From positions 1 to 64,000 of the forward strand of contig JASBTI010000034.1 in NCBI GenBank assembly GCA_030148505.1: DNA of 64,000 nucleotides, written 5' to 3'. Shown here piece by piece: positions 1 through 64,000 of the stretch; positions within the stretch are counted from its first letter, which is position 1, and every line of letters starts with the position of its first letter. Under the pieces are notes generated by a model that ran no database searches, was not told the origin of the DNA, and saw only the letters and a program-made list of their open reading frames with translations. The DNA comes from Rhodanobacter sp. Its GTDB lineage: Bacteria > Pseudomonadota > Gammaproteobacteria > Xanthomonadales > Rhodanobacteraceae. The position numbers were made by a program, and so were the translations under genes.

Positions 1-573
1 ACCGGCTCGATCGGCATCTTCGGCATGTATTACTCGGTGCCCGATACCCTGGCCAAACTCGGTGTGAAGAGTGACGGCGTCAGTACCGGTCCGATGGCGG
101 GTGCCTTCGACATCACGCGTCCCCTCGATCCGAAGGTCGGCGCCGTGATCCAGGCCATCATCGACAAGGGCTATCGGGACTTCGTCGGCCAGGTGGCCAA
201 GGCACGCGGCAAGAGTTACGCGGCGGTCGATGCGATCGCTCAGGGGCGTGTATGGACGGGTCAGCAGGCGCTCGATCGCGGTCTGGTCGATCAGCTTGGC
301 GGTCTGCGCGTGGCTGTGGCCGATGCCGCCAAACTGGCCAAGCTCAGCAAGGGTTATCCGGTGCGCTATGTCCAGGCACCGATGGGCGGGTTTGAGCGTT
401 TTCTGGTCGGTCTCGACCGGAGTGCCAGCATTCACATCATGCAGTCCTGGGGCATCCGCCTGCCAAACTGGCTGGCCAAGCTGCCGGCGCTGGCTCCGGA
501 ACTGCAGCTGCTGCGCCATGCCAAGGCCGGTACGCCGAATATCTATGCTGACTGCCTTTGTGCTCCACGGTAG
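1..573 (+). CDS. sppA: Signal peptide peptidase SppA, C-terminal part (5' end outside window)
   Basis: This is the C-terminal 190 residues of a peptidase family S49 (SppA) protein. The frame is open from base 1 and begins TGSIGIFGMYY, the stretch that follows the catalytic serine region in this family. The catalytic serine itself would lie upstream of the window. The phrases VWTGQQALDRGLVDQLGG are typical of the S49 C-terminal half. SppA is an inner-membrane protease that degrades signal peptides left after secretion. It reads toward a small lipoprotein gene on the opposite strand, 41 bases beyond the stop. The family call is secure. The protein's length and N-terminal membrane anchor cannot be judged here. 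Confidence 0.9.
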   Translation, partial: TGSIGIFGMYYSVPDTLAKLGVKSDGVSTGPMAGAFDITRPLDPKVGAVIQAIIDKGYRDFVGQVAKARGKSYAAVDAIAQGRVWTGQQALDRGLVDQLGGLRVAVADAAKLAKLSKGYPVRYVQAPMGGFERFLVGLDRSASIHIMQSWGIRLPNWLAKLPALAPELQLLRHAKAGTPNIYADCLCAPR

Positions 574-614
574 CTGTTTGGCAACCCGTGGAGCGGTGTC
601 GGAGGATGGGGAGG

Positions 615-824
615 CTAGCGCTGTTCCGCCTGGAGCTGCTTGCGTTGCTGCGCCGCCCGGTTGTCGACGATTTTCTGCACATCGCGGGCTTGTTGCTCCT
701 TGGCCTTGAGCGCGTCGAAAGGGGTGGCGGTGGCGGTGGCGGTAGCCTTGGCCTGTGGCTCCGGGGGTTTGCCCGAGCAGGCGCCCAGGACGAGTACACA
801 TAGCAGCATCGGTAATGATTTCAT
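615..824 (-). CDS. Small exported lipoprotein
   Basis: A 69-residue protein that starts MKSLPMLLCVLVLGACSG. This is a short type II signal sequence with lipobox LGAC, so the mature protein would begin at the cysteine and be lipid-anchored. After that come an Ala/Thr-Pro linker (KATATATATP) and a charged, probably helical C-terminus rich in Lys, Gln and Arg (KAKEQQARDVQK). The ORF track extends 48 residues further upstream, but the lipobox places the start at the ATG used here. I do not recognise a family. It converges on sppA and diverges from the SDR gene. Function unknown. Confidence 0.7.
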   Translation of the reverse strand: MKSLPMLLCVLVLGACSGKPPEPQAKATATATATPFDALKAKEQQARDVQKIVDNRAAQQRKQLQAEQR

Positions 825-961
825 GGCGGGTCTCAGGTTGCGGCAATGAGCGGGAGTGTCCTGCGCGATGCTGGGCCATACAAGCATGGCGTCGATCAAT
901 CCCCGGTTCGCGCGAGCGTGCCGCACTCCTACTAGGCGCATCAGCAATGAGGTTTTAAGCT

Positions 962-1750
962 GTGCCAATGAACAACCGCATCGATGCCTGGCAACTGCAA
1001 GGCCATACCGCGCTGGTCACCGGCGCCAGCAAGGGTATTGGCTACGCCGCTGCGCGCGAGTTGGCCGGTCTGGGCGCGGATCTGCTGCTGGTGGCGCGCG
1101 ACGAGGATCATCTCGAGCAGGTTCGGGTCGAACTGAGCGACGACTTTCCCACGGTCGAGGTGATGGCGTTCGGCGCCGATCTGACCGAAGCGGAGGAGCG
1201 TCTGGCGGTTTTCGACTGGGTTGCCGATCTGGCCGCGCCGCTGTCTTTGCTGATCAACAATGCCGGTGGCAATCAAGCGAAGGCCACGCTGGACTATGCG
1301 GGTGAGGAGGTTCGGGCGATCTTCGAACAGAACCTTTTTTCCGCCTTCGAGATGTGCCGGCTGGCTCATCCGCAGCTGGTGCAGCATGCCCATGCGGCGA
1401 TCGTCAATGTGGGCTCGGTATCGGGCATCACCCATGTACGCACCGGTGCGCCGTACGGCATGAGCAAGGCTGCGCTGCATCAACTCACCCGCAACCTGGC
1501 GGCCGAGTGGGCCGTGGACGGTATCCGCGTCAATGCGGTGGCTCCCTGGTACATCCGTACCCAGCGTTCTGAGCCTGCACTGGCGGATACCGACTATCTC
1601 GATGAGGTGCTCGATCACACGCCACTGCGGCGGATCGGCGAACCGGAGGAGGTGGCGGCGGCGATTGCGTTTCTATGCCTGCCCGCGGCCAGCTATGTCA
1701 CCGGTCAGGTGCTTGCCGTCGATGGCGGTTTCCTCAACGACGGATTCTGA
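962..1750 (+). CDS. SDR family oxidoreductase (tropinone-reductase-like)
   Basis: A 262-residue classical short-chain dehydrogenase/reductase, which should be a soluble NAD(P)(H)-dependent oxidoreductase. It has the cofactor-binding motif TGASKGIG near residues 20-27, NNAG near residue 100, the catalytic Ser in the GSVSG segment and the YxxxK pair in YGMSK. The C-terminal TGQVLAVDGGF is the usual closing motif. The start is GTG 962, which has TGAGG about nine bases upstream; ATG 968, two codons later, is equally possible. The substrate cannot be deduced. The gene is flanked by unrelated genes and followed by a GC-rich inverted repeat. Confidence 0.85.
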   Translation: MPMNNRIDAWQLQGHTALVTGASKGIGYAAARELAGLGADLLLVARDEDHLEQVRVELSDDFPTVEVMAFGADLTEAEERLAVFDWVADLAAPLSLLINNAGGNQAKATLDYAGEEVRAIFEQNLFSAFEMCRLAHPQLVQHAHAAIVNVGSVSGITHVRTGAPYGMSKAALHQLTRNLAAEWAVDGIRVNAVAPWYIRTQRSEPALADTDYLDEVLDHTPLRRIGEPEEVAAAIAFLCLPAASYVTGQVLAVDGGFLNDGF

Positions 1751-1764
1751 TGGCACCACGCGCA

Positions 1765-1879
1765 GGCGGACCGTGCCCGCCCTACCTGAGGTCTGTGGTG
1801 CGCAGGCACCCGAGATCGACGTCGAACGATCCGGCTGCCGCCGCTCCCGCAAGACCGGGTAGGGCGGGCACTGCCCGCC
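1765..1879. repeat. GC-rich imperfect inverted repeat (REP-like)
   Basis: The left arm GGCGGACCGTGCCCGCCCTACC (1765-1786) is matched by an inverted right arm at 1858-1879, GGTAGGGCGGGCACTGCCCGCC. The arms agree at about 19 of 22 positions and flank about 70 bases. It lies in the gap between the SDR gene and the convergent DegV gene, a common place for extragenic palindromic repeats. It may also work as a transcription barrier for both genes. Confidence 0.55.
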
Positions 1880-1959
1880 GCTGGCGCCATGGAACCGACA
1901 GGGTGGGGCAGCTCGGTGAGTGACCTGGATCGGTCGACGGCAGGCTGTGTGCAACCGCC

Positions 1960-2904
1960 TCAGAACTCGGCGACATGCTCCTCGGCGGCAAAGCCCAGCA
2001 CCACGGCGCCTTCACCCACGTTGACCATGCCGGTGATGCTCATCGGCGCCTCCATCAATTCGGTGCCGGTTTCTTCGCAGGCGTTCCGCAATCCGGCATA
2101 GCCGGGCAAGTTCGGCAGCACACTCAGGTCACCGCCGTAGCTGATGCACATTACCGGGACCAGCAAACCGGCGAGGACGCGCTGGGTAGCGTATCCGAAC
2201 AGAGCTTCGGCCCCCTGCTCGAAGCCGCGGACCTTGCCGACGGGCCCGGTTTCGCCGCGGTAACAACGCAGCAGCGGCTTGATATCCAGCGCCGAACCGA
2301 GCACGGCGCTGACCAAGCTCACGCTGCGGTCGTTCTTCTTTTTGGCGCGCGCGCGCAGATAGTAAAGATCGCGTGGCAGCATGTAGCCGTAACTGTTGTT
2401 GGCGATAAAGGTGAGTCGTTCGCGGATCGCAGCGGGATTGTCGCCAGCGCGGATCATCCGGTTGGCCTCGTAAACGGCGGGGGCGGAGCCGGCAAAAACA
2501 TTGCGTGTATCCACTACGCGCATCATGAACGGCCCGGGGACCTTGGCGTGTTCGCGCACTTGGCGGTAGTTCTTCAGGATCGCGAAACTGGCGCGATTTA
2601 CATGATCGTTGATGGGACTGCGGGTGGCGGTAATGGTCAGGCAGAACACGCAGTCCTGCTCCAGCACCAGCCGTTCGAGAAACAGTTTCTGGACATCTTC
2701 CACCGGGCAGGGTTCGGTTTCCGCCGAGTGGCTGCGGTTGCCGAGATCACTGTCGATGAAACGCTGGATCTCCAGTGGATCGCGGTCGTCCATGAATACC
2801 TTGCCGTCCACTTTGACGGTGATGGGCATCACCGCAATATGGTTTTCCTGCAGGAACGCCTGCGAAAGATCGCAAGCCGCATCGATAGCAAGACCCGTCC
2901 GCAT
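1960..2904 (-). CDS. DegV family protein (fatty-acid-binding fold)
   Basis: A 314-residue protein starting MRTGLAIDAACDLS, the DegV-type N-terminus in which a conserved Asp and Ser-like segment help bind a fatty acid. Further DegV-like features are VMPITVKVDGKVF, the TITATRSPINDHVNRA helix, and a C-terminal domain with MSITGMVNVGEGAVVLGF. Some DegV proteins act as FakB subunits that present fatty acids to the kinase FakA, but no FakA-like gene is in the window. The start was chosen at ATG 2904 because an AGGGGG ribosome site precedes it; the ORF-track start 15 codons upstream has no support. Confidence 0.75.
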   Translation of the reverse strand: MRTGLAIDAACDLSQAFLQENHIAVMPITVKVDGKVFMDDRDPLEIQRFIDSDLGNRSHSAETEPCPVEDVQKLFLERLVLEQDCVFCLTITATRSPINDHVNRASFAILKNYRQVREHAKVPGPFMMRVVDTRNVFAGSAPAVYEANRMIRAGDNPAAIRERLTFIANNSYGYMLPRDLYYLRARAKKKNDRSVSLVSAVLGSALDIKPLLRCYRGETGPVGKVRGFEQGAEALFGYATQRVLAGLLVPVMCISYGGDLSVLPNLPGYAGLRNACEETGTELMEAPMSITGMVNVGEGAVVLGFAAEEHVAEF

Positions 2905-3636
2905 CACGCACCCCCTGTAAGTGGCCGGCAAAACAATAGCATGCGGCACTGGGGCGCAGTTCGCGGGGAGGTTTGATGAGTAACGCGCGGCCTGCCACGG
3001 ACGGGCATCATTACCACCGGCAAGGCAGAAACTTCCTAACCCCGTGGTGCTGCTCCCACAAGTTGCGTATCTTGGCGTTGAACCGTTCTACCTTGGTTTT
3101 GGGCGAGGATCTGTTTGGGCGCCCCGCTAGCCTCTTTACAGATGTACGTACGCTGAGGAAGCTCGGCTTTTGAACCGTGTAGCTTTCAAGAGTGATATAG
3201 AGCGAAGGGCGTACTTACGGCCAATCGCAAGAAAATCCGACGACTGTTCCTTAGGGTCAGTGTCGCGAAAGACCGTTGCAAAAGGAACTATTCCCAAGAC
3301 GCTACTCTGCCTCCGCTTGGCCGGCGCTGCGCTCAGCTATCGATCGTAAAATCTTGCAGGTTTTCACGCGTTGACAAAACATTAAATAAGCGTGATAACA
3401 GCGCCCAATGAACACGAGACGCGAGTTTCTGGAAGCGGCGCGCATCGAGCGTACGACGAAAAAACACGCGCACTGAAGCGTCACGGGGCTAGTTCACCTA
3501 GCGTTAGTTAACTGTTAATCTGCGCAGCGTCTGCGCTAGCTATCAGGCGTTTACCAGGTATTGCAACGCGTTCACATCGAAAGTCTTGGGGCAGTTTTTC
3601 GCTGCTCATGTTGGTAACAATTTGGAGGGTCTTTTC
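2905..3636. other. 732-bp non-coding region between the DegV gene and TBDR1
   Basis: The short ORFs here (3302-3484 minus and others) have no credible start signals or family features. The right half is AT-richer and holds the candidate TTGACA promoter at 3371-3399. It also holds a stem GCGCAG-CGT-CTGCGC at 3522-3536, nested between CTAGCG (3508-3513) and CGCTAG (3533-3538), inside the presumed leader of TBDR1. The DegV promoter should lie in the left half, but I see no clear boxes. Confidence 0.5.
3371..3399 (+). promoter_or_regulatory. Candidate sigma-70 promoter of TBDR1
   Basis: TTGACA (3371-3376), a 17-base AT-rich spacer and GATAAC (3394-3399) form a near-consensus promoter. Transcription would start near 3406, giving a leader of about 230 nt before ATG 3637. 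The two other TBDR genes have a TTGACT element at almost the same distance from their start codons. Confidence 0.55.
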
Positions 3637-6603
3637 ATGAAACTTGGGGTCAAGAAACTTTCTACGGCGGTTCGCCTCGGGCTTTCGCTCGGTGCCGTTA
3701 TTGCCGTGGGCGCATCCGGTTCGGCATTCGCCCAAGATACGAGCAATCAGAGCACGGCCAATCCGCCTAGCCAGAAAAAGGCACAGACACTGCAGACGGT
3801 GGTAGTCACCGGCTCGCACATCCGTCGTGTGGATCTGGAAACCTCCAACCCGGTCGTCACCATCGACGCGGCCCAAATCAAGGCAACCGGCAAGTTGACT
3901 CTGGGCGATATCCTGCAGGATCTGCCGGCGGTCACCGGCGGCAACGTCAACCCGCAGGTCAACAACAGCGGCGGTACCGGCGGTTCGACGGTGGGCCTGC
4001 GCGGTCTCGGTGCGCAACGCAGCCTGCTGCTGATCAACGGCAAGCGCATCATCAACCAGGATCCAAATTCGATCCCGGCCGACATGATCGAGCGCGTCGA
4101 AGTGCTGACCACCGGTGCATCCTCAGTCTACGGCTCCGATGCGATCGGCGGCGTGGTCAATTTCATCCTGAAGAAGGACTACCAGGGCGCCCAGTTGACG
4201 TTGAACTATGGCGAGTCCGATCACAACGATGGGGCCAGCCGCGGTTTCCAGTTCACCTTTGGCCAGACCTCGGACAAGGGCAGCATCACAGCCGGCATCG
4301 ACTACAACAAGACCGATGCCGTACTGGCCAGCGCGCGCAAGTTCTCCCAGAACGCGGTGTCGATCTACGGCAGTACCGGTACGCCGATTTACAGCTACAT
4401 CGGTGGCTCCAGCTTCCCGCCGCATGGCCGCATCCAGCTTCCAGCCAATCTGAAGGCCCAGTACGGCTGCTCGAATGTGGCTGCCAATCCCGGTGCCAGT
4501 GGCCAGAACACCTCGACCGATTACCATTGCTTCACCAATGCTGACAAGTACAACTACGCGACCGTCAACCTGATCATGACGCCGCAGGAACGTACCAGCA
4601 TGTTCGTCAACGGCACCTATAATCTGGGTGATCATGTGACGGCGTACATGGATGCCTATCACAACAAGACCACGTCGGGCTTTCAGTTGGCGCCGCCGCT
4701 GTTCGGCACATTGTTTGGCGGCACGATCTCCAAAGACAGCTACTACAATCCGTTCGGCGTGAACTTCTCCTCCTCGAATGGCAACGACTTCCGTGCCCGT
4801 CTGGTCGCGGCCGGTAATCGCAGTGCCAACTACGGCACCGCCACCGATCAGGTGCATGCTGGCCTGAAGGGTGATTTCACGATCTTCAATCAAGATTGGA
4901 ACTACGATGCGGGCATCGGCTACGGTCATATCTCGCAGAGCTTGATTACTCGCGGTCTGCCCAACCAGGCACAGCTCAACAAGGATCTCGGGCCGTCCTA
5001 CATGAATGCCTCCGGGCAGGTCGTCTGCGGTACGCCGGGTGGTCCGACCATTAGTGGCTGCACGCCGTTCAATCCGTTCAACCTGTTTGACCCTAACTCC
5101 GTCAAAGCATTGCAGGCGGCGGCAGTGCCGGCGATCAGCAACAATTACAGCATCCAAAAGGTCTACTCGCTGGACTTGAATGGCGGCCTATTCGATCTGC
5201 CGGCCGGTACGGTGCAACTCGCGGCGGGCGCGTCCTACCGTACCGAGTTCACTAACAGCATTGTCGATCCGTTGCTGTTGATCGATCCGGCGACCGGCAA
5301 CTGCACCCTGGGTAGCCAGTGCGCCTCTGGCCTACGCGGCAACTACAACGTCAAGGAAGGCTACGCCGAGTTGTTCGTGCCGATCCTGTCGAACATGCCG
5401 GGCGTGCAGTCGCTGAACGTCACCATCGGTGACCGCTATTCCAAGTTCAGCACCTTCGGCAGCACCAATAACACCAAGTTTGCCGTCGAATACCGTCCGA
5501 TCAACGACTTGTTGTTGCGCGGTACGGTGGCCGAGGTCTTCCGCGCACCGACCATCAGTGATGTTTACGGTGCGGCGGCCAGCGATGCACCCAAGCTCAG
5601 CAATGATCCCTGCAACGGCTACACCGGCGGTGGCAATCCGGCCTGTGTCAACGTGCCGACCAATGGCACGTTCGTCAACCAGGACGTGGCCTTGGCCCAG
5701 CAGATCAAGGGCATTGCTTCCGGCTCACAATATGCGGGTTTCCCGTTGGGGCCGGAGCAAGGCAAGTCCTTCGACATGGGTTTTGTCTACTCGCCGCACT
5801 ACGTCCAGGGTCTGTCGGTCAGCGCGGATATATGGCGTGTCTATCTGAATAACACCATCGCGCCGATTGGTGCGCAGACGGTACTGAACCTGTGTTATGC
5901 CGGCGTCACCAAGTACTGCCCGCTGATCACGCGTCAGGGCCCCAACAGCTCCAACCCGGGCCAGATTGCCCAGATCGTCGAGCCGACCGGCAACCTGGGT
6001 CGCACCGACGTGAAGGGTGTCGACATGTCGTTGCGCTATCGGCTGCCGCAGTTCTCCTTTGGCAACTTCCTGCTCGGTATCGACGGTACCTATCTGGCAC
6101 GTTACGACCAGCAGACAGCACCAGGGGTGGCAGGCAATGCGATCTATCATGATGCCGGTCACTTCATGCCGTTTGGCTCGTCGCAGGCGGCAGCCTGCCC
6201 GAGCGGCGGCGGTGTCTGCTTGTTCCCGCGCTGGCGAGGGTCGGCCTTCCTGAACTGGAACCTGGGTAACTGGGATGCGTCCTGGCGGATGCGCTACATC
6301 GGCCGTTTCCAGAACGGCTCAAAGAGCCCGTCGCAGGATACCTTCCCGGCTCAGGTTACGTACTATCCGCAGTCACAGCTGCACGGCGTGGTATTCAAGT
6401 ACGGCGCCACGGTCTACAACGACGTGTCGATCGGCTACAACATCGAGCCGTACAACACCCGCGTATCGTTCGGTATCAACAACGCGTTCAACAAACAGCC
6501 GCCGTTCCTGTATGCGAACAACACGCTGAATGCCAACACCGATCCGAGCAACTTCGACCTGTTGGGCCGCTATTTCTGGGGCCGCGTCACGGTGAAGTTC
6601 TGA
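3637..6603 (+). CDS. TonB-dependent outer-membrane receptor (TBDR1)
   Basis: A 988-residue TBDR. It has a signal peptide (MKLGVKKLSTAVRLGLSL, cleavage likely after AFA). A Gln/Pro-rich linker leads to the TonB-box-like LQTVVVTGSHIRR near residue 50. The plug domain contains VGLRGLGAQRSLLLINGKR and VYGSDAIGGVVNFILK. A long 22-strand-type beta-barrel ends in an aromatic residue (WGRVTVKF). It should import an unknown ligand across the outer membrane using TonB-ExbBD energy. Unlike TBDR2 and TBDR3 it has no carboxypeptidase-regulatory-like domain after the signal peptide. The start ATG 3637 has GGAGG about nine bases upstream; the ORF-track start 17 codons earlier lies inside the leader. A TPR-sulfotransferase gene follows directly. 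The family is certain, the ligand is not. Confidence 0.92.
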   Translation: MKLGVKKLSTAVRLGLSLGAVIAVGASGSAFAQDTSNQSTANPPSQKKAQTLQTVVVTGSHIRRVDLETSNPVVTIDAAQIKATGKLTLGDILQDLPAVTGGNVNPQVNNSGGTGGSTVGLRGLGAQRSLLLINGKRIINQDPNSIPADMIERVEVLTTGASSVYGSDAIGGVVNFILKKDYQGAQLTLNYGESDHNDGASRGFQFTFGQTSDKGSITAGIDYNKTDAVLASARKFSQNAVSIYGSTGTPIYSYIGGSSFPPHGRIQLPANLKAQYGCSNVAANPGASGQNTSTDYHCFTNADKYNYATVNLIMTPQERTSMFVNGTYNLGDHVTAYMDAYHNKTTSGFQLAPPLFGTLFGGTISKDSYYNPFGVNFSSSNGNDFRARLVAAGNRSANYGTATDQVHAGLKGDFTIFNQDWNYDAGIGYGHISQSLITRGLPNQAQLNKDLGPSYMNASGQVVCGTPGGPTISGCTPFNPFNLFDPNSVKALQAAAVPAISNNYSIQKVYSLDLNGGLFDLPAGTVQLAAGASYRTEFTNSIVDPLLLIDPATGNCTLGSQCASGLRGNYNVKEGYAELFVPILSNMPGVQSLNVTIGDRYSKFSTFGSTNNTKFAVEYRPINDLLLRGTVAEVFRAPTISDVYGAAASDAPKLSNDPCNGYTGGGNPACVNVPTNGTFVNQDVALAQQIKGIASGSQYAGFPLGPEQGKSFDMGFVYSPHYVQGLSVSADIWRVYLNNTIAPIGAQTVLNLCYAGVTKYCPLITRQGPNSSNPGQIAQIVEPTGNLGRTDVKGVDMSLRYRLPQFSFGNFLLGIDGTYLARYDQQTAPGVAGNAIYHDAGHFMPFGSSQAAACPSGGGVCLFPRWRGSAFLNWNLGNWDASWRMRYIGRFQNGSKSPSQDTFPAQVTYYPQSQLHGVVFKYGATVYNDVSIGYNIEPYNTRVSFGINNAFNKQPPFLYANNTLNANTDPSNFDLLGRYFWGRVTVKF

Positions 6604-6634
6604 TCATCTAACGTCGCAAGAGGTTTGTCCTTTC

Positions 6635-6671
6635 GAGCCGTACGAGTATCCTCGTGCGGCTCTTTTTTTTT
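6635..6671 (+). terminator. Rho-independent terminator after TBDR1
   Basis: GAGCCGTACGAG and CTCGTGCGGCTC form a 12-bp stem with one mismatch-like pair around the loop TATC, followed by about ten T residues. It ends only a few bases before the ribosome site (GAAGG, 6672-6676) of the next gene, so it sits between TBDR1 and ST-A. Confidence 0.85.
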
Positions 6672-6679
6672 GAAGGCTT

Positions 6680-8500
6680 ATGACGACTTATTCCACTCAA
6701 GAGGTTTTCGCGGCGCTGCAAGGCGGCCAGTTCGGTCGGGCAGAGCAACTGGCCCGCGAACAGCTGCGACAGCGTCCGAAGGATCAGGATCTCTTATTGT
6801 TGCTGGCGGTCTGTTTGCGGGAACAGCAAAAGCCGGACGAGGCGCTGGCGATATTTGCCGAGCTCACTCAGCTGCAACCGGAAAACGCCGTGCATTGGGG
6901 CAATTACGCGACCGCATTGCGTGATACAGGCTCGATAATGGAGGCGGAAGAGGCTTATATGACCTCCTTGAAGCTTGCGCCCGACAACGCCGAGCAGTGG
7001 CTTAATCTCGGTCTGCTCAAGTTGCAGGACCGGGACTATCTTGGCGCACGCGATGCGTTATTGAATGCGTTTGCGAACGATCCACAATCCCCTGCCATCC
7101 GTATTCACGCGGCACGCGCTTGTTCCGCCTGCCGCGATGACCATCGCGTCGACGAACTGCTGAAACCGTGGCGCCACTGGGTGCCGCTGGAGGCCGAACT
7201 GCAATTCGAGCTGGCCAGCCTGCTATTGGCGTTGGGCGAAGCCAATACGGTGAGGGAGTTACTGGAAGACGCCCTGCGTATGGATCCGTTTCACCAGAAG
7301 GCAAAGCTGCTGCTTGGCAGCGTCTACGAGCGGGTAAATCGCCTGCAGGACGCCGAAAATCTATTGCAAGAAATCATTGCGGCCCACCCAGATCCCGATC
7401 AACAAGTGCGCTTGGAGATTGCTCACCAGCAGGCGACTTTGGCCCAACGCCGGGGTGATCTTGTCACCGCCAGGGCGATCCTGGACCGCGTCGGCCCGCG
7501 CAACCCCGGCGACTATGCCCACTACTACGTGTTGGCGGGTGTTTGCGACAAGCTCGGCGACCTGCCGGCGGCGCTCCAGGCGCTGGAGAAGGCGCACGCC
7601 AGCCAGGTCGAGGAGATGCGGGTGGTGGTGCCCTACCGCTTTGCGCCGGACGCACCGATACTTCCCACGGCCGTTACCCGTGTGAGCGAGGAGGACTATC
7701 GGCGATGGCCTAAGCTGAGCGCGCCGGATGCATCGCAATCGCCGGTGTTCATCGTCGGCTTCCCACGCTCTGGTACTACCTTGCTGGAACAGATGCTAGA
7801 CGCCCATCCGCGGTTGCAGTCGATGGACGAACGCCCCTTTTTCAACATCCTGGTGGACCAGCTGGCGAATCAAGGTTTCCAGTTTCCGCAGGATCTGCAC
7901 AAACTCGACCAGCGCGATTGCGACGAGCTGCGCAAGGCTTACGTCAGCATGGCCTGCAGCAAGGTGCCGCGGCGCTGGGACAGCCAACTGGTCGACAAGA
8001 ATCCAATGAACATGTTGTGGCTGCCGATGATGCATCGGCTGTTTCCGGAGGCCAAGATCATCCTCGCACTGCGCCATCCGTGCGACGTCATCCTCAGCAA
8101 CTATATGCAAAACTTCCGTTCCACCGTGCTGGCAATGGCATGTTCCACTATTGAACGCTTGGCCACCGCCTATGTGACGGCGATGGAATGCTGGCTGGAG
8201 CATGCGGCAGTATTTCACACCAACGTATTTATCTCCCGCTATGAGGATCTTGTCGCCGACACGGCGGGGCGTACCCGGCAGATTGCCGACTTCATCGGCA
8301 TCGAGGATGCTTCGCCGATGCTCAATTTCGATCAGCACGCGCGCGACAAGGGATATATCGCCACGCCGAGTTATGCGCAGGTCATCGTGCCTGTCAACCG
8401 CAAGGGGCTTAACCGCTGGGTTCGCTATCGGGAGGCGCTGGAACCTGCGCTGCCAATTCTGCAGCCGATGCTCGATCACTGGGGATACAGCGTCGACTGA
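6680..8500 (+). CDS. TPR-repeat sulfotransferase (ST-A)
   Basis: A 606-residue cytoplasmic protein with no signal peptide. Residues 1 to about 340 are tetratricopeptide helices (for example NAVHWGNYATALRDTGSIMEAEEAY). Residues from about 353 are a PAPS-dependent sulfotransferase domain (Sulfotransfer_3 type). The 5'-phosphosulfate loop is GFPRSGTTLLEQMLDAHP. An acidic residue in MDERPFF takes the place of the GE motif of its paralogs. DKNPMN and the 3'-phosphate segment ALRHPCDVILSNYMQ are present, and the C-terminus ends RWVRYREALEP. It would transfer sulfate from PAPS to an unknown acceptor held by the TPR domain. It follows TBDR1 in the same direction but behind a strong terminator. It converges tail to tail with ST-B, with nine bases between the stops. 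Confidence 0.85.
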   Translation: MTTYSTQEVFAALQGGQFGRAEQLAREQLRQRPKDQDLLLLLAVCLREQQKPDEALAIFAELTQLQPENAVHWGNYATALRDTGSIMEAEEAYMTSLKLAPDNAEQWLNLGLLKLQDRDYLGARDALLNAFANDPQSPAIRIHAARACSACRDDHRVDELLKPWRHWVPLEAELQFELASLLLALGEANTVRELLEDALRMDPFHQKAKLLLGSVYERVNRLQDAENLLQEIIAAHPDPDQQVRLEIAHQQATLAQRRGDLVTARAILDRVGPRNPGDYAHYYVLAGVCDKLGDLPAALQALEKAHASQVEEMRVVVPYRFAPDAPILPTAVTRVSEEDYRRWPKLSAPDASQSPVFIVGFPRSGTTLLEQMLDAHPRLQSMDERPFFNILVDQLANQGFQFPQDLHKLDQRDCDELRKAYVSMACSKVPRRWDSQLVDKNPMNMLWLPMMHRLFPEAKIILALRHPCDVILSNYMQNFRSTVLAMACSTIERLATAYVTAMECWLEHAAVFHTNVFISRYEDLVADTAGRTRQIADFIGIEDASPMLNFDQHARDKGYIATPSYAQVIVPVNRKGLNRWVRYREALEPALPILQPMLDHWGYSVD

Positions 8501-8509
8501 AGGTGTCGG

Positions 8510-10141
8510 TCATTTGTCGGGGAGCTGCGCCAGCTCGGGGATATGCTCGGCATAGCGCCGCCAGCGTCCCACTGAGCGGGTATGGATCGGCTGGCGTGCT
8601 TGCCACAGGCTGGCGGTACCGATGGCGGTGGTAGGGTAAACGTCGCCGAGGCCGAAAAAGTCGCGCGTCGGCAACGCCAGCCAGGCCGACAACGCGGCGA
8701 AGCAGGCCGCAGGGTCGGCCGTCAATTGCTCGTAGGGTACGCGATAAATCGATGCCGGGTAACGGGTTGTCCAATGTTTCATCAGTCGCCGCGAGCCGTG
8801 GATGAAGGCCGCGATATCGGCAAAATCATAGGCGAACCCCTGGGTTCCCGGCTGAAAGGACTGCATCCACAGCGACAATGCGTTGTCGCGCGCGTTACGC
8901 TCGCAATAGACGATGCGTGCCTGCGGAAACATGCGCAGGATCAGGTCCACATGCATGAAGTTGTGTGGCTGCTTGTCAATGAACCAGTGGGCGTCCGAAT
9001 CGTCCTGCCGCAATTGCGCGGCATATTGATTTGTCGCCGTGGCAAGGCGGGCATGGTAGTCATCCGCCGTACCCGACATCTGTTCCGCCAACATCGGCAG
9101 CCACGGCAGTTCACCGCGGTGACATACCTCGGGGTGGCGAGCCAGCCTTTGGGCGAGCAGCGTCGTGCCTGAGCGCGGCGCACCGACAATGAATACCGGT
9201 ATCCAGTCGATGCGGCCTTCGTGAGCAGCCACGGGGAGATGGCGCGCGAGTCGCGCCTCGACGCTGCGCCGCCATTGCTTGCGCGGCCAGCGCGCTGTGG
9301 CGTTCACGCAGGTGTTGGCCTCGCGCCAATAGCGTGCGGCAGCAGCATATTCACCGATATCGTCATGCGCCTTGCCCATGGCGAATAGCAGGGATGTTCG
9401 CGCCTGCGCACTCAAGTCGGCTTGTTGCAGGCAGGCGTCGAACAGGGCGAAGTCGGGGTGCTCGCGGCTCGCATAACGCTGCAGGTCGGCCAAGCCCTGG
9501 GGTACCTGCCATTCAACGGCCCTGGCGCTGTTGGCGATGGCGAATTCGCGGCGCCGACGGGACAGTTCAAATTGTCCGAGCTGGGACAGTAGCATCCCGG
9601 CGTAGGCATACAGTCGCGGATCCCTCGATCCCTCGGCGATCTCCGCTTCGCAGATGTCGGACGCATCCTGCTTGCGTTCGCAGTCATCGAGTAATTCGAT
9701 GGCGCGAATGACCTGTTCGGGATCATGGCCTGGGTGCCGGAACAAACTTCGCATGACGTCGGCGAGGGCGGCCATCCGGCCTTGCCCCTTCAACACCCCC
9801 GTCAGCAAAAAGGCGGCGGCTGCATGATCCGGATTGTCGGCGAGTACGGCACGCAGCAGCGCTTCTGCGCGTTCTCCGGCGTCGCTCTCCAGCAGCACGC
9901 CGGCAAGGGCCAGTCGCACTTCCGTGGATCTAGGATGTGCGGATACGGCGGCGCTGAGTACCCGCAGCGCCACCGTGATATTTCCGCGCAGAACGAGTTC
10001 CTGGGCACAGGCAAGCCAGTGCTCCTCACCGCCGCCAGCGAGGGTATCGAGCAAGCTGGCGCAACTGCCATCACTATTGTCGTAGGTCATCAACGCAACC
10101 TGTGCAAGCGTCGCTGAAGCGCCATCTCGTGGGGTCGCCAT
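8510..10141 (-). CDS. TPR-repeat sulfotransferase (ST-B)
   Basis: A 543-residue cytoplasmic protein. The first 310 or so residues are TPR-like helices (RSTEVRLALAGVLLESDAGE). The sulfotransferase domain follows, with GAPRSGTTLLAQRLARHP near residue 320, the GE of CHRGELPWLP as probable catalytic base, FIDKQPHN, and a 3'-phosphate segment CERNARDNALSLWMQ in which the usual RDP is RNARD. It ends RQPIHTRSVGRWRRY, a C-terminal motif shared with ST-D, ST-E and ST-F. Its ATG lies five bases after the stop of ST-C, so the two are probably translationally coupled. An internal Met 17 codons later is an alternative start. Acceptor unknown. Confidence 0.83.
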   Translation of the reverse strand: MATPRDGASATLAQVALMTYDNSDGSCASLLDTLAGGGEEHWLACAQELVLRGNITVALRVLSAAVSAHPRSTEVRLALAGVLLESDAGERAEALLRAVLADNPDHAAAAFLLTGVLKGQGRMAALADVMRSLFRHPGHDPEQVIRAIELLDDCERKQDASDICEAEIAEGSRDPRLYAYAGMLLSQLGQFELSRRRREFAIANSARAVEWQVPQGLADLQRYASREHPDFALFDACLQQADLSAQARTSLLFAMGKAHDDIGEYAAAARYWREANTCVNATARWPRKQWRRSVEARLARHLPVAAHEGRIDWIPVFIVGAPRSGTTLLAQRLARHPEVCHRGELPWLPMLAEQMSGTADDYHARLATATNQYAAQLRQDDSDAHWFIDKQPHNFMHVDLILRMFPQARIVYCERNARDNALSLWMQSFQPGTQGFAYDFADIAAFIHGSRRLMKHWTTRYPASIYRVPYEQLTADPAACFAALSAWLALPTRDFFGLGDVYPTTAIGTASLWQARQPIHTRSVGRWRRYAEHIPELAQLPDK

Positions 10142-10146
10142 CTCGC

Positions 10147-11721
10147 TCAGCCTTGCCAGCCAGGCAGACCGAGAGCCCTGCGCAGCGGATCAAGCAAGGC
10201 GCCATAATGCGCCGTTCGTGCGGTGTCTTTGCGTAGGGGTTGACGTACCTGGGTCGCGCTGGGCGAACGCACTTCACGGGTAATTTCATGAAAACGCAGG
10301 CAAGCTTCTTCGAAAGGCAACTCGCAGAACGCCAGCAGTCGGCGTATCTGAGCCGAGGGGTCCGCCAGCATGGCTTCGTAATCATGCTGCAGGACGCGAT
10401 CCGGAGACAGACCGCTCCAATGCTGCAGGCTGCGATCACAGTCGCGCCAGAAACTTGCCAGATCCTCGAAATCACGCGCGTACTCGTTGTTGTCCATGCG
10501 CTGGCGGTAGCACGAAAAGCACGTCTCTAATGGGTCGCGGCGGCAACCGATGATATGCGCTCCCGGCAACATCGCCCGGATCGCGCCTATATAAATCCAG
10601 TTGCCCGGCAGCTTGTCGGTAAACAAGGGCCGTTCGCGCCGCCAATGCGCAGTGCGCGACAGGTAGCGCTGGCCTAGACGCTCCCAGTCCGCGGGCTCCA
10701 TCGCGTTGACCCAGCGCGGAAACGGCATATTGCGCCGCCGCGACTCCTCGGCGAGCACCTGGGGCAGATCCGCCAGCTCGCCGGCGCCCTGTACCGTCGA
10801 ATGCGAAGCCAGAATCTGCTCGACGAGCGTCGACCCCGAGCGCGGCAGGCCGACGATGAAGATGACCTCGCGACCCAAATCTTCAGTGGCATTGACGGGG
10901 ATTGGCGTAAAGGCCTCAGGGAGCGCATTGCTCGCCGCCGAATAGCCGGTGCGCTTCCATTTCTGGCGCTGCCTCGCCCGGGCATTGGCTTGCCGCAAGG
11001 CATCGAGTGCATCGCTATAGCGGCGGTTGTCGTCGAATGCCTTGGCCAAGGCAAAGCCGATGGCGATCAGATCGTCTGCCGTGGCCGCAGGTTGTCGCAG
11101 TGCAGCCTGCATCTGAAGAATGTCGTTTTCGTCCAGGCGCAGGGTTTTCAGATCGGCCAAACCCCACCAGGCCATCCCGGCCCATGGACGTTCGGCAATC
11201 ATCTGACGATAGGTGCTGGCCGCTGCGACGACATCGCCGCGCATCCGTAACAGGTCGGCCAGCAGCGCCCGCGCATCCATGTGATCGGCCGCCAAATCCA
11301 CCGCGCGCTGCAAGGCCGGCACGGCCTCTTCGTTGCGTACGCAGCGTGTAAGCATGACGCCAAGGTTGTACCAGGCATCCGCCATGTCGGGTTGCAATTC
11401 ACAAGTCAGCCGCAACGTTGTCACGGCCGCATCGTATTGGCCTGCCTGGCCCAGCAAGGTGCCCAAGGTATTGTGGTAGACCGGATCGCCGGGGCGCTTC
11501 GCCAGTGCGCGGCGCATGCAGCTTATCGCGTCCTGATGCTGCCCTCGCATCCCGTGGATTCCGGCCTGCATGCGCAGCGCCTCGGGATGCTCACGCTGTG
11601 CGGCCGGCAGCTCGGCAAGCTGGCGGTCTGCCTCGTCCACGCGCCCTGCATCGAGAGCCGTCGCGACAGCCGTCATGCAGCTCGCCGCTTGCTGACTCAA
11701 CCCTTCCAATCGTGGTGTCAT
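10147..11721 (-). CDS. TPR-repeat sulfotransferase (ST-C)
   Basis: A 524-residue cytoplasmic protein with well-formed TPR repeats over about residues 20-230 (ADAWYNLGVMLTRCVRNEEA). The sulfotransferase domain has GLPRSGSTLVEQILASHS near residue 290, GE in GAGELADLP, TDKLPGNW, and CRRDPLETCFSCYRQ. The C-terminus SATQVRQPLRKDTARTAHY matches the family. The start ATG 11721 was chosen because GGAG lies just upstream. The ORF track extends 72 residues further, but that stretch is basic, low in structure and unlike the family. It is the first gene of an ST-C/ST-B pair that diverges from TBDR2 across about 700 bp. Confidence 0.85.
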   Translation of the reverse strand: MTPRLEGLSQQAASCMTAVATALDAGRVDEADRQLAELPAAQREHPEALRMQAGIHGMRGQHQDAISCMRRALAKRPGDPVYHNTLGTLLGQAGQYDAAVTTLRLTCELQPDMADAWYNLGVMLTRCVRNEEAVPALQRAVDLAADHMDARALLADLLRMRGDVVAAASTYRQMIAERPWAGMAWWGLADLKTLRLDENDILQMQAALRQPAATADDLIAIGFALAKAFDDNRRYSDALDALRQANARARQRQKWKRTGYSAASNALPEAFTPIPVNATEDLGREVIFIVGLPRSGSTLVEQILASHSTVQGAGELADLPQVLAEESRRRNMPFPRWVNAMEPADWERLGQRYLSRTAHWRRERPLFTDKLPGNWIYIGAIRAMLPGAHIIGCRRDPLETCFSCYRQRMDNNEYARDFEDLASFWRDCDRSLQHWSGLSPDRVLQHDYEAMLADPSAQIRRLLAFCELPFEEACLRFHEITREVRSPSATQVRQPLRKDTARTAHYGALLDPLRRALGLPGWQG

Positions 11722-12173
11722 CCGGTCTCCAAGATTTCGCCGCCCCATGCCTACGCGCGACTTCTTCGTGGCGCAGGTAACGTCAGCAATCCGCATCTCG
11801 CCGCCGCACTGGTGTTGGCTACAGGTGGCCATTATGCCCGCTCGTCGGTGGCGAAAGGGTTGGGGGCATTGATGAGCTGCACGTCGCCATCGCTTTCGGT
11901 GCCTCGGGTCCACAGCGCCAGTCTTACTACCGGACAATCGGTAGCCCGACGTCGACTCCGAAGGCCTGACTTGGTCGACAAGAGGGAGTTCTGACTGCGC
12001 GCACCGCCGAGGAGGCCTTCGAAGACTGATCGCTAAATCTTGCGGCTGCGAGGAGACAATGACGATCTTGCGGGGAGATCCCCGAAGAAGGCCGATTTAT
12101 TAGTGCCGAACCGCAGTAAATTTCGCATTGTTGAGCGCATCAATTTGCGATTATACGCAAATAATAACGGGTG

Positions 12174-12201
12174 TTGACTTTTTGTTACGCGACTGTTTAG
12201 T
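12174..12201 (+). promoter_or_regulatory. Candidate TBDR2 promoter element shared with TBDR3
   Basis: TTGACT (12174-12179) is followed 16 bases later by TTTAGT. The surrounding TGTTGACTTTTTGTTAC (12172-12188) matches 16 of 17 bases at 21404-21420 upstream of TBDR3. The distance from TTGACT to the start codon is 252 bp here and 255 bp there. The -10 box is weak, so the element could also be a regulator site. Confidence 0.45.
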
Positions 12202-12328
12202 CTCGAGGTCGCTGAACAACGTCTCCGGATACTTGGCAATACGCAAGATATCGTCCACAGGGGCGCAAATATTCGTTGACTTGTAAATCAGCAAAAACGG
12301 GGAAGTAACTTTCTGCGGTTATTAATGC

Positions 12329-12377
12329 GTACCTGCCTTTGAGGCACTAGGTACCTAACACTTTTAGTGTTTTTTTT
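12329..12377 (+). promoter_or_regulatory. Tandem leader hairpins, second one terminator-like (possible attenuator)
   Basis: Hairpin 1 pairs GTACC-TGCCT with AGGCA-CTA-GGTAC (12329-12354, CTA bulged). Hairpin 2 pairs AACACT with AGTGTT around TTT (12357-12371) and runs straight into six more T residues. It lies about 49 nt before the TBDR2 start codon, downstream of the presumed promoter, where it could end or modulate leader transcription. Confidence 0.45.
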
Positions 12378-12425
12378 AATCGTAAATTCAAGATATCACG
12401 AGATAAATCGTGCTGGGGAGCCGTT

Positions 12426-15400
12426 ATGTCCATAAAGCGTCAAAGTTATACCAATCTCAGAAAATCCGGGCTGGTGCGCCGCACTGCCTTGACGGTGGCG
12501 GTGACCGCCGCGCTTGCCATGACGGGCCAGGTAGCTGCCCAGTCCACTACGGGTACGATCTTCGGTACGGCCCCAGTGGCCGCCGGCGAAACGGTACTTA
12601 TCACCAACAACTCAGGCATTTCACGTGAAGTGGCGGTGGACGGTGCAGGTCAGTTTCGCGCCGGCAACATGCCCACTGGCGTCTACACGGTCACCTTGAA
12701 GAAAGATGGTGCTGTCGTGGACTCGCGCAAAGGCATCGCGCTGGCGCCCAACGCCGGTTCCTCGGTTTCGTTCGTCGCCAAGCCCACGACCGAAATGTCC
12801 GCCGTCACCGTTACCGCCGGCGTGCTTCCGGCTATCGATGTAACCAGCGTCAACTCGAGTACGGTCATTACGGCGAAGCAACTGCTGCAGTTGCCACTCC
12901 AGCAAAGTGCAGAGGCCATCGCACTGCTGGCGCCGAATACGGCCCAAGGTGCCGGTGCCTACTTTGGTAATCTGGTGTCCTTCGGTGGTTCGGGCGTAGC
13001 TGAGAATTCCTACTACGTCAACGGCTTTTCCACGGGCGACCCGTTCAAGAACCTCGGTGGCTTCCAGCTGCCTTACGGCGCGATCTCCCAACAGGAAACC
13101 CTGAGCGGTGGTTATGGCGCTAAGTACGGTCGTTCCGACGGCGGCGTAATCAACCAGATCGGCAAGAGCGGCACTGATCAGTGGCATTTTGGTGCCCTGT
13201 ATAGCATTGCTCCCGAGTCCTGGTCCGATAGCGTGGACAACCTTAATTATCCAAGCATCAGTCTCACCGCTCCGTATGCCCTCGCTGACCCGACCCTGCC
13301 GGGTACGCTTTACAGCTATGGCGGTAAGACCAACAGCTCAGAAGAGATCAACTCAGCCTATGTCAGCGGCCCGTTGATCAAGGATAAACTGTTCTTTTTC
13401 CTGGGGGTTGAGCACAAAAGGACCCACGGCACCAGTGTGTCCAACATCACGGATGGCCGCTTGCGGGAGTACAGCGACAACACCACCCGCTATTACGGCA
13501 AGGTCAACTGGAATATCGACAACAACAACACCTTGGAAGCGACGGTTCTCGACCAAAAGCAGACCAATGGCACGGGATCGACGTATAACTTCGACTACAA
13601 CACCTTTCAGCGCGGTGCCTTTATCACCCACAACGACAAGGTGCACAACGATGCGCGGTTCCTGATCGCCCACTACACCAGCTATATCAGCGACAACGCC
13701 ACCTTAAGCGTGTTGTGGGGTAAGGGTACGTTCAGTAATCCGACCCAACTGGGCAATCCAAGCACCCTGCCGCGTATCCTCGGTGGCAGATACCAAAATC
13801 CAGCGTTCTGGGCCGCGGGCACGAACCCGAACACCGGTATCACCAATAGTCAGACCAATACCTATGTCGGTTCGCCCGACGCCGCCGATGGCACTCATGG
13901 CCTGCGTGTCGACTTCAGCTACCAGCTGGACAGCCATTTGCTTGGCGTAGGTATCGACAACATGAACTACAGCGCGCATGACCAGGGGCGTCTGACCTCG
14001 GGGCCGAACTACTTCTGGTACTACCGTCCCGGCGGCACCACGGTACGCAAGTACTCGATCTTCGACACTACCAGCATGACAACCAGCCAGAAGGCGTTCT
14101 ACTTGCAGGATATCTGGCAGGTCGCGCAGAACGTCCAGTTGAACATCGGCGTGCGTAATGAGCACTACATCAACAACAACGATCTGGGCCAGGCCTTTGT
14201 CGACATGAAGAACCAGTGGGAGCCGCGCATCGGCGCCAGCTGGGATGTCAACGGAGACTCGACGTTCAAGGTCTATGGCAACCTGGGCCGTTATTACTTG
14301 GCGCTACCCAACAGCGTAGCCAAGCGTGCTGCCAACCGTTCCACCTACGTCGAGACCTGGTACAGCTACACGGGTATCGATCCAACCACCGGTGTGCCGA
14401 CTGGCTTGGCTGTGACACGTCCACAGTATTCGCCGGATGGCGAGGTGGGTACCCCGAAAGATCCCGGGCAGGTGGCCGCGTCCAATCTGCGTCCGCAGTA
14501 CATCGATGAGCTGATCGTCGGCTTCGACAAGCAGTTGAACGAAAAGTGGGTGTACGGCGCCAAGGCGATGTACCGCAAGTTGGGCACGGTAATTGATGAT
14601 GAATGTTCGCCCGGCCAGATTGCCGCCAAGATGACCAAGATGGGTCTGGACCCGAACCAGTACTATGACTCGCTCTACGGTGCCGCCTACTGCCGCCTGA
14701 TCAATCCGGGTCAGAGCAACAGCTTGTCCTTGAAGAAGGCAGACGGCACCTATACCAGCGTCACCATGACTCAGGCCGACTGGGGCTATCTGCAGAAGCC
14801 GAAGCGCAATTACACGTCGCTGAACCTGTATCTGGAGCATCCATTTGATGGCAAGTGGTACGGTCGCGTGGACTACACCTTGACCAACGCCAACGGCAAC
14901 ACCGCAGGTCAGACCCGACCGGACTTCGGCCAGGCCGATATCTCGAAGACCGAAGACTGGGATTCCTGGCAGCTAATGGCCGGCGCGAATGGCCAGCTGA
15001 TGAACAGCCGCAAGCACGTGCTGCGCATGTTTGGTGCCTATCAGCTCACCCCGGAGTGGCTGGTCTCGGCCACGGCGCTGATGCAGTCCGGCGTGGCTGA
15101 GGAGTGTCTGGGCTATTTCGGTGCGGGTTTGACCGATCCGACGGGTTATGGTCCGAACTACCACTTCTGTGCGGGCAAGGAGATTCACCCGGGCTACCAG
15201 CACACACCGTGGACACACACGCTCAACCTCGGTGTGCGGTATACACCGAACTTCGCCGACAAGAAGCTGGCATTCAAGGTTGACATTTACAACGTGTTCA
15301 ACGAGCAGAAGGCGACCCAAACAGATCCTGGGTTCGCGGCCGGCAGCGGTAACACTTCGTATTCCACGGCGGATTACATCGTATCGAACACCTTCCATAT

Positions 15401-15458
15401 CCCGATCTCTCGCGAGATGCCGCGGTATGTTCGCTTCTCGGTGTCGTACGACTACTAA
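12426..15458 (+). CDS. Oar-like TonB-dependent receptor (TBDR2)
   Basis: A 1010-residue outer-membrane receptor. A long signal peptide (about 38 residues, including KSGLVRRTALTVAVTAALA) ends near VAAQSTTG. A carboxypeptidase-regulatory-like beta domain follows (GTIFGTAPVAAGETVLI, about residues 40-115), as in Oar proteins. The plug contains LPLQQSAEAIALLAPN and YGAKYGRSDGGVINQIGK, and the large barrel ends RYVRFSVSYDY. GGGGAG precedes the ATG. It is strongly similar to TBDR3 over its whole length, so the two are duplicates. It diverges from the ST-C/ST-B pair and has a terminator directly behind it, so it is probably transcribed alone. Ligand unknown. Confidence 0.9.
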   Translation: MSIKRQSYTNLRKSGLVRRTALTVAVTAALAMTGQVAAQSTTGTIFGTAPVAAGETVLITNNSGISREVAVDGAGQFRAGNMPTGVYTVTLKKDGAVVDSRKGIALAPNAGSSVSFVAKPTTEMSAVTVTAGVLPAIDVTSVNSSTVITAKQLLQLPLQQSAEAIALLAPNTAQGAGAYFGNLVSFGGSGVAENSYYVNGFSTGDPFKNLGGFQLPYGAISQQETLSGGYGAKYGRSDGGVINQIGKSGTDQWHFGALYSIAPESWSDSVDNLNYPSISLTAPYALADPTLPGTLYSYGGKTNSSEEINSAYVSGPLIKDKLFFFLGVEHKRTHGTSVSNITDGRLREYSDNTTRYYGKVNWNIDNNNTLEATVLDQKQTNGTGSTYNFDYNTFQRGAFITHNDKVHNDARFLIAHYTSYISDNATLSVLWGKGTFSNPTQLGNPSTLPRILGGRYQNPAFWAAGTNPNTGITNSQTNTYVGSPDAADGTHGLRVDFSYQLDSHLLGVGIDNMNYSAHDQGRLTSGPNYFWYYRPGGTTVRKYSIFDTTSMTTSQKAFYLQDIWQVAQNVQLNIGVRNEHYINNNDLGQAFVDMKNQWEPRIGASWDVNGDSTFKVYGNLGRYYLALPNSVAKRAANRSTYVETWYSYTGIDPTTGVPTGLAVTRPQYSPDGEVGTPKDPGQVAASNLRPQYIDELIVGFDKQLNEKWVYGAKAMYRKLGTVIDDECSPGQIAAKMTKMGLDPNQYYDSLYGAAYCRLINPGQSNSLSLKKADGTYTSVTMTQADWGYLQKPKRNYTSLNLYLEHPFDGKWYGRVDYTLTNANGNTAGQTRPDFGQADISKTEDWDSWQLMAGANGQLMNSRKHVLRMFGAYQLTPEWLVSATALMQSGVAEECLGYFGAGLTDPTGYGPNYHFCAGKEIHPGYQHTPWTHTLNLGVRYTPNFADKKLAFKVDIYNVFNEQKATQTDPGFAAGSGNTSYSTADYIVSNTFHIPISREMPRYVRFSVSYDY

Positions 15459-15485
15459 TCGCAGTGGCTGCTACGTGAGCAACTA

Positions 15486-15515
15486 GAACCACCGGCCTCG
15501 CGGCCGGTGGTTCTC
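15486..15515 (+). terminator. Terminator after TBDR2
   Basis: GAACCACCGGCC and GGCCGGTGGTTC form a 12-bp stem with a TCGC-type loop, followed by a short pyrimidine run (TCTCTT). It lies 28 bases after the TBDR2 stop and upstream of the convergent ST-D end. Confidence 0.65.
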
Positions 15516-15752
15516 TTGGCACCCAACAACGCATCCTGCGTCTCGGGACAATGAGTTCGCTTGGGCCGGGAGAAGTCGGTACCACGGGTCGTTCGATGAG
15601 CCCCGCAGCCACGGCTACAAACGCTTTCGTCTGGAGAAAATGGCCACACAGCTGGCCGCTACGTTTTGGAAGAGGCTGGTGCACAGAAACGCTGGCCAAG
15701 CTTCCGTCAGGTAATGGAGTTGCAAGCGGCATCCATCGGGCGGGCTGAAACA

Positions 15753-17372
15753 TTAAGCCGACGGCACCTGGGTACATGCTTCTGCAAGCGCCAGTTGCAG
15801 CGGCTCAAGCTGTGCTTCGTAGTGTCGCCACTCGCCGAGACTGCGGGTGTGGACCGCTTCGCGAACCTGTGCGCTGCTGGGTGTGGCTACCGGTGCCGCG
15901 TTGCGTTCCGGGTGCAGGCAGTGCTCCTCAAGCTCCAGTCCGCAGTGCGCCAGAACCCCGCGCAGCGTCGTTTCCGTGTCGGTAACCAGCGCAGTGTAGG
16001 AAACGTCCAGCATCGCATTGGGGAATGCGCTGCGCCAGTGCGCGGTGAGTCGGACGTACTGCGTGTAGTAGTGGGCCAGTGACGGCATGTCGTAGCTATA
16101 TGCCGAAGCAGGACCGAGCATCGCCTTGAGATTGGAGAAACAGGTGTCCATCGGCTCGCGGACCATGTGCAGGATAGGTGCATGCGGTAGCGCGCGGTGG
16201 ATGAAAGGGACCATCCGCACGTTGATCGGCAGTTTGTCGATGTAGTAACGGCGTCCTTGTGCGCGCCATTGCGTCTGCATCAGATAGCGCCTGCCCCATT
16301 CCGCGAAATCAACGATCGGGCTGCGCTCGAGCGCTTTCAGCATGCCTTGCACACCACTTGCAGGAACGTCGGACATCCACAGCAACTGGCGCCGAAAGTC
16401 ATTGATTTCGCCTGCGGAAACAACTTGCGAGTGGCTGGAAATCATGCGATCAAGCAAGGTCGTGCCCGAACGCGGCATGCCAACGATGAAGATCGGGACA
16501 GGACCGACAAAAGCAGTACGCGTCCCGATAGACGCCGTACCGATGGCCTGCGACGCGCGGATAAGCGCTTCAGTCACCGCACTTTCGCCGGCTTCGTCAT
16601 ACGGACTGAGTGCGTGCATCAGCGCGTTGCTGGCTGCCAGTGCTGGCCATGCCTCGGCATACCGGCCAAGGTCGTCAAGCTCCTTGAACCGCGCGGACTC
16701 GAAGTTGGCCCGCGCAAAGCGGTCCGTCGGTAACGAGCTATTCGCCGGGATGCGCCGCAGCTGCGCTTGCAAGGTGTCGAGGTGGTTGCTTGCCGGTGTC
16801 TGCCTGCGCAGATTGGCCTGCGCCACCGCGGCGTCGCCGGAATCAGGCCAGCGATGCAGGTAATCCTGAAGCACGGTATCGGCTTGCCTGATGTCTCCGG
16901 TGTACTGACACAGCATCGCATGCAGGTAGAGCGCGTCCGGCGTGTCGACCCCTGCCGCCAGCGCCTGCTCCATCAGCGCCTTCGCCGACGCCATTTCGCC
17001 GAACATCCAGCGCAATTGGGCCTGGCTGGCCAGCATGGGGGCTGACAGTTGGCGCTTCATCGCAGGGTGATCCATGCAGGCGCGCGCAGCCACGATTTCC
17101 CCGTTGAAGTACAACTGGCGTATCAACTCGACGATCAGTTGAATATCGTCGGGCAGCGTGTTCGCGACCTGCAGCAAGTGATGGAGAGAGGCGCGCAACC
17201 GGCCGCGTTGACGTATCACGCCGGCGAGCTCGACGCGCGCGTGGGCATCGTGCGGGGTCAGCTGCAGCAAAGACTCGAGTGTCGCCTGCGCTGCATCCAG
17301 CAGGCCTGCCGCCAGGTACTGGCTGGCGCGACGGCGAAGACGGCTCTCTGTGGAAATCACATCGGTGGTCAT
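15753..17372 (-). CDS. TPR-repeat sulfotransferase (ST-D)
   Basis: A 539-residue cytoplasmic protein, close paralog of ST-E and ST-F. TPR-like helices occupy about residues 1-250 (LDAAQATLESLLQLTPHD). The sulfotransferase domain has GMPRSGTTLLDRMISSHS near residue 298, catalytic GE in SAGEINDF, IDKLPINVRMVPF, VREPMDTCFSNLKAM, and the C-terminal SSAQVREAVHTRSLGEW. It is the last of three tandem minus-strand genes, 184 bp after ST-E, and converges on TBDR2. CAGG is the only weak ribosome site, but the N-terminus aligns with ST-F. All core PAPS-binding motifs are intact, so it should be active on an unknown acceptor. Confidence 0.85.
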   Translation of the reverse strand: MTTDVISTESRLRRRASQYLAAGLLDAAQATLESLLQLTPHDAHARVELAGVIRQRGRLRASLHHLLQVANTLPDDIQLIVELIRQLYFNGEIVAARACMDHPAMKRQLSAPMLASQAQLRWMFGEMASAKALMEQALAAGVDTPDALYLHAMLCQYTGDIRQADTVLQDYLHRWPDSGDAAVAQANLRRQTPASNHLDTLQAQLRRIPANSSLPTDRFARANFESARFKELDDLGRYAEAWPALAASNALMHALSPYDEAGESAVTEALIRASQAIGTASIGTRTAFVGPVPIFIVGMPRSGTTLLDRMISSHSQVVSAGEINDFRRQLLWMSDVPASGVQGMLKALERSPIVDFAEWGRRYLMQTQWRAQGRRYYIDKLPINVRMVPFIHRALPHAPILHMVREPMDTCFSNLKAMLGPASAYSYDMPSLAHYYTQYVRLTAHWRSAFPNAMLDVSYTALVTDTETTLRGVLAHCGLELEEHCLHPERNAAPVATPSSAQVREAVHTRSLGEWRHYEAQLEPLQLALAEACTQVPSA

Positions 17373-17556
17373 CGATTTTCGATACCTGTTCTGGTTGCTG
17401 CAAAGCCTATGTCAGCGAAGGGCGGGCTCGATATGCCAGACCGAGATCTCCCGCTGCTGGACACGTCGTAGCCATGGCAGGTCGCGGCGCGCTCCGCGAT
17501 ATGCGTAACGCGTGTGACCCGGGCCGGCATCGTCGTGGCGGTGCCGACAAGAGCTT

Positions 17557-19149
17557 TCAACCGAGCGCCTGCCGCAAGGGCTCCAGCTGCTTGGCGTAGT
17601 GTTCCCATTGACCGACGTTGCGTGTATGGACGGGTTCCCGTACCTGCACGCTGCTTGGCGTGGCGACCGCCGCCGCGTTGCGCTCCGGATGCAGGCAGGC
17701 ATCTTCCATCGCCAGCCCGCAGTGATCCAGTACCCGACCCAGGGTGGCTTCCGGTTCGCTGACCAAAGCGGCGTAGGACACATCGAGCATGCCTCCGGGA
17801 AGGGTGGCATGCACATGGTTTACCAGACGCCTGTACTGCCCGTAGTAGTGCGCCAGTGCCTTCATCTCGTAACAGTAGGCTGAAGCATTGCCGAACATGG
17901 CCTTCAGATTGGAAAAGCACACATCCATCGGCGCACGCACCATATGCAGGATCGGTGCATGCGGCAAGGCACGGCGGATGAAGGAAGCCAGGCGAATGTT
18001 GCTCGGCAGCTTGTCGATGTAATACCTGTGTCCCTGCGCACGCCATTGAGTCTGTCGGAGATAGCGTGCTCCGAGTTCCGCGAAATCCATGTCGGTGAAG
18101 GTCGCAGTTGCCTTCAGCAGACTGTGCACGCCATTTGGCGCAACATCCGCCATCCAGTGCACCTGATGCTGGAAGTCGTGGATCTCGCCGGCGGAAACCA
18201 CATTGGAGTGAGCGGACAGCATGTGGTCTAGAAGGGTTGTGCCTGAACGCGGCAGACCGACAATGAAGATGGGTGTGGGGCCAGTAGGCGCCGGTGTGGT
18301 AGCGGGCGGTAGGGATGCTGCGCCGGGTACCTGCAGCAGTGCATCGGTCAAGGCGGTCTCGCTTGCCGCATCATACGGATTCAGTTCATGCATGGACGCA
18401 TTGCTTCTCGCCATCGCCGCCCACGCTTCGTCGTAACGACCGAGATCGTCGAGGACTTTGAACAGCGCCGATTCGAATTCGGCGCGGACAAACCGTACCC
18501 GCGCATCTGCGGAATTTTCGGGAATCCGCTCAAGGCTTTCGCGCAACACCGCCAAGTCGTTGGCCGTCGGGGTATGCCTGCGCAAATTCGCCAGCACTAC
18601 CGCGGCATCGCCATAGTCCGGCCAGCGCCGCAGACAATCCCGCAGTGTCGCCTCGGCCTCATCGATGCGTCCGCTAAACTGGAACAGCATGGCGTTCAGG
18701 TAATACTCCCCCGCGCTGGCGATGCCTCCCGCCACCGCCCGATCCATGCGTTCCCTTGCGGCGGGTATCTCCCCCAGCATCCAGCGCAACTGGGCCTGCT
18801 CGGTGAGCACCTCGGTAGGTGGGGCGGGTGCACGTTCAAGGTGCGCAGCACAGGCGCGCGCTGCCAGCGTTTCGCCATGGATCGACAAATGCCATGCCAA
18901 TTGCGCGATCAGCGACGTGTCATTGGGCAGCAAGGGTACGGCCTGCAGGAACGCCCGGGTTGCCGCACGCATCTGGCCGCGCCTGAGCAGCACACTGGCA
19001 AGCTCCATGCGCACTGAAACATCGCGTGGTGTGTAGTGCAGGAGTGATTCGAGGGCGTTTTGGGCCGCAACCCATTGCTGCGTGTCGACGTACTGGCGAG
19101 CATCGCGGCGAAGATCGGCTGGCCTCGCGAGGTTGTTCAATGCATCCAT
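17557..19149 (-). CDS. TPR-repeat sulfotransferase (ST-E)
   Basis: A 530-residue cytoplasmic protein, middle gene of the ST-F/ST-E/ST-D tandem. It has TPR-like helices (LESLLHYTPRDVSVRMELAS). The sulfotransferase domain has GLPRSGTTLLDHMLSAHS near residue 299, GE in SAGEIHDF, IDKLPSNIRLASF, VRAPMDVCFSNLKAMF and VREPVHTRNVGQW near the end. The ORF is open for 63 codons more upstream, but the start at ATG 19149 (MDALNNLARPADLRR) aligns with the N-termini of ST-D and ST-F. A GGAGG lies too far upstream (about 18 bases) to serve this start well, which is odd. The 208-bp gap to ST-F might hold its own promoter; none is obvious. Confidence 0.83.
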   Translation of the reverse strand: MDALNNLARPADLRRDARQYVDTQQWVAAQNALESLLHYTPRDVSVRMELASVLLRRGQMRAATRAFLQAVPLLPNDTSLIAQLAWHLSIHGETLAARACAAHLERAPAPPTEVLTEQAQLRWMLGEIPAARERMDRAVAGGIASAGEYYLNAMLFQFSGRIDEAEATLRDCLRRWPDYGDAAVVLANLRRHTPTANDLAVLRESLERIPENSADARVRFVRAEFESALFKVLDDLGRYDEAWAAMARSNASMHELNPYDAASETALTDALLQVPGAASLPPATTPAPTGPTPIFIVGLPRSGTTLLDHMLSAHSNVVSAGEIHDFQHQVHWMADVAPNGVHSLLKATATFTDMDFAELGARYLRQTQWRAQGHRYYIDKLPSNIRLASFIRRALPHAPILHMVRAPMDVCFSNLKAMFGNASAYCYEMKALAHYYGQYRRLVNHVHATLPGGMLDVSYAALVSEPEATLGRVLDHCGLAMEDACLHPERNAAAVATPSSVQVREPVHTRNVGQWEHYAKQLEPLRQALG

Positions 19150-19357
19150 CGATGGATGGTATCCGCATCCTCCGCAGGGTGCCAAATGGCCATTACCCGA
19201 ACGTCGCGCGCCGCGCGCTGTCCTCTGCCGCCGCCGAAACACGCGCACAAGCCGGAACAGATGTAGCCCGCGTCGTGCATCCATGAGGACGCTGTTGGCG
19301 TCCGGGTATTGCTTGATCTGCCTGAGCGTCGCGAACATGCTTCATGACAGCTTGCTG

Positions 19358-20983
19358 CTAGGGCTGCACGCGCGCTGGTTGAAGCGAGCCAGCAAGCGCC
19401 AGCCGCAACGGTTCCAGATGTCGCGCATAGTGCTGCGATTGGGCGAGACCACGCGTGTGAATGGACTCACGTACCTGGGCACTGCTGGGTGTAGCTACCG
19501 GGGCGGCGTTGCGTTCCGGACGCAGACAACTGGCTTCGAACTCCAGCCCGCAATGCTTCAGTACCCTTTGCAGGACGACATCCGGCTTCCGCACCAGCGC
19601 CTCATAGGACACGTCGAGCATTGCGCCGGGCATCGTGGTGTGCCATTGATGCGTCAGACGCGCGTACTGGCCATAGTGTCGGGCGACCGCCTGCATGTCG
19701 TTGCTGTAGGCGGAAACATCGCCAAACATGGCGCGGAAGTTGGAGAAGCACACTTCCATCGGTTCGCGAACCATGTGCAGTAGCGGTGCATGTGGCAAGG
19801 CGCGACGGATAAACGGGACCATCTGGACATTGATCGGCAGCTTGTCGATGTAGAAACGGTGTCCCTCAGCACGCCATTGCGTCTGCTTCAGGTAGCGGGT
19901 GCCGAGTTCGGCGAAGTCGATCTTCGGACTGTGGCGTATCACCCGCAGCATCGCGTCAATGCCGCCGGGGGCGACGTCGGCAGCCCAGTGCAACTGCCGT
20001 ACAAAATCGTTGATCTCACCGGCAGAAACCACGGCCGAATGGCTGGAGAGCATGCGGTCGAGAAGAGTGGTGCCCGACCGCGGCATGCCGACAATGAAGA
20101 TGGGCGTCGGTTCGTCGGCTCCGGTTACCGCAACATCCGGGCCGGCGATGATCGATTCGGACTGGCTGATCAGCGCATCGATCACAGCCGCCTCGCCACT
20201 GGCGTCGTAGGGATTCAAGGTCGACATGATGGCCTTGCTGCGCTCAAGTGCGGGCCACGCTTCGTCGAAACGACCAAGGTCGTCGAGCTCCTTGAATACT
20301 GCCGCTTCAAACTGCGCGCGGGTCAGCTGGCCGCTTGGGTCTGAGGGGTTCGCCGGCATCCGCTGAAGCTGCTCGGACAGAAATGCCAGATGGTTCGATT
20401 CCCGCGTCTGTCTACGCATATTCGCCAAGGACATGACGGCTGTGCCAAAGCGGGGCCAGCGGCGAAGACACGTCTCAAGCATCTGCTCAGCTCGGGAAAC
20501 CTCACCTGTGAACTGGTAGAGCATGGCTTGGGTATGGTGTTCGTTCGGGGTGTCGATCCCGGCCGCGATCGCGCGGTCCATCCAGGTTCTGGCCACCGGA
20601 ATTTCTCCGACCATCCATTTCAAATGAGCTTGCGCTGCGAGTACGGAGGCCTCCGGCGAGGGTAGACGCGCCAGATGGTCCAGACAGGCGCGTGCTGCCA
20701 CCACCTCGCCGCAGTGGAGTAGTTGCTGAGTCAGCTGAATGAGCGGCGCTGGCTCGTCGGGAGGCCTGTCCACGGCCTGCAGCAGGTGGGTGGTCGCCGC
20801 TCGCGGCAGATCGCGCCATAGCAACACCCTGGCGAGATCCATGCGTGCAGGGGTGTCTTCCGGTACGCGTTGTATCAGGGCCTCGAGCGTGGCTTGCGCC
20901 GCCCCCAGTTGCTGGTTGTCAATGTATTGCCGCGCCCGACGGCGAAGACGATTTTCGGCGGTGGAGAGCGTCTGCGAAATCAT
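19358..20983 (-). CDS. TPR-repeat sulfotransferase (ST-F)
   Basis: A 541-residue cytoplasmic protein, the first gene of the three-gene tandem and divergent from TBDR3. It has an N-terminal MISQTLSTAENRLRRRARQY and TPR-like helices to about residue 250. The sulfotransferase domain has GMPRSGTTLLDRMLSSHS near residue 300, GE in SAGEINDF, IDKLPINVQMVPF, VREPMEVCFSNFRAMF and SSAQVRESIHTRGLAQ. GAGG lies about 14 bases before the ATG, a rather long spacing. It is most like ST-D, with nearly identical catalytic blocks and clearly more divergent TPR helices. Acceptor unknown. Confidence 0.85.
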   Translation of the reverse strand: MISQTLSTAENRLRRRARQYIDNQQLGAAQATLEALIQRVPEDTPARMDLARVLLWRDLPRAATTHLLQAVDRPPDEPAPLIQLTQQLLHCGEVVAARACLDHLARLPSPEASVLAAQAHLKWMVGEIPVARTWMDRAIAAGIDTPNEHHTQAMLYQFTGEVSRAEQMLETCLRRWPRFGTAVMSLANMRRQTRESNHLAFLSEQLQRMPANPSDPSGQLTRAQFEAAVFKELDDLGRFDEAWPALERSKAIMSTLNPYDASGEAAVIDALISQSESIIAGPDVAVTGADEPTPIFIVGMPRSGTTLLDRMLSSHSAVVSAGEINDFVRQLHWAADVAPGGIDAMLRVIRHSPKIDFAELGTRYLKQTQWRAEGHRFYIDKLPINVQMVPFIRRALPHAPLLHMVREPMEVCFSNFRAMFGDVSAYSNDMQAVARHYGQYARLTHQWHTTMPGAMLDVSYEALVRKPDVVLQRVLKHCGLEFEASCLRPERNAAPVATPSSAQVRESIHTRGLAQSQHYARHLEPLRLALAGSLQPARVQP

Positions 20984-21660
20984 CGACAGATACTACCTCA
21001 CTTGCCCCGGAATCCCGTCTCTCAGCCGTTCTTAAGGAGCTTATGTGGTGACATGCCGTGGGCCGTTCAGAGGCTTTCTTTTTATGAACGCGTCAGGCCG
21101 TGCGGCCGCTCGCACCGGCTCAAATCTCTCCGGGACCAGTCTCGGCCTGATTCACTCATCGAAATCCACCGGACAAGCGCAAACAGTCGCGAGGACGCGC
21201 AAAAACTTGTGCGTTGCATGGGGTTTATACGGGTTGACGCCGCGGCCGTAAAATATAGTGCCAGGGTGAATAAATTCCATATAAAACAATAGTAAAGTAG
21301 TTTACGTAATTTGCTAGAGCTTGACCGTAAATACTTGACGTACAAGCCGCAATAAATTGTTGGAAGTAAGCAAGAAAATGTTGTTTTCGAAATTATTAAC
21401 TATTGTTGACTTTTCGTTACCGGAAAACATACCCTCAGCGCGCTGCGCGACGTTTTGATGACATTGTCGTGTGGCAGATCTTGCAATTGAAAGTGGTCAG
21501 GGTTTGTGGGTAGGCAAGACCGGAGGATGAATAAATCTATCTGCTTCATGGATTATTATATTCATCACTGATGGCGGCGGTCTTATACCCCGTCGTCAAT
21601 TTTTATCGAGGTCAAACTCAAGCAAGGGTTGCAACACAATTTTCGGGGAGTCATTAGTTA
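20984..21660. other. 677-bp divergent regulatory region between ST-F and TBDR3
   Basis: It mirrors the ST-C/TBDR2 gap in size and layout. The right half is AT-rich and carries the TTGACT element at 21406 and a long presumed leader. A 13-codon ORF with Tyr-Tyr (MNKSICFMDYYIHH, 21527-21571) lies in the leader, but its GGAGG touches the ATG with no spacing. The longer ORFs here (21045-21345, both strands) have no credible start or family features. Confidence 0.5.
21406..21435 (+). promoter_or_regulatory. Candidate TBDR3 promoter element shared with TBDR2
   Basis: TTGACT (21406-21411) lies inside TGTTGACTTTTCGTTAC (21404-21420), which differs by one base from the TBDR2 element, and is preceded by an AT-rich tract. 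No good -10 box is seen at the right spacing (TACCCT at 18 bases is weak). The start codon is 255 bp downstream of TTGACT. Confidence 0.4.
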
Positions 21661-24600
21661 ATGAAAAAACATATTTATACCGATACGAGGAGATCCGGGC
21701 TGCTACGCCGCACTGCCTTGACGATGGCGGTTGCTGCTGCCTTTGGCATGACGGGTCAGGTGTTGGCCCAGTCGACCACCGGCACGATCTTTGGTACGGC
21801 ACCCGTCGCTGCCGGCGAAACCGTACTCATCCAGAACGCCAACGGCCTCAACCGTGAAGTGCCAGTGGATTCCAGTGGCCGGTATGCTGCAGGCGCTTTG
21901 CCTCTGGGCACGTATACAGTCACTCTGCGCCAGAACGGCAAGACCGTTGATCAGCGCAACAACGTTACGCTCATCGTGGGTGCAGGCACCAAGGTCTCGT
22001 TTGGGGGCGCCCCGAATACCACCACGCTCAACGCATTGACGGTTACCGCAAGTGCGCTGCCCGCCATCGACGTTAGCCAGGTCGATACCCGCACCGTGGT
22101 GACGTCCCAACAACTTGCCAGGCTGCCGTTGCAGCGCAGCGCGGAAGCCGTTGCCTTGCTGGCACCTGGCGTGAATACCGGCAGCGGCTACTTCACCGGT
22201 CCCACCGGCCAGACTCTGGTGTCGTTCGGTGGTTCTTCAGTGGCGGAGAACGCCTATTACCTTAATGGCTTCAACACTACCGATCTGCTGCACAATTTCG
22301 GCGGCCTGACTTTGCCCTATGGCGCGATCGATCAGGAACAGGTGTTGACGGGTGGCTACGGTGCCGCCTACGGTCGTTCCGACGGTGGTGTACTTAGCCT
22401 CGTGGGCAAGCGCGGCACTAATGAATGGCACTTCGGCGCCAAGGTGTTGTGGCAACCTGATTTCGGCATGGCGGATCCTGCCAACCAGTTCTATCCGAGC
22501 GGCCCGCAATTCAAGGCCAATGCAAACGGCGGCAGGCAGGGGCAAATCTATCGCTACCGAGCCCGCAACAAGTCGTGGGAGCACATTGAAGATGCCTATT
22601 TTGGCGGTCCGCTGATCAAGGACAAATTGTTCATCTTCGGTGCGGTCGAGGCGGATCACATCGTCAGCGGCAACGATGTGGCAAACGTCAACACGCAGAC
22701 GGATACCACCTACAGTTATTCGCGGCCGAAGTGGTACGGCAAGATCGATTGGAACATTAACGACAACAACATCCTTGAATTCACGGGTGCATCAAACAAG
22801 ACGTCGTACTCGGGTAATGTCTACAGCTACACTTATACCCCGGGCCAGAACAGGGGTACGCGAGGTGCGTACTTGTCGCCGGCAACCCATACCAAGGATG
22901 GCGCCGACGCGTATATCGCCAAATACACCGGTTATCTGACCGACAACCTCACGGTTGAGGCCTTGTACGGCAAGATGACCCAGACCAATTATACCCAGGC
23001 GGCCGGTGGACCCGACGCTTACGTCATCAATTCACAGTTCCAGAATCCCGCGTACGCTCCCCCTCCTGGTTATGTGGGTACACAAACCGCCGCGACGGCG
23101 AATGATCCCCGTGCGCACGACAAATCCACCAATCTGCATTTGGACATCAATTACAAGGTGGGCAACCATTCGATCACCGCGGGTATCGACAATCTCGATG
23201 TCCGAGCTATCGATATCGGTACGGCCCCGACCGGACCAGGTTACTTCTGGGTCTATGGTCAGGGCGCGCCGAATCTGCCGATCAGCACACTGCCTGGTGA
23301 GAGTGTCGGTGCGCCAGGTGGTCAGGGCTATTATGTTGCGCAGGAAATTTACTCTAATTCGGCCAGCGTCAGGGTAAAACAGACGGCTCAATACATTGAG
23401 GACAAGTGGCAGGTGAATGATCGTCTGCTTTTGTCGCTCGGCTTGCGCAATGATCAGTTCACCAACTACAACCCGGCGGGTGCGGCATACCTGCGCTTGA
23501 CTAAACCGCAGCTGGCTCCGCGCCTCGGCTTTACCTGGGATGTGTATGGTGATTCCAGCCTTAAGGTCTATGGCAATGCGGGTCGCTACTATTTGGATGA
23601 ACCGGCCAATGTCGCGGTTCGCGGCGCTGCTGGCAGCATCTTCACGGATCAGTATTTCACTTATACCGGCATCGACCCGACCACGGGTGCGCCTACCGGG
23701 CTGACCCAGATCACGCAGAGTCGCTATCCGGGCGTTTCGGCCAACAACGAATTCGGCCAGCCACCTGACCCGAAGACGGTAACCAGCAAGAACGCCAAGG
23801 CGGAATATCAGGACGAGTACATCGCGGGCTTCGACAAGTCACTGAACATGTTCGGGCAGAAGTGGGTGTACGGTGCCAAGGCAACGTTCCGGGTATTGCG
23901 CAACGCGCTCGACGATGTCTGTCAGGGTGATACCCTGGCTGCTGCCGCTACGCAGCAAGGTCTTGATCCGGTTGCGGCTCAGGGTTCGGGCTGCTACATC
24001 ATGAATCCCGGCAGGCTTTCAACCTTCAATGTGCCCAACGCGACCGGCGGCGGATACAGCACCTTGACGGTGCCGTGGTCGGCCTGGGGCATGCCACGAA
24101 TGAAACGTCGGTACGGCGCGCTCGGTCTCTATCTGGAACATCCGTTCGACGGCAAGTGGTTTGGCCGGATCGACTACGTCTGGTCGCACAGCTACGGCAA
24201 TTACGAGGGCTCGGTCCTGTCCTCGATCGGCCAGCAGGATGTGTCCCAGAGTGAAGCGTGGGACAACAGTGGTGTGATGACGTATTCCGGTGGTTCGCAA
24301 GCAAATGATCGTAGGCATCAGCTTAAGGCCTACGGTTACTATCAACTCACGCCCGAGTGGCTTATCGGCGGCAACCTGCAGGTCTTGTCGGGTACCCCGA
24401 AGGTCTGTCTGGGTTACTTCGGTGCGCAGCAGGTGGATCCATTCGGCTACGGCGGTTCCTATCACTTCTGCGGGCCGAACGGCACACCGGCACCTCCGGG
24501 TTCCACCGGACGCACGCCGTGGCAGGAAATCCTCAGCCTGAATGCTGAATACCGGCCGGCGTGGGCGGGCAAGAAGCTGGCGTTCGATGCGATGATCTAC

Positions 24601-24741
24601 AACGTGTTCGATCAACAGAAGATCACCCAGTTCCGGGCCTACTCCGAATCGGGTCCGGGCACCACCAGTGTGAACTATCAGGTCCCGCTCTACATGACGC
24701 AGCCGCGTTACCTGCGGCTTTCGGTCAGCTACGACTTCTGA
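21661..24741 (+). CDS. Oar-like TonB-dependent receptor (TBDR3)
   Basis: A 1026-residue paralog of TBDR2 with the same architecture. It has a long signal peptide (RRSGLLRRTALTMAVAAA, ending near VLAQSTTG), a carboxypeptidase-regulatory-like domain (GTIFGTAPVAAGETVLI), a plug (LPLQRSAEAVALLAPG, YGAAYGRSDGGVLSLVGK) and a barrel ending RYLRLSVSYDF. GGGGAG lies ten bases before the ATG. The N-terminal 100 residues are nearly the same as in TBDR2, while the barrel loops differ, as expected if the two bind related but different ligands. It diverges from ST-F/ST-E/ST-D and is closed by a strong terminator. Confidence 0.9.
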   Translation: MKKHIYTDTRRSGLLRRTALTMAVAAAFGMTGQVLAQSTTGTIFGTAPVAAGETVLIQNANGLNREVPVDSSGRYAAGALPLGTYTVTLRQNGKTVDQRNNVTLIVGAGTKVSFGGAPNTTTLNALTVTASALPAIDVSQVDTRTVVTSQQLARLPLQRSAEAVALLAPGVNTGSGYFTGPTGQTLVSFGGSSVAENAYYLNGFNTTDLLHNFGGLTLPYGAIDQEQVLTGGYGAAYGRSDGGVLSLVGKRGTNEWHFGAKVLWQPDFGMADPANQFYPSGPQFKANANGGRQGQIYRYRARNKSWEHIEDAYFGGPLIKDKLFIFGAVEADHIVSGNDVANVNTQTDTTYSYSRPKWYGKIDWNINDNNILEFTGASNKTSYSGNVYSYTYTPGQNRGTRGAYLSPATHTKDGADAYIAKYTGYLTDNLTVEALYGKMTQTNYTQAAGGPDAYVINSQFQNPAYAPPPGYVGTQTAATANDPRAHDKSTNLHLDINYKVGNHSITAGIDNLDVRAIDIGTAPTGPGYFWVYGQGAPNLPISTLPGESVGAPGGQGYYVAQEIYSNSASVRVKQTAQYIEDKWQVNDRLLLSLGLRNDQFTNYNPAGAAYLRLTKPQLAPRLGFTWDVYGDSSLKVYGNAGRYYLDEPANVAVRGAAGSIFTDQYFTYTGIDPTTGAPTGLTQITQSRYPGVSANNEFGQPPDPKTVTSKNAKAEYQDEYIAGFDKSLNMFGQKWVYGAKATFRVLRNALDDVCQGDTLAAAATQQGLDPVAAQGSGCYIMNPGRLSTFNVPNATGGGYSTLTVPWSAWGMPRMKRRYGALGLYLEHPFDGKWFGRIDYVWSHSYGNYEGSVLSSIGQQDVSQSEAWDNSGVMTYSGGSQANDRRHQLKAYGYYQLTPEWLIGGNLQVLSGTPKVCLGYFGAQQVDPFGYGGSYHFCGPNGTPAPPGSTGRTPWQEILSLNAEYRPAWAGKKLAFDAMIYNVFDQQKITQFRAYSESGPGTTSVNYQVPLYMTQPRYLRLSVSYDF

Positions 24742-24778
24742 TCGCGCATGACATCAACGGCCGAACGTTGATGGAGGT

Positions 24779-24816
24779 AAAAAAGCACCCCCGCCTTTGC
24801 GGGGGTGCTTTTTTTT
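24779..24816. terminator. Bidirectional terminator between TBDR3 and the glutaredoxin gene
   Basis: A perfect ten-base stem GCACCCCCGC / GCGGGGGTGC around CTTT is flanked by six A on the left and eight T on the right. It can stop transcription of TBDR3 and of the convergent glutaredoxin gene. Confidence 0.9.
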
Positions 24817-24840
24817 GGAATTCAACACCAGCGAGTCGAC

Positions 24841-25764
24841 TCAATACCGCGGCACGTCCGGATCTATCTCGGCAGCCCAGGCATCCATGCCGCCCTCGAC
24901 GTTATGCACGTTGCTGAAGCCGTGCGCGACGAAGCGTTCGGCCATGCCGCGGCTGGAGATGCCATGGTGGCAGATGAACGCCAGCGGGGTGTCCTTGGGC
25001 AGGGCGGCGAGGCTTTCGTAGCCTTCGTCTTCCAGAATGCGCGCCTGCGACAGCGGCGCGGCCTGGGCACGGCCCTGGGCGGGGCGCACGTCGATCAGGG
25101 TGATATCGCCGGCAGCGAGACGCGCCTGCAACTGCTGCACGCTGAGCGTGGCGATTTCCCGGGCGCCGGGGAATTTCAGGCTGAGCCCTTCGCCCTGCAC
25201 GGTGGACACCCAGTCGATCACGATGCCCTTGGCGCGTTGCGCACTGGCCGGATCGAAGTGCACTTCCAGTCCGTTGGCATGGGTCACGATGTCGTGCTCG
25301 CCGGCGGGGGCCAGCTGGAATCCCGCGCTGTGGTCGGGGCCGATCTCCAGATGCAGGACCACGCCTTGCGCATCGGCGGTGCCCTGGCGAATCGCCTCGG
25401 CGGCGGCGTCGGTGATGGTGATTTCCGGCGGCGTACGGTCGGGCAGCGGTGCGCCGAACAAGGTGTGCAGTTCGCCACTGGTATAGAGCTGGCGGATGAT
25501 GTCGGAACCGCCTATCAGTTCGCCTTCCACGTAGAGCTGTGGAATGGTGGGCCAGTCACCGTAGATCTTGATGCCCTCGCGAATTTCCGGATCTTCCAGC
25601 ACGTTGACGGTTTGATAGTCGGGCAAGAGCTCATTGAGCATATTGGTGGCAGCGGCGGAGAAGCCGCACATCGGCTGTTGCCGGTCGCCTTTCATGAACA
25701 GCACCACGCGGTGTTCGGCGAGCAGGGCATCGATGCGTTGGCGGGTGGCGGGCTCGAGGGACAT
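24841..25764 (-). CDS. Grx4-type monothiol glutaredoxin fused to IscA-like and rhodanese domains
   Basis: A 307-residue three-domain protein. Residues 1 to about 107 are a monothiol glutaredoxin with the motif CGFS and the preceding FMKGDRQQPM that typify the GrxD/Grx4 class, which bind and transfer [2Fe-2S] clusters. The middle 90 residues (ITITDAAAEAIRQG onward) resemble the HesB/IscA fold but lack the cluster-binding cysteines. The C-terminal rhodanese domain carries the active-site loop CHHGISSRGM, so its Cys is present. The likely role is Fe-S cluster or sulfur trafficking in the cytoplasm. The start at ATG 25764 gives the normal glutaredoxin N-terminus; the 36-residue ORF extension is not supported. 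Confidence 0.85.
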   Translation of the reverse strand: MSLEPATRQRIDALLAEHRVVLFMKGDRQQPMCGFSAAATNMLNELLPDYQTVNVLEDPEIREGIKIYGDWPTIPQLYVEGELIGGSDIIRQLYTSGELHTLFGAPLPDRTPPEITITDAAAEAIRQGTADAQGVVLHLEIGPDHSAGFQLAPAGEHDIVTHANGLEVHFDPASAQRAKGIVIDWVSTVQGEGLSLKFPGAREIATLSVQQLQARLAAGDITLIDVRPAQGRAQAAPLSQARILEDEGYESLAALPKDTPLAFICHHGISSRGMAERFVAHGFSNVHNVEGGMDAWAAEIDPDVPRY

Positions 25765-25889
25765 GGGTACACTCCGTGGGACACTGGGGATAGATGGGCA
25801 TGATACCGCGCAGGTCAAGCACGCGTCGTAGACAGTTCGGGGCCGGAACGGGGCCTGATGACTTGCCTCCAATACAGGGAGATAACCCG

Positions 25890-26675
25890 ATGAAAACCTC
25901 TTTGGCCGGTCGTACTGCCTTGGTTACCGGCGCATCTGGCGGTCTGGGCGCCGCGTTCGCCCGTGAGCTAGCCATGCATGGTTGCGCGATGGTGCTGGTT
26001 GCGCGTAGCGAAGCCCCGATGGAGGCGCTGGCGCGCGAGCTGCGCGCCAGCGGGACAATCGTTCATGTCCATCCCACCGATTTGGTCGATGCAGCGGCGC
26101 GGGAAGCACTCGCCGCCCGGCTTGCCGCCGAGGGCATCGCGGTGGATGTGCTGGTCAATAACGCCGGTTTCGGGGTGTTCGGCGCATTCGCCGATACGGC
26201 GTGGTCCCGCGTGGAGGCGATGCTTACCGTGGATGTGATGGCGCTAAGCCATCTGACGCGGCTGTTCGTACCGGCGATGCGCACACGGGGTTTCGGCCGG
26301 GTGCTGCAGGTGGCGTCCACGGCAGCCTTCCAGCCAACGCCCGGTTATGCGGCGTACGCGGCAGCAAAATCCTATGTGCTGGAGTTTTCGTACGCGCTCG
26401 ATTGCGAGTTGCGCGGCAGCGGGGTGCGCTGCACCGTGGTTTCCCCGGGCGTTACCGCCACCGGATTTTTCGAGGTGTCCGGTCAGCGTGCCACCTGGTA
26501 TCAGCGACTGACGCGGATGCAGGCCCCTGCCGTGGCGCGGCGCGGTGTTGCCGCGATGCTGGCGGGTCGCGGCGGTACCGTTACGGGTTGGCTCAACGCT
26601 TCGGTGGCCCATGCCACCCGCATGATGCCAAGGCGTCTTTCGGCCAGGGTAGCCGGTTGGCTGATGCGCAACTGA
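25890..26675 (+). CDS. SDR family NAD(P)-dependent oxidoreductase
   Basis: A 261-residue classical SDR with TGASGGLGAAFA near residue 14, VNNAGFGVFG near residue 90, the catalytic Ser of VASTAAF, and YAAAKSYV as YxxxK. The C-terminal part has a basic, membrane-peripheral look (RMMPRRLSARVAGWLMRN), as in DltE/YqjQ-like SDRs of lipid metabolism. CAGGGAG precedes the ATG. It diverges from the glutaredoxin gene and ends three bases from the convergent metallophosphatase stop. Substrate unknown. Confidence 0.82.
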   Translation: MKTSLAGRTALVTGASGGLGAAFARELAMHGCAMVLVARSEAPMEALARELRASGTIVHVHPTDLVDAAAREALAARLAAEGIAVDVLVNNAGFGVFGAFADTAWSRVEAMLTVDVMALSHLTRLFVPAMRTRGFGRVLQVASTAAFQPTPGYAAYAAAKSYVLEFSYALDCELRGSGVRCTVVSPGVTATGFFEVSGQRATWYQRLTRMQAPAVARRGVAAMLAGRGGTVTGWLNASVAHATRMMPRRLSARVAGWLMRN

Positions 26676-26678
26676 GCG

Positions 26679-27536
26679 TCACGTTGCCGGATGCAGGTCG
26701 GCCAGATCGAGGTGGCGGCAGGCCAGCGGCTCCAATGCCAGCGCGGTAGCCGGTGACGGCAATACAAGTTCACGGCTGGCGCGGCCCAGTAACGCAGGCT
26801 GTTCGCTCCAGTGGATCAGTTGCATCGCGCCGACATGATCCTCGATCAACGCGGTGCAGTGTTCGACCCAGTCGCCGTCGTTGAGGTAGAGCACCCCGTC
26901 GATCCGCCGAACCTGCCCATAGTGGATATGGCCGCAGATGTGCCCATCATAACCGCGGGCAGCGGCGTCGTCGGCGACGCGCTGTTCATAGGCGCGGATA
27001 TAAGCGAGTGCCTGACTGATGCGTGACTTGATCACGATCGACAGCGGCAGATATGGGAGAGCCCTCTGCTGACGCAGTGCGTACAGCCGGCGGTTGCCCC
27101 AGCAGAGCAAGCGGTGCATGGCGTCGCCCAACCACAGTATGCCGTGCCGCCCGTTCGATTCGGGATCGAATTCGTCGCCGTGGCTGACCCGGTAACGGCG
27201 CCCATCGGCACCGATATGGGTAGCATCCAGGGCGATGCGCACGCCACCGACCTGCTGGCCGGCGAGCTGGCGCAATGGCGCATCGTGGTTACCGGGGATG
27301 TAGATGATCTCGATGCCGCGCTGCGCCATCGCCAGCAATTCCGTAACCACGGCGCTATGGGTGCGGTGCCAGCAAAACCGTTTTGTCAGCGCCTCCATGT
27401 CGATGATGTCACCGACCAGATACAAGGTTTCACAATGTAGATGGCGCAGGAAGTCGAGCAGATAGTCGGCTTTGCAGTCGGCTGTACCCAAATGCACATC
27501 GGAGATGAAAGCGCTACGGCAATATACGGTCTTCAT
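26679..27536 (-). CDS. LpxH-like calcineurin-type metallophosphatase
   Basis: A 285-residue enzyme with the full set of two-metal motifs: SDVHLG, GDIIDM, GNHD, SHGDEFD and GHIHYG. This order and the WLGDAMHR/WGNRRLY region match the UDP-2,3-diacylglucosamine pyrophosphatase group (COG2908). Proteins of this subgroup are longer than E. coli LpxH (240 residues) and often stand outside lipid A gene clusters, so the true substrate is uncertain. It would be cytoplasmic or bound to the inner membrane face. It converges on the SDR gene. Confidence 0.78.
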   Translation of the reverse strand: MKTVYCRSAFISDVHLGTADCKADYLLDFLRHLHCETLYLVGDIIDMEALTKRFCWHRTHSAVVTELLAMAQRGIEIIYIPGNHDAPLRQLAGQQVGGVRIALDATHIGADGRRYRVSHGDEFDPESNGRHGILWLGDAMHRLLCWGNRRLYALRQQRALPYLPLSIVIKSRISQALAYIRAYEQRVADDAAARGYDGHICGHIHYGQVRRIDGVLYLNDGDWVEHCTALIEDHVGAMQLIHWSEQPALLGRASRELVLPSPATALALEPLACRHLDLADLHPAT

Positions 27537-27646
27537 GGCGCGGATTCCCGGGGGTGCCCGGGGCGTCAGTATTCCGCGCTCGCATCACGCCGCGATGGCG
27601 GGGAGATTGCAGTGCGGTTGCGGTGGCCGGAAAATCCGTGGTCGCA

Positions 27647-28273
27647 CTAGCGCGAAGCGCGGCGCAGGGTCGCGCGAACCACTGGTTCGATCGCCGTTAC
27701 CCACAGCGCGTATTGGTCGGCCGACGGATGCAGGCCATCTTTTGCCACCAGCCCGGGGTGGCGGCGGGACATTCCGGTGATATCGACGAAATGGGCACCG
27801 GCGCGGCTCACCTGATCGCGGGCGATGGCGTTGAAGATATCCAGCTCGTCGGCGATGCGGCTGGCGTCACGGCCGTGGTCGTGCGCGAACGGGGTGACAC
27901 CCCAGTCCGGAATCGAAACCGCAACGACCCGCGTCGCGCGGTCGGCGGATAGTCGGATCGCGCGCGCCAGCAATGCGGTGAACTGGGTACGGTATTCTCC
28001 GGCGGAGCGGCCACGGTACTGGTTGTTGACGCCGATCTGCAGGGTGACAAGATCAAACGCCGGACGTAGTTGCGCGGCATCCATGGCCAGGGCCAGCTCG
28101 TCGGTGGTCCAGCCGGTCACGGCGATGATCTGGGGATCGCCGATGACGGTGCCGCTTCGACGCAGGCGCCGGACCAGTGTTGTCGGCCATCGATCACCGG
28201 CGGCGACGGCTTCGCCGATGGTGTAAGAGTCCCCCAGGGCGAGGTAGCGCAAGGGCTCGGCAGCCTGGATCAT
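27647..28273 (-). CDS. SGNH/GDSL-family hydrolase
   Basis: A 208-residue esterase/lipase-like protein. Block I is ALGDSYTIGEAV with the nucleophile Ser, block III is IGVNNQYRG with the oxyanion Asn, and block V is DGLHPS with the catalytic Asp and His. No signal peptide is visible, so it should be cytoplasmic. The substrate could be any carboxyl ester. It diverges from rsgA across about 150 bp. Confidence 0.82.
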   Translation of the reverse strand: MIQAAEPLRYLALGDSYTIGEAVAAGDRWPTTLVRRLRRSGTVIGDPQIIAVTGWTTDELALAMDAAQLRPAFDLVTLQIGVNNQYRGRSAGEYRTQFTALLARAIRLSADRATRVVAVSIPDWGVTPFAHDHGRDASRIADELDIFNAIARDQVSRAGAHFVDITGMSRRHPGLVAKDGLHPSADQYALWVTAIEPVVRATLRRASR

Positions 28274-28422
28274 CCGACGTTTCCTTTGAGGCCAATGGTG
28301 TGGCCGTCAGTGTGTCGTACTGACCGCCGGATGGGAACTCAGCGGATAGCCGGATGCCAGTTCATCGTATGGCTACCCTCGAGCAGTGCATAATTACCCC
28401 ACCATGTCGACAGAATGCCCCC

Positions 28423-29478
28423 ATGAGTGACGCCGAAACGATCGAACGTTTGCGCCGTATCGGCTGGCGTGACGACGCCCTGGCGGCGAGCGGCCTGCGA
28501 CTGGCCCGGGTAGTCGCCCAGCACCGTGCAGGCTATCAGTTGCACGATGGCGATGCCTTGTTTGGTGCGCAGCCGGACGGACGTTTTCTCAAGCGCGGCA
28601 TCGATCCCGGCGAGCGTCCGGTGGTCGGGGATTTTGTCGAAGTGGCCGACGGCACGCCACCGCATATTGTGGCGGTGAGACCGCGCCGCACCGTGCTTTC
28701 ACGGGCGGCGGCCGGAGAGCGGTACGAGCGGCAGCTGATCGCCACCAACATCGACTATGTACTGGTGCTGACCGGGCTGGATGGCGATTTCAATGCGGCG
28801 CGGATCGAGCGCTATCTGTCGCTGACTGAAGGCTCCGGTGCGCAGCCGGTGGTCCTTCTCAGCAAGGTCGATACTCGGGACGGTGTGGCCGAGCAGATAG
28901 CCGCCTTGCGTGCGCGTTTGCCTGAGGGCACGCCGATCCACTGCTTGAACGGCAAAGACCCGGCTAGCGTGGTCGTGCTCGCGCCCTACCTGCAGCCTGG
29001 CGACAGCGCGGTACTGGTGGGCTCTTCCGGCGCCGGCAAGTCAACCCTCACCAATACCTTGCTCGGTTCGGCCACCATGGCGACCGCAGCGGTACGCAGT
29101 CACGACAGCCGCGGGCGGCACACCACCACCCACCGCGCCCTGCTGCAGCTGCCCAGCGGCGGGTGCCTGATCGACACCCCGGGGATGCGCGAACTGAAGC
29201 TTACCGGCGATGAAAACCTGGATCTGTTTGCCGATATCGAGGTGCTCGCCGAGCAATGCCGTTTCGCCGACTGCGGACACGGCAGCGAACCGGGTTGCGC
29301 GGTGCAGGTAGCCCTGGATACCGGGGAGCTTGCGCCCGGGCGCTGGCGCAATTATCTCAAGCTGCATGACGAGCGCGAGGAGCAGGCCGCGACACTGGAA
29401 GCGCGCCTACGCAAGCAGCGCGGCGGTAGACCAATCGAACAGCCGCGAGGTCATCGCGGGCAGCGCGAGCGGGACTAG
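28423..29478 (+). CDS. rsgA: Ribosome small-subunit-dependent GTPase A
   Basis: A 351-residue circularly permuted GTPase that helps 30S subunit maturation. An N-terminal OB-type domain (VGDFVEV) precedes the G domain in permuted order: G4 LSKVDTRD, then G1 GSSGAGKST, then G3 DTPGMREL. The C-terminal zinc knuckle is CRFADCGHGSEPGC. The start was taken at ATG 28423 (MSDAETIERLRR); the ORF-track start 23 codons upstream adds an unlikely sequence. No clear ribosome site precedes it. Family assignment is certain. Confidence 0.93.
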   Translation: MSDAETIERLRRIGWRDDALAASGLRLARVVAQHRAGYQLHDGDALFGAQPDGRFLKRGIDPGERPVVGDFVEVADGTPPHIVAVRPRRTVLSRAAAGERYERQLIATNIDYVLVLTGLDGDFNAARIERYLSLTEGSGAQPVVLLSKVDTRDGVAEQIAALRARLPEGTPIHCLNGKDPASVVVLAPYLQPGDSAVLVGSSGAGKSTLTNTLLGSATMATAAVRSHDSRGRHTTTHRALLQLPSGGCLIDTPGMRELKLTGDENLDLFADIEVLAEQCRFADCGHGSEPGCAVQVALDTGELAPGRWRNYLKLHDEREEQAATLEARLRKQRGGRPIEQPRGHRGQRERD

Positions 29479-29648
29479 TCGCACGCTGCAGCGGTTGGTG
29501 GCGCTATGATGCGACCATCGATTCTTCCGGCTGACTCCATGCGTCGGTGGCCCGTTCCGACTTTTGCTCGCTGCCCGTTGCGGATGCCCGCCATGGCGAT
29601 TCCGCCGGCTGTCCATACAGGTCGCGTTGCGGATGCGCGAGGGCGGTG

Positions 29649-30950
29649 ATGGACATCCCGCTCGCCGTCGTGGCACCCGAGTTACGGCAGTACGCTGCGC
29701 TGGATCAGCGTCTGCTGGCGGCGGCGCGCAGTATCAACATCCTGCCGACCGTGGCGTGGCCGGCGTCGCTGGAATATCGCCTGGTCGAGGCGTATGGTGC
29801 GGGCCGCTTCGTCTTGCCCGAGGTGGTTTACGAACGCCCGGTATTGGCGACCGTGCGGGCCGAACTGGCGCGTATCGAGCAGGAGGCCGGTAGCGGGCAT
29901 CCGCTCGGTGACTACCTGCGCCGCACCGCCGAGTCATGGCAGGTTGCCGCCGAAATGCTGGAGGCTGTCGGTACGGCGGGCGTCACTGCGCCGTCGATCG
30001 CCTTATACGGACGCCCCGGCGACCTGATTCCCGGCAGCGAGCGCAGCAACCTCGATGCGGCCCGCTATTTTGTCGAGCTATCCGACGAGTTGGGTGCGGA
30101 TCTGCTGGCAGACGATCGCGACTGCAAACGGTCGGCTGAGACGTTGCGAGCGGAGCTAGTGCAAACCCTCGACGACTTTTTCGGTGCCGGACAGATCCGC
30201 GTCGAGGTCGACCCGGAGTTGACGGCAAAGGCTGCCGCAGGGGCGACGCGGATTCGTCTGCGTGGGGGTGCCAGCTTCAGCGAATACGACTATCACCAAT
30301 TGCTGGCGCACGAGGCCTTTGTGCATTCACTGACAGCGCTGAATGGACGACGACAGCCCCTGCTGGGTTCACTGGGTCGCACTTCGCCGCGGGTTACCGC
30401 CACCCAGGAGGGCCTGGCAGTGTTCGCCGAACTGATGTCGGGGGCGATCGACATCACCCGGCTCAAGCGCATCAGTCTGCGTATCCTGGCTATCGACATG
30501 GCGCTCAACGGCGCTGATTTCGTCGAGGTCTACCGTTACTTCAGCGGCTGCGGGCAGAGCGTGGCAGACAGCTTCCACTCGACCCAAAGGGTCTTTCGCG
30601 GCGTGCCGCTCGGCGGCGGTGCGGCATTCGCCAAGGACAATGTTTACCTGTCCGGCCTGCTCACCGTGCACACCTTTTTCCGCTGGGCATTGAAGCAGCG
30701 CCGCATGGATCTGCTGCGACATCTGTTTGCCGGCAAGATGGCCCTGCAGGATGTGATCAGCCTGCAACCGTTTTTCGAGTCCGGCGCCATCCTGCCGCCA
30801 TTGTGGCTGCCACCCTGGATGCAGCATGTCCACGGGCTTGCCGGCAAGCTGGCATTTTCGTTGTTTGTCAATCGCATCCAGATGAATCGGGTGCAGGAGG
30901 ACGAACTTCTGCTGGGCAATCCGAGCCCCGACCCGGGTGCCTTTCCGTGA
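29649..30950 (+). CDS. DUF1704 / QEGLA-motif (MATCAP-like) metalloprotease
   Basis: A 433-residue protein of the DUF1704 family, often annotated as a flavohemoglobin expression-modulating QEGLA-motif protein. It has the zinc motif HEAFVH (HExxxH) near residue 220 and ATQEGLAVFAEL about 35 residues later, which supplies the third ligand glutamate region. The eukaryotic relatives (KIAA0895/MATCAP) are tubulin tyrosine carboxypeptidases, so a C-terminal exopeptidase activity is plausible, but the bacterial substrate is unknown. The start ATG 29649 has GAGGG upstream. It is predicted to be soluble and stands between rsgA and maeB. Confidence 0.82.
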   Translation: MDIPLAVVAPELRQYAALDQRLLAAARSINILPTVAWPASLEYRLVEAYGAGRFVLPEVVYERPVLATVRAELARIEQEAGSGHPLGDYLRRTAESWQVAAEMLEAVGTAGVTAPSIALYGRPGDLIPGSERSNLDAARYFVELSDELGADLLADDRDCKRSAETLRAELVQTLDDFFGAGQIRVEVDPELTAKAAAGATRIRLRGGASFSEYDYHQLLAHEAFVHSLTALNGRRQPLLGSLGRTSPRVTATQEGLAVFAELMSGAIDITRLKRISLRILAIDMALNGADFVEVYRYFSGCGQSVADSFHSTQRVFRGVPLGGGAAFAKDNVYLSGLLTVHTFFRWALKQRRMDLLRHLFAGKMALQDVISLQPFFESGAILPPLWLPPWMQHVHGLAGKLAFSLFVNRIQMNRVQEDELLLGNPSPDPGAFP

Positions 30951-31043
30951 GCGAGCGGACTCGGGTACGCGCCGCCCCGGTGCTACCATCACGAACAGTC
31001 ATTCGTGGCGAATGACACCCCCTTTCTCAACAAAACACATCCG

Positions 31044-33329
31044 ATGGCCCTCCCCGAAGAATTGCGTCTCGCCGCACTCGAATATCATCGCCTGCCGCGA
31101 CCGGGCAAGATCAAGATCACCCCGACCACCTCGTTGCTGACCCAGCGTGACCTTTCGCTAGCCTATTCGCCGGGAGTGGCGGCTGCCTGTGATGCGATCG
31201 TCGAGGATCCGGGCTCGGCCGCCGAGTACACCGCGCGCGCCAATCTGGTCGCAGTGATCAGCAACGGCACGGCGGTATTGGGGCTGGGCAATATCGGCCC
31301 GCTGGCGGCCAAGCCGGTGATGGAAGGCAAGGGTGTGTTGTTTCAGAAGTTTGCCGGTATCGATGTGTTCGACATCGAGATTGCCGAAAACGACCCGGAC
31401 AAGCTGGTCGAGATCATCGCCTCGATGGAGCCGACCTTCGGCGGCATCAACCTGGAAGACATCAAGGCACCGGAGTGCTTCATCGTCGAGCGCAAGCTGC
31501 GCGAGCGGATGAAGATCCCGGTGTTCCACGATGACCAGCACGGCACCGCGATCATCGTCGGTGCCGCGGTGCTCAATGCGCTGGAGGTAGTCGGCAAGAA
31601 CATCGGGGACGTCAAGCTGGCCACCGCGGGAGCTGGTGCGGCCGGCATTGCCTGTCTGGACATGCTGGTGGCGCTGGGGCTGAAGCCCGAAAATATCCTC
31701 GCTTACGACCGCGAAGGCGTGCTGTATACCGGCCGCGAGCAGCTGGATCCGGACAAGCTGCGTTACGCGCGGGACACCGACAAGCGCACGCTCGCCGAAA
31801 TCGTCGACGGTGCCGATGTGTTTCTCGGTCTCTCTGCCGGTGGCATCCTGAAGCCGGAGATGGTCGCGACGATGGCCGACAGGCCGGTGATCCTGGCCCT
31901 GGCCAACCCCAATTCGGAGATCATGCCGGAGGATGCCAAGCGGGTGCGCCCGGACTGCATCATCGCGACCGGGCGGTCGGACTACCCGAACCAGGTCAAC
32001 AACGCGCTGTGCTTTCCCTACATTTTCCGTGGCGCGCTCGATGTCGGTGCCACCGTGATCAACGAGGCCATGAAGCTGGCTTGCGTGCGCGCGATCGCGG
32101 CGCTGGCGCGGATCGAGGCTTCCGATCTCGGCGGCTATGGCGGCGAGGTACCGTCGTTTGGTCCCGAATACCTGATTCCACGTCCGTTCGATCCACGTCT
32201 TCTGGTGATGCTGGCGCCGGCCGTGGCGCTGGCGGCGATGGAGTCCGGCGTGGCCACACGTCCGATTGCCGACATGGATGCGTACCGCGAGAAACTCGGC
32301 CAGTTCATCTACCGCACCGGTTTGCTGATGAAGCCGGTGTACGAGCGGGCGCGTGCGGATCGCAAGCGCGTCGCTTACGCCGAAGGCGAGGAGGAAAATG
32401 TCCTGCGCGCGGTGCAGACGGTGATCGACGAGCACTTAGCCTTCCCCGTGTTGATCGGACGTCCGGACGTGATTCAGACGCGCATCGAGCGGTTGGGTCT
32501 GCGGATGCGCGAAGGGGTCGACTTCGAGCTGACCAACATCAACGAGGACCCACGATTCAACGAGTACTGGCAGCAGTATCACACGCTGACCGAACGTCGT
32601 GGCGTGACGCCGGCGGCGGCCAAGAACCTGGTGCGCTCGCGGCCGACCCTGATCGCCGCGCTGATGGTCGAGCGGGGCGAGGTCGACGCCATGATCTGCG
32701 GTCTGGTCGGCCGCTATCACAAGAAGCTCGGTTACCTGCGCAGTGTGTTTTCCCTCGATCCGGGGGTGCAGTGCACGTCAGCGATGAGCGGGGTGATCAA
32801 TGACCGGGGTGCCTGGTTTTTCCTCGATACCCATGTGCAGGTCGATCCCACCGCGGAACAGATTGCCGAGGCCACCTTGCAGGCCAGTTACCGCCTCAAG
32901 CAGTTTGGTATCGAGCCGAAGGTAGCGCTGCTGTCGCATTCCAACTACGGCAGCCATGACAACCCGAGTGCCGCGAAGATGCGCAAGGTCTGGCAGATCC
33001 TCAAAGCGCGCGCGCCCAAGTTGGAGGCGGACGGCGAAATGCAGGCCGACACCGCATGGGACGACGTGTTGCGTCAGCGCATGTTTCCGCACACTACGCT
33101 CAGTGGACGCGCCAACTTGTTTGTTATGCCCAATCTGGATGCAGCCAACATCGCCTACAACATGGTGCGGGTGATGACCGATGGTGTGGCGATTGGACCG
33201 ATCCTGATGGGCCTGGACAAGTCGGCACACATTCTGACCTCGGCCTCGACGGCGCGTCGCATCGTCAACATGACGGCGGTGGCGGCGGTCGATGCACAGA
33301 TTCGTGCGGCCAACCGCTCATCGCGTTGA
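31044..33329 (+). CDS. maeB: NADP-dependent malic enzyme with C-terminal phosphotransacetylase-like domain
   Basis: A 761-residue MaeB-type malic enzyme (malate to pyruvate plus CO2). The N-terminal malic domain has [11 protein letters not shown] and [13 protein letters not shown]; the Rossmann domain has [14 protein letters not shown] and [11 protein letters not shown]. The C-terminal 330 residues form the phosphate-acetyltransferase-like regulatory domain ([31 protein letters not shown]). The ORF track starts at GTG 31005. I prefer ATG 31044 because [15 protein letters not shown] aligns directly with the MaeB N-terminus of other bacteria; neither start has a clear ribosome site. It lies just upstream of aceE, so consecutive genes make and use pyruvate. 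Confidence 0.92.
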
Positions 33330-33394
33330 TCCAGGGAAGGGTCGTATCGCCGACGAGCTCGATCTCGGTACCTGCTAAGCCCGTAGGTGCCTCG

Positions 33395-33412
33395 CCATGC
33401 GTCGACGCATGG
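33395..33412. promoter_or_regulatory. 18-bp perfect palindrome upstream of aceE
   Basis: CCATGCGTCGACGCATGG is its own reverse complement. It lies about 120 bp before the aceE start codon, a reasonable place for an operator. It does not resemble the PdhR site of enteric bacteria. It could also be a chance hairpin. Confidence 0.4.
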
Positions 33413-33461
33413 ACGTCTGAATTGGCAGGGTGTGGGTTCAGGAGCTAAACTTGGGCGTTGA

Positions 33462-33487
33462 TCCCGCCACCTTCCCCTGTGGCGGGA
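33462..33487 (+). promoter_or_regulatory. Leader hairpin before aceE
   Basis: TCCCGCCAC and GTGGCGGGA form a nine-bp perfect stem around an eight-base C/T-rich loop, 44 bases before the aceE ATG. No T tract follows, so it is more likely the end of the maeB transcript or a leader structure than an intrinsic terminator. Confidence 0.45.
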
Positions 33488-33530
33488 ATCCCCTCAAGCC
33501 TGACGCCGCAAGGCATCCCGGAGACCTCAC

Positions 33531-36224
33531 ATGGATCAGCTCGACGATATCCTGAATCAGGACATCGACCCCACCGAAACCCGGGAATGGTTGGACTCAC
33601 TCGAGGCGGTCATCCACCACGATGGCACTGAGCGGGCGCACTTTCTGCTGGAGCGAATGGTCGATTCGACGCGCCGCTCCGGCGGCTATCTGCCGTTCGA
33701 TCCGACCACCGAATACGTCAACACGATTGCCCCGGCTAACGAGGCGAAGATGTCAGGCGACCCGGCGATGGAATGGCGCATTCGTTCGTTGATCCGCTGG
33801 AACGCGATGGCCATGGTGGTGCGGGCCAACCGCAAACCCGGTGAGCTGGGTGGGCATATCGCCAGTTTTGCATCGTCGGCAACTCTCTACGACGTAGGCT
33901 TCAATCATTTTTGGCGCGCGCCGTCCGACGATCACCCGGGCGACCTGGTGCTCCACCAGGGTCATTCCAGCCCGGGCATCTATGCGCGCTCGTTCCTCGA
34001 AGGCCGGCTGGCCGAGGATCAGCTCGACCTGTTCCGCATGGAGGTGGCTGGCAAGGGTCGCGCATTGTCGTCGTATCCCCATCCGTGGTTGATGCCGGAT
34101 TACTGGCAGGTGCCGACGGTCTCGATGGGACTGGGTCCGATCCAGGCGATCTACCAGGCGCAGTTCTTCAAGTATCTTGAGCATCGCGGATTGGTTCCCA
34201 AGAGCGACCGCAAGGTATGGTGCTTCCTCGGCGACGGCGAGACCGACGAGCCGGAATCGCTGGGCGCGATCTCGCTGGCCGGGCGCGAAGGTCTGGACAA
34301 CCTGATCTTTGTGATCAACTGCAATCTGCAGCGACTGGACGGTCCGGTGCGTGGCAATGGCAAGATCGTCCAGGAGCTGGAAGGTGAGTTCCGCGGTGCC
34401 GGCTGGAACGCGATCAAGCTGGTCTGGGGCAGCTACTGGGATCCGCTCCTGGCGCGCGACCACAAGGGTGTGCTGCGCAAGCTGATGATGGAAACCGTAG
34501 ACGGCGAGTACCAGGCCTGCAAGGCGTTCGGCGGCGCCTACACCCGGGAGCATTTCTTCGGCAAATATCCGGAGACGCGCGAGATGGTCGCCAACCTCAG
34601 TGACGACGATATCTGGCGGCTGAACCGCGGCGGGCATGATCCGCACAAGGTGTATGCGGCCTACCATGCGGCGGTGAATACCGAGGGTATGCCGACGGTA
34701 ATCCTGGCCAAGACGGTCAAGGGTTATGGCATGGGTTCGGCCGGGGAATCGCAGAACCCGACCCATCAGCAGAAGAAGCTGGATGAGGATTCGGTGCGCC
34801 ACTTCCGCGACCGCTTCCAGATCCCCATCCCCGACGATAAGCTCAAGGACGTACCGTATTACCACCCGGGCAAGGACTCGCCCGAGGTGCAGTACATGCT
34901 GGAACGGCGTCGGGCGTTGGGCGGCGCGCTGCCGCAGCGTCGTCGCAAGGCCGATGCAAAGCTGAAGGCACCGGAGCTTTCGGCGTTCGAGCAGATCACC
35001 AAGGGTACCGGCGAGCGCGAGATATCCACCACCATGGCCTTGGTACGTGGTATCAACCTCTTGCTGCGCGACAAACAGCTGGGCGAGCGCGTGGTACCGA
35101 TCGTGGCCGACGAGGCGCGCACCTTCGGTATGGAGGGAATGTTCCGGCAGATCGGCATTTATGCGCCGTTCGGCCAGAAATACCGGCCGCAGGACTCCGA
35201 TCAGCTGTTGTACTACCGCGAGGACCAGAAGGGCCAGGTACTGCAGCAAGGTATCAGCGAGGCCGGCGGCATGGCTTCGTGGATGGCGGCGGCGACCAGC
35301 TACTCGACCAGTAACCAGGCGATGCTGCCGTTCTTCATCTATTACTCGATGTTCGGTTTCCAGCGCATAGGCGATCTGGCCTGGGCTGCCGGCGATATGC
35401 GTTCGCGCGGCTTCCTGATCGGCGGCACTGCCGGGCGTACCACGCTCAATGGCGAAGGCCTGCAACATGAGGACGGCCAGTCGCACCTGATGTCCGGCGT
35501 GATACCCAATGTGAAGTCGTACGACCCCACGTTTTCCTATGAGGTTGCAGTGATCTTGCACGACGGCGTGCGGCGGATGATGCAGGAGCAGGAGGACATC
35601 TACTACTACATCACCGTGATGAACGAGAACTACAGCCATCCGGATCTGCCCAAAGGCAGCGAGGACGGCATCATCAAGGGCATGTACCTGTTCAAGGACG
35701 GCGGCAAGCCGAAAAAGGCGGAGCCGCGCGTACAGTTGCTCGGTTCCGGCACGATCCTGCGCGAAGTGATTGCGGCGGCCGAACTGCTGGAGAAGGATTT
35801 TGGCGTGAAGTCCGATATCTGGTCGTGCCCGAGCTTCATCGAGTTGCGCCGCGACGGCTTCGACGCCGAGCGCTGGAACCGTCTGCACCCGGAAGCGGAG
35901 CCGCGCGTGCCGTATGTCACCGGTCTGCTCGAAGGACGACAGGGGCCGGCGATCGCCGCCAGCGACTATGTGCGGGAGTTCGCCGACCAGATCCGCGCCT
36001 TCATGCCTGAGGGCATGCGCTACACGGCACTGGGTACAGATGGTTTCGGCCGTTCGGACACGCGGGCGCACTTGCGTGAGTTCTTTGAGGTCGACCGCTA
36101 CTGGATTGCCCATGCGGCCCTGGCAGCCCTGGCGAAAGAGGGCAAGGTCAATGCCAAGGATGTCAGCCGGGCGATCAAGGAATACAAGCTTGATCCGGAA
36201 AAACCGAATCCGCTGACCGTCTGA
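33531..36224 (+). CDS. aceE: Pyruvate dehydrogenase E1 component, homodimeric type
   Basis: An 897-residue E1 that decarboxylates pyruvate and acetylates the lipoyl group of E2. The thiamine-diphosphate motif is GDGETDEP ... INCN. The long homodimeric form shows GHIASFASSATLYDVGFNHF, HQGHSSPGIYARSFLEGR and the C-terminal MRYTALGTDGFGRSDTR. GGAG precedes the ATG. It is separated from aceF-lpdA in this window by about 15 kb of unrelated genes. The upstream gene is maeB on the same strand, 201 bp away. A terminator follows. Confidence 0.96.
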   Translation: MDQLDDILNQDIDPTETREWLDSLEAVIHHDGTERAHFLLERMVDSTRRSGGYLPFDPTTEYVNTIAPANEAKMSGDPAMEWRIRSLIRWNAMAMVVRANRKPGELGGHIASFASSATLYDVGFNHFWRAPSDDHPGDLVLHQGHSSPGIYARSFLEGRLAEDQLDLFRMEVAGKGRALSSYPHPWLMPDYWQVPTVSMGLGPIQAIYQAQFFKYLEHRGLVPKSDRKVWCFLGDGETDEPESLGAISLAGREGLDNLIFVINCNLQRLDGPVRGNGKIVQELEGEFRGAGWNAIKLVWGSYWDPLLARDHKGVLRKLMMETVDGEYQACKAFGGAYTREHFFGKYPETREMVANLSDDDIWRLNRGGHDPHKVYAAYHAAVNTEGMPTVILAKTVKGYGMGSAGESQNPTHQQKKLDEDSVRHFRDRFQIPIPDDKLKDVPYYHPGKDSPEVQYMLERRRALGGALPQRRRKADAKLKAPELSAFEQITKGTGEREISTTMALVRGINLLLRDKQLGERVVPIVADEARTFGMEGMFRQIGIYAPFGQKYRPQDSDQLLYYREDQKGQVLQQGISEAGGMASWMAAATSYSTSNQAMLPFFIYYSMFGFQRIGDLAWAAGDMRSRGFLIGGTAGRTTLNGEGLQHEDGQSHLMSGVIPNVKSYDPTFSYEVAVILHDGVRRMMQEQEDIYYYITVMNENYSHPDLPKGSEDGIIKGMYLFKDGGKPKKAEPRVQLLGSGTILREVIAAAELLEKDFGVKSDIWSCPSFIELRRDGFDAERWNRLHPEAEPRVPYVTGLLEGRQGPAIAASDYVREFADQIRAFMPEGMRYTALGTDGFGRSDTRAHLREFFEVDRYWIAHAALAALAKEGKVNAKDVSRAIKEYKLDPEKPNPLTV

Positions 36225-36246
36225 CCGCGGGGCCAGCTTTTACCCT

Positions 36247-36271
36247 AAAAGCAGCCCCTCGGGCGGCTTTT
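36247..36271 (+). terminator. Terminator after aceE
   Basis: AAAAGC-A-GCCC and GGGC-G-GCTTTT form a stem with one A/G mismatch around CTC, ending in TTTT. It lies 23 bases after the aceE stop and could work in both directions, also serving the convergent DUF883 gene. Confidence 0.7.
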
Positions 36272-36327
36272 GGGGTGAACTGGGCAGCAAGCATCCGGCG
36301 GCGCCGCCTGCGCTTGGTCGCGGTCCG

Positions 36328-36660
36328 TTAGGCTTCGTCATCGCCGCGAAAAACGCGGCGCAACAATATGAAGGCGGCGACGGTCCCGGCGACAATTGCC
36401 ACGGTCGCCACCGGGTGCCGATTGACCTGACGACGCAGGCGACGGTAATGATAATTTGCCTCGTCTGCGATATCTTCGGCGGTGGTCGTCAGGCGGCGGC
36501 TGTAGTGGTTGCCGCGGCGGCCGAAACGTTCACCGAGATGGCGGCCGCGATCAATCAGATTCTGCGCTGTAGTACCAGCATCGTCCGCATACTGGCGCGC
36601 CTTCTCGCCAACCTTTGCGCCGACATCCTGCATCTGATGTTTGATCTCACGGTTACGCAT
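36328..36660 (-). CDS. YqjD/ElaB-like (DUF883) membrane-anchored protein
   Basis: A 110-residue protein with a charged helical N-terminal domain (KHQMQDVGAKVGEKARQY), RRLTTTAEDIADEANYHY and RQVNRHPVATVAIVAG. One C-terminal transmembrane helix (VATVAIVAGTVAAFILL) is closed by RRVFRG. This is the layout of the DUF883 family, whose E. coli members YqjD and ElaB anchor at the inner membrane and bind ribosomes in stationary phase. AGGAG lies seven bases before the ATG; the 67-residue ORF extension is rejected. The family call is fairly sure; ribosome binding is by analogy. Confidence 0.75.
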   Translation of the reverse strand: MRNREIKHQMQDVGAKVGEKARQYADDAGTTAQNLIDRGRHLGERFGRRGNHYSRRLTTTAEDIADEANYHYRRLRRQVNRHPVATVAIVAGTVAAFILLRRVFRGDDEA

Positions 36661-36998
36661 CGGCTTTCTCCTGTCAGTGGCGGACAGAGCGTGGCAGGGT
36701 GGTTGTGAGCGGCATGTGGACACGACGGCACTGTTCCTAGTCACGGTGTGCCGCGCGCCGGAATACCTGCTTGCGCAGCAACGCCGACATCGCAGCGACG
36801 TCGTTGCGCGCATCCTGGACAGAAACTGAGTACGGCGGAGGCATCGCAGTCCGCGAGACATTCGGCCGCGAAAGTGTGGTCATGGAAGGTTTCAGCGGGA
36901 ATCTACGTTCGACCCAGGAGGCTGACGCCGGCACAGTTGCACCGGAACCGCGGCTCGGCCCACTCTATGGGTCTGTTTTCTGTCTTGGTGTGCCGCCG
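36661..36998. other. 338-bp divergent intergenic region without recognised gene
   Basis: It lies between the divergent DUF883 and lipoprotein genes and should hold both promoters. Short ORFs on both strands (36641-36829, 36737-36934) have no ribosome site or known features. I see no clear promoter boxes. Confidence 0.4.
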
Positions 36999-37730
36999 AT
37001 GAACCTGTCGTCCCGTTATTTTCTGTCCGCCCTGGCCTGCACGGGGTTGCTGCTGGCCGGTTGTTCACCGTCAGGTGCCCCCGCGCCGTCAGCGGCCCAG
37101 CAGCAGGCGCAGGCCAAAGCTGCAGCCGCAGCGCGCAACCTCGAGACCTACCGCCAGCTGCTGCGCATCGGCAACGATCAGATGGCGATGACCATGGGCA
37201 AGGACATCCTCAGTCGCTTCCCCGACAGCGCGGCGGCCAGCGAGGTGCAAAAAACCTTGCCGGCGATCGAAAAGCGTTATCGTGAAAACAGCGAGAAGCA
37301 ACGGTTGGCCGCACTGTGGTTGTATCAGGTATCGCCGATGGCGGGCGGTACGCAATCGACTGCCACTATCTACAGCAGTCAGCCTTCCGGCAACAGCCGG
37401 GTGCGACTGGTACTGCGTCGGCACACCAGTTGGGGCCTGAATGTATTTCTGTATGGCAGCGGCCATGGGTTCGTCTGTCGCGGCAACTGCACGGTGATTT
37501 CACATGTCGACGGCAAGCTGGAGCATATCAAGGCGTTTGCGCCCTCCACCGGCGAGCCGGCGTTGATGATCCGCGACGGCAAGGCCTTTATCGCCATGCT
37601 GAAGAAAGCCAGCAAGATCACCATGGACGTGACGTTGCGCGACAACGACAAGAAAGAGCAGCTGGTATACGAGGTCGGTGGTTTCAATCCCGATAAGTGG
37701 AAGACACTCGGAAAGCGCTCCAATAAGTAG
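36999..37730 (+). CDS. Predicted lipoprotein of unknown function
   Basis: A 243-residue protein starting MNLSSRYFLSALACTGLLL with lipobox LAGC, so it should be lipid-anchored in the envelope. An Ala/Gln-rich helical segment (AAQQQAQAKAAAAARN) and a short helical repeat region (GNDQMAMTMGKDILSRFPDS) come next. A C-terminal beta-rich domain contains two cysteines (GFVCRGNCTV) that could form a disulfide, and ends VYEVGGFNPDKW. The start was moved 76 codons in from the ORF-track start to the lipobox-bearing Met. No family recognised. The DUF6491 pseudogene follows. Confidence 0.72.
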   Translation: MNLSSRYFLSALACTGLLLAGCSPSGAPAPSAAQQQAQAKAAAAARNLETYRQLLRIGNDQMAMTMGKDILSRFPDSAAASEVQKTLPAIEKRYRENSEKQRLAALWLYQVSPMAGGTQSTATIYSSQPSGNSRVRLVLRRHTSWGLNVFLYGSGHGFVCRGNCTVISHVDGKLEHIKAFAPSTGEPALMIRDGKAFIAMLKKASKITMDVTLRDNDKKEQLVYEVGGFNPDKWKTLGKRSNK

Positions 37731-37750
37731 TAAATCTGTCGCGGGGTTTT

Positions 37751-38187
37751 ATGCTGCCAAGGCGTGCGGGCCTGGGTATGCGTCGATATGTACTGGTTAT
37801 AGGCGTGTCGATGGCTGCTTGCGGTGATCGCCCTCGACCCGCGAATGGCCGCCACCTGCAATGCAGCTGCCGAGTCACCAGTTTTCGGTTTGTCTATCTG
37901 GTATGCGGAGAGAGTCTCGGTGACGACCACCTGGTGGTTCGCACCTTGCCCTCGCGACTGGCTGCTTTCGGTGGAACCCCATTGCCGTGGGCTGAAAGAC
38001 GCGTGGCACTTCGGCGTTGCGGCGGGTTGCGGTGAACCAGGATCGCGTGGTGTTCGATGCTGGCGGACGTCGCGAGGCATGCAATATCGTGCGGATTCGT
38101 CCGGTAAACGTTGGCAAGTTGGTGTCGATGGGATCGGATCTTGCCGCGCAAGCCTATATGCCGCCGATCTATACTCTCCGACGCTGA
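37751..38187 (+). pseudogene. Frameshifted DUF6491-type lipoprotein gene, tandem paralog of the next gene
   Basis: Three reading frames together reproduce the intact neighbour at 38227. Frame 2 from ATG 37751 gives a lipoprotein-like start (MRRYVLVIGVSMAACG) and then FVYLVCGESLGDDHLVV, matching FFTLYSWESLGDSQLAV. Frame 3 gives RDWLLSVEPHCRGL, matching KAWLLDVSPHCLQL. Frame 1 gives VNQDRVVF and NIVRIRPVNVGKL, matching VNFDRVIV and REIRPIDVARL, and runs to the TGA at 38185. At least two frame changes are needed. The gene is either decayed or affected by sequencing errors. It accounts for the 496-bp gap between the flanking lipoprotein genes. Confidence 0.7.
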
Positions 38188-38226
38188 CCCGCGTTTGGCC
38201 ATCGATTCCGTCTCCGGGAGAGTGCC

Positions 38227-38676
38227 ATGAACAATGTTTTCACCCGTATTGCGATGTTGCTCACCGGCATGGTGCTGACTGGCTGTGCCAGCATGCCCTA
38301 TGCGCAACGCCTGCATCAGCGACAACTGGACTATGCGGCCGCCGCCGGCGCGCCAGTGAGGCATTTCAACTTCTTCACGTTGTATTCGTGGGAATCGCTG
38401 GGCGACAGTCAGCTGGCGGTTTATACCAAGCCGAACAAGGCCTGGTTGCTGGATGTCTCGCCGCACTGCCTCCAGCTTGGCTATGGCAACGCCATCGCGG
38501 TGACCTCGTATCTCCATCAGATCTCGGTGAACTTCGACCGGGTGATCGTGGCGGGTTCACCGGTGCCGTGCGCGATCAGGGAGATTCGCCCGATCGACGT
38601 GGCACGCCTGAAGACCTTGCAGCGCGAGCGACATCGTATCGAGAGTCGACCACGGGTACCCGGCGAAGGCCGATAG
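38227..38676 (+). CDS. DUF6491-like lipoprotein
   Basis: A 149-residue protein with signal sequence MNNVFTRIAMLLTGMVL and lipobox LTGC. The mature part contains the pattern seen in DUF6491 proteins of this order: FNFFTLYSWESLGDSQLAVY, AWLLDVSPHC, then a second Cys in PVPCAIREIRPIDVARL. The two cysteines may pair. GGGAGAG precedes the ATG. Function unknown. A broken paralog lies immediately upstream. Confidence 0.75.
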   Translation: MNNVFTRIAMLLTGMVLTGCASMPYAQRLHQRQLDYAAAAGAPVRHFNFFTLYSWESLGDSQLAVYTKPNKAWLLDVSPHCLQLGYGNAIAVTSYLHQISVNFDRVIVAGSPVPCAIREIRPIDVARLKTLQRERHRIESRPRVPGEGR

Positions 38677-38879
38677 CGCTGGTTTGGGCCAACTGGCATC
38701 TGCCAGGGGCCAGTGATCCCAACCGCCGTGCCATGCGTTGACCGGCACGTGGTGCGCTACTGCGTCGCTTGACCATTGGATTGGCGCCGACCGACCTCAT
38801 CTGGTCAGGTCAGACATGTCCCGCGAGACTGTCCGCACCGTGCCCCACCGAATTTCAAACACCACCCATGGAGCCATGC

Positions 38880-39935
38880 ATGATTCCCACACTCAGCTAT
38901 GCCGCCCACGCCGCCAGAGCCCCACTGGCCCCTTACCGCTTCGAACGACGAGAACCGCGCGATCAGGACGTCGTGATCGAGATCCTTTATTGCGGCGTCT
39001 GTCATTCCGATCTGCATACCGTACGCGATGAATGGAGCAAGGGGACGTATCCGATCGTGCCAGGACATGAAATCGTCGGACGGGTAACCCGTGTCGGCAA
39101 GGGGGTGAGCAAATTCAAGCCGGGTGATCTGGCCGGTGTCGGTTGCATGGTCGACTCGTGCCGCGAATGCGCCAATTGCCAGGACGACCTGGAGCAATTC
39201 TGCATGAACGGCGCCACGTTCACATATTCCGGCAAGGATCGTCACGACGGTACGCCGACCCAGGGCGGTTACTCAACCCAGATTGTGGTCGACGAAGCCT
39301 TCGTGCTGCGTGTTTCGGACAAGCTCGACCTCGCCGCAGTAGCGCCGTTGCTGTGCGCCGGCATCACCACGTATTCCCCGCTCAAGCACTGGAAGGTTGG
39401 CAAGGGCAGCAAAGTCGGCGTGGTCGGCTTGGGCGGCCTCGGCCATATGGCCTTGAAGCTGGCGCATGCGTTCGGCGCCAGCGTGGTGCAATTCACTACT
39501 TCGCCGTCCAAACGTGAGGATGCCTTACGCCTGGGCGCCGACGAAGTAGTGCTGTCGAACGATCCGGAACAGATGAAACAGCATGCCGGCAGCTTCGACT
39601 TCATCCTCGACACGGTCTCGGCGCCGCACGACTTGAATGGTTACCTGCAGATGCTCAAGCGCGATGGCACCATGACCCTGGTCGGCCTGCCGGACACACC
39701 GCCCACGATTCACGGCGGTGCCTTGATCTTCGGCCGCCATTCATTGGCCGGATCGCTGATCGGTGGCATCGCGGAAACCCAGGAGATGCTGGATTTCTGC
39801 GCGGAACACGGCATCGTCTCGGATATCGAGAAGATCCGCATCCAGGACATCAACGAAGCCTACGAGCGGATGCTCAAGAGCGATGTGAAGTACCGCTTCG
39901 TGATCGACATGGCTTCGTTGCGCGAAGCTGCCTGA
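38880..39935 (+). CDS. Zinc-dependent alcohol dehydrogenase (YahK/CAD type)
   Basis: A 351-residue medium-chain dehydrogenase that should reduce aldehydes with NADPH in the cytoplasm. Catalytic zinc ligands are Cys of CGVCHSD, His/Glu of PGHEIVG and a later Cys (LLCAGITTY). The structural zinc has four cysteines in DSCRECANCQDDLEQFC. The cofactor site is VVGLGGLGHMALKLA. This layout matches YahK and the cinnamyl-alcohol dehydrogenase group. ATG 38880 is preceded by GGAG at a good distance, while the longer ORF starts lack one. Substrate range unknown. Confidence 0.88.
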   Translation: MIPTLSYAAHAARAPLAPYRFERREPRDQDVVIEILYCGVCHSDLHTVRDEWSKGTYPIVPGHEIVGRVTRVGKGVSKFKPGDLAGVGCMVDSCRECANCQDDLEQFCMNGATFTYSGKDRHDGTPTQGGYSTQIVVDEAFVLRVSDKLDLAAVAPLLCAGITTYSPLKHWKVGKGSKVGVVGLGGLGHMALKLAHAFGASVVQFTTSPSKREDALRLGADEVVLSNDPEQMKQHAGSFDFILDTVSAPHDLNGYLQMLKRDGTMTLVGLPDTPPTIHGGALIFGRHSLAGSLIGGIAETQEMLDFCAEHGIVSDIEKIRIQDINEAYERMLKSDVKYRFVIDMASLREAA

Positions 39936-39975
39936 TCGTTGTCGCCTGAAACCGGTTTGCCGGGTGTCGAAATCC

Positions 39976-40000
39976 GGTGGTGTGCGTTCAGCGCACCACC
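39976..40000. terminator. Hairpin shared by the convergent adh and usp genes
   Basis: GGTGGTGTGC and GCGCACCACC pair over ten bases with one G-U pair, around GTTCA. The stop codon of the universal stress protein gene lies in the loop and stem. No T tract is present on either side, so the terminator role is tentative. Confidence 0.4.
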
Positions 40001-40404
40001 GTTACCGGCACGTGTGCACGCGCCAGCAAATTGCTGGATACCGAGCCGAGCAGCCAACGCGCCAGCGCTCCGCGCTCGGTGTGGCCGATCACGATGTGAT
40101 CGACGCCATGCTGCTCGACCTGACTGAGCAGAACGTCACCGGGACTGCCATGAATCAGTTCCACATCGACCAGCGTGGCGGCATCCGGCGCCAGGGTGAG
40201 CAGCTCTTTCAGTAGCTCCTGCGCGCGGCTGGTGCCGGAGTCGGCCATCAGCAGGGCACAGGCGTCGGCCCCGGCTTCGGTGACCTGCAGCACCGATACG
40301 ACCCGGACCCGACTCTGGCAGGAGCGGGCCAGCTCGACGGCAAATTGAAACGCCCGTCGGGAGGCCTCGGAACCATCGTAACCGACCAGTGAATAGGTGA
40401 TCAT
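39988..40404 (-). CDS. Universal stress protein, UspA family
   Basis: A 138-residue single-domain Usp. It begins MITYSLVGYDGSEASRRA, the usual first strand and loop. The nucleotide-binding pattern G-2x-G-9x-G-S is present in GHTERGALARWLLGSVS, and it ends HVPVTVVR. It is therefore probably of the ATP-binding type. The start was chosen at ATG 40404; the 26-residue ORF extension is unlike the family. Only a weak ribosome site is visible. Confidence 0.85.
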   Translation of the reverse strand: MITYSLVGYDGSEASRRAFQFAVELARSCQSRVRVVSVLQVTEAGADACALLMADSGTSRAQELLKELLTLAPDAATLVDVELIHGSPGDVLLSQVEQHGVDHIVIGHTERGALARWLLGSVSSNLLARAHVPVTVVR

Positions 40405-40695
40405 CGCGCTTCGCTTGTGGGAACTCGAGGTGCAGGATTTCCAGTCTAGTCCAGCGAGCCGGTGCCACCAAAGCGCCGGCAACGGATGGGTAGCGGCGGA
40501 TTCGACAAGGTTGCCATGGTCTTTCTCAGTGTGAAGACCCCATCACCTACCTGAACAAGAGCGAGGCGTCTGCACACCGTCGTCACCGATGTGCGCACAC
40601 GCTTCACCTCCACGCAACGGCCGTTCACTCCCTTACGGAGCGAGCGGCATTGCGTTGGCAATACTTTCCATTCGCTGAGACTCAAGGAGACGACG

Positions 40696-41166
40696 ATGAT
40701 CAAGCATACTTTCGGGATGGCTGCGCTGGTGCTGGCTTGCGCGGGGGCCGTTACGGTGCTTCCGGTCAACACCGCCAGGGCGGCCGAGGACGCCGGTGAA
40801 GCGCATGTATCGTGCGACATGACCTACAGCCTGTCCGGTTGGTCGCTGATCTACAAGCATGCCGAAGGCCATGGCGTGGTCACCTGCGATAACGGTCAGC
40901 ATGCCAAGGTCAAGATTACCGTGGTAGGGGGCGGGCTTACCGCCGGCAAGTACCACATTGATAATGGCAAGGGCGAGATCAGCCATGTGCGTGGTATCCA
41001 GGACGTTTATGGCGAGTACGTGCAGGCCGGCGCCGAAGCGGGTGTGGTGAAGAGTGCGCAGGCGCAGGTATTGACCAAGGGCACCACCTCGCTCGCCTTG
41101 TCGGGTACCGGTTCGGGTGTAAACCTGGGTATCTCGGTCGGTAAGTTCACCATCAGCCCGCGCTGA
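40696..41166 (+). CDS. Exported protein of unknown function
   Basis: A 156-residue protein with a Sec signal peptide (MIKHTFGMAALVLACAGAV, cleavage near ARAAED). The mature part has two cysteines (VSCDMTYSLSGWSLIY and GVVTCDNG) likely to form a disulfide. It is rich in Gly and beta-strand-like segments, ending VNLGISVGKFTISPR. AAGGAG precedes the ATG. I do not recognise a family. It is probably a small periplasmic beta protein. A long hairpin lies downstream. Confidence 0.7.
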   Translation: MIKHTFGMAALVLACAGAVTVLPVNTARAAEDAGEAHVSCDMTYSLSGWSLIYKHAEGHGVVTCDNGQHAKVKITVVGGGLTAGKYHIDNGKGEISHVRGIQDVYGEYVQAGAEAGVVKSAQAQVLTKGTTSLALSGTGSGVNLGISVGKFTISPR

Positions 41167-41233
41167 TTCAGGCTTGCAGGATCGGACTACAGGGTGACCG
41201 TCCCGGTACCGACATCCTGATGCCAGGGTTGAT

Positions 41234-41263
41234 GACGAAGGGCGCCGGGAGGCGCCCTTCGTC
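41234..41263 (+). terminator. Strong hairpin downstream of the exported-protein gene
   Basis: GACGAAGGGCGCC and GGCGCCCTTCGTC form a perfect 13-bp stem around GGGA, 68 bases after the stop at 41166. No T run follows, so it may be a transcript-end stabilising stem or a terminator of a Rho-assisted type. Confidence 0.55.
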
Positions 41264-41461
41264 TGTGCGCGTAAACTGGCGCCGTCCCGGATACGCCGCT
41301 CAGCTCGATGGAGATCCTGTCATGCCCCACCTTTCCCTGCTACTGATCGTGACATTTCGGGTAGCTCCCGACGCATCGACCCTGGCGACCGCGAGCCTGG
41401 GAAGGCAGTGGCCGCCGGCGCTTCAGCGACACGAGCTGGTGACGTGGAAGGTGGCGTCCTG

Positions 41462-41932
41462 ATGCCCCTGACCGTCCGCACCGTGTCCTCTTCGAGCCGC
41501 CGCTTTGCCGCGTGGGCGATCGGTCCCTGGGTGCTGCTGCTGGTCGCCGCCCTGGGCGGTGTGCAGTACCTGACGCATGCCCACTACATCTACCTCGCGG
41601 CCGCGCTTATGGTCATCGCGGTGTCGGCAGGCTGCATCCTGCGCCAGGGATGGGCGCGTGGGGCGATGCGCTGGATGGCGGCGCTATTGGCGATATGGGC
41701 CGTAATCAGCGGCGCAATGATGCTGCAGCACTGGGGTGATTTCGAGCGCGCACGCCAACAGGCGCTGGCGCAGCCGCAGCTGGGCGAGGTGGTGGTCTGG
41801 ATGATCGACCGGGCGCAACGGACCTGGCAGATCGGATTGCTGCTCAAGGTCATCGCCATCCCGCTGCTGCTCTGGCTTGCGTGGATACTTGGCAAGCCCG
41901 CCGTGCGGTCACAGTTTCGCCAACGACGCTGA
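41462..41932 (+). CDS. Predicted inner-membrane protein of unknown function
   Basis: A 156-residue protein with about four hydrophobic segments: FAAWAIGPWVLLLVAALGG, YLAAALMVIAVSAGCI, MRWMAALLAIWAVISGAMM and LLKVIAIPLLLWLAWIL. The charged loop DFERARQQALAQPQ lies between the third and fourth. GGAAGG precedes the ATG. No family recognised. The ORF track begins 18 codons earlier at a GTG, which is less likely. Confidence 0.6.
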   Translation: MPLTVRTVSSSSRRFAAWAIGPWVLLLVAALGGVQYLTHAHYIYLAAALMVIAVSAGCILRQGWARGAMRWMAALLAIWAVISGAMMLQHWGDFERARQQALAQPQLGEVVVWMIDRAQRTWQIGLLLKVIAIPLLLWLAWILGKPAVRSQFRQRR

Positions 41933-42039
41933 GCGCCGCGCGTCAGGGTCGGCCGCCTCGCCAGCGGACCGGGCCCAACCCATCGCGGTAAAGCTGGCGC
42001 TACTATGTCCGCGTATTCACTCGCGGGGAGGTGGGGGGA

Positions 42040-42894
42040 ATGAAATACCGGCTGATCAGCATCCTGCTGTTGGGATTTTCCTGTGTGGGGTGGGGCCGCT
42101 CGCCCCCTACGCCGCGTGAACAGGTCGAGGCCAGCATGCTGGTCACCGGCACACTGGTGGTCGCGAGGGAGGGCAGCGTCGCCAGCTATACGCTCGATCA
42201 TCCCGAAAAGCTGCCGGCTGCGGTGGTGCAATTGGCCCAGAACGTCGTACCGCGCTGGCGTTTCCAACCCGTGGTTTTGCATGGTCAGCTGGTACGTGCC
42301 AAGTCGACGATGACCTTGCGTGTGGTTGCCAGGCACTCGGACGCCACCCATTTTGTGGTGGCCATACGTGGGGAGACTTTCGGCTCCAGGGATGAATCCA
42401 AGAATTTGGCGGCCAGCAGAGACCGTTCGATACATTATCCCCGGGACGCCGTGGATGCGGGTGTTTCAGGCACCGTATACCTGCTGGTGAGGGTTGATCG
42501 GCAAGGCGAGGTGGACAAGGTGGCTGCCGAGCAGGTCAATCTGCATGTGATGGGTACCCCGCGGGAGCTGGCACCGTGGCGGAGGATGCTGGCATCGTCG
42601 GCGATCCGCGCTGCACGTCACTGGAGATTCAACTTTTCCACCCAGCCACTTTCGGGGCGTATGGATCACTGGGTTGCCCGCATCCCTGTCAAATTCACGT
42701 TGAACACGTACAACGGACCCCTGCGACCAATCGTCTACGGGCACTGGAATCCCTACATGCCCGGCCCGCATGAGTCGGTGCCATGGGCACCGCAGGGCAA
42801 GCTGCAGGACTCCAGCGCCGATGCCATTTCCGATGGCAGCATTGCCATTGTCGGCCGAGGGTTGCACCTGCTGACGCCATTGGGCAGCAGCTGA
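42040..42894 (+). CDS. Periplasmic protein with TonB C-terminal-like domains
   Basis: A 284-residue protein with an N-terminal signal peptide (MKYRLISILLLGFSCVGW). The segment around residues 145-215 (GVSGTVYLLVRVDRQGEVDK ... ARHWRF) matches the TonB C-terminal fold, including the closing W-R-F. An earlier stretch (VTGTLVVAREG ... VVPRWRFQPV) looks like a second, more diverged copy. There is no proline-rich arm and the N-terminus looks cleavable, so it is unlikely to be a classical TonB energy transducer. GGGGGGA precedes the ATG. Role unknown. Confidence 0.65.
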   Translation: MKYRLISILLLGFSCVGWGRSPPTPREQVEASMLVTGTLVVAREGSVASYTLDHPEKLPAAVVQLAQNVVPRWRFQPVVLHGQLVRAKSTMTLRVVARHSDATHFVVAIRGETFGSRDESKNLAASRDRSIHYPRDAVDAGVSGTVYLLVRVDRQGEVDKVAAEQVNLHVMGTPRELAPWRRMLASSAIRAARHWRFNFSTQPLSGRMDHWVARIPVKFTLNTYNGPLRPIVYGHWNPYMPGPHESVPWAPQGKLQDSSADAISDGSIAIVGRGLHLLTPLGSS

Positions 42895-42953
42895 TTCAGC
42901 GCAGGTTGGCGGTCATGCGGTTATCGCTGTGCGCTGACCTGCGGACGTTCTCA

Positions 42954-43709
42954 ATGCCTCGTTTGATGCAAACTTTGGGTTTTGCCTGCTGCCTGCTGGC
43001 CATGTGGCCGTTGCATGCGCAGGATCTGGCGGCTACCTGCCATGCCAGCAGCAGCTACGACGTCACCGTCAAACCCGACAGCCTGCTGTTCGATCGAAGC
43101 TCGCCGGAACCGCAGCGGGTCGAGCTACTGCGCGGTGTCTTGCGTACCGACGGTGTTGCAGTACCGTTGAAGGCGGAAGATCGCGATCGGCTGACCCTGT
43201 TCGAACGTGAGCTGCGTGCGCTAGTCCCGCGCGTTCGCACGGTGGCGAGAAACGGCGTGGACATGGCAGTGCAGGCAATCCGGGCGGAGGCGGGTGACAT
43301 GCATCTGAGTGCGTCGACCCGCCGCCAACTTGAGCAGCGTTTGAACACCGATGCCGAGCAACTCAAGCAGCGCATTGCCCGCAGTCACAGCACGCACGAT
43401 TGGCACGGCGAAATCGCCGACCAGTATGCGCGGCAGTTGGCGAGCGATCTGGTGCCCCTGGTCGCTGGGGACCTCGGACAGCAGGCGATCAATGCGGCGC
43501 TCAGTGGCGATCTGCAGAGAGCCACCATGCTGCGTGATCGCGCTACCGAGCTGGCCGCCCACCTGCAGCCACGGTTGCAACAACGGATGCAGGCTTTGCG
43601 CCCGCAGATCGAGGCGTTATGCCCGGCGATCGACCGGCTTGCCGCCTTGCAGCGCGGGGTACGCGGCAGTAACGGCAAGCCCCTGGATTTGTTGCGGATC
43701 GCCCAATGA
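42954..43709 (+). CDS. DUF2884 (YggN-like) family exported protein
   Basis: A 251-residue protein with a signal peptide (MQTLGFACCLLAMWPLHAQ). The mature part has SSYDVTVKPDSLLFDR, VELLRGVLRTDGVAVPL, then AEDRDRLTLFERELRALVP and ARNGVDMAVQAIR. This order of motifs matches DUF2884/YggN proteins of gammaproteobacteria. The C-terminal half is helical (QQRMQALRPQIEALC). ATG 42954 is preferred; 42915 and 42966 are alternatives. Function unknown. Confidence 0.75.
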   Translation: MPRLMQTLGFACCLLAMWPLHAQDLAATCHASSSYDVTVKPDSLLFDRSSPEPQRVELLRGVLRTDGVAVPLKAEDRDRLTLFERELRALVPRVRTVARNGVDMAVQAIRAEAGDMHLSASTRRQLEQRLNTDAEQLKQRIARSHSTHDWHGEIADQYARQLASDLVPLVAGDLGQQAINAALSGDLQRATMLRDRATELAAHLQPRLQQRMQALRPQIEALCPAIDRLAALQRGVRGSNGKPLDLLRIAQ

Positions 43710-43847
43710 CCCCGAGGGAGCCGCTGCTGCCTTGCCGCAACGCCCGCTGACCGCGTCGTAGGAAATTGTGGCGGATTAATCTCTGGCTAAGCGGGCGAGG
43801 GGGAAGATGATGACGCCATTCTTTCATTTTCACCCGAGGAGACGGCT

Positions 43848-44267
43848 ATGGCGCTGCAGGTTTCGCCGTCCAGTTGCCAACGTCTGATTCGGCGCAGCAT
43901 CGATCTGTGCGAGCTGTATCGGCAGGCTGCGGCCGCATGCGAGCCGGGGTTGCGCATGGTACTGGGCGAAAACGTCCATACCCTGACATTATTGATCGAT
44001 GACTTGCAGGCGCAGCTGCGCGGCGAGCAGCATGAGCGCGCCAGCCGGGCAGGCTGGTGGTATCGACGGCTGCTCGCATACAGGCCGCGTGATGAGGCCG
44101 GCTGGATTCGTCTGCTGGCTCGTCACGAGCGCGCCCTGTTGCGGGTGTTTGAACAGTGTATTGCCGTCGCCCCGCCGGACGCTGCGGTGATCCTGCGCCG
44201 CCAGCTGCCACGTCTGCGCAGTATCGATCTGGACATGCTCAGTCTGGTCGGCATGGCGCGCTACTGA
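43848..44267 (+). CDS. Four-helix-bundle protein, DUF2383-like
   Basis: A 139-residue, almost wholly helical protein. It has LIRRSIDLCELYRQAAAAC, a second helix (HTLTLLIDDLQAQLRG), a helix with RLLARHERALLRVFEQCI and a final RRQLPRLRSIDLDML. The pattern resembles the PA2169/DUF2383 ferritin-like four-helix proteins, but several acidic metal-ligand positions are not clear. GAGGAGACGG lies before the ATG. It is eleven bases upstream of the DUF924 gene, so the two may form an operon. Confidence 0.55.
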   Translation: MALQVSPSSCQRLIRRSIDLCELYRQAAAACEPGLRMVLGENVHTLTLLIDDLQAQLRGEQHERASRAGWWYRRLLAYRPRDEAGWIRLLARHERALLRVFEQCIAVAPPDAAVILRRQLPRLRSIDLDMLSLVGMARY

Positions 44268-44278
44268 CAGGAAAAAGG

Positions 44279-44854
44279 ATGTCGACCGAGGCGCAGCGAC
44301 TGCTTGAATTCTGGTTTTCCGACGAAGCCGCGGTGAACTGGTTTCGTGCCGATACTACCTTCGACGACAGCCTGCGGCGGCGTTTCAGCGCGTTGGCCAA
44401 CGATGCCGCCGAAGGGCACCTGGACCACTGGGGTCAGTCGCCAACGACCTGGTTGGCCATGCTGCTGCTGCTCGACCAGTGCCCGCGCAACCTGTATCGC
44501 CATGACCCCCGCGCCTGGGCGCAGGATGTCAAGGCACAGCGCGTTGCCTTGTCAGGCATTTCCCGTGGTTACGACCGGCAATTGTCGCCGGTGCAGCGCG
44601 TGTTCGCCTACCTGTCGCTGGAACATGCCGAGGATATGGGCTTGCAGGAGCGCTCAGTGGCCTTATTCGAAGGTTTGTGTGCCGAGGTACCCGAGGATCA
44701 GCGGCAACGTTTCAGCATTTTTCTCGATTATGCTCGACGACACCGCAAGGTCATTGCGCGCTTTGGGCGCTTCCCCCACCGCAACGCGGTACTCGGTCGC
44801 ACCAATACGCCGGAGGAAGTGCGGTATCTGACCGAGCCGGACGCCGGTTTCTGA
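44279..44854 (+). CDS. DUF924 family protein
   Basis: A 191-residue soluble helical protein. It carries the DUF924 signatures: LEFWFSDEAAVNWFRADTTF at the start, WLAMLLLLDQCPRNLYRHDP in the middle and HRKVIARFGRFPHRN near the end. The family is TPR-like in fold, without an agreed function. AAAAAGG lies just before the ATG, eleven bases after the preceding stop, which suggests co-transcription. Confidence 0.85.
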   Translation: MSTEAQRLLEFWFSDEAAVNWFRADTTFDDSLRRRFSALANDAAEGHLDHWGQSPTTWLAMLLLLDQCPRNLYRHDPRAWAQDVKAQRVALSGISRGYDRQLSPVQRVFAYLSLEHAEDMGLQERSVALFEGLCAEVPEDQRQRFSIFLDYARRHRKVIARFGRFPHRNAVLGRTNTPEEVRYLTEPDAGF

Positions 44855-44924
44855 GGTAGCCGGTGTGTACGGACCAAGGCTGGTTTTCGCGATGTAAGGA
44901 TTGTATTCCGACAAGGAGCGCGTC

Positions 44925-45233
44925 ATGCGTATCGGGTTCAGCATTGTCCTGTTTATGTTCTGCGCCGCCGCACAGGCGTCCAGCACCTTGCGCGTGGGCA
45001 ACCAGGTATTGACGGCTGGCGACAGCGCCACGCGGGTTACCGTCTTACTGGGGAAGCCGTCTTACAAGTCGCGCAGCCGTGGCATGCGTCAGCGCAGCGG
45101 GCGCAGTCGCCGTCACCGCGGGAATCGGGATCGCGCCGCTGGCGAGCATTGGCAGTACCGTCGGGGCGACCATGTGACGACGGTGACGATTGTAGACGGC
45201 ACGGTGACCGACATCGAGGATCGCCGCCTCTGA
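44925..45233 (+). CDS. DUF2845-like exported protein
   Basis: A 102-residue protein with a signal peptide (MRIGFSIVLFMFCAAAQA). The mature domain has TLRVGNQVLTAGDSATRV and LLGKPSYKSR, a basic insert, then EHWQYRRGDHVTTVTIVDG, a pattern of the DUF2845 family. AAGGAG precedes the ATG; the eight-codon ORF extension has none. Function unknown. Confidence 0.7.
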   Translation: MRIGFSIVLFMFCAAAQASSTLRVGNQVLTAGDSATRVTVLLGKPSYKSRSRGMRQRSGRSRRHRGNRDRAAGEHWQYRRGDHVTTVTIVDGTVTDIEDRRL

Positions 45234-45352
45234 CTGAGCTCGGCTGTACCACCCAATCCGAGTCCGCGCGCCGGCGCCGCACTCATGCTGCCAAGCCTAT
45301 TTTCATGGCCGGTTTGTTACGCTGAGCTGCCTCATCAAACAGGTAGACACGC

Positions 45353-46204
<852 letters not shown>

Positions 46205-46244
46205 TGCCGCAGCAGCGGCACGGGCTGGCCTCCCGCACCACCAC

Positions 46245-49200
46245 CTAGGGCAGCGTCACCGTCCGACGGTTGTCGTTGGACACCTTGTCGATGAGTTCGT
46301 TGAAGGGATCGATCCCTGCCTCGGCCGGTTTGCTGTCGACGGTGACCGTGATCGTGCTGTCGCCGTCGGGTAGCAGGCGCTTTTGCAGATATAGGGGCTC
46401 GCCGTCTTTGCCGTTGCCGGGTGAGGCGGCGAACACGCCGATCTCGATCGGGATATCCGGTTTGCCCGGGGTTTCCTTGCCGGTGCCATCGACGTAAACC
46501 TTGGCCGCGTGCACCTTCATGGTGACCTGATACTTGCCGTCCGGCAGTTTTTTCGCGGTGGCCGCGATCATGCGGTTGTCGAACAAGGTGATCTTCCAGA
46601 AAAAGTCATTCAACAGCGGCTGCCACTTCGGCCCGATCGCCGTGCTCAGTGCGTCCATGAATTCCTTGGAGGTGGTGTAAGGCGGTTGCTGGAAGCCCTT
46701 GTCGATAAGGAATTGCTTGAGTACCGCATCAAGGGTGTCTTCGCCGATATAGTCCTGCAGCGCGTAGAACACCAGCGAGCCCTTGCGGTAATGGATGTAC
46801 TGCTGGTTCTCGACCTTGGCCAGCGGTTCCTCGGTGATCTTCTCGGTGGCTCGGCCGGTCAGGTAGCCGTCGAGTTCGTACTTGAGGAACTTGCGCATCT
46901 GGTCGGCGCCATACTTGTGCTTCATCACCATCAGCGCGGAATACTGCGCCAGCGACTCGCTAAGCATGGTCGAGCCCTGCATGTTGGCGCCTATCACCCG
47001 GTGCGCCCACCACTGGTGTGCGACCTCGTGCGCAGTGACGTAGTAGACGTAGTCGATCTTCGACGGGTCGCGCAGATCGGCAATGAAGCCGATCGACTCG
47101 GAAAATGGAATAGTGTTGGCGAACGACTGCGCGAACGCGGCATAGCCCGGAAACTCAACGATGCGCAACTGCTTGAACTGGTACGGCGTGAAGTGGCTGT
47201 CGTAGTAGTCCAGAGAGTCCTCGACGCTTTCGATCATCCGCTCGACGTTCCAGGCGTGCGCGGGGTTGTAATAAACACCGATCTTCACGCCTTTCCAGCT
47301 CACCTGTTTTACCGCGTAGCGCGCCGACAGGTAGGAAAAGAAATTCAGCATCGGCTGCTGCATCGTGTAATGGAAGTAGCGCCGGCCGTTGGCCGTCCAT
47401 TCCTTCTGCAACGTGCCCGGTGCCAGGGCGATCTGGTCGGCGGCGGTGGACACCGTGGTATCGAAGCTGATCCAGTCCGCATCGTTGCTGATATAGGTGT
47501 TGGCACGCGCTTTTTCATCGCCAAGTTTGGGCATGCGCGGTACCTCGCCGGTCAGACCGTATTTGCGACGGTCGTTGGGATCGGTGATCTGCACCTTGCT
47601 CTGGTAGCCGAATTGCGGCATCACGCTGTTGTTGAAGAAGGTACCGTTGTGCGCCAGGAAAGTGCCTTGCGGGCTGTTGGTGAAGCCTTTCGGGGCGTAC
47701 GCAAGATCGAAATCGAAACTCATCGATGCACCCGGCGCCAGCGGTGTCTTCAACCGGTAGAGGGTGACGCCGAGGTCCTTGTTCGCGCTGATAATTTCGT
47801 GCGGTGCGAAGTGCAGTGACTTCAGCGTGAAGCCATCGGTGTAGTTCACATACAGCGTGCTGATCGGCGTGCGGTGCTTGTTGACCAGGGTGTAGTGTCC
47901 GCGGATATCCAGTCGGCGGCGGTAGGGATGGATCGCTACGTCGGCGCTCACCGCGGTGATGCGCGGCTGCGGCAGCTCCTTGTACTTGGCGTAGGCCTTT
48001 TCGTAGTTCGCGCGCTGCTGCAGCTTTGCCGTGCTGTTGCGGTAATGGTTGAGCACATGGGTGTTGTAGTAGATCCACCCGCCGCTGGCGGCGAAGGCGA
48101 GCAGCGCAGTGGCAAGGACGAGTGCGGCCGGTCGGCGCAATCGCGCTCGTGCGTCCCGCCAACGTTCGCGCCAAGATTGACCGGTGCCGCGCACCCAGAA
48201 CAACGAAGCCAGCACCAGCAGGGCCACCGCGCAGCACAGCCAATAGAAATCGAACCACAGCGCGGCGCGCAGGAAATGGCCGAAGCCATTCATGTCCGAA
48301 TACGGTGTCGCCGGAGCATTGCCGTAGTTGTAGAGGTTCTGCTCCCAGTGCAGCAGGCCGAAGCCGATCTGTGCGACAAACCACAGGATGGTCAGCAGGT
48401 AGCCGAGAAACTTGTTGTTGGAGATCACCTGCAGGAACAAGGCGAGCGCCGCCAGCAGCACGAACGGCATCGCATTCAGCGCCAGCGTCTCCAGGTAAAG
48501 ACCGGGCTGCAGATGGGTATAGCCATGACCGAGCTGCCAGCCGATGGTCACCAGCGCACCGACCAGCAGGAAACTCGCGATCACCGCCAGCAAGGCGCCC
48601 AGCTTGGCGACCAGGGGAATCCAGTCGGGGAGAGGGAACGCATCGCTGACCTCGGCCGAGCGCTGGCTGCGCTCACGCCAGACCAGTTCGCCGGCATAGA
48701 ACGTGATGATGATGAACAGCAACCATTGGAAGGCTCCCTGGGTCATCTCCAGCATTTGATGGGTCACCGGCCAGGTCGCGGTGCCATAAATCCTGCCGCC
48801 CAACAGCAGCGCGCCGAGCAGGTTCGCCAATCCCAGCGCCAGCATGATCAGGAACGGCACCCCGCGCAGTACCCCGGCGGTGTCGAACAGGAATTGCGCG
48901 CGCAGCTGCAGCAGTTGCGCGCGCCAGTGGTCTGCCAACGCCACCTTGGGCAGCGTCAAAACGCTGCTGGCAGTGTGCGTGCGAAGCATCGGTGGCTCAG
49001 CGCGCTTCTTGCGTCGCGGCAGGTGCAGGCCCTCGCGATTCGGGCGAAACAGCAGCAAGCTGGCACCGAGCATCAACAGGCTCACGCTAATCCACAGCAG
49101 CCGGTTGAACAGCAGCACACCGGTCAGTTCCGGTAGCTGGTGATTGGACTGGAAGGCGGACCAGTAGCGTGTGACCAGTGCCACGGTGCGTCCGCCGAAC

Positions 49201-49829
49201 GGGTCGAACAAGGCGGCGACAAAATGGTTGTTGACGTCCTTGGTCAGCTGGCCGACAACCGCTTGCAACACGAAGAACGCGATCAGCCCGATATAGGTCG
49301 CCAGCAATGAACGGGTGGTACTGGCCAGCAAAAACAGCAGGGCAGCGATGAACAGCATATCCGGCAGCACGATCACCCCAAGCCCCCACGCATAGCCATG
49401 CCAGCTGGCCGGACCGAGCCGGGCCGCATCGATCCAGGGCATCAGACCGCCGAGGGCGATGCCTAGCGCGCAGACCAGCATGATCGCCAGCGCCGCCAGA
49501 TAGCCGGCGGCGAAACGGCCGCCTAGATAGGCGCCGCGACCGACCGGCGTGGTGAAGATCAGCTCCGCGGTGCGCTGGTCGAAATCACGCAGCGCGGCAC
49601 CGGCGACGAACACCGTGACCAGAAAGGTACTGAGCACGGTCAGTACGCTGAGCAGGCGCACGATCACCATCGGCGCGTTGCGCAGCACGTTGCCGCTGGC
49701 GCCACCGATGATCACCGCATCGGTGGTGACCAGGGCGAAGGCCAGCGCGCCGAAGGCGACGGCGATGATCCAGAACAGCGGGGCACGTAGCTGCTGGCGC
49801 CATTCAAATCGTAGTATTTCGAAGAACAT
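46245..49829 (-). CDS. ABC transporter permease fused to an M1-peptidase-like domain
   Basis: A 1194-residue membrane protein. Its first 600 residues hold about a dozen transmembrane helices of an ABC-2-type permease (MFFEILRFEWRQQLRAP start). The periplasmic C-terminal half is M1-aminopeptidase-like, with zinc motif HEVAHQWW and a downstream SESLAQY glutamate. Two details are unusual: 19 residues separate the second His from the Glu rather than 18, and the position of the exopeptidase motif GAMEN reads SESIG. Canonical aminopeptidase activity is therefore doubtful. ATG 49829 is used rather than 49865 because it gives the usual permease N-terminus. It lies 51 bp after the ATPase gene, with which it should form one transporter. 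Confidence 0.85.
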   Translation of the reverse strand: MFFEILRFEWRQQLRAPLFWIIAVAFGALAFALVTTDAVIIGGASGNVLRNAPMVIVRLLSVLTVLSTFLVTVFVAGAALRDFDQRTAELIFTTPVGRGAYLGGRFAAGYLAALAIMLVCALGIALGGLMPWIDAARLGPASWHGYAWGLGVIVLPDMLFIAALLFLLASTTRSLLATYIGLIAFFVLQAVVGQLTKDVNNHFVAALFDPFGGRTVALVTRYWSAFQSNHQLPELTGVLLFNRLLWISVSLLMLGASLLLFRPNREGLHLPRRKKRAEPPMLRTHTASSVLTLPKVALADHWRAQLLQLRAQFLFDTAGVLRGVPFLIMLALGLANLLGALLLGGRIYGTATWPVTHQMLEMTQGAFQWLLFIIITFYAGELVWRERSQRSAEVSDAFPLPDWIPLVAKLGALLAVIASFLLVGALVTIGWQLGHGYTHLQPGLYLETLALNAMPFVLLAALALFLQVISNNKFLGYLLTILWFVAQIGFGLLHWEQNLYNYGNAPATPYSDMNGFGHFLRAALWFDFYWLCCAVALLVLASLFWVRGTGQSWRERWRDARARLRRPAALVLATALLAFAASGGWIYYNTHVLNHYRNSTAKLQQRANYEKAYAKYKELPQPRITAVSADVAIHPYRRRLDIRGHYTLVNKHRTPISTLYVNYTDGFTLKSLHFAPHEIISANKDLGVTLYRLKTPLAPGASMSFDFDLAYAPKGFTNSPQGTFLAHNGTFFNNSVMPQFGYQSKVQITDPNDRRKYGLTGEVPRMPKLGDEKARANTYISNDADWISFDTTVSTAADQIALAPGTLQKEWTANGRRYFHYTMQQPMLNFFSYLSARYAVKQVSWKGVKIGVYYNPAHAWNVERMIESVEDSLDYYDSHFTPYQFKQLRIVEFPGYAAFAQSFANTIPFSESIGFIADLRDPSKIDYVYYVTAHEVAHQWWAHRVIGANMQGSTMLSESLAQYSALMVMKHKYGADQMRKFLKYELDGYLTGRATEKITEEPLAKVENQQYIHYRKGSLVFYALQDYIGEDTLDAVLKQFLIDKGFQQPPYTTSKEFMDALSTAIGPKWQPLLNDFFWKITLFDNRMIAATAKKLPDGKYQVTMKVHAAKVYVDGTGKETPGKPDIPIEIGVFAASPGNGKDGEPLYLQKRLLPDGDSTITVTVDSKPAEAGIDPFNELIDKVSNDNRRTVTLP

Positions 49830-49880
49830 CGGGGCGTTCCCGTCCGTGTCGTGGATGTCGGCCAAAAAAGCGCGGAAGGG

Positions 49881-50765
49881 TCAGCTGGTCCGGATCGTGG
49901 CTTGCGCCCGAAGGCGGCCGAAGTAGACATCCTCCAGGTCCGGCGCGACAGCCTCGAAGCCGGGCTCCGGTAGCGTGTCGGCCAGTACGTGCAACAAGGT
50001 GCGGCCGCCGGCCAGGCGGGTAGACAGAATGTTCATGCGGGCGCGGTAGCCGTCCAGTTCGGCTTTGTCGATGCTGCGTCGCCAGACCCGGCCATCCAGC
50101 GAACGGATCGCTTCAGCCGGCTCGCCGGTGAGCAGCACCTGCCCCTGGCCGATGATCGCCATTCGCGAACACAGGTCGGTGACGTCCTCGACGATGTGGG
50201 TGGACAGCACCACCACCACGCGCTCGCCGATTTCTGCCAGCAAGTTGAGAAAGCGGTTGCGCTCTTCCGGATCGAGGCCGGCGGTGGGCTCGTCGACGAT
50301 GACCAGGCGTGGATCGCCGATCAGCGCCTGGGCGATACCGAAGCGTTGGCGCATGCCGCCGGAGTAGGTGCCGAGCTTGCGCTTGCGCACGTCCCACAGG
50401 TTCACCTGACGCAACAGGGCCTCAACCAGTTCGCGGCGTTCCGCCCTCACCGTGACGCCCTTGAGCACTGCGAAGTGATCGAGCATCGCCTCGGCCGTCA
50501 CCTTCGGGTACACGCCGAACTCCTGCGGCAGGTAGCCGAGAAGGCGGCGGGTCGCCTGCTTGTCGGCCAGCAGGTCCATATCGTCGAGCTTGATCGTGCC
50601 TTGGTCCGGGTCCTGCAGCGTGGCGATTGTGCGCATCAAGGACGACTTGCCTGCACCGTTGGGTCCGAGCAGACCAAACATGCCGTTGGGAATATCCAGC
50701 GATACGTCACGCAAGGCCTTCACGCCGTTCGCATAGGTTTTCGACAGATTGCGAATCGTCAGCAT
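49881..50765 (-). CDS. ABC transporter ATP-binding protein
   Basis: A 294-residue ATPase of the ABC-2 exporter class. It has Walker A GPNGAGKSS, Q-loop LPQEFG, signature YSGGMRQRFG, Walker B LVIVDEPTAGLD and switch His in STHIVED. It should power the permease/M1 fusion protein encoded just downstream. It diverges from aceF across about 230 bp. The C-terminal 80 residues (WRRSIDKAELDGYRARM) form an extra domain beyond the nucleotide-binding core. Confidence 0.9.
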   Translation of the reverse strand: MLTIRNLSKTYANGVKALRDVSLDIPNGMFGLLGPNGAGKSSLMRTIATLQDPDQGTIKLDDMDLLADKQATRRLLGYLPQEFGVYPKVTAEAMLDHFAVLKGVTVRAERRELVEALLRQVNLWDVRKRKLGTYSGGMRQRFGIAQALIGDPRLVIVDEPTAGLDPEERNRFLNLLAEIGERVVVVLSTHIVEDVTDLCSRMAIIGQGQVLLTGEPAEAIRSLDGRVWRRSIDKAELDGYRARMNILSTRLAGGRTLLHVLADTLPEPGFEAVAPDLEDVYFGRLRAQATIRTS

Positions 50766-50993
50766 GAAAGCGGTTCCTGCAGGGCGGCAACAGCCTTGAT
50801 CGGCTCCACATTAGGTTATTGGGCGCGAGGATGCGTGAGCTCAACGTCATGCATACGCCTGCGCATGGTGAGAGCTGCGACGCAGTGGGGCATACGAATA
50901 GGGCTGGCCTTCGCTATGATTGGGGCTTGGTTTTTTGTTTTCCGCCATCCCCAGGCGGTCCCCTCTCTCATCCAATAATTTGCAGGAATCCTC

Positions 50994-52367
50994 ATGGCCG
51001 ACTTGAAAGAAGCACTCGTCCCCGACATCGGTAGCGACAAGGTGCCGGTGATCGAAGTGATGATCAAGGCCGGCGATCGGGTCGAAAAAGAGCAGAGTCT
51101 GATCACTTTGGAGTCGGACAAGGCCACCATGGAGGTGCCGGCACCGTTTGCCGGCACAGTCAGGGAGGTGAAGGTAAAACTTGGCGACGAAGTGGCCGAG
51201 GGCACCCTGATTGCGATGATCGAAGTGGACGAGGCCGATGCCGGCAACGCCGCCAAGCCTGCCGCGTCGGCCAAGGCCGAGGAAGACGACGCCAAACCCC
51301 AGGCTCCGCCCGCTTCGCCTGCCGTCGAAAAAACGCCCGCCCGACCCACCGATCGACCTGCCGCTCGCGCCGTCCCTGCCGGCAACGTGCCGGAGGGTGA
51401 CGTGGCACCGTCAGCACGCCCGCCGCTGGACGCCACGGTGGTGATGCCGGGTGACGCGCCCTATGCTAGCCCGGCGATCCGCGCGTTCGCCCGCGAGCTG
51501 GGCGTGGACATCGCGCAGGTAAAGGGGAGTGGTCGCAGTGGCCGCATCCAGCGCGATGATGTCAGCGCTTGGGTCAAGCATGCACTGGCGTCGGGCGCGC
51601 GCCCCACCGGTGGGGCGTCCGCCTCCGTCGGCGGTCTCAGTCTGCTGCCATGGCCGAAGATCGATTTCGCCAAGTACGGCGAAATCGAGGAGAAGCCACT
51701 GTCGCGCATCCAGAAGATTTCGGGCGCAAACCTGTCCCGCAATTGGGCGATGATTCCTCACGTCACCCATCACGAAGACGCCGACATCACCGAACTGGAG
51801 GCGTTTCGCAAGCAGCTTGGCGCCGAAAACAAGGACCTGAAGGTTACCCCGCTGGTGTTCCAGATCAAGGCGGTGGTGGCGGCATTGAAGCAATTTCCGC
51901 AATTCAACGCCTCGCTCGACGAGTCGGGCGAAAAATTGATACTGAAGAAGTATTTCCATATCGGTATCGCGGTGGATACGCCGGATGGCCTGGTGGTGCC
52001 GGTGTTGCGCGACTGCGACAAGAAGGGCTTGCTCGAGCTGGCCCGCGAGCTCGGCGAAATCTCGAAGAAAGCGCGCGACAAGAAGCTCGGCCCGGCCGAG
52101 ATGTCGGGTGGATGCTTTTCGATCAGTTCGCTCGGGGGCATTGGCGGTACCGGTTTCACGCCGATCGTCAATGCACCGGAAGTCGCCATTCTCGGCGTCA
52201 CCAAGGCGGCGATGAAGCCGGTATGGAACGGCAAGGAGTTCGCGCCGCGATTGCTGCTGCCGCTGTCGCTGTCCTACGACCACCGGGTGATCGACGGTGC
52301 GTTGGCCGCGCGTTTCGCGGTGTTCCTCGCCACCCAGCTCGGCGATATCCGCCGGCTGCTGCTGTAA
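50994..52367 (+). CDS. aceF: Dihydrolipoamide acetyltransferase, pyruvate dehydrogenase E2
   Basis: A 457-residue E2. One lipoyl domain (residues 1-80) has the lipoylated Lys in [10 protein letters not shown]. An Ala/Pro-rich linker follows, then a peripheral-subunit-binding domain ([16 protein letters not shown] ... GRIQRDD) and the catalytic acetyltransferase domain ending with the active site DHRVIDGA. It takes acetyl from aceE product to CoA and forms the complex core. AGGA precedes the ATG. TATGAT at 50915-50920 is a possible -10 box. It is the first of three genes with mscS and lpdA. Confidence 0.95.
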
Positions 52368-52379
52368 CGGGACGCCCGG

Positions 52380-53465
52380 ATGCGCGTTGCGACGCTCGAC
52401 TTCTCCGTGCTGGCGCTGGCCGCGCCTGCACCGCTCCAGCAGGGGATCAAACAGGTGGGGCAGTGGCTCGATCTGGGGGTGAAGTTCGGCGGCGTCAATG
52501 TGACGATCGGCTCGGTGCTGGGCGCGGTGCTGCTGTTTGCGCTGTTCCTGATCGTGTCCACCACGCTGAAACGCCTGCTGCATGGCTATGCGCTGCGCAA
52601 CGAGCATGTCAACCAATCCACCATTTACACTTTCGAGCGATTGCTGCACTACGTGTTGCTGACGGTCGGTGTGCTGTGGGCACTGAGTGTGGCCGGTATC
52701 CCGATGGCCAAGATGACGGTGTTCGCCGGCGCGCTGGGTGTGGGTCTGGGCTTTGGCTTGCAGGCGATCTTCAACAACTTTGTGTCCGGCTTGATTCTAC
52801 TGTTCGATCGCAGCCTCAAGGTGGGCGATTTCGTCGAACTGGCGTCAGGCCTCCACGGCAATGTCCGTGAAATCCGCATCCGCGCCACCTTGATTTCCAC
52901 CAACGACGATATTGACATCCTGGTGCCGAATTCCGAGTTTGTGACTGGTCGGGTCGTCAACTGGACGCTGCGTGAAGTGGCACGGCGGCAGAAAATTCCC
53001 TTTGGCGTGGCGTACGGTACCGACAAGGAGCTGGTCAAGAAGGCAGCGCTGGAGGCCGCTGCCGCCGTGCCGTTCACGCTGAGCCTGGCGGGCCCCTGCG
53101 CACCGCAGGTATGGCTGACCGGTTTCGGCGATTCCTCGCTGGATTTCCAGCTGGTGGTCTGGCTCAACGCCGAGGCCACCCGACGGGTGGGCGCCATCAC
53201 GGCCGCCTACAACTGGGCACTGCATACCGCGCTGGAGAAGTACCACATTGAAATTCCGTTTCCGCAACGCGACCTGCATGTCAAAAGCTGGGTTCAGCCC
53301 GAGCGTGGCACGGACGAGGCAGCCGCCCGCGCGACCGAGGTATCCGATCGTGGCGTAGCCGAAGGCAACGATGCCGCACGCGATGTCGAGCGTGACATTG
53401 CCGAAGAATCGGCAGGTCGAATCGACACCCCATCCCCCGCCAAAGATCCGGGCGCAGCGCGCTGA
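52380..53465 (+). CDS. MscS-family mechanosensitive channel inside the aceF-lpdA operon
   Basis: A 361-residue MscS homolog. Its transmembrane segments include IGSVLGAVLLFALFLIV and LLHYVLLTVGVLWALSVAG. The pore-type helix is FAGALGVGLGFGLQAIFNNF, followed by the beta domain start FDRSLKVGDFV and NDDIDILVPNSEFVTG. The C-terminus is a long charged tail (EVSDRGVAEGNDAARDVERD) absent from small MscS. The gene starts 12 bases after aceF and ends 29 bases before lpdA, so it is co-transcribed with the dehydrogenase genes. Confidence 0.9.
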   Translation: MRVATLDFSVLALAAPAPLQQGIKQVGQWLDLGVKFGGVNVTIGSVLGAVLLFALFLIVSTTLKRLLHGYALRNEHVNQSTIYTFERLLHYVLLTVGVLWALSVAGIPMAKMTVFAGALGVGLGFGLQAIFNNFVSGLILLFDRSLKVGDFVELASGLHGNVREIRIRATLISTNDDIDILVPNSEFVTGRVVNWTLREVARRQKIPFGVAYGTDKELVKKAALEAAAAVPFTLSLAGPCAPQVWLTGFGDSSLDFQLVVWLNAEATRRVGAITAAYNWALHTALEKYHIEIPFPQRDLHVKSWVQPERGTDEAAARATEVSDRGVAEGNDAARDVERDIAEESAGRIDTPSPAKDPGAAR

Positions 53466-53494
53466 CGCCCCGCAACACGAAGGAAAACATCTGC

Positions 53495-55342
53495 ATGAGC
53501 AACACCATCGAGATCAAGGTTCCCGACATCGGCGGGCATGACAATGTGCCGGTGATCGAGGTGCTGGTAAGTGCCGGCGACAGCGTCAGCAAGGATCAGA
53601 GCCTGATCACGCTGGAGTCGGACAAGGCCACCATGGAAATCCCCGCGCCCGTTGCCGGCACAATTCGCGAGATGAAGCTCAAGGTTGGCGATGAAGTATC
53701 CGAAGGTGCGCTGATTGCCCTGCTGGATGTCGCTGGCGAAGCCGACACCACGTCCCCTTCTACCTCCCGGGGAGAAGGCCGGGATGAGGGGACACGGCCG
53801 CCGAAAGCCTCCAATGAAGCGGCCGCGGTCAGCAGCTCTGCCGCGAGCATCCGACCCTCAGCCCAGACCCCGACCCAGGGTGGAGAGGGGGCGAAGGCAC
53901 CGCAAGCGGCGTCATCATCGGGAAGAACTGCCGACATTGAGTGCAAGCTGGTCGTGCTCGGTTCCGGCCCCGGAGGCTATACGGCGGCTTTCCGCGCCGC
54001 CGATCTCGGGGTCGATACCGTGCTGGTGGAGCGCCATCCCACCCTCGGTGGTGTGTGTCTGAATGTCGGCTGCATCCCCTCCAAGGCCTTACTGCATGCC
54101 GCCGGGGTGATCGACGAGGCCGAGGCGATGGCAGCGCATGGCGTCAGCTTCGGCAAGCCGAAGATCGACATCGACAAGCTGCGCGAATTCAAGAACAAGG
54201 TGGTTGGCAGGCTCACCGGCGGGCTCGCCGGCATGGCCAAGCAGCGAAAGGTGCGCACCGTCGAGGGCGTCGGCAGTTTCGTTTCGCCCAACGAAATCGA
54301 AGTGCAGACCAAGGATGGCGTGAAGCTGATTCGCTTCGAGCACGCCATCATCGCCGCGGGTTCGCAGTCGGTGAAGCTGCCGTCGTTCCCGTGGGATGAC
54401 GAGCGCATCGTCGACTCTACCGGGGCGCTCGAACTCAAGGACGTGCCGAAAAAGTTACTGGTCGTGGGTGGCGGCATCATCGGCCTGGAAATGGCCACGG
54501 TGTATGCCGCGCTGGGCAGCGAGGTGACTGTGGTCGAGTTCATGGACCAGTTGATCCCTGGTGCCGATGCCGACCTGATCAAGCCGCTGGCACTGCGCAT
54601 GGGCAAGCGCTTGAAGGGCATCCATCTGAAGACCAAGGTAGTCGAGGCGAAGGCCACCAAGAAAGGTATCGAGGTCAGCTACGAAGGCGACAGCATTCCT
54701 GCGACCACGCTGTTCGACCGGGTGCTGGTATCGGTGGGGCGCTCGCCCAATGGCGGCAAGATCGGCGCCGACAAAGCTGGCGTAATGGTGAGCGAACGCG
54801 GCTTCATCAACGTCGATACGCAGATGCGCACCAACGTGCCGCACATCTTCGCGATCGGTGACCTGGTCGGCCAGCCGATGCTGGCGCACAAGGCCACGCA
54901 TGAGGCGAAGGTCGCGGCCGAAGTCGTCGCCGGGCACAAGAGTCACTTCGATGCGCGGGTGATTCCGTCGGTCGCCTATACCGATCCGGAAATCGCCTGG
55001 GTCGGCGTCACCGAACGTGAGGCGAAGGAGAAGGGGCTGAAAATCGGCGTGGGCAAGTTTCACTGGGCGGCCAGCGGACGTGCCATCGGCCTCGATCGCA
55101 CCGAAGGCTTCACCAAGCTGCTGTTCGACGAGGAAACCCATCGCGTGGTGGGCGGCGGCATCGTCGGCGTGCACGCCGGGGATCTGATTTCCGAAGTCGC
55201 CCTGGCTATCGAGATGGGCAGCGAGGCGGCCGACATCGGCCTCACTATCCATCCCCATCCGACCCTCAGTGAGTCGGTGGGCATGGCTGCGGAGATCTAC
55301 GAGGGCACCATCACCGACCTGTATATGCCGAAGAAGAAATAA
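53495..55342 (+). CDS. lpdA: Dihydrolipoyl dehydrogenase (E3) with N-terminal lipoyl domain
   Basis: A 615-residue E3. Residues 1-80 are a lipoyl domain ([15 protein letters not shown]). Residues about 83-147 are a flexible linker that in DNA looks like repeat sequence. From about residue 148 the flavoprotein has GSGPGGYTAAFRAA (FAD), the redox disulfide GGVCLNVGCIPSK, the NAD site VVGGGIIGLEMA and the C-terminal HPHPTLSE with the catalytic His-Glu pair. It reoxidises dihydrolipoamide of aceF with NAD. Lipoyl-E3 fusions are known in several proteobacteria. The gene is last in the aceF-mscS-lpdA unit. Confidence 0.95.
   Translation: MSNTIEIKVPDIGGHDNVPVIEVLVSAGDSVSKDQSLITLESDKATMEIPAPVAGTIREMKLKVGDEVSEGALIALLDVAGEADTTSPSTSRGEGRDEGTRPPKASNEAAAVSSSAASIRPSAQTPTQGGEGAKAPQAASSSGRTADIECKLVVLGSGPGGYTAAFRAADLGVDTVLVERHPTLGGVCLNVGCIPSKALLHAAGVIDEAEAMAAHGVSFGKPKIDIDKLREFKNKVVGRLTGGLAGMAKQRKVRTVEGVGSFVSPNEIEVQTKDGVKLIRFEHAIIAAGSQSVKLPSFPWDDERIVDSTGALELKDVPKKLLVVGGGIIGLEMATVYAALGSEVTVVEFMDQLIPGADADLIKPLALRMGKRLKGIHLKTKVVEAKATKKGIEVSYEGDSIPATTLFDRVLVSVGRSPNGGKIGADKAGVMVSERGFINVDTQMRTNVPHIFAIGDLVGQPMLAHKATHEAKVAAEVVAGHKSHFDARVIPSVAYTDPEIAWVGVTEREAKEKGLKIGVGKFHWAASGRAIGLDRTEGFTKLLFDEETHRVVGGGIVGVHAGDLISEVALAIEMGSEAADIGLTIHPHPTLSESVGMAAEIYEGTITDLYMPKKK
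53752..53893. repeat. Intergenic-type inverted repeat inside the lpdA linker
   Basis: GTCCCC ... CTCCCGGGGAG ... GGGGAC (53752-53793) folds on itself. GGGATGAGGGG is matched in inverted sense by CCCTCAGCCC at 53855-53864, followed by AGGGTGGAGAGGGGG. Such CCCTC/GAGGG palindromic blocks are typical of extragenic repeats in this order. Here they are read in frame as a Ser/Gly/Pro-rich linker. Confidence 0.5.
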
Positions 55343-55475
55343 GCGATCGAAACGTGGCAGCTTGGGTGCGCCAGTTCCTTCGCGGACTGCCGCTCCGGTT
55401 GGCTCGGCGGTTGCCGGGTGTGACTGCCGCTTCAGGCATGCCGCGTCACCCCCGCTTCGCACAGGAGGTTGCAAC

Positions 55476-56468
55476 ATGCAATATCGCCGTCTGGGAAAAT
55501 CCGGTCTGCAACTGTCCGCGCTGTCGTTCGGTGCGTGGGTCACCTTTGGCAGGCAGGTCGGCCGGTCGCAGGCACGCGACATGCTGGCACTGGCGCACGA
55601 CCGTGGGGTGAACTTCTTCGACAACGCGGAAACCTATAACAACGGCGTGGCCGAGCAGCTGATGGGCGACGTCCTCGCCGACCTGCGTTTTCCGCGCGAC
55701 AGCTATTGCGTCTCCAGCAAGGTGTTCTTCGGTGCCGTCGACAACCCGCTGCCGACCCAGCGCGGGCTGTCGCGCAAGCATGTGATCGAGGCATGCCATC
55801 AGGCGCTGCAACGCCTGCGGGTAGAACATCTGGACCTGTACTTCTGCCATCGGCCCGATCCGGATACGCCGATCGGCGAAACCGTGGCGGCGATGGACAC
55901 CCTGGTGCGCCAGGGCAAGGTGTTGTACTGGGGCACCAGTGAATGGCCGGGCGATGCGATCCACGAAGCGCATCGCATCGCCAGCGAAAATCATTGGTAT
56001 GCGCCCGTGGTCGAGCAGCCGCAGTACAACCTGTTGCATCGTGAGCGGGTCGAGGTGGAGTACGCCTCATTGTACGAGGCCTATGGCATGGGCATCACGA
56101 TCTGGTCGCCGCTGGCATCCGGTCTACTGAGCGGCAAATACAACGACGGCGTGCCGGCCGGCTCGCGATTGACCCAGCCCGGTTACGAGTGGCTGCGCGA
56201 AAGCGTGCTGGGCAAGAATCAGGAACGTCTCGACAAGGTCCGCGCGCTGCAGCCGATTGCGGAGGAGATGGGTGCCAGCCTGGCGCAGTTGTCGATCGCC
56301 TGGTGCCTGCTCAATCCGCATGTCTCCACGGTGATGCTGGGGGCCAGCCGGCGTGAGCAGCTGGAGCACAATCTCGACGCATTGGCGCTGCTGCCGCGGC
56401 TGGATGAAACGGTTGCCACGCGCATCAAGGAAATTCTCCACACGGACGGAGGGATTGAAAGGCGGTGA
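55476..56468 (+). CDS. Aldo/keto reductase, potassium-channel-beta-subunit-like type
   Basis: A 330-residue TIM-barrel NADPH-dependent reductase. The catalytic residues are visible: Asp of NFFDNAETYNNG, the Tyr in the same motif, Lys of SSKVFF and His of YFCHRPD. WGTSEWPGD and IIWSP-like ITIWSPLASGLLSGKY match the Kv-beta/YghZ group (AKR6/AKR14). AGGAGG lies six bases before the ATG; the 69-codon ORF extension overlaps lpdA and is rejected. It may be transcribed with lpdA, but the 133-bp gap leaves room for a promoter. Confidence 0.88.
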   Translation: MQYRRLGKSGLQLSALSFGAWVTFGRQVGRSQARDMLALAHDRGVNFFDNAETYNNGVAEQLMGDVLADLRFPRDSYCVSSKVFFGAVDNPLPTQRGLSRKHVIEACHQALQRLRVEHLDLYFCHRPDPDTPIGETVAAMDTLVRQGKVLYWGTSEWPGDAIHEAHRIASENHWYAPVVEQPQYNLLHRERVEVEYASLYEAYGMGITIWSPLASGLLSGKYNDGVPAGSRLTQPGYEWLRESVLGKNQERLDKVRALQPIAEEMGASLAQLSIAWCLLNPHVSTVMLGASRREQLEHNLDALALLPRLDETVATRIKEILHTDGGIERR

Positions 56469-56600
56469 AAAATTCGCCCGCCTGCTGCGACCGCCGTCAG
56501 ATGCCCGTGTCGGCGGTACGCTGTGGCGTTCGATATTTTCCAGGCTCTGAACCGGTTCCCTCAGAGCGCCCTTGATGGTGACCGTCCGCCCGTCCGGCGA

Positions 56601-56614
56601 GTGTCCGCGGACAC
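56601..56614. promoter_or_regulatory. Perfect palindrome, candidate enhancer site for a sigma-54 activator
   Basis: GTGTCCGCGGACAC is a perfect 14-bp palindrome, 65 bp upstream of the -24 box. A related half, TGTCCGCGG, recurs at 56717-56725. The position suits the binding site of a bacterial enhancer-binding protein. No such regulator gene lies in the window. Confidence 0.55.
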
Positions 56615-56678
56615 ACTTGTTCGCGCCAGTCTGTGATGCAAGTTACTGATTAAAAGCGTAATTATCGGATGTCCGGTT

Positions 56679-56694
56679 TGGCACGTGGATTGCA
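56679..56694 (+). promoter_or_regulatory. Sigma-54 (-24/-12) promoter of the MacAB-like operon
   Basis: TGGCACG, four bases (TGGA), then TTGCA matches the RpoN consensus without a mismatch, including GG and GC at the invariant positions. Transcription would start near 56705, giving a leader of about 35 nt before ATG 56740. Confidence 0.8.
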
Positions 56695-56739
56695 AAAGTT
56701 TCTGATGCAGCCGCGCTGTCCGCGGTCAGGGAATGCACG

Positions 56740-58011
56740 ATGATTCGCGACACTTCCGCCACCGACCGCCTGGTCGAAGTCAAGCCCGATCGCAAGCGCC
56801 AACTGATCCTGCTGGCCATCGGCGTGGCGGCGCTGGCACTGCTGGCGTGGCTGGCGCCGGGGATCGGCCGGCTGTTTTCCGCCTCCGGTTCGGTCAGCAG
56901 CTCGCGGCTGGCGTTTGCCACCGTCGAGCGTGGCCCGTTCGTGCGCGATATCGCCGCCGAGGGCAAGGTGGTGGCGGCCAACAGTCCCACTTTGTATGCC
57001 ACCTCCGGCGGTGCGGTGACGCTCAAGGTGCACGCTGGCGACACGGTGAAGATCGGTCAGGTGCTGGCGACCATCGTCAGTCCCGAATTGCTCAACAAAC
57101 TGGCACAGGAGCAATCCAACGCCGACGCGATGGAAGTGAACTATCAGCGCGCGAAGATCGACGCACGCAAGCAGCGCTCGTTGTTGAGGGTGGCGTACGA
57201 GAACGCACAGATCGATATGCAGACGGCTACGCGCAACTTCGATCGCTACCAGAAAGCCTTCAAAGAAGGGGCTGTCCCGCGGATGGACGTGGATCGCGCC
57301 GTGGATGCGCTGGACAAGGCGAAGATCGCCTTGCGGCACGCCAAGAGCGATCTGGGCATGGACAACGACAGCCTGAATTTCGACATCGAATCGAAAAAGC
57401 TCGCGCATGCGTGGCAGCTGCTGCTGGTACAGGACCTGCAGCGCCAGGTGGACAATCTGGCGGTGAAGTCGCCGGTCGACGGCCAGGTCGGCCAGCTGTT
57501 CATTGCCGAACGCGCCACCGTGGCCAAGGACGCGAAGTTGCTCAGCGTGATCGACCTGTCCGCACTGGAAGTGCAGGTCAAGGTGCCGGAAAGTTTCGCC
57601 CGCGACCTGGGTATCGGCATGACCGGCGAAATCAGCGGCAACGGCAAGACCTGGAAAGGTATCGTCAGCGCGATCTCGCCCGAAGTGGTCAATGGTGAAG
57701 TGGCCGCGCGGGTGCGCTTTGCCGGAACTGCGCCGAAACAACTGCGCCAGAACCAGCGCCTGTCAGTACGCATCCTGCTCGACCATCGGGAGAACGTGCT
57801 GACCGTGCAGCGTGGTTCCTTCGTCGACGAATCCGGTGGCAGCTATGCCTATGTGGTGCGCGACGGCATCGCCGTCAAGACGCCGATCCGCGTTGGCGCA
57901 TCGAGCATCGACAAGGTGGAAATCCTGCAGGGCCTGAAAGCCGGCGATCGCATCGTGATTTCCGGTACCGACAATTTCAAGGGCGCCGCGCGGGTCGCGA
58001 TCAGCAATTGA
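56740..58011 (+). CDS. Periplasmic adaptor (HlyD/MacA-type membrane-fusion protein)
   Basis: A 423-residue protein anchored by one N-terminal transmembrane helix (LILLAIGVAALALLAWLAPG). A lipoyl-like half motif (VVAANSPTLYATSGGAVTLKVHAGD) and a long coiled-coil hairpin (about residues 115-235) follow. The second lipoyl half is NLAVKSPVDGQVGQLF, then the beta-barrel and membrane-proximal domains. It should link the FtsX-type permeases to an outer-membrane channel or act as a periplasmic chaperone for the exported substrate. It is the first gene behind the sigma-54 promoter, 50 bp before the ATPase gene. Confidence 0.88.
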   Translation: MIRDTSATDRLVEVKPDRKRQLILLAIGVAALALLAWLAPGIGRLFSASGSVSSSRLAFATVERGPFVRDIAAEGKVVAANSPTLYATSGGAVTLKVHAGDTVKIGQVLATIVSPELLNKLAQEQSNADAMEVNYQRAKIDARKQRSLLRVAYENAQIDMQTATRNFDRYQKAFKEGAVPRMDVDRAVDALDKAKIALRHAKSDLGMDNDSLNFDIESKKLAHAWQLLLVQDLQRQVDNLAVKSPVDGQVGQLFIAERATVAKDAKLLSVIDLSALEVQVKVPESFARDLGIGMTGEISGNGKTWKGIVSAISPEVVNGEVAARVRFAGTAPKQLRQNQRLSVRILLDHRENVLTVQRGSFVDESGGSYAYVVRDGIAVKTPIRVGASSIDKVEILQGLKAGDRIVISGTDNFKGAARVAISN

Positions 58012-58061
58012 CAGGACCGGACTTTCCCACCTAACCGACACACCACCACCGAGGAACCACC

Positions 58062-58784
58062 ATGCTGAAGATGAACCATCTGTCCAAGGTCTACCGCACC
58101 GAAGTGGTGGAGACCTACGCGCTACGCGATTTCAATATCGACGTGAAAGAAGGCGAGTTTGTCGCCGTCACCGGGCCGTCCGGCTCCGGCAAGACCACCT
58201 TTCTCACCATTGCCGGTCTACTGGAAACCTTCAGTGGCGGCGAATACCACCTCGACGGGATCGAGGTAAGCCAGCTCAACGACAACGCGCGCTCGAAGAT
58301 CCGCAACGAGAAGATCGGCTTTATCTTTCAGGCGTTCAATCTGATCCCCGACCTCAACGTCTACGACAATATCGAGGTGCCGCTACGCTATCGCGGCATG
58401 AAAGGCGCCGAGCGCAAGCAACGCATCATGGATTCGCTGGAACGGGTGGGTCTATCCTCGCGCGCCAAGCACTACCCGGCCGAACTTTCCGGCGGTCAGC
58501 AACAGCGCGTGGCCATTGCCCGGGCGCTGGCGGGCTCGCCGCGCCTGCTACTGGCCGACGAGCCGACCGGCAACCTGGATACCCAGATGGCCCGTGGCGT
58601 GCTGGAGCTGATCGAGGACATCCACCGCGATGGCGCCACCATCGTGATGGTCACCCATGACCCGGAACTGGCCGCGCGCGCCCAGCGCAACGTGCACATC
58701 ATCGATGGGCAGGTGGTGGACCTGTCGGAGGAGCCGCGCTTCCACGCGCATGCCGGCGAAGCCGCACAAGGCCAAACCTTGTAG
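58062..58784 (+). CDS. ABC transporter ATPase, MacB/LolD type
   Basis: A 240-residue ATPase with Walker A GPSGSGKTT, Q-loop FQAFNLIPDLNVYDN, signature LSGGQQQRVAIARAL, Walker B LLLADEPTGNLD and switch His in VTHDPELA. These are hallmarks of the MacB/LolD/FtsE group, which pairs with FtsX-like permeases. Four such permease genes follow. The stop codon TAG is the second to fourth base of a REP-like arm (GTAGGAGCG), so the repeat has set the 3' end of the gene. Confidence 0.92.
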   Translation: MLKMNHLSKVYRTEVVETYALRDFNIDVKEGEFVAVTGPSGSGKTTFLTIAGLLETFSGGEYHLDGIEVSQLNDNARSKIRNEKIGFIFQAFNLIPDLNVYDNIEVPLRYRGMKGAERKQRIMDSLERVGLSSRAKHYPAELSGGQQQRVAIARALAGSPRLLLADEPTGNLDTQMARGVLELIEDIHRDGATIVMVTHDPELAARAQRNVHIIDGQVVDLSEEPRFHAHAGEAAQGQTL

Positions 58785-58878
58785 GAGCGCACCTCGCACA
58801 AGAGGGGGCTTGCTCCGGTCGTGTGCGAGATCTTTGTCACGTAGCCGAAAAGCATTCGCGCACAGGGTGCGCTCCTAC
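58781..58878. repeat. REP-like inverted repeat before permease A1
   Basis: The outer arms GTAGGAGCGCACC (58781-58793) and GGTGCGCTCCTAC (58866-58878) are perfectly inverted over 13 bp. Inside, CGCACA and TGTGCG make a second pairing. The GTAGGAGCG head is the type found in REP elements of pseudomonads and xanthomonads. A similar element lies at 61482. Confidence 0.75.
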
Positions 58879-58915
58879 AAGGTTGCTGACGAACACCACT
58901 GCACAGGTATTTCGA

Positions 58916-60226
58916 ATGTTCGCTTATTACCTCCAACTCGGCCTGCGCAGCCTGCGCCGCAATCCGGCGCTGACCGCGTTGATGGTGATCGCGATCGGCT
59001 TCGGTGTGGCCGCGTCGATGACCACCTATGCGGTATTCCGGGCGGTATCGGGTGATCCGATCCCGTGGAAGTCGGATCAGTTGTTCGTGCCGCAGATCGA
59101 TAGCTGGGGCCCGGCTCAGGGCCGGCAGGCCGGCGATCTGCCGGATGCGTTGAGCTATACCGATGCGATGGCGCTGATGCGCGCACACGTCGGCCATCGG
59201 CAAACCGCGATCTATCCGGTGGGCTTGTCGCTGATTCCGCCCGGGCAGACCGCCAAACCCATCGCGGCTCACGGCTACGCCACCTATACCGACTTTTTCA
59301 GCATGTTCGACGTGCCGTTCCAGTACGGCAGCAGCTGGCCGGTGTCGGACGATACCGGGCGCGGCAATGCCGTGGTGATCACCCGCAAGCTCAACCAGCG
59401 TCTGTTCGGTGGCGCCGACAGCGTCGGCAAGGTGATCAACCTCGATGGTAGCGACTACCGCGTGAGTGGCGTGATCCGGGACTGGAATCCCAAGCCACGC
59501 TTCTTCGACGTGGCCAACGGCAGCGGGTTCGGTGGCGAAGCGGACTTCTATATGCCGTTCACCCGGGCCATCGATTTGCAGATCGGTACCGGTGGCAACA
59601 ACAACTGCACCAAGGTGGCGGCTGCCGGCTGGGACGGCTGGCTGCATTCGAGTTGCGTGTGGATTGCGTATTGGGTGGAGTTGCCAACGGCCGCGGCGGT
59701 CACGCGCTATCGCAACTATCTCAAGGGCTACGCCGCCGACCAGCGCAAGTCGGGTCGCTTCGACTGGACTCCAGCGGTGCGATTGAGCGATGTACCGCAA
59801 TGGCTGAACCTCCAACACGTGGTGCCGCCGGAGACGCGAGTATCGATGCTTATCTCGCTGGGCTTCCTGGTGGTGTGCCTGGTCAACACGATCGGCCTGC
59901 TGCTGGCCAAGTTCATGCGCCGCGCACCGGAGATCGGCGTGCGTCGCGCATTGGGGGCGTCGCGGCGCGAAATCTACAAGCAGTTTTTGCTGGAGGCGGC
60001 TGCCGTGGGGTTAGTCGGCGGTGTTCTGGGTCTGTTGCTGACAGGCGTCGGCATGCTGGGCGTGGGGCTGGTATTCGAAGCGGACGTCGCCCGACTGGCG
60101 CACATGAACCTGTCGCTGGTGATGCTGACCGTGCTGGTGGCCGTGGTCGCCACGCTGCTGGCGGCGCTCTACCCGACCTGGCGCGCGGCCAGCGTGCAGC
60201 CGGCCTGGCAGCTGAAATCCAACTGA
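58916..60226 (+). CDS. FtsX/MacB-like ABC permease (type A, copy 1)
   Basis: A 436-residue permease with the MacB-PCD plus FtsX layout. One N-terminal helix (ALTALMVIAIGFGVAASM) is followed by a large periplasmic domain with two cysteines (NNNCTKV, HSSCVW). Three C-terminal helices surround the motif EIGVRRALGASRREIYKQF. It ends AALYPTWRAASVQPAWQL. It is closely similar to the gene at 61595 and less so to the type B genes. The 93-base ORF extension upstream overlaps the REP and is rejected. Confidence 0.88.
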   Translation: MFAYYLQLGLRSLRRNPALTALMVIAIGFGVAASMTTYAVFRAVSGDPIPWKSDQLFVPQIDSWGPAQGRQAGDLPDALSYTDAMALMRAHVGHRQTAIYPVGLSLIPPGQTAKPIAAHGYATYTDFFSMFDVPFQYGSSWPVSDDTGRGNAVVITRKLNQRLFGGADSVGKVINLDGSDYRVSGVIRDWNPKPRFFDVANGSGFGGEADFYMPFTRAIDLQIGTGGNNNCTKVAAAGWDGWLHSSCVWIAYWVELPTAAAVTRYRNYLKGYAADQRKSGRFDWTPAVRLSDVPQWLNLQHVVPPETRVSMLISLGFLVVCLVNTIGLLLAKFMRRAPEIGVRRALGASRREIYKQFLLEAAAVGLVGGVLGLLLTGVGMLGVGLVFEADVARLAHMNLSLVMLTVLVAVVATLLAALYPTWRAASVQPAWQLKSN

Positions 60227-60243
60227 CGGCGAGGAGATCGACC

Positions 60244-61467
60244 ATGCAGATCAAACCGATTCTCACCGCCCTGCGTCATCACAAGGCCGGCACCGTATTG
60301 ATCGCGGTGCAGATCGCGCTGACCCTGGCGATCGTCTGCAACGCGCTATTCATCATCCATCAGCGCGTAACCCAACTGTCCCAACCCAGTGGCCTCGACG
60401 AGGCGCACCTTATCCGGATCCAGAACCAGTGGGTGGGCAAAGCCGACGACAAGGCCTACGGCTCGTTGATGGCAACCGATCTGGCTACCTTGCGAAAGCT
60501 GCCCGGTGTCGCCGATGCCTATGCCACCAACTCGGTACCCTTGAGCGGCGGCGGCTGGTCGATGTCGCTGCGGCTCAAGGCTGATCAATCGGCACCGAGC
60601 GCGCAGACGGCCATCTATTTCTCCGACGACCACACACTCTCCACCCTGGGCCTGAAGTTGGTGGCAGGGCGCAACTTTCGCGCCGATGACATTCGCCCGA
60701 TGAGCGCCAAGGAAGATCTACTGCACCCGGCCGTGATCATCGTCACCCGGGCGTTGGCCGACAAGCTGTTTCCGACGTCCAGGGCCGTGGGGCAGACGGT
60801 CTACCTGGCCAACCATTTGAGCACCATCATCGGCGTGGTCGAACGCATGCAAACCCCCTGGGTGGGCATGAGCTGGGGCAGTGCCGCGTCGACACTGGTG
60901 CCATTCCGGCTGCTCACCGGTGGTACCAATTACGTGATCCGTACCCAGCCCGGGCAGCCCGACAGGGTGCGACGCAGCGCACCGGATGCCTTGTTTGCGC
61001 AAAACCGGATGCGGGTGATCCCCGACCAGCATGGGGTGGAGACGTTCCGGCAGATTCGCGCCGATGCCTATGCCAGCGATCGCGGCATGGCGATCCTGAT
61101 GGGGGTGATTTGTGTCGTGCTGCTGGCGATTACCGCCGCGGGTATTGTCGGACTGACCAGCTTCTGGGTCGGTCAGCGCCGCAAACAGATCGGTGTGCGG
61201 CGTGCACTCGGCGCCACCCGCGGCGACATTCTCAGTTACTTCCTCACCGAAAACCTGCTCATCGGCATGGGCGGGGTGTTGCTTGGTATCGCCCTGGCGA
61301 TCGGCCTGAACCTGTGGATGGTGACCCGCTTCGAGATGCAGCACCTGTCGCTGTGGTACGTGCTGGCCGGTGCCGTCGCGCTGCTGCTGCTCGGCCAGGG
61401 CGCGGTGCTGGCGCCGGCACTGCGCGCGTCGCGGGTGTCGCCGGTAGAAGCGACGAGGTCCGTGTGA
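60244..61467 (+). CDS. FtsX/MacB-like ABC permease (type B, copy 1)
   Basis: A 407-residue permease with an N-terminal helix (GTVLIAVQIALTLAIVCNA), a periplasmic MacB-PCD-like domain, and three C-terminal helices with LTSFWVGQRRKQIGVRRALGATR. It lacks the extra cysteines of type A. GAGGAG precedes the ATG, 17 bases after A1, so A1 and B1 are probably a heterodimer. The ORF track runs 197 codons further upstream in another gene's frame and is not real there. Confidence 0.88.
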   Translation: MQIKPILTALRHHKAGTVLIAVQIALTLAIVCNALFIIHQRVTQLSQPSGLDEAHLIRIQNQWVGKADDKAYGSLMATDLATLRKLPGVADAYATNSVPLSGGGWSMSLRLKADQSAPSAQTAIYFSDDHTLSTLGLKLVAGRNFRADDIRPMSAKEDLLHPAVIIVTRALADKLFPTSRAVGQTVYLANHLSTIIGVVERMQTPWVGMSWGSAASTLVPFRLLTGGTNYVIRTQPGQPDRVRRSAPDALFAQNRMRVIPDQHGVETFRQIRADAYASDRGMAILMGVICVVLLAITAAGIVGLTSFWVGQRRKQIGVRRALGATRGDILSYFLTENLLIGMGGVLLGIALAIGLNLWMVTRFEMQHLSLWYVLAGAVALLLLGQGAVLAPALRASRVSPVEATRSV

Positions 61468-61481
61468 CGAACAAGGAACCC

Positions 61482-61556
61482 GTAGGAGCGCACCCTGTGC
61501 GCGATTGCTCTTCGCGCAATGCAATCAAGAGCATCGCGCACAGGGTGCGCTCCTAC
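61482..61556. repeat. REP-like long hairpin between permease pairs
   Basis: The arms GTAGGAGCGCACCCTGTGCG and its reverse complement extend for 24 perfect bp. After a one-base bulge a further six bp pair (GCTCTT/AAGAGC), around a loop of about 14 bases. The 13-base head is the same as at 58781. It lies between the stop of B1 and the start of A2. Confidence 0.85.
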
Positions 61557-61594
61557 CGGATAGCGTCGGTTTTGTTGGTTGACGGGGGCATGTA

Positions 61595-62899
61595 ATGTTT
61601 GGCTATTACCTGGAACTGGCGCTGCGCAGCCTCAAACGCAACAAGGTGCTGACGACGTTGATGGTGCTGGCGCTGGCACTGGGCATCGGCGCCACCATCA
61701 CCACGCTGACCGTGCTGCGGCTGTTGTCGGGCGATCCGCTGCCGCAGAAGAGCGCGCGGTTGTTCTATCCGCAGGTCGATCCAAATTCGAAGCAGGGTTA
61801 CGTCGAGGGCCAAACCAAGCCGGACGCGCTCATGACGTATCCCGATGCGATGAACCTGCTGCGCGCCCACCGTGGCACGCATCAGGCGGCAATGGCGTTG
61901 ACTCAGGCCAAGATTCTGCCGAAAAAAGCCAACGCCAACCCGTTCTTCAGCGACGCGGTGATGACCACGGCGGATTTTTTCGCGATGTTCGATACGCCGT
62001 TCAAGTACGGCAGCGGTTGGACCGCGGCGGATGATGACAATCGCGCACAACTGGTAGTGATCGCCGGCTTTCTCAACGACAAGCTGTTCGGCGGTGCCAA
62101 TAGCGTGGGTCGAACGATCCACATTGACGATCACGATTACCGCATCGTCGGCGTACTGAAGAAGTGGGCGCCACAGCCGCGCTTCTACGCTGTGGACCTG
62201 GGCGGGCGTAGCTACGGTGATGGTGACGCGGTGTTCTTGCCGTTGCACACGGCGCGGTCGATGAAGATGCGGCCGCAGGACACCGAGTGCTATGCCGCAG
62301 TGCCGGACATCCTGAATCTGGAGACGGCACCGTGCGAGTGGCTGGGCGTCTGGGTCGAGCTGGATAGCGCCGCTGCCGTGGCCCGCTACAAGGCGTTCCT
62401 CGATGGTTACGCGAAACAGCAGGTGGCGCTGGGGCGGTTCCATCGCACCGACACCTCGCTGCTGAACCTGATGGGCTGGCTGCGACAGGAGCAGGTAGTG
62501 CCTGACGACGTGCGTCTGCAGGCTGGCCTGGCGTTCGGCTTCCTGCTGATCTGCGTGGTCAATACGGTGGGCCTACTGCTGGCCAAATGCCTGCGCCGTT
62601 CGCGCGAGATCGGCGTGCGTCGTGCGTTGGGTGCGACTCGCCGCGAGATCTTCACCCAGTTCATGGTCGAGGCAGGAATTGTGGGACTGGCGGGCGGCGT
62701 GCTCGGGCTGTTGTTCGCCGAACTGGGGCTGTTCGGCATCCGCCATCAACCTGCCGAGTACGCCAGCCTCGCGCATCTCGATCTATCGATGTTCGCATTC
62801 ACCTTCGTGGTGGCTCTGGTGGCCAGTCTCGTCGCCGGCATCCTGCCGGCCTGGCGCGCCAGCGTGCTGGCGCCCGCCCCCCAACTGAAAGCAGCCTGA
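61595..62899 (+). CDS. FtsX/MacB-like ABC permease (type A, copy 2)
   Basis: A 434-residue paralog of the gene at 58916. It starts MFGYYLELALRSLKRNKVL. It keeps the periplasmic cysteine pair (QDTECYAAV, TAPCEWLG) and the motif EIGVRRALGATRREIFTQF, and ends ILPAWRASVLAPAPQL. The two type A copies share the local layout throughout, with a REP directly upstream of both. No strong ribosome site is visible before ATG 61595 (GGGGGCATGTA). It probably pairs with B2. Confidence 0.88.
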   Translation: MFGYYLELALRSLKRNKVLTTLMVLALALGIGATITTLTVLRLLSGDPLPQKSARLFYPQVDPNSKQGYVEGQTKPDALMTYPDAMNLLRAHRGTHQAAMALTQAKILPKKANANPFFSDAVMTTADFFAMFDTPFKYGSGWTAADDDNRAQLVVIAGFLNDKLFGGANSVGRTIHIDDHDYRIVGVLKKWAPQPRFYAVDLGGRSYGDGDAVFLPLHTARSMKMRPQDTECYAAVPDILNLETAPCEWLGVWVELDSAAAVARYKAFLDGYAKQQVALGRFHRTDTSLLNLMGWLRQEQVVPDDVRLQAGLAFGFLLICVVNTVGLLLAKCLRRSREIGVRRALGATRREIFTQFMVEAGIVGLAGGVLGLLFAELGLFGIRHQPAEYASLAHLDLSMFAFTFVVALVASLVAGILPAWRASVLAPAPQLKAA

Positions 62900-62906
62900 G
62901 GTCATC

Positions 62907-64000
62907 ATGGCAATCCGATCGACCGAAATTCGTCCGATCCTGGCCAGTCTGCGCAAGCATCGCATTCCCGCGCTGTTGATCGTGCTGGAGATCGCACTGG
63001 CCTGCGCGGTGCTGTGCAACGCCGTCTTCATGATCAGCCAGCGGGTGAGCGACATCCAGCTGCCCAGCGCGATCGACCAGCAGGGGCTCGTCACAGTAAG
63101 CCTGCGTGGTACCGATGACAAGCTGGTCGGCAGCGACATCCCGCGCAATCTCGCCGCCTTGCGCGGAATTGCCGGGGTGCAGCAGGCGGCTGTCACCACC
63201 TCCCTGCCGTTGAGTCACAACAACTGGGGCTGGAGCTTCGGAGTGAGTCCGGATTCAGCCGTTGCCAACCGGAAAAATATCAATGTCTCGCTGTATTTCC
63301 TCGGCGAGGGGGGCGGCAAGGCGCTGGGCTTGCATGTGCTGCAGGGCCGTTTCTTCAACGCGGACGAATTTGCCGGCAGCAAGTTCGATACCGCAGCGCT
63401 GCCCGAGACCCATGTGGTGGTCATGACACGCACGGCGGCCAGCCGTTTCTGGCCCGGACAATCGGCGTTGGGCAAGACGATCTACTCCAAACCCTTTTAC
63501 TACACCGTCGTCGGCGTGGTCGACGACGTGCTGCGACCCAACGTGTATACCCAGAACACCAGCAAGTCGTATGACGCCATCTATTTCCCGATGAGCGCCG
63601 CCGGCAGCAAGGGCGCTTTCAGCTATTACATCCTGCGTGGTGCGCCGAAGGACCGCGACCGGATCATGCGCGAGGCCGAGCAGAAGCTGGCCGAGCTCAA
63701 TCCCGGTGCGGTGGCCAAGGGCAAGATCTACATGGATATCCGCAACGATTATTTCGCCGACATGCGCTCCATGGCCTGGATGCTGGTACTGGTTTGCGCG
63801 GTGATGTTGGCGGTGACTGCCTTCGGCATTGTCGGCCTGACCAGTTTCTGGGTCGGTCAGCGGCGCCGGCAGATCGGTATCCGTCGTGCCGTCGGCGCCA
63901 CGCGCGGGCAGATTCTTGGCTATTTCCGTACCGAAAATTTCCTGCTCAGCACGGCCGGCGTGTTGATCGGCATGCTGCTGGCGTTCGGCATCAACCTCTA
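62907..64000 (+). CDS. FtsX/MacB-like ABC permease (type B, copy 2), 3' end outside window
   Basis: 364 codons are present, starting MAIRSTEIRPILASLRKHR seven bases after the A2 stop, with GAGG before the ATG. There is an N-terminal helix (ALLIVLEIALACAVLCNAVF), a periplasmic domain with an aromatic-rich segment (HNNWGWSFGV), then the helix with LTSFWVGQRRRQIGIRRAVG, close to B1. The last helix or two lie beyond the window. It completes the A-B-A-B series. Confidence 0.88.
   Translation, partial: MAIRSTEIRPILASLRKHRIPALLIVLEIALACAVLCNAVFMISQRVSDIQLPSAIDQQGLVTVSLRGTDDKLVGSDIPRNLAALRGIAGVQQAAVTTSLPLSHNNWGWSFGVSPDSAVANRKNINVSLYFLGEGGGKALGLHVLQGRFFNADEFAGSKFDTAALPETHVVVMTRTAASRFWPGQSALGKTIYSKPFYYTVVGVVDDVLRPNVYTQNTSKSYDAIYFPMSAAGSKGAFSYYILRGAPKDRDRIMREAEQKLAELNPGAVAKGKIYMDIRNDYFADMRSMAWMLVLVCAVMLAVTAFGIVGLTSFWVGQRRRQIGIRRAVGATRGQILGYFRTENFLLSTAGVLIGMLLAFGINL

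Follow-up and report, generated by a model that had tools for sequence, protein, structure and literature searches.

The closest described systems are the DUF6491 (PF20101) lipoproteins and the frameshifted pseudogenes found in bacteria near an intact paralog. No paper naming DUF6491 was found in the literature searched, nor was a solved structure related to it by sequence. Its signal peptide and lipobox-like cysteine make it most likely that the intact DUF6491 protein is a lipoprotein of the outer membrane or periplasm. In the window, by which we mean the whole 64 000 nt stretch of Rhodanobacter sp. DNA analysed here, the sequence directly upstream of such a gene carries the motifs of the family in the same order (lipobox cysteine, ESLGD...T, WLL...C, VN.DRV and C-I..IRP..V) but, unlike the DUF6491 lipoproteins, it is spread over three frames, has lost half of the conserved columns and lacks six residues after the signal peptide. 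With frameshifted bacterial pseudogenes it shares relaxed constraint, indels and progressive deletion in a relative, differing from them in the particular gene and place alone. This remnant very probably represents a decayed, non-functional second DUF6491 copy beside its working paralog and under removal by deletion, that is, an ordinary pseudogene adjoining an intact paralog.

A profile search of the genome that contains the window (G000) found the intact gene at 38227 as its only DUF6491 gene. It is 87 % identical to its ortholog in Rhodanobacter sp. FW106-10_bin.24 (G012), the closest relative with a copy, indicating that the working copy has been conserved and the remnant has not. Five of the 45 genomes of the genus gave no DUF6491 match (G001, G008, G010, G020 and G064, with G020 just 82 % complete). 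In G017 the DUF6491 gene is apparently split across two contig ends, C47 and C375 (L004 and L090), an assembly break within the gene.

The surroundings of the remnant are ordinary chromosomal genes (Table 1). The upstream lipoprotein-like gene had no Pfam match above the cut-off and no NCBIfam match. A 786-aa open frame lies antisense to aceE on the minus strand (33753-36113) and probably arises as a side effect of high-GC codon use. An Rfam search of 37000-39000 gave no match, and no sigma-70-like promoter or terminator pattern was found in 37650-38950.

Table 1. Position of the predicted pseudogene and its neighbours in the window
Feature	Coordinates	Strand	Basis
Predicted pseudogene of a DUF6491 lipoprotein, in three frames from ATG to TGA	37778..38187	+	Frameshift-aware alignment; PF20101 on joined pieces
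Pseudogene piece 1: runs to the ESLGD...T motif and includes the signal peptide with its lipobox-like cysteine	37778..37957	+	Alignment
Pseudogene piece 2, second frame: WLLSVEPHC...	37959..38021	+	Alignment
Pseudogene piece 3, third frame: VAVNQDRV...CNIVRIRPVNV..., TGA end	38023..38187	+	Alignment; PF20101 18.6 bits
Intact DUF6491 lipoprotein gene	38227..38676	+	PF20101 142.8 bits, E=9e-42
Upstream lipoprotein-like gene, conserved position, synteny anchor	37026..37730	+	Adjoins DUF6491 in compared loci, 62-90 % identical
aceE	33531-36224
Zinc alcohol dehydrogenase family gene	about 38880-39935

The preliminary description had claimed that pieces in three frames match the intact protein in order, and frameshift-aware alignment confirmed this. 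When the intact protein was aligned to 37731-38226, residues 10-131 were covered with 44 of 124 positions identical (35 %) and a score of 138, whereas 24 stretches taken elsewhere in the window, on both strands, scored 37 ± 5 and never above 49. The ordered homology is therefore real and far above chance. No single frame of the remnant reached the PF20101 cut-off of 27.5 bits, including the 3' piece alone, whereas the three pieces joined with X scored 54.7 bits (E=1.5e-14). The remnant thus combines homology to a coding gene with a broken reading frame, as expected of a pseudogene. Its best start is an ATG at 37778, which opens a lipoprotein-like N-terminus (MRRYVLVIGVSMAAC), rather than position 37751 as first proposed. 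An ending in common with the intact protein had also been reported; this holds for the C-x-I-x-x-IRP-x-x-V motif and not for the C-terminal tails, which differ. When the whole remnant was used to search the genus at the DNA level, only chance-level short matches and no further copy were returned, and in blastn of 37001-38900 against relatives its middle part had no match.

Frame changes had been placed near 37865, 37935 and 38020. Frame breaks are present in the sequence, but only two are required, one near 37958 and one within about 38004-38025; the latter can be placed anywhere in that interval because a few residues are missing there. A change near 37865 is optional: with a cheap-frameshift setting a weak out-and-back excursion appeared at 37832-37873, which added little. 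The misleading ORF of 37824-38741 is present as described (GTG start, 305 aa) and overlaps the remnant.

Further evidence for decay came from G012, in which the corresponding intergenic stretch (L002 1932-2155) holds the same remnant with most of it deleted. It aligns to window positions 37731-37881 and about 38124-38226 with scores of 28 and 27.5, against shuffle maxima of 18.4 and 17.4. About 240-280 bases of the middle are gone, including the part that holds both frame changes, and the start codon is gone as well. The intergenic distance from the upstream gene to the first DUF6491 gene measures 499 bases in the window and 223 in G012, compared with about 60-175 elsewhere in the genus; G015 and G017 have no remnant and a spacing of about 100 bases. 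The matching remnant ends and the widened gap in G012 show that the extra copy is older than the split from G012 and that both genomes have since lost the gene.

The favoured scenario is that the upstream lipoprotein gene and the DUF6491 gene of today were once separated by an extra DUF6491 copy, presumably produced by tandem duplication. Selection on the extra copy would have been relaxed because the working copy remained adjacent, redundancy being the presumed cause, and it would have picked up substitutions and small deletions, together with two or more frame-changing indels. Deletion would then be removing what is left, with most of the middle already gone in G012.

As to how the extra copy arose, it may plausibly be a simple tandem duplicate of the gene now beside it. 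The best BLAST matches of the remnant were the window and G012 proteins (56 and 54 bits), which makes a local tandem duplication the simplest reading. The principal alternative is an older duplicate, the counterpart of a tandem pair that was kept in five Rhodanobacter genomes and lost elsewhere. This differs from the preferred explanation in the origin of the copy only, and the likelihoods given to the two are not exclusive. An intact tandem DUF6491 pair is indeed present at the same locus in G007 (L009), G016 (L012), G018 (L007), G061 (L065) and G062 (L057). In those pairs, however, the standard copy comes first and the diverged one follows downstream, whereas the window remnant lies upstream of the standard gene, and the second copies of the five species matched the remnant with at most 34 bits. 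DUF6491 copies of other genera were no closer; these comparisons covered copies other than the unlinked second DUF6491 copies of the genus. Diagnostic residues were divided: among 18 columns diagnostic of the clade formed by the window protein with those of G012, G015 and G017, three are shared by the remnant (the serine in ESLGD, and both P and H in PHC), four have the residue most frequent outside that clade, and the others have neither. In tree tests on the long-branch remnant, two groupings were compared, one with its own clade (p-AU 0.5) and one with the downstream copies (p-AU 0.25), and neither was rejected. Overall, an older duplicate appears unlikely, although it deserves some weight. 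A broader proposal, that the locus is a site of repeated DUF6491 birth and death (five species keeping the pair intact and two showing an extra copy in decay) at which the last part of the remnant has been retained as leader or promoter of the working gene, is more doubtful still.

The preliminary description had left the choice between decay after tandem duplication and indels in the assembly. If the gene were intact and the frame changes were sequencing or assembly errors, two errors would be enough, since each of the three pieces is open along its length, and the draft assembly comprises 49 contigs. A frame error alone would nevertheless leave a protein like those of its relatives, and this is not what was observed. 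Among 48 columns at least 90 % conserved in the 42 intact copies compared, the remnant keeps 23 while every intact copy keeps at least 42, so that the frame-corrected protein would still be without about half of the conserved positions, as well as the six residues after the signal peptide. Third-position GC is 0.62 in the remnant and 0.75-0.77 in the intact and upstream genes. Conserved residues and codon bias have thus both been lost, as expected under relaxed constraint, and the end branch of the remnant in the tree is 3.9 changes per column long, where the median is 0.08. Inspection of the sequence showed no long homopolymers at the frame-change sites. An assembly artefact would be expected to show frame errors in this assembly only and an otherwise conserved protein, which is not the pattern found; the independently assembled G012 has only a wreck at the same place, and the remnant therefore cannot be wholly an artefact of the window's assembly. 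Decay is clearly favoured over indel errors on the basis of the lost conserved residues, the lower third-position GC and the partly deleted G012 counterpart, and an intact gene is very improbable, although either one of the frame changes might yet prove to be an error. A functional two-part or frameshift-translated gene, as the open pieces in preserved order might suggest, can hardly be credited given two separate frame changes, the loss of conserved residues and a G012 counterpart that is largely deleted and without a start codon.

For annotation, a decayed second copy means that 37778-38187 needs the label of a DUF6491 pseudogene, and that no gene should be called for the ORF of 37824-38741. 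For the family, the two genomes would show gene decay at two stages, half-decayed in the window and, in the sister genome, with most of the copy deleted.
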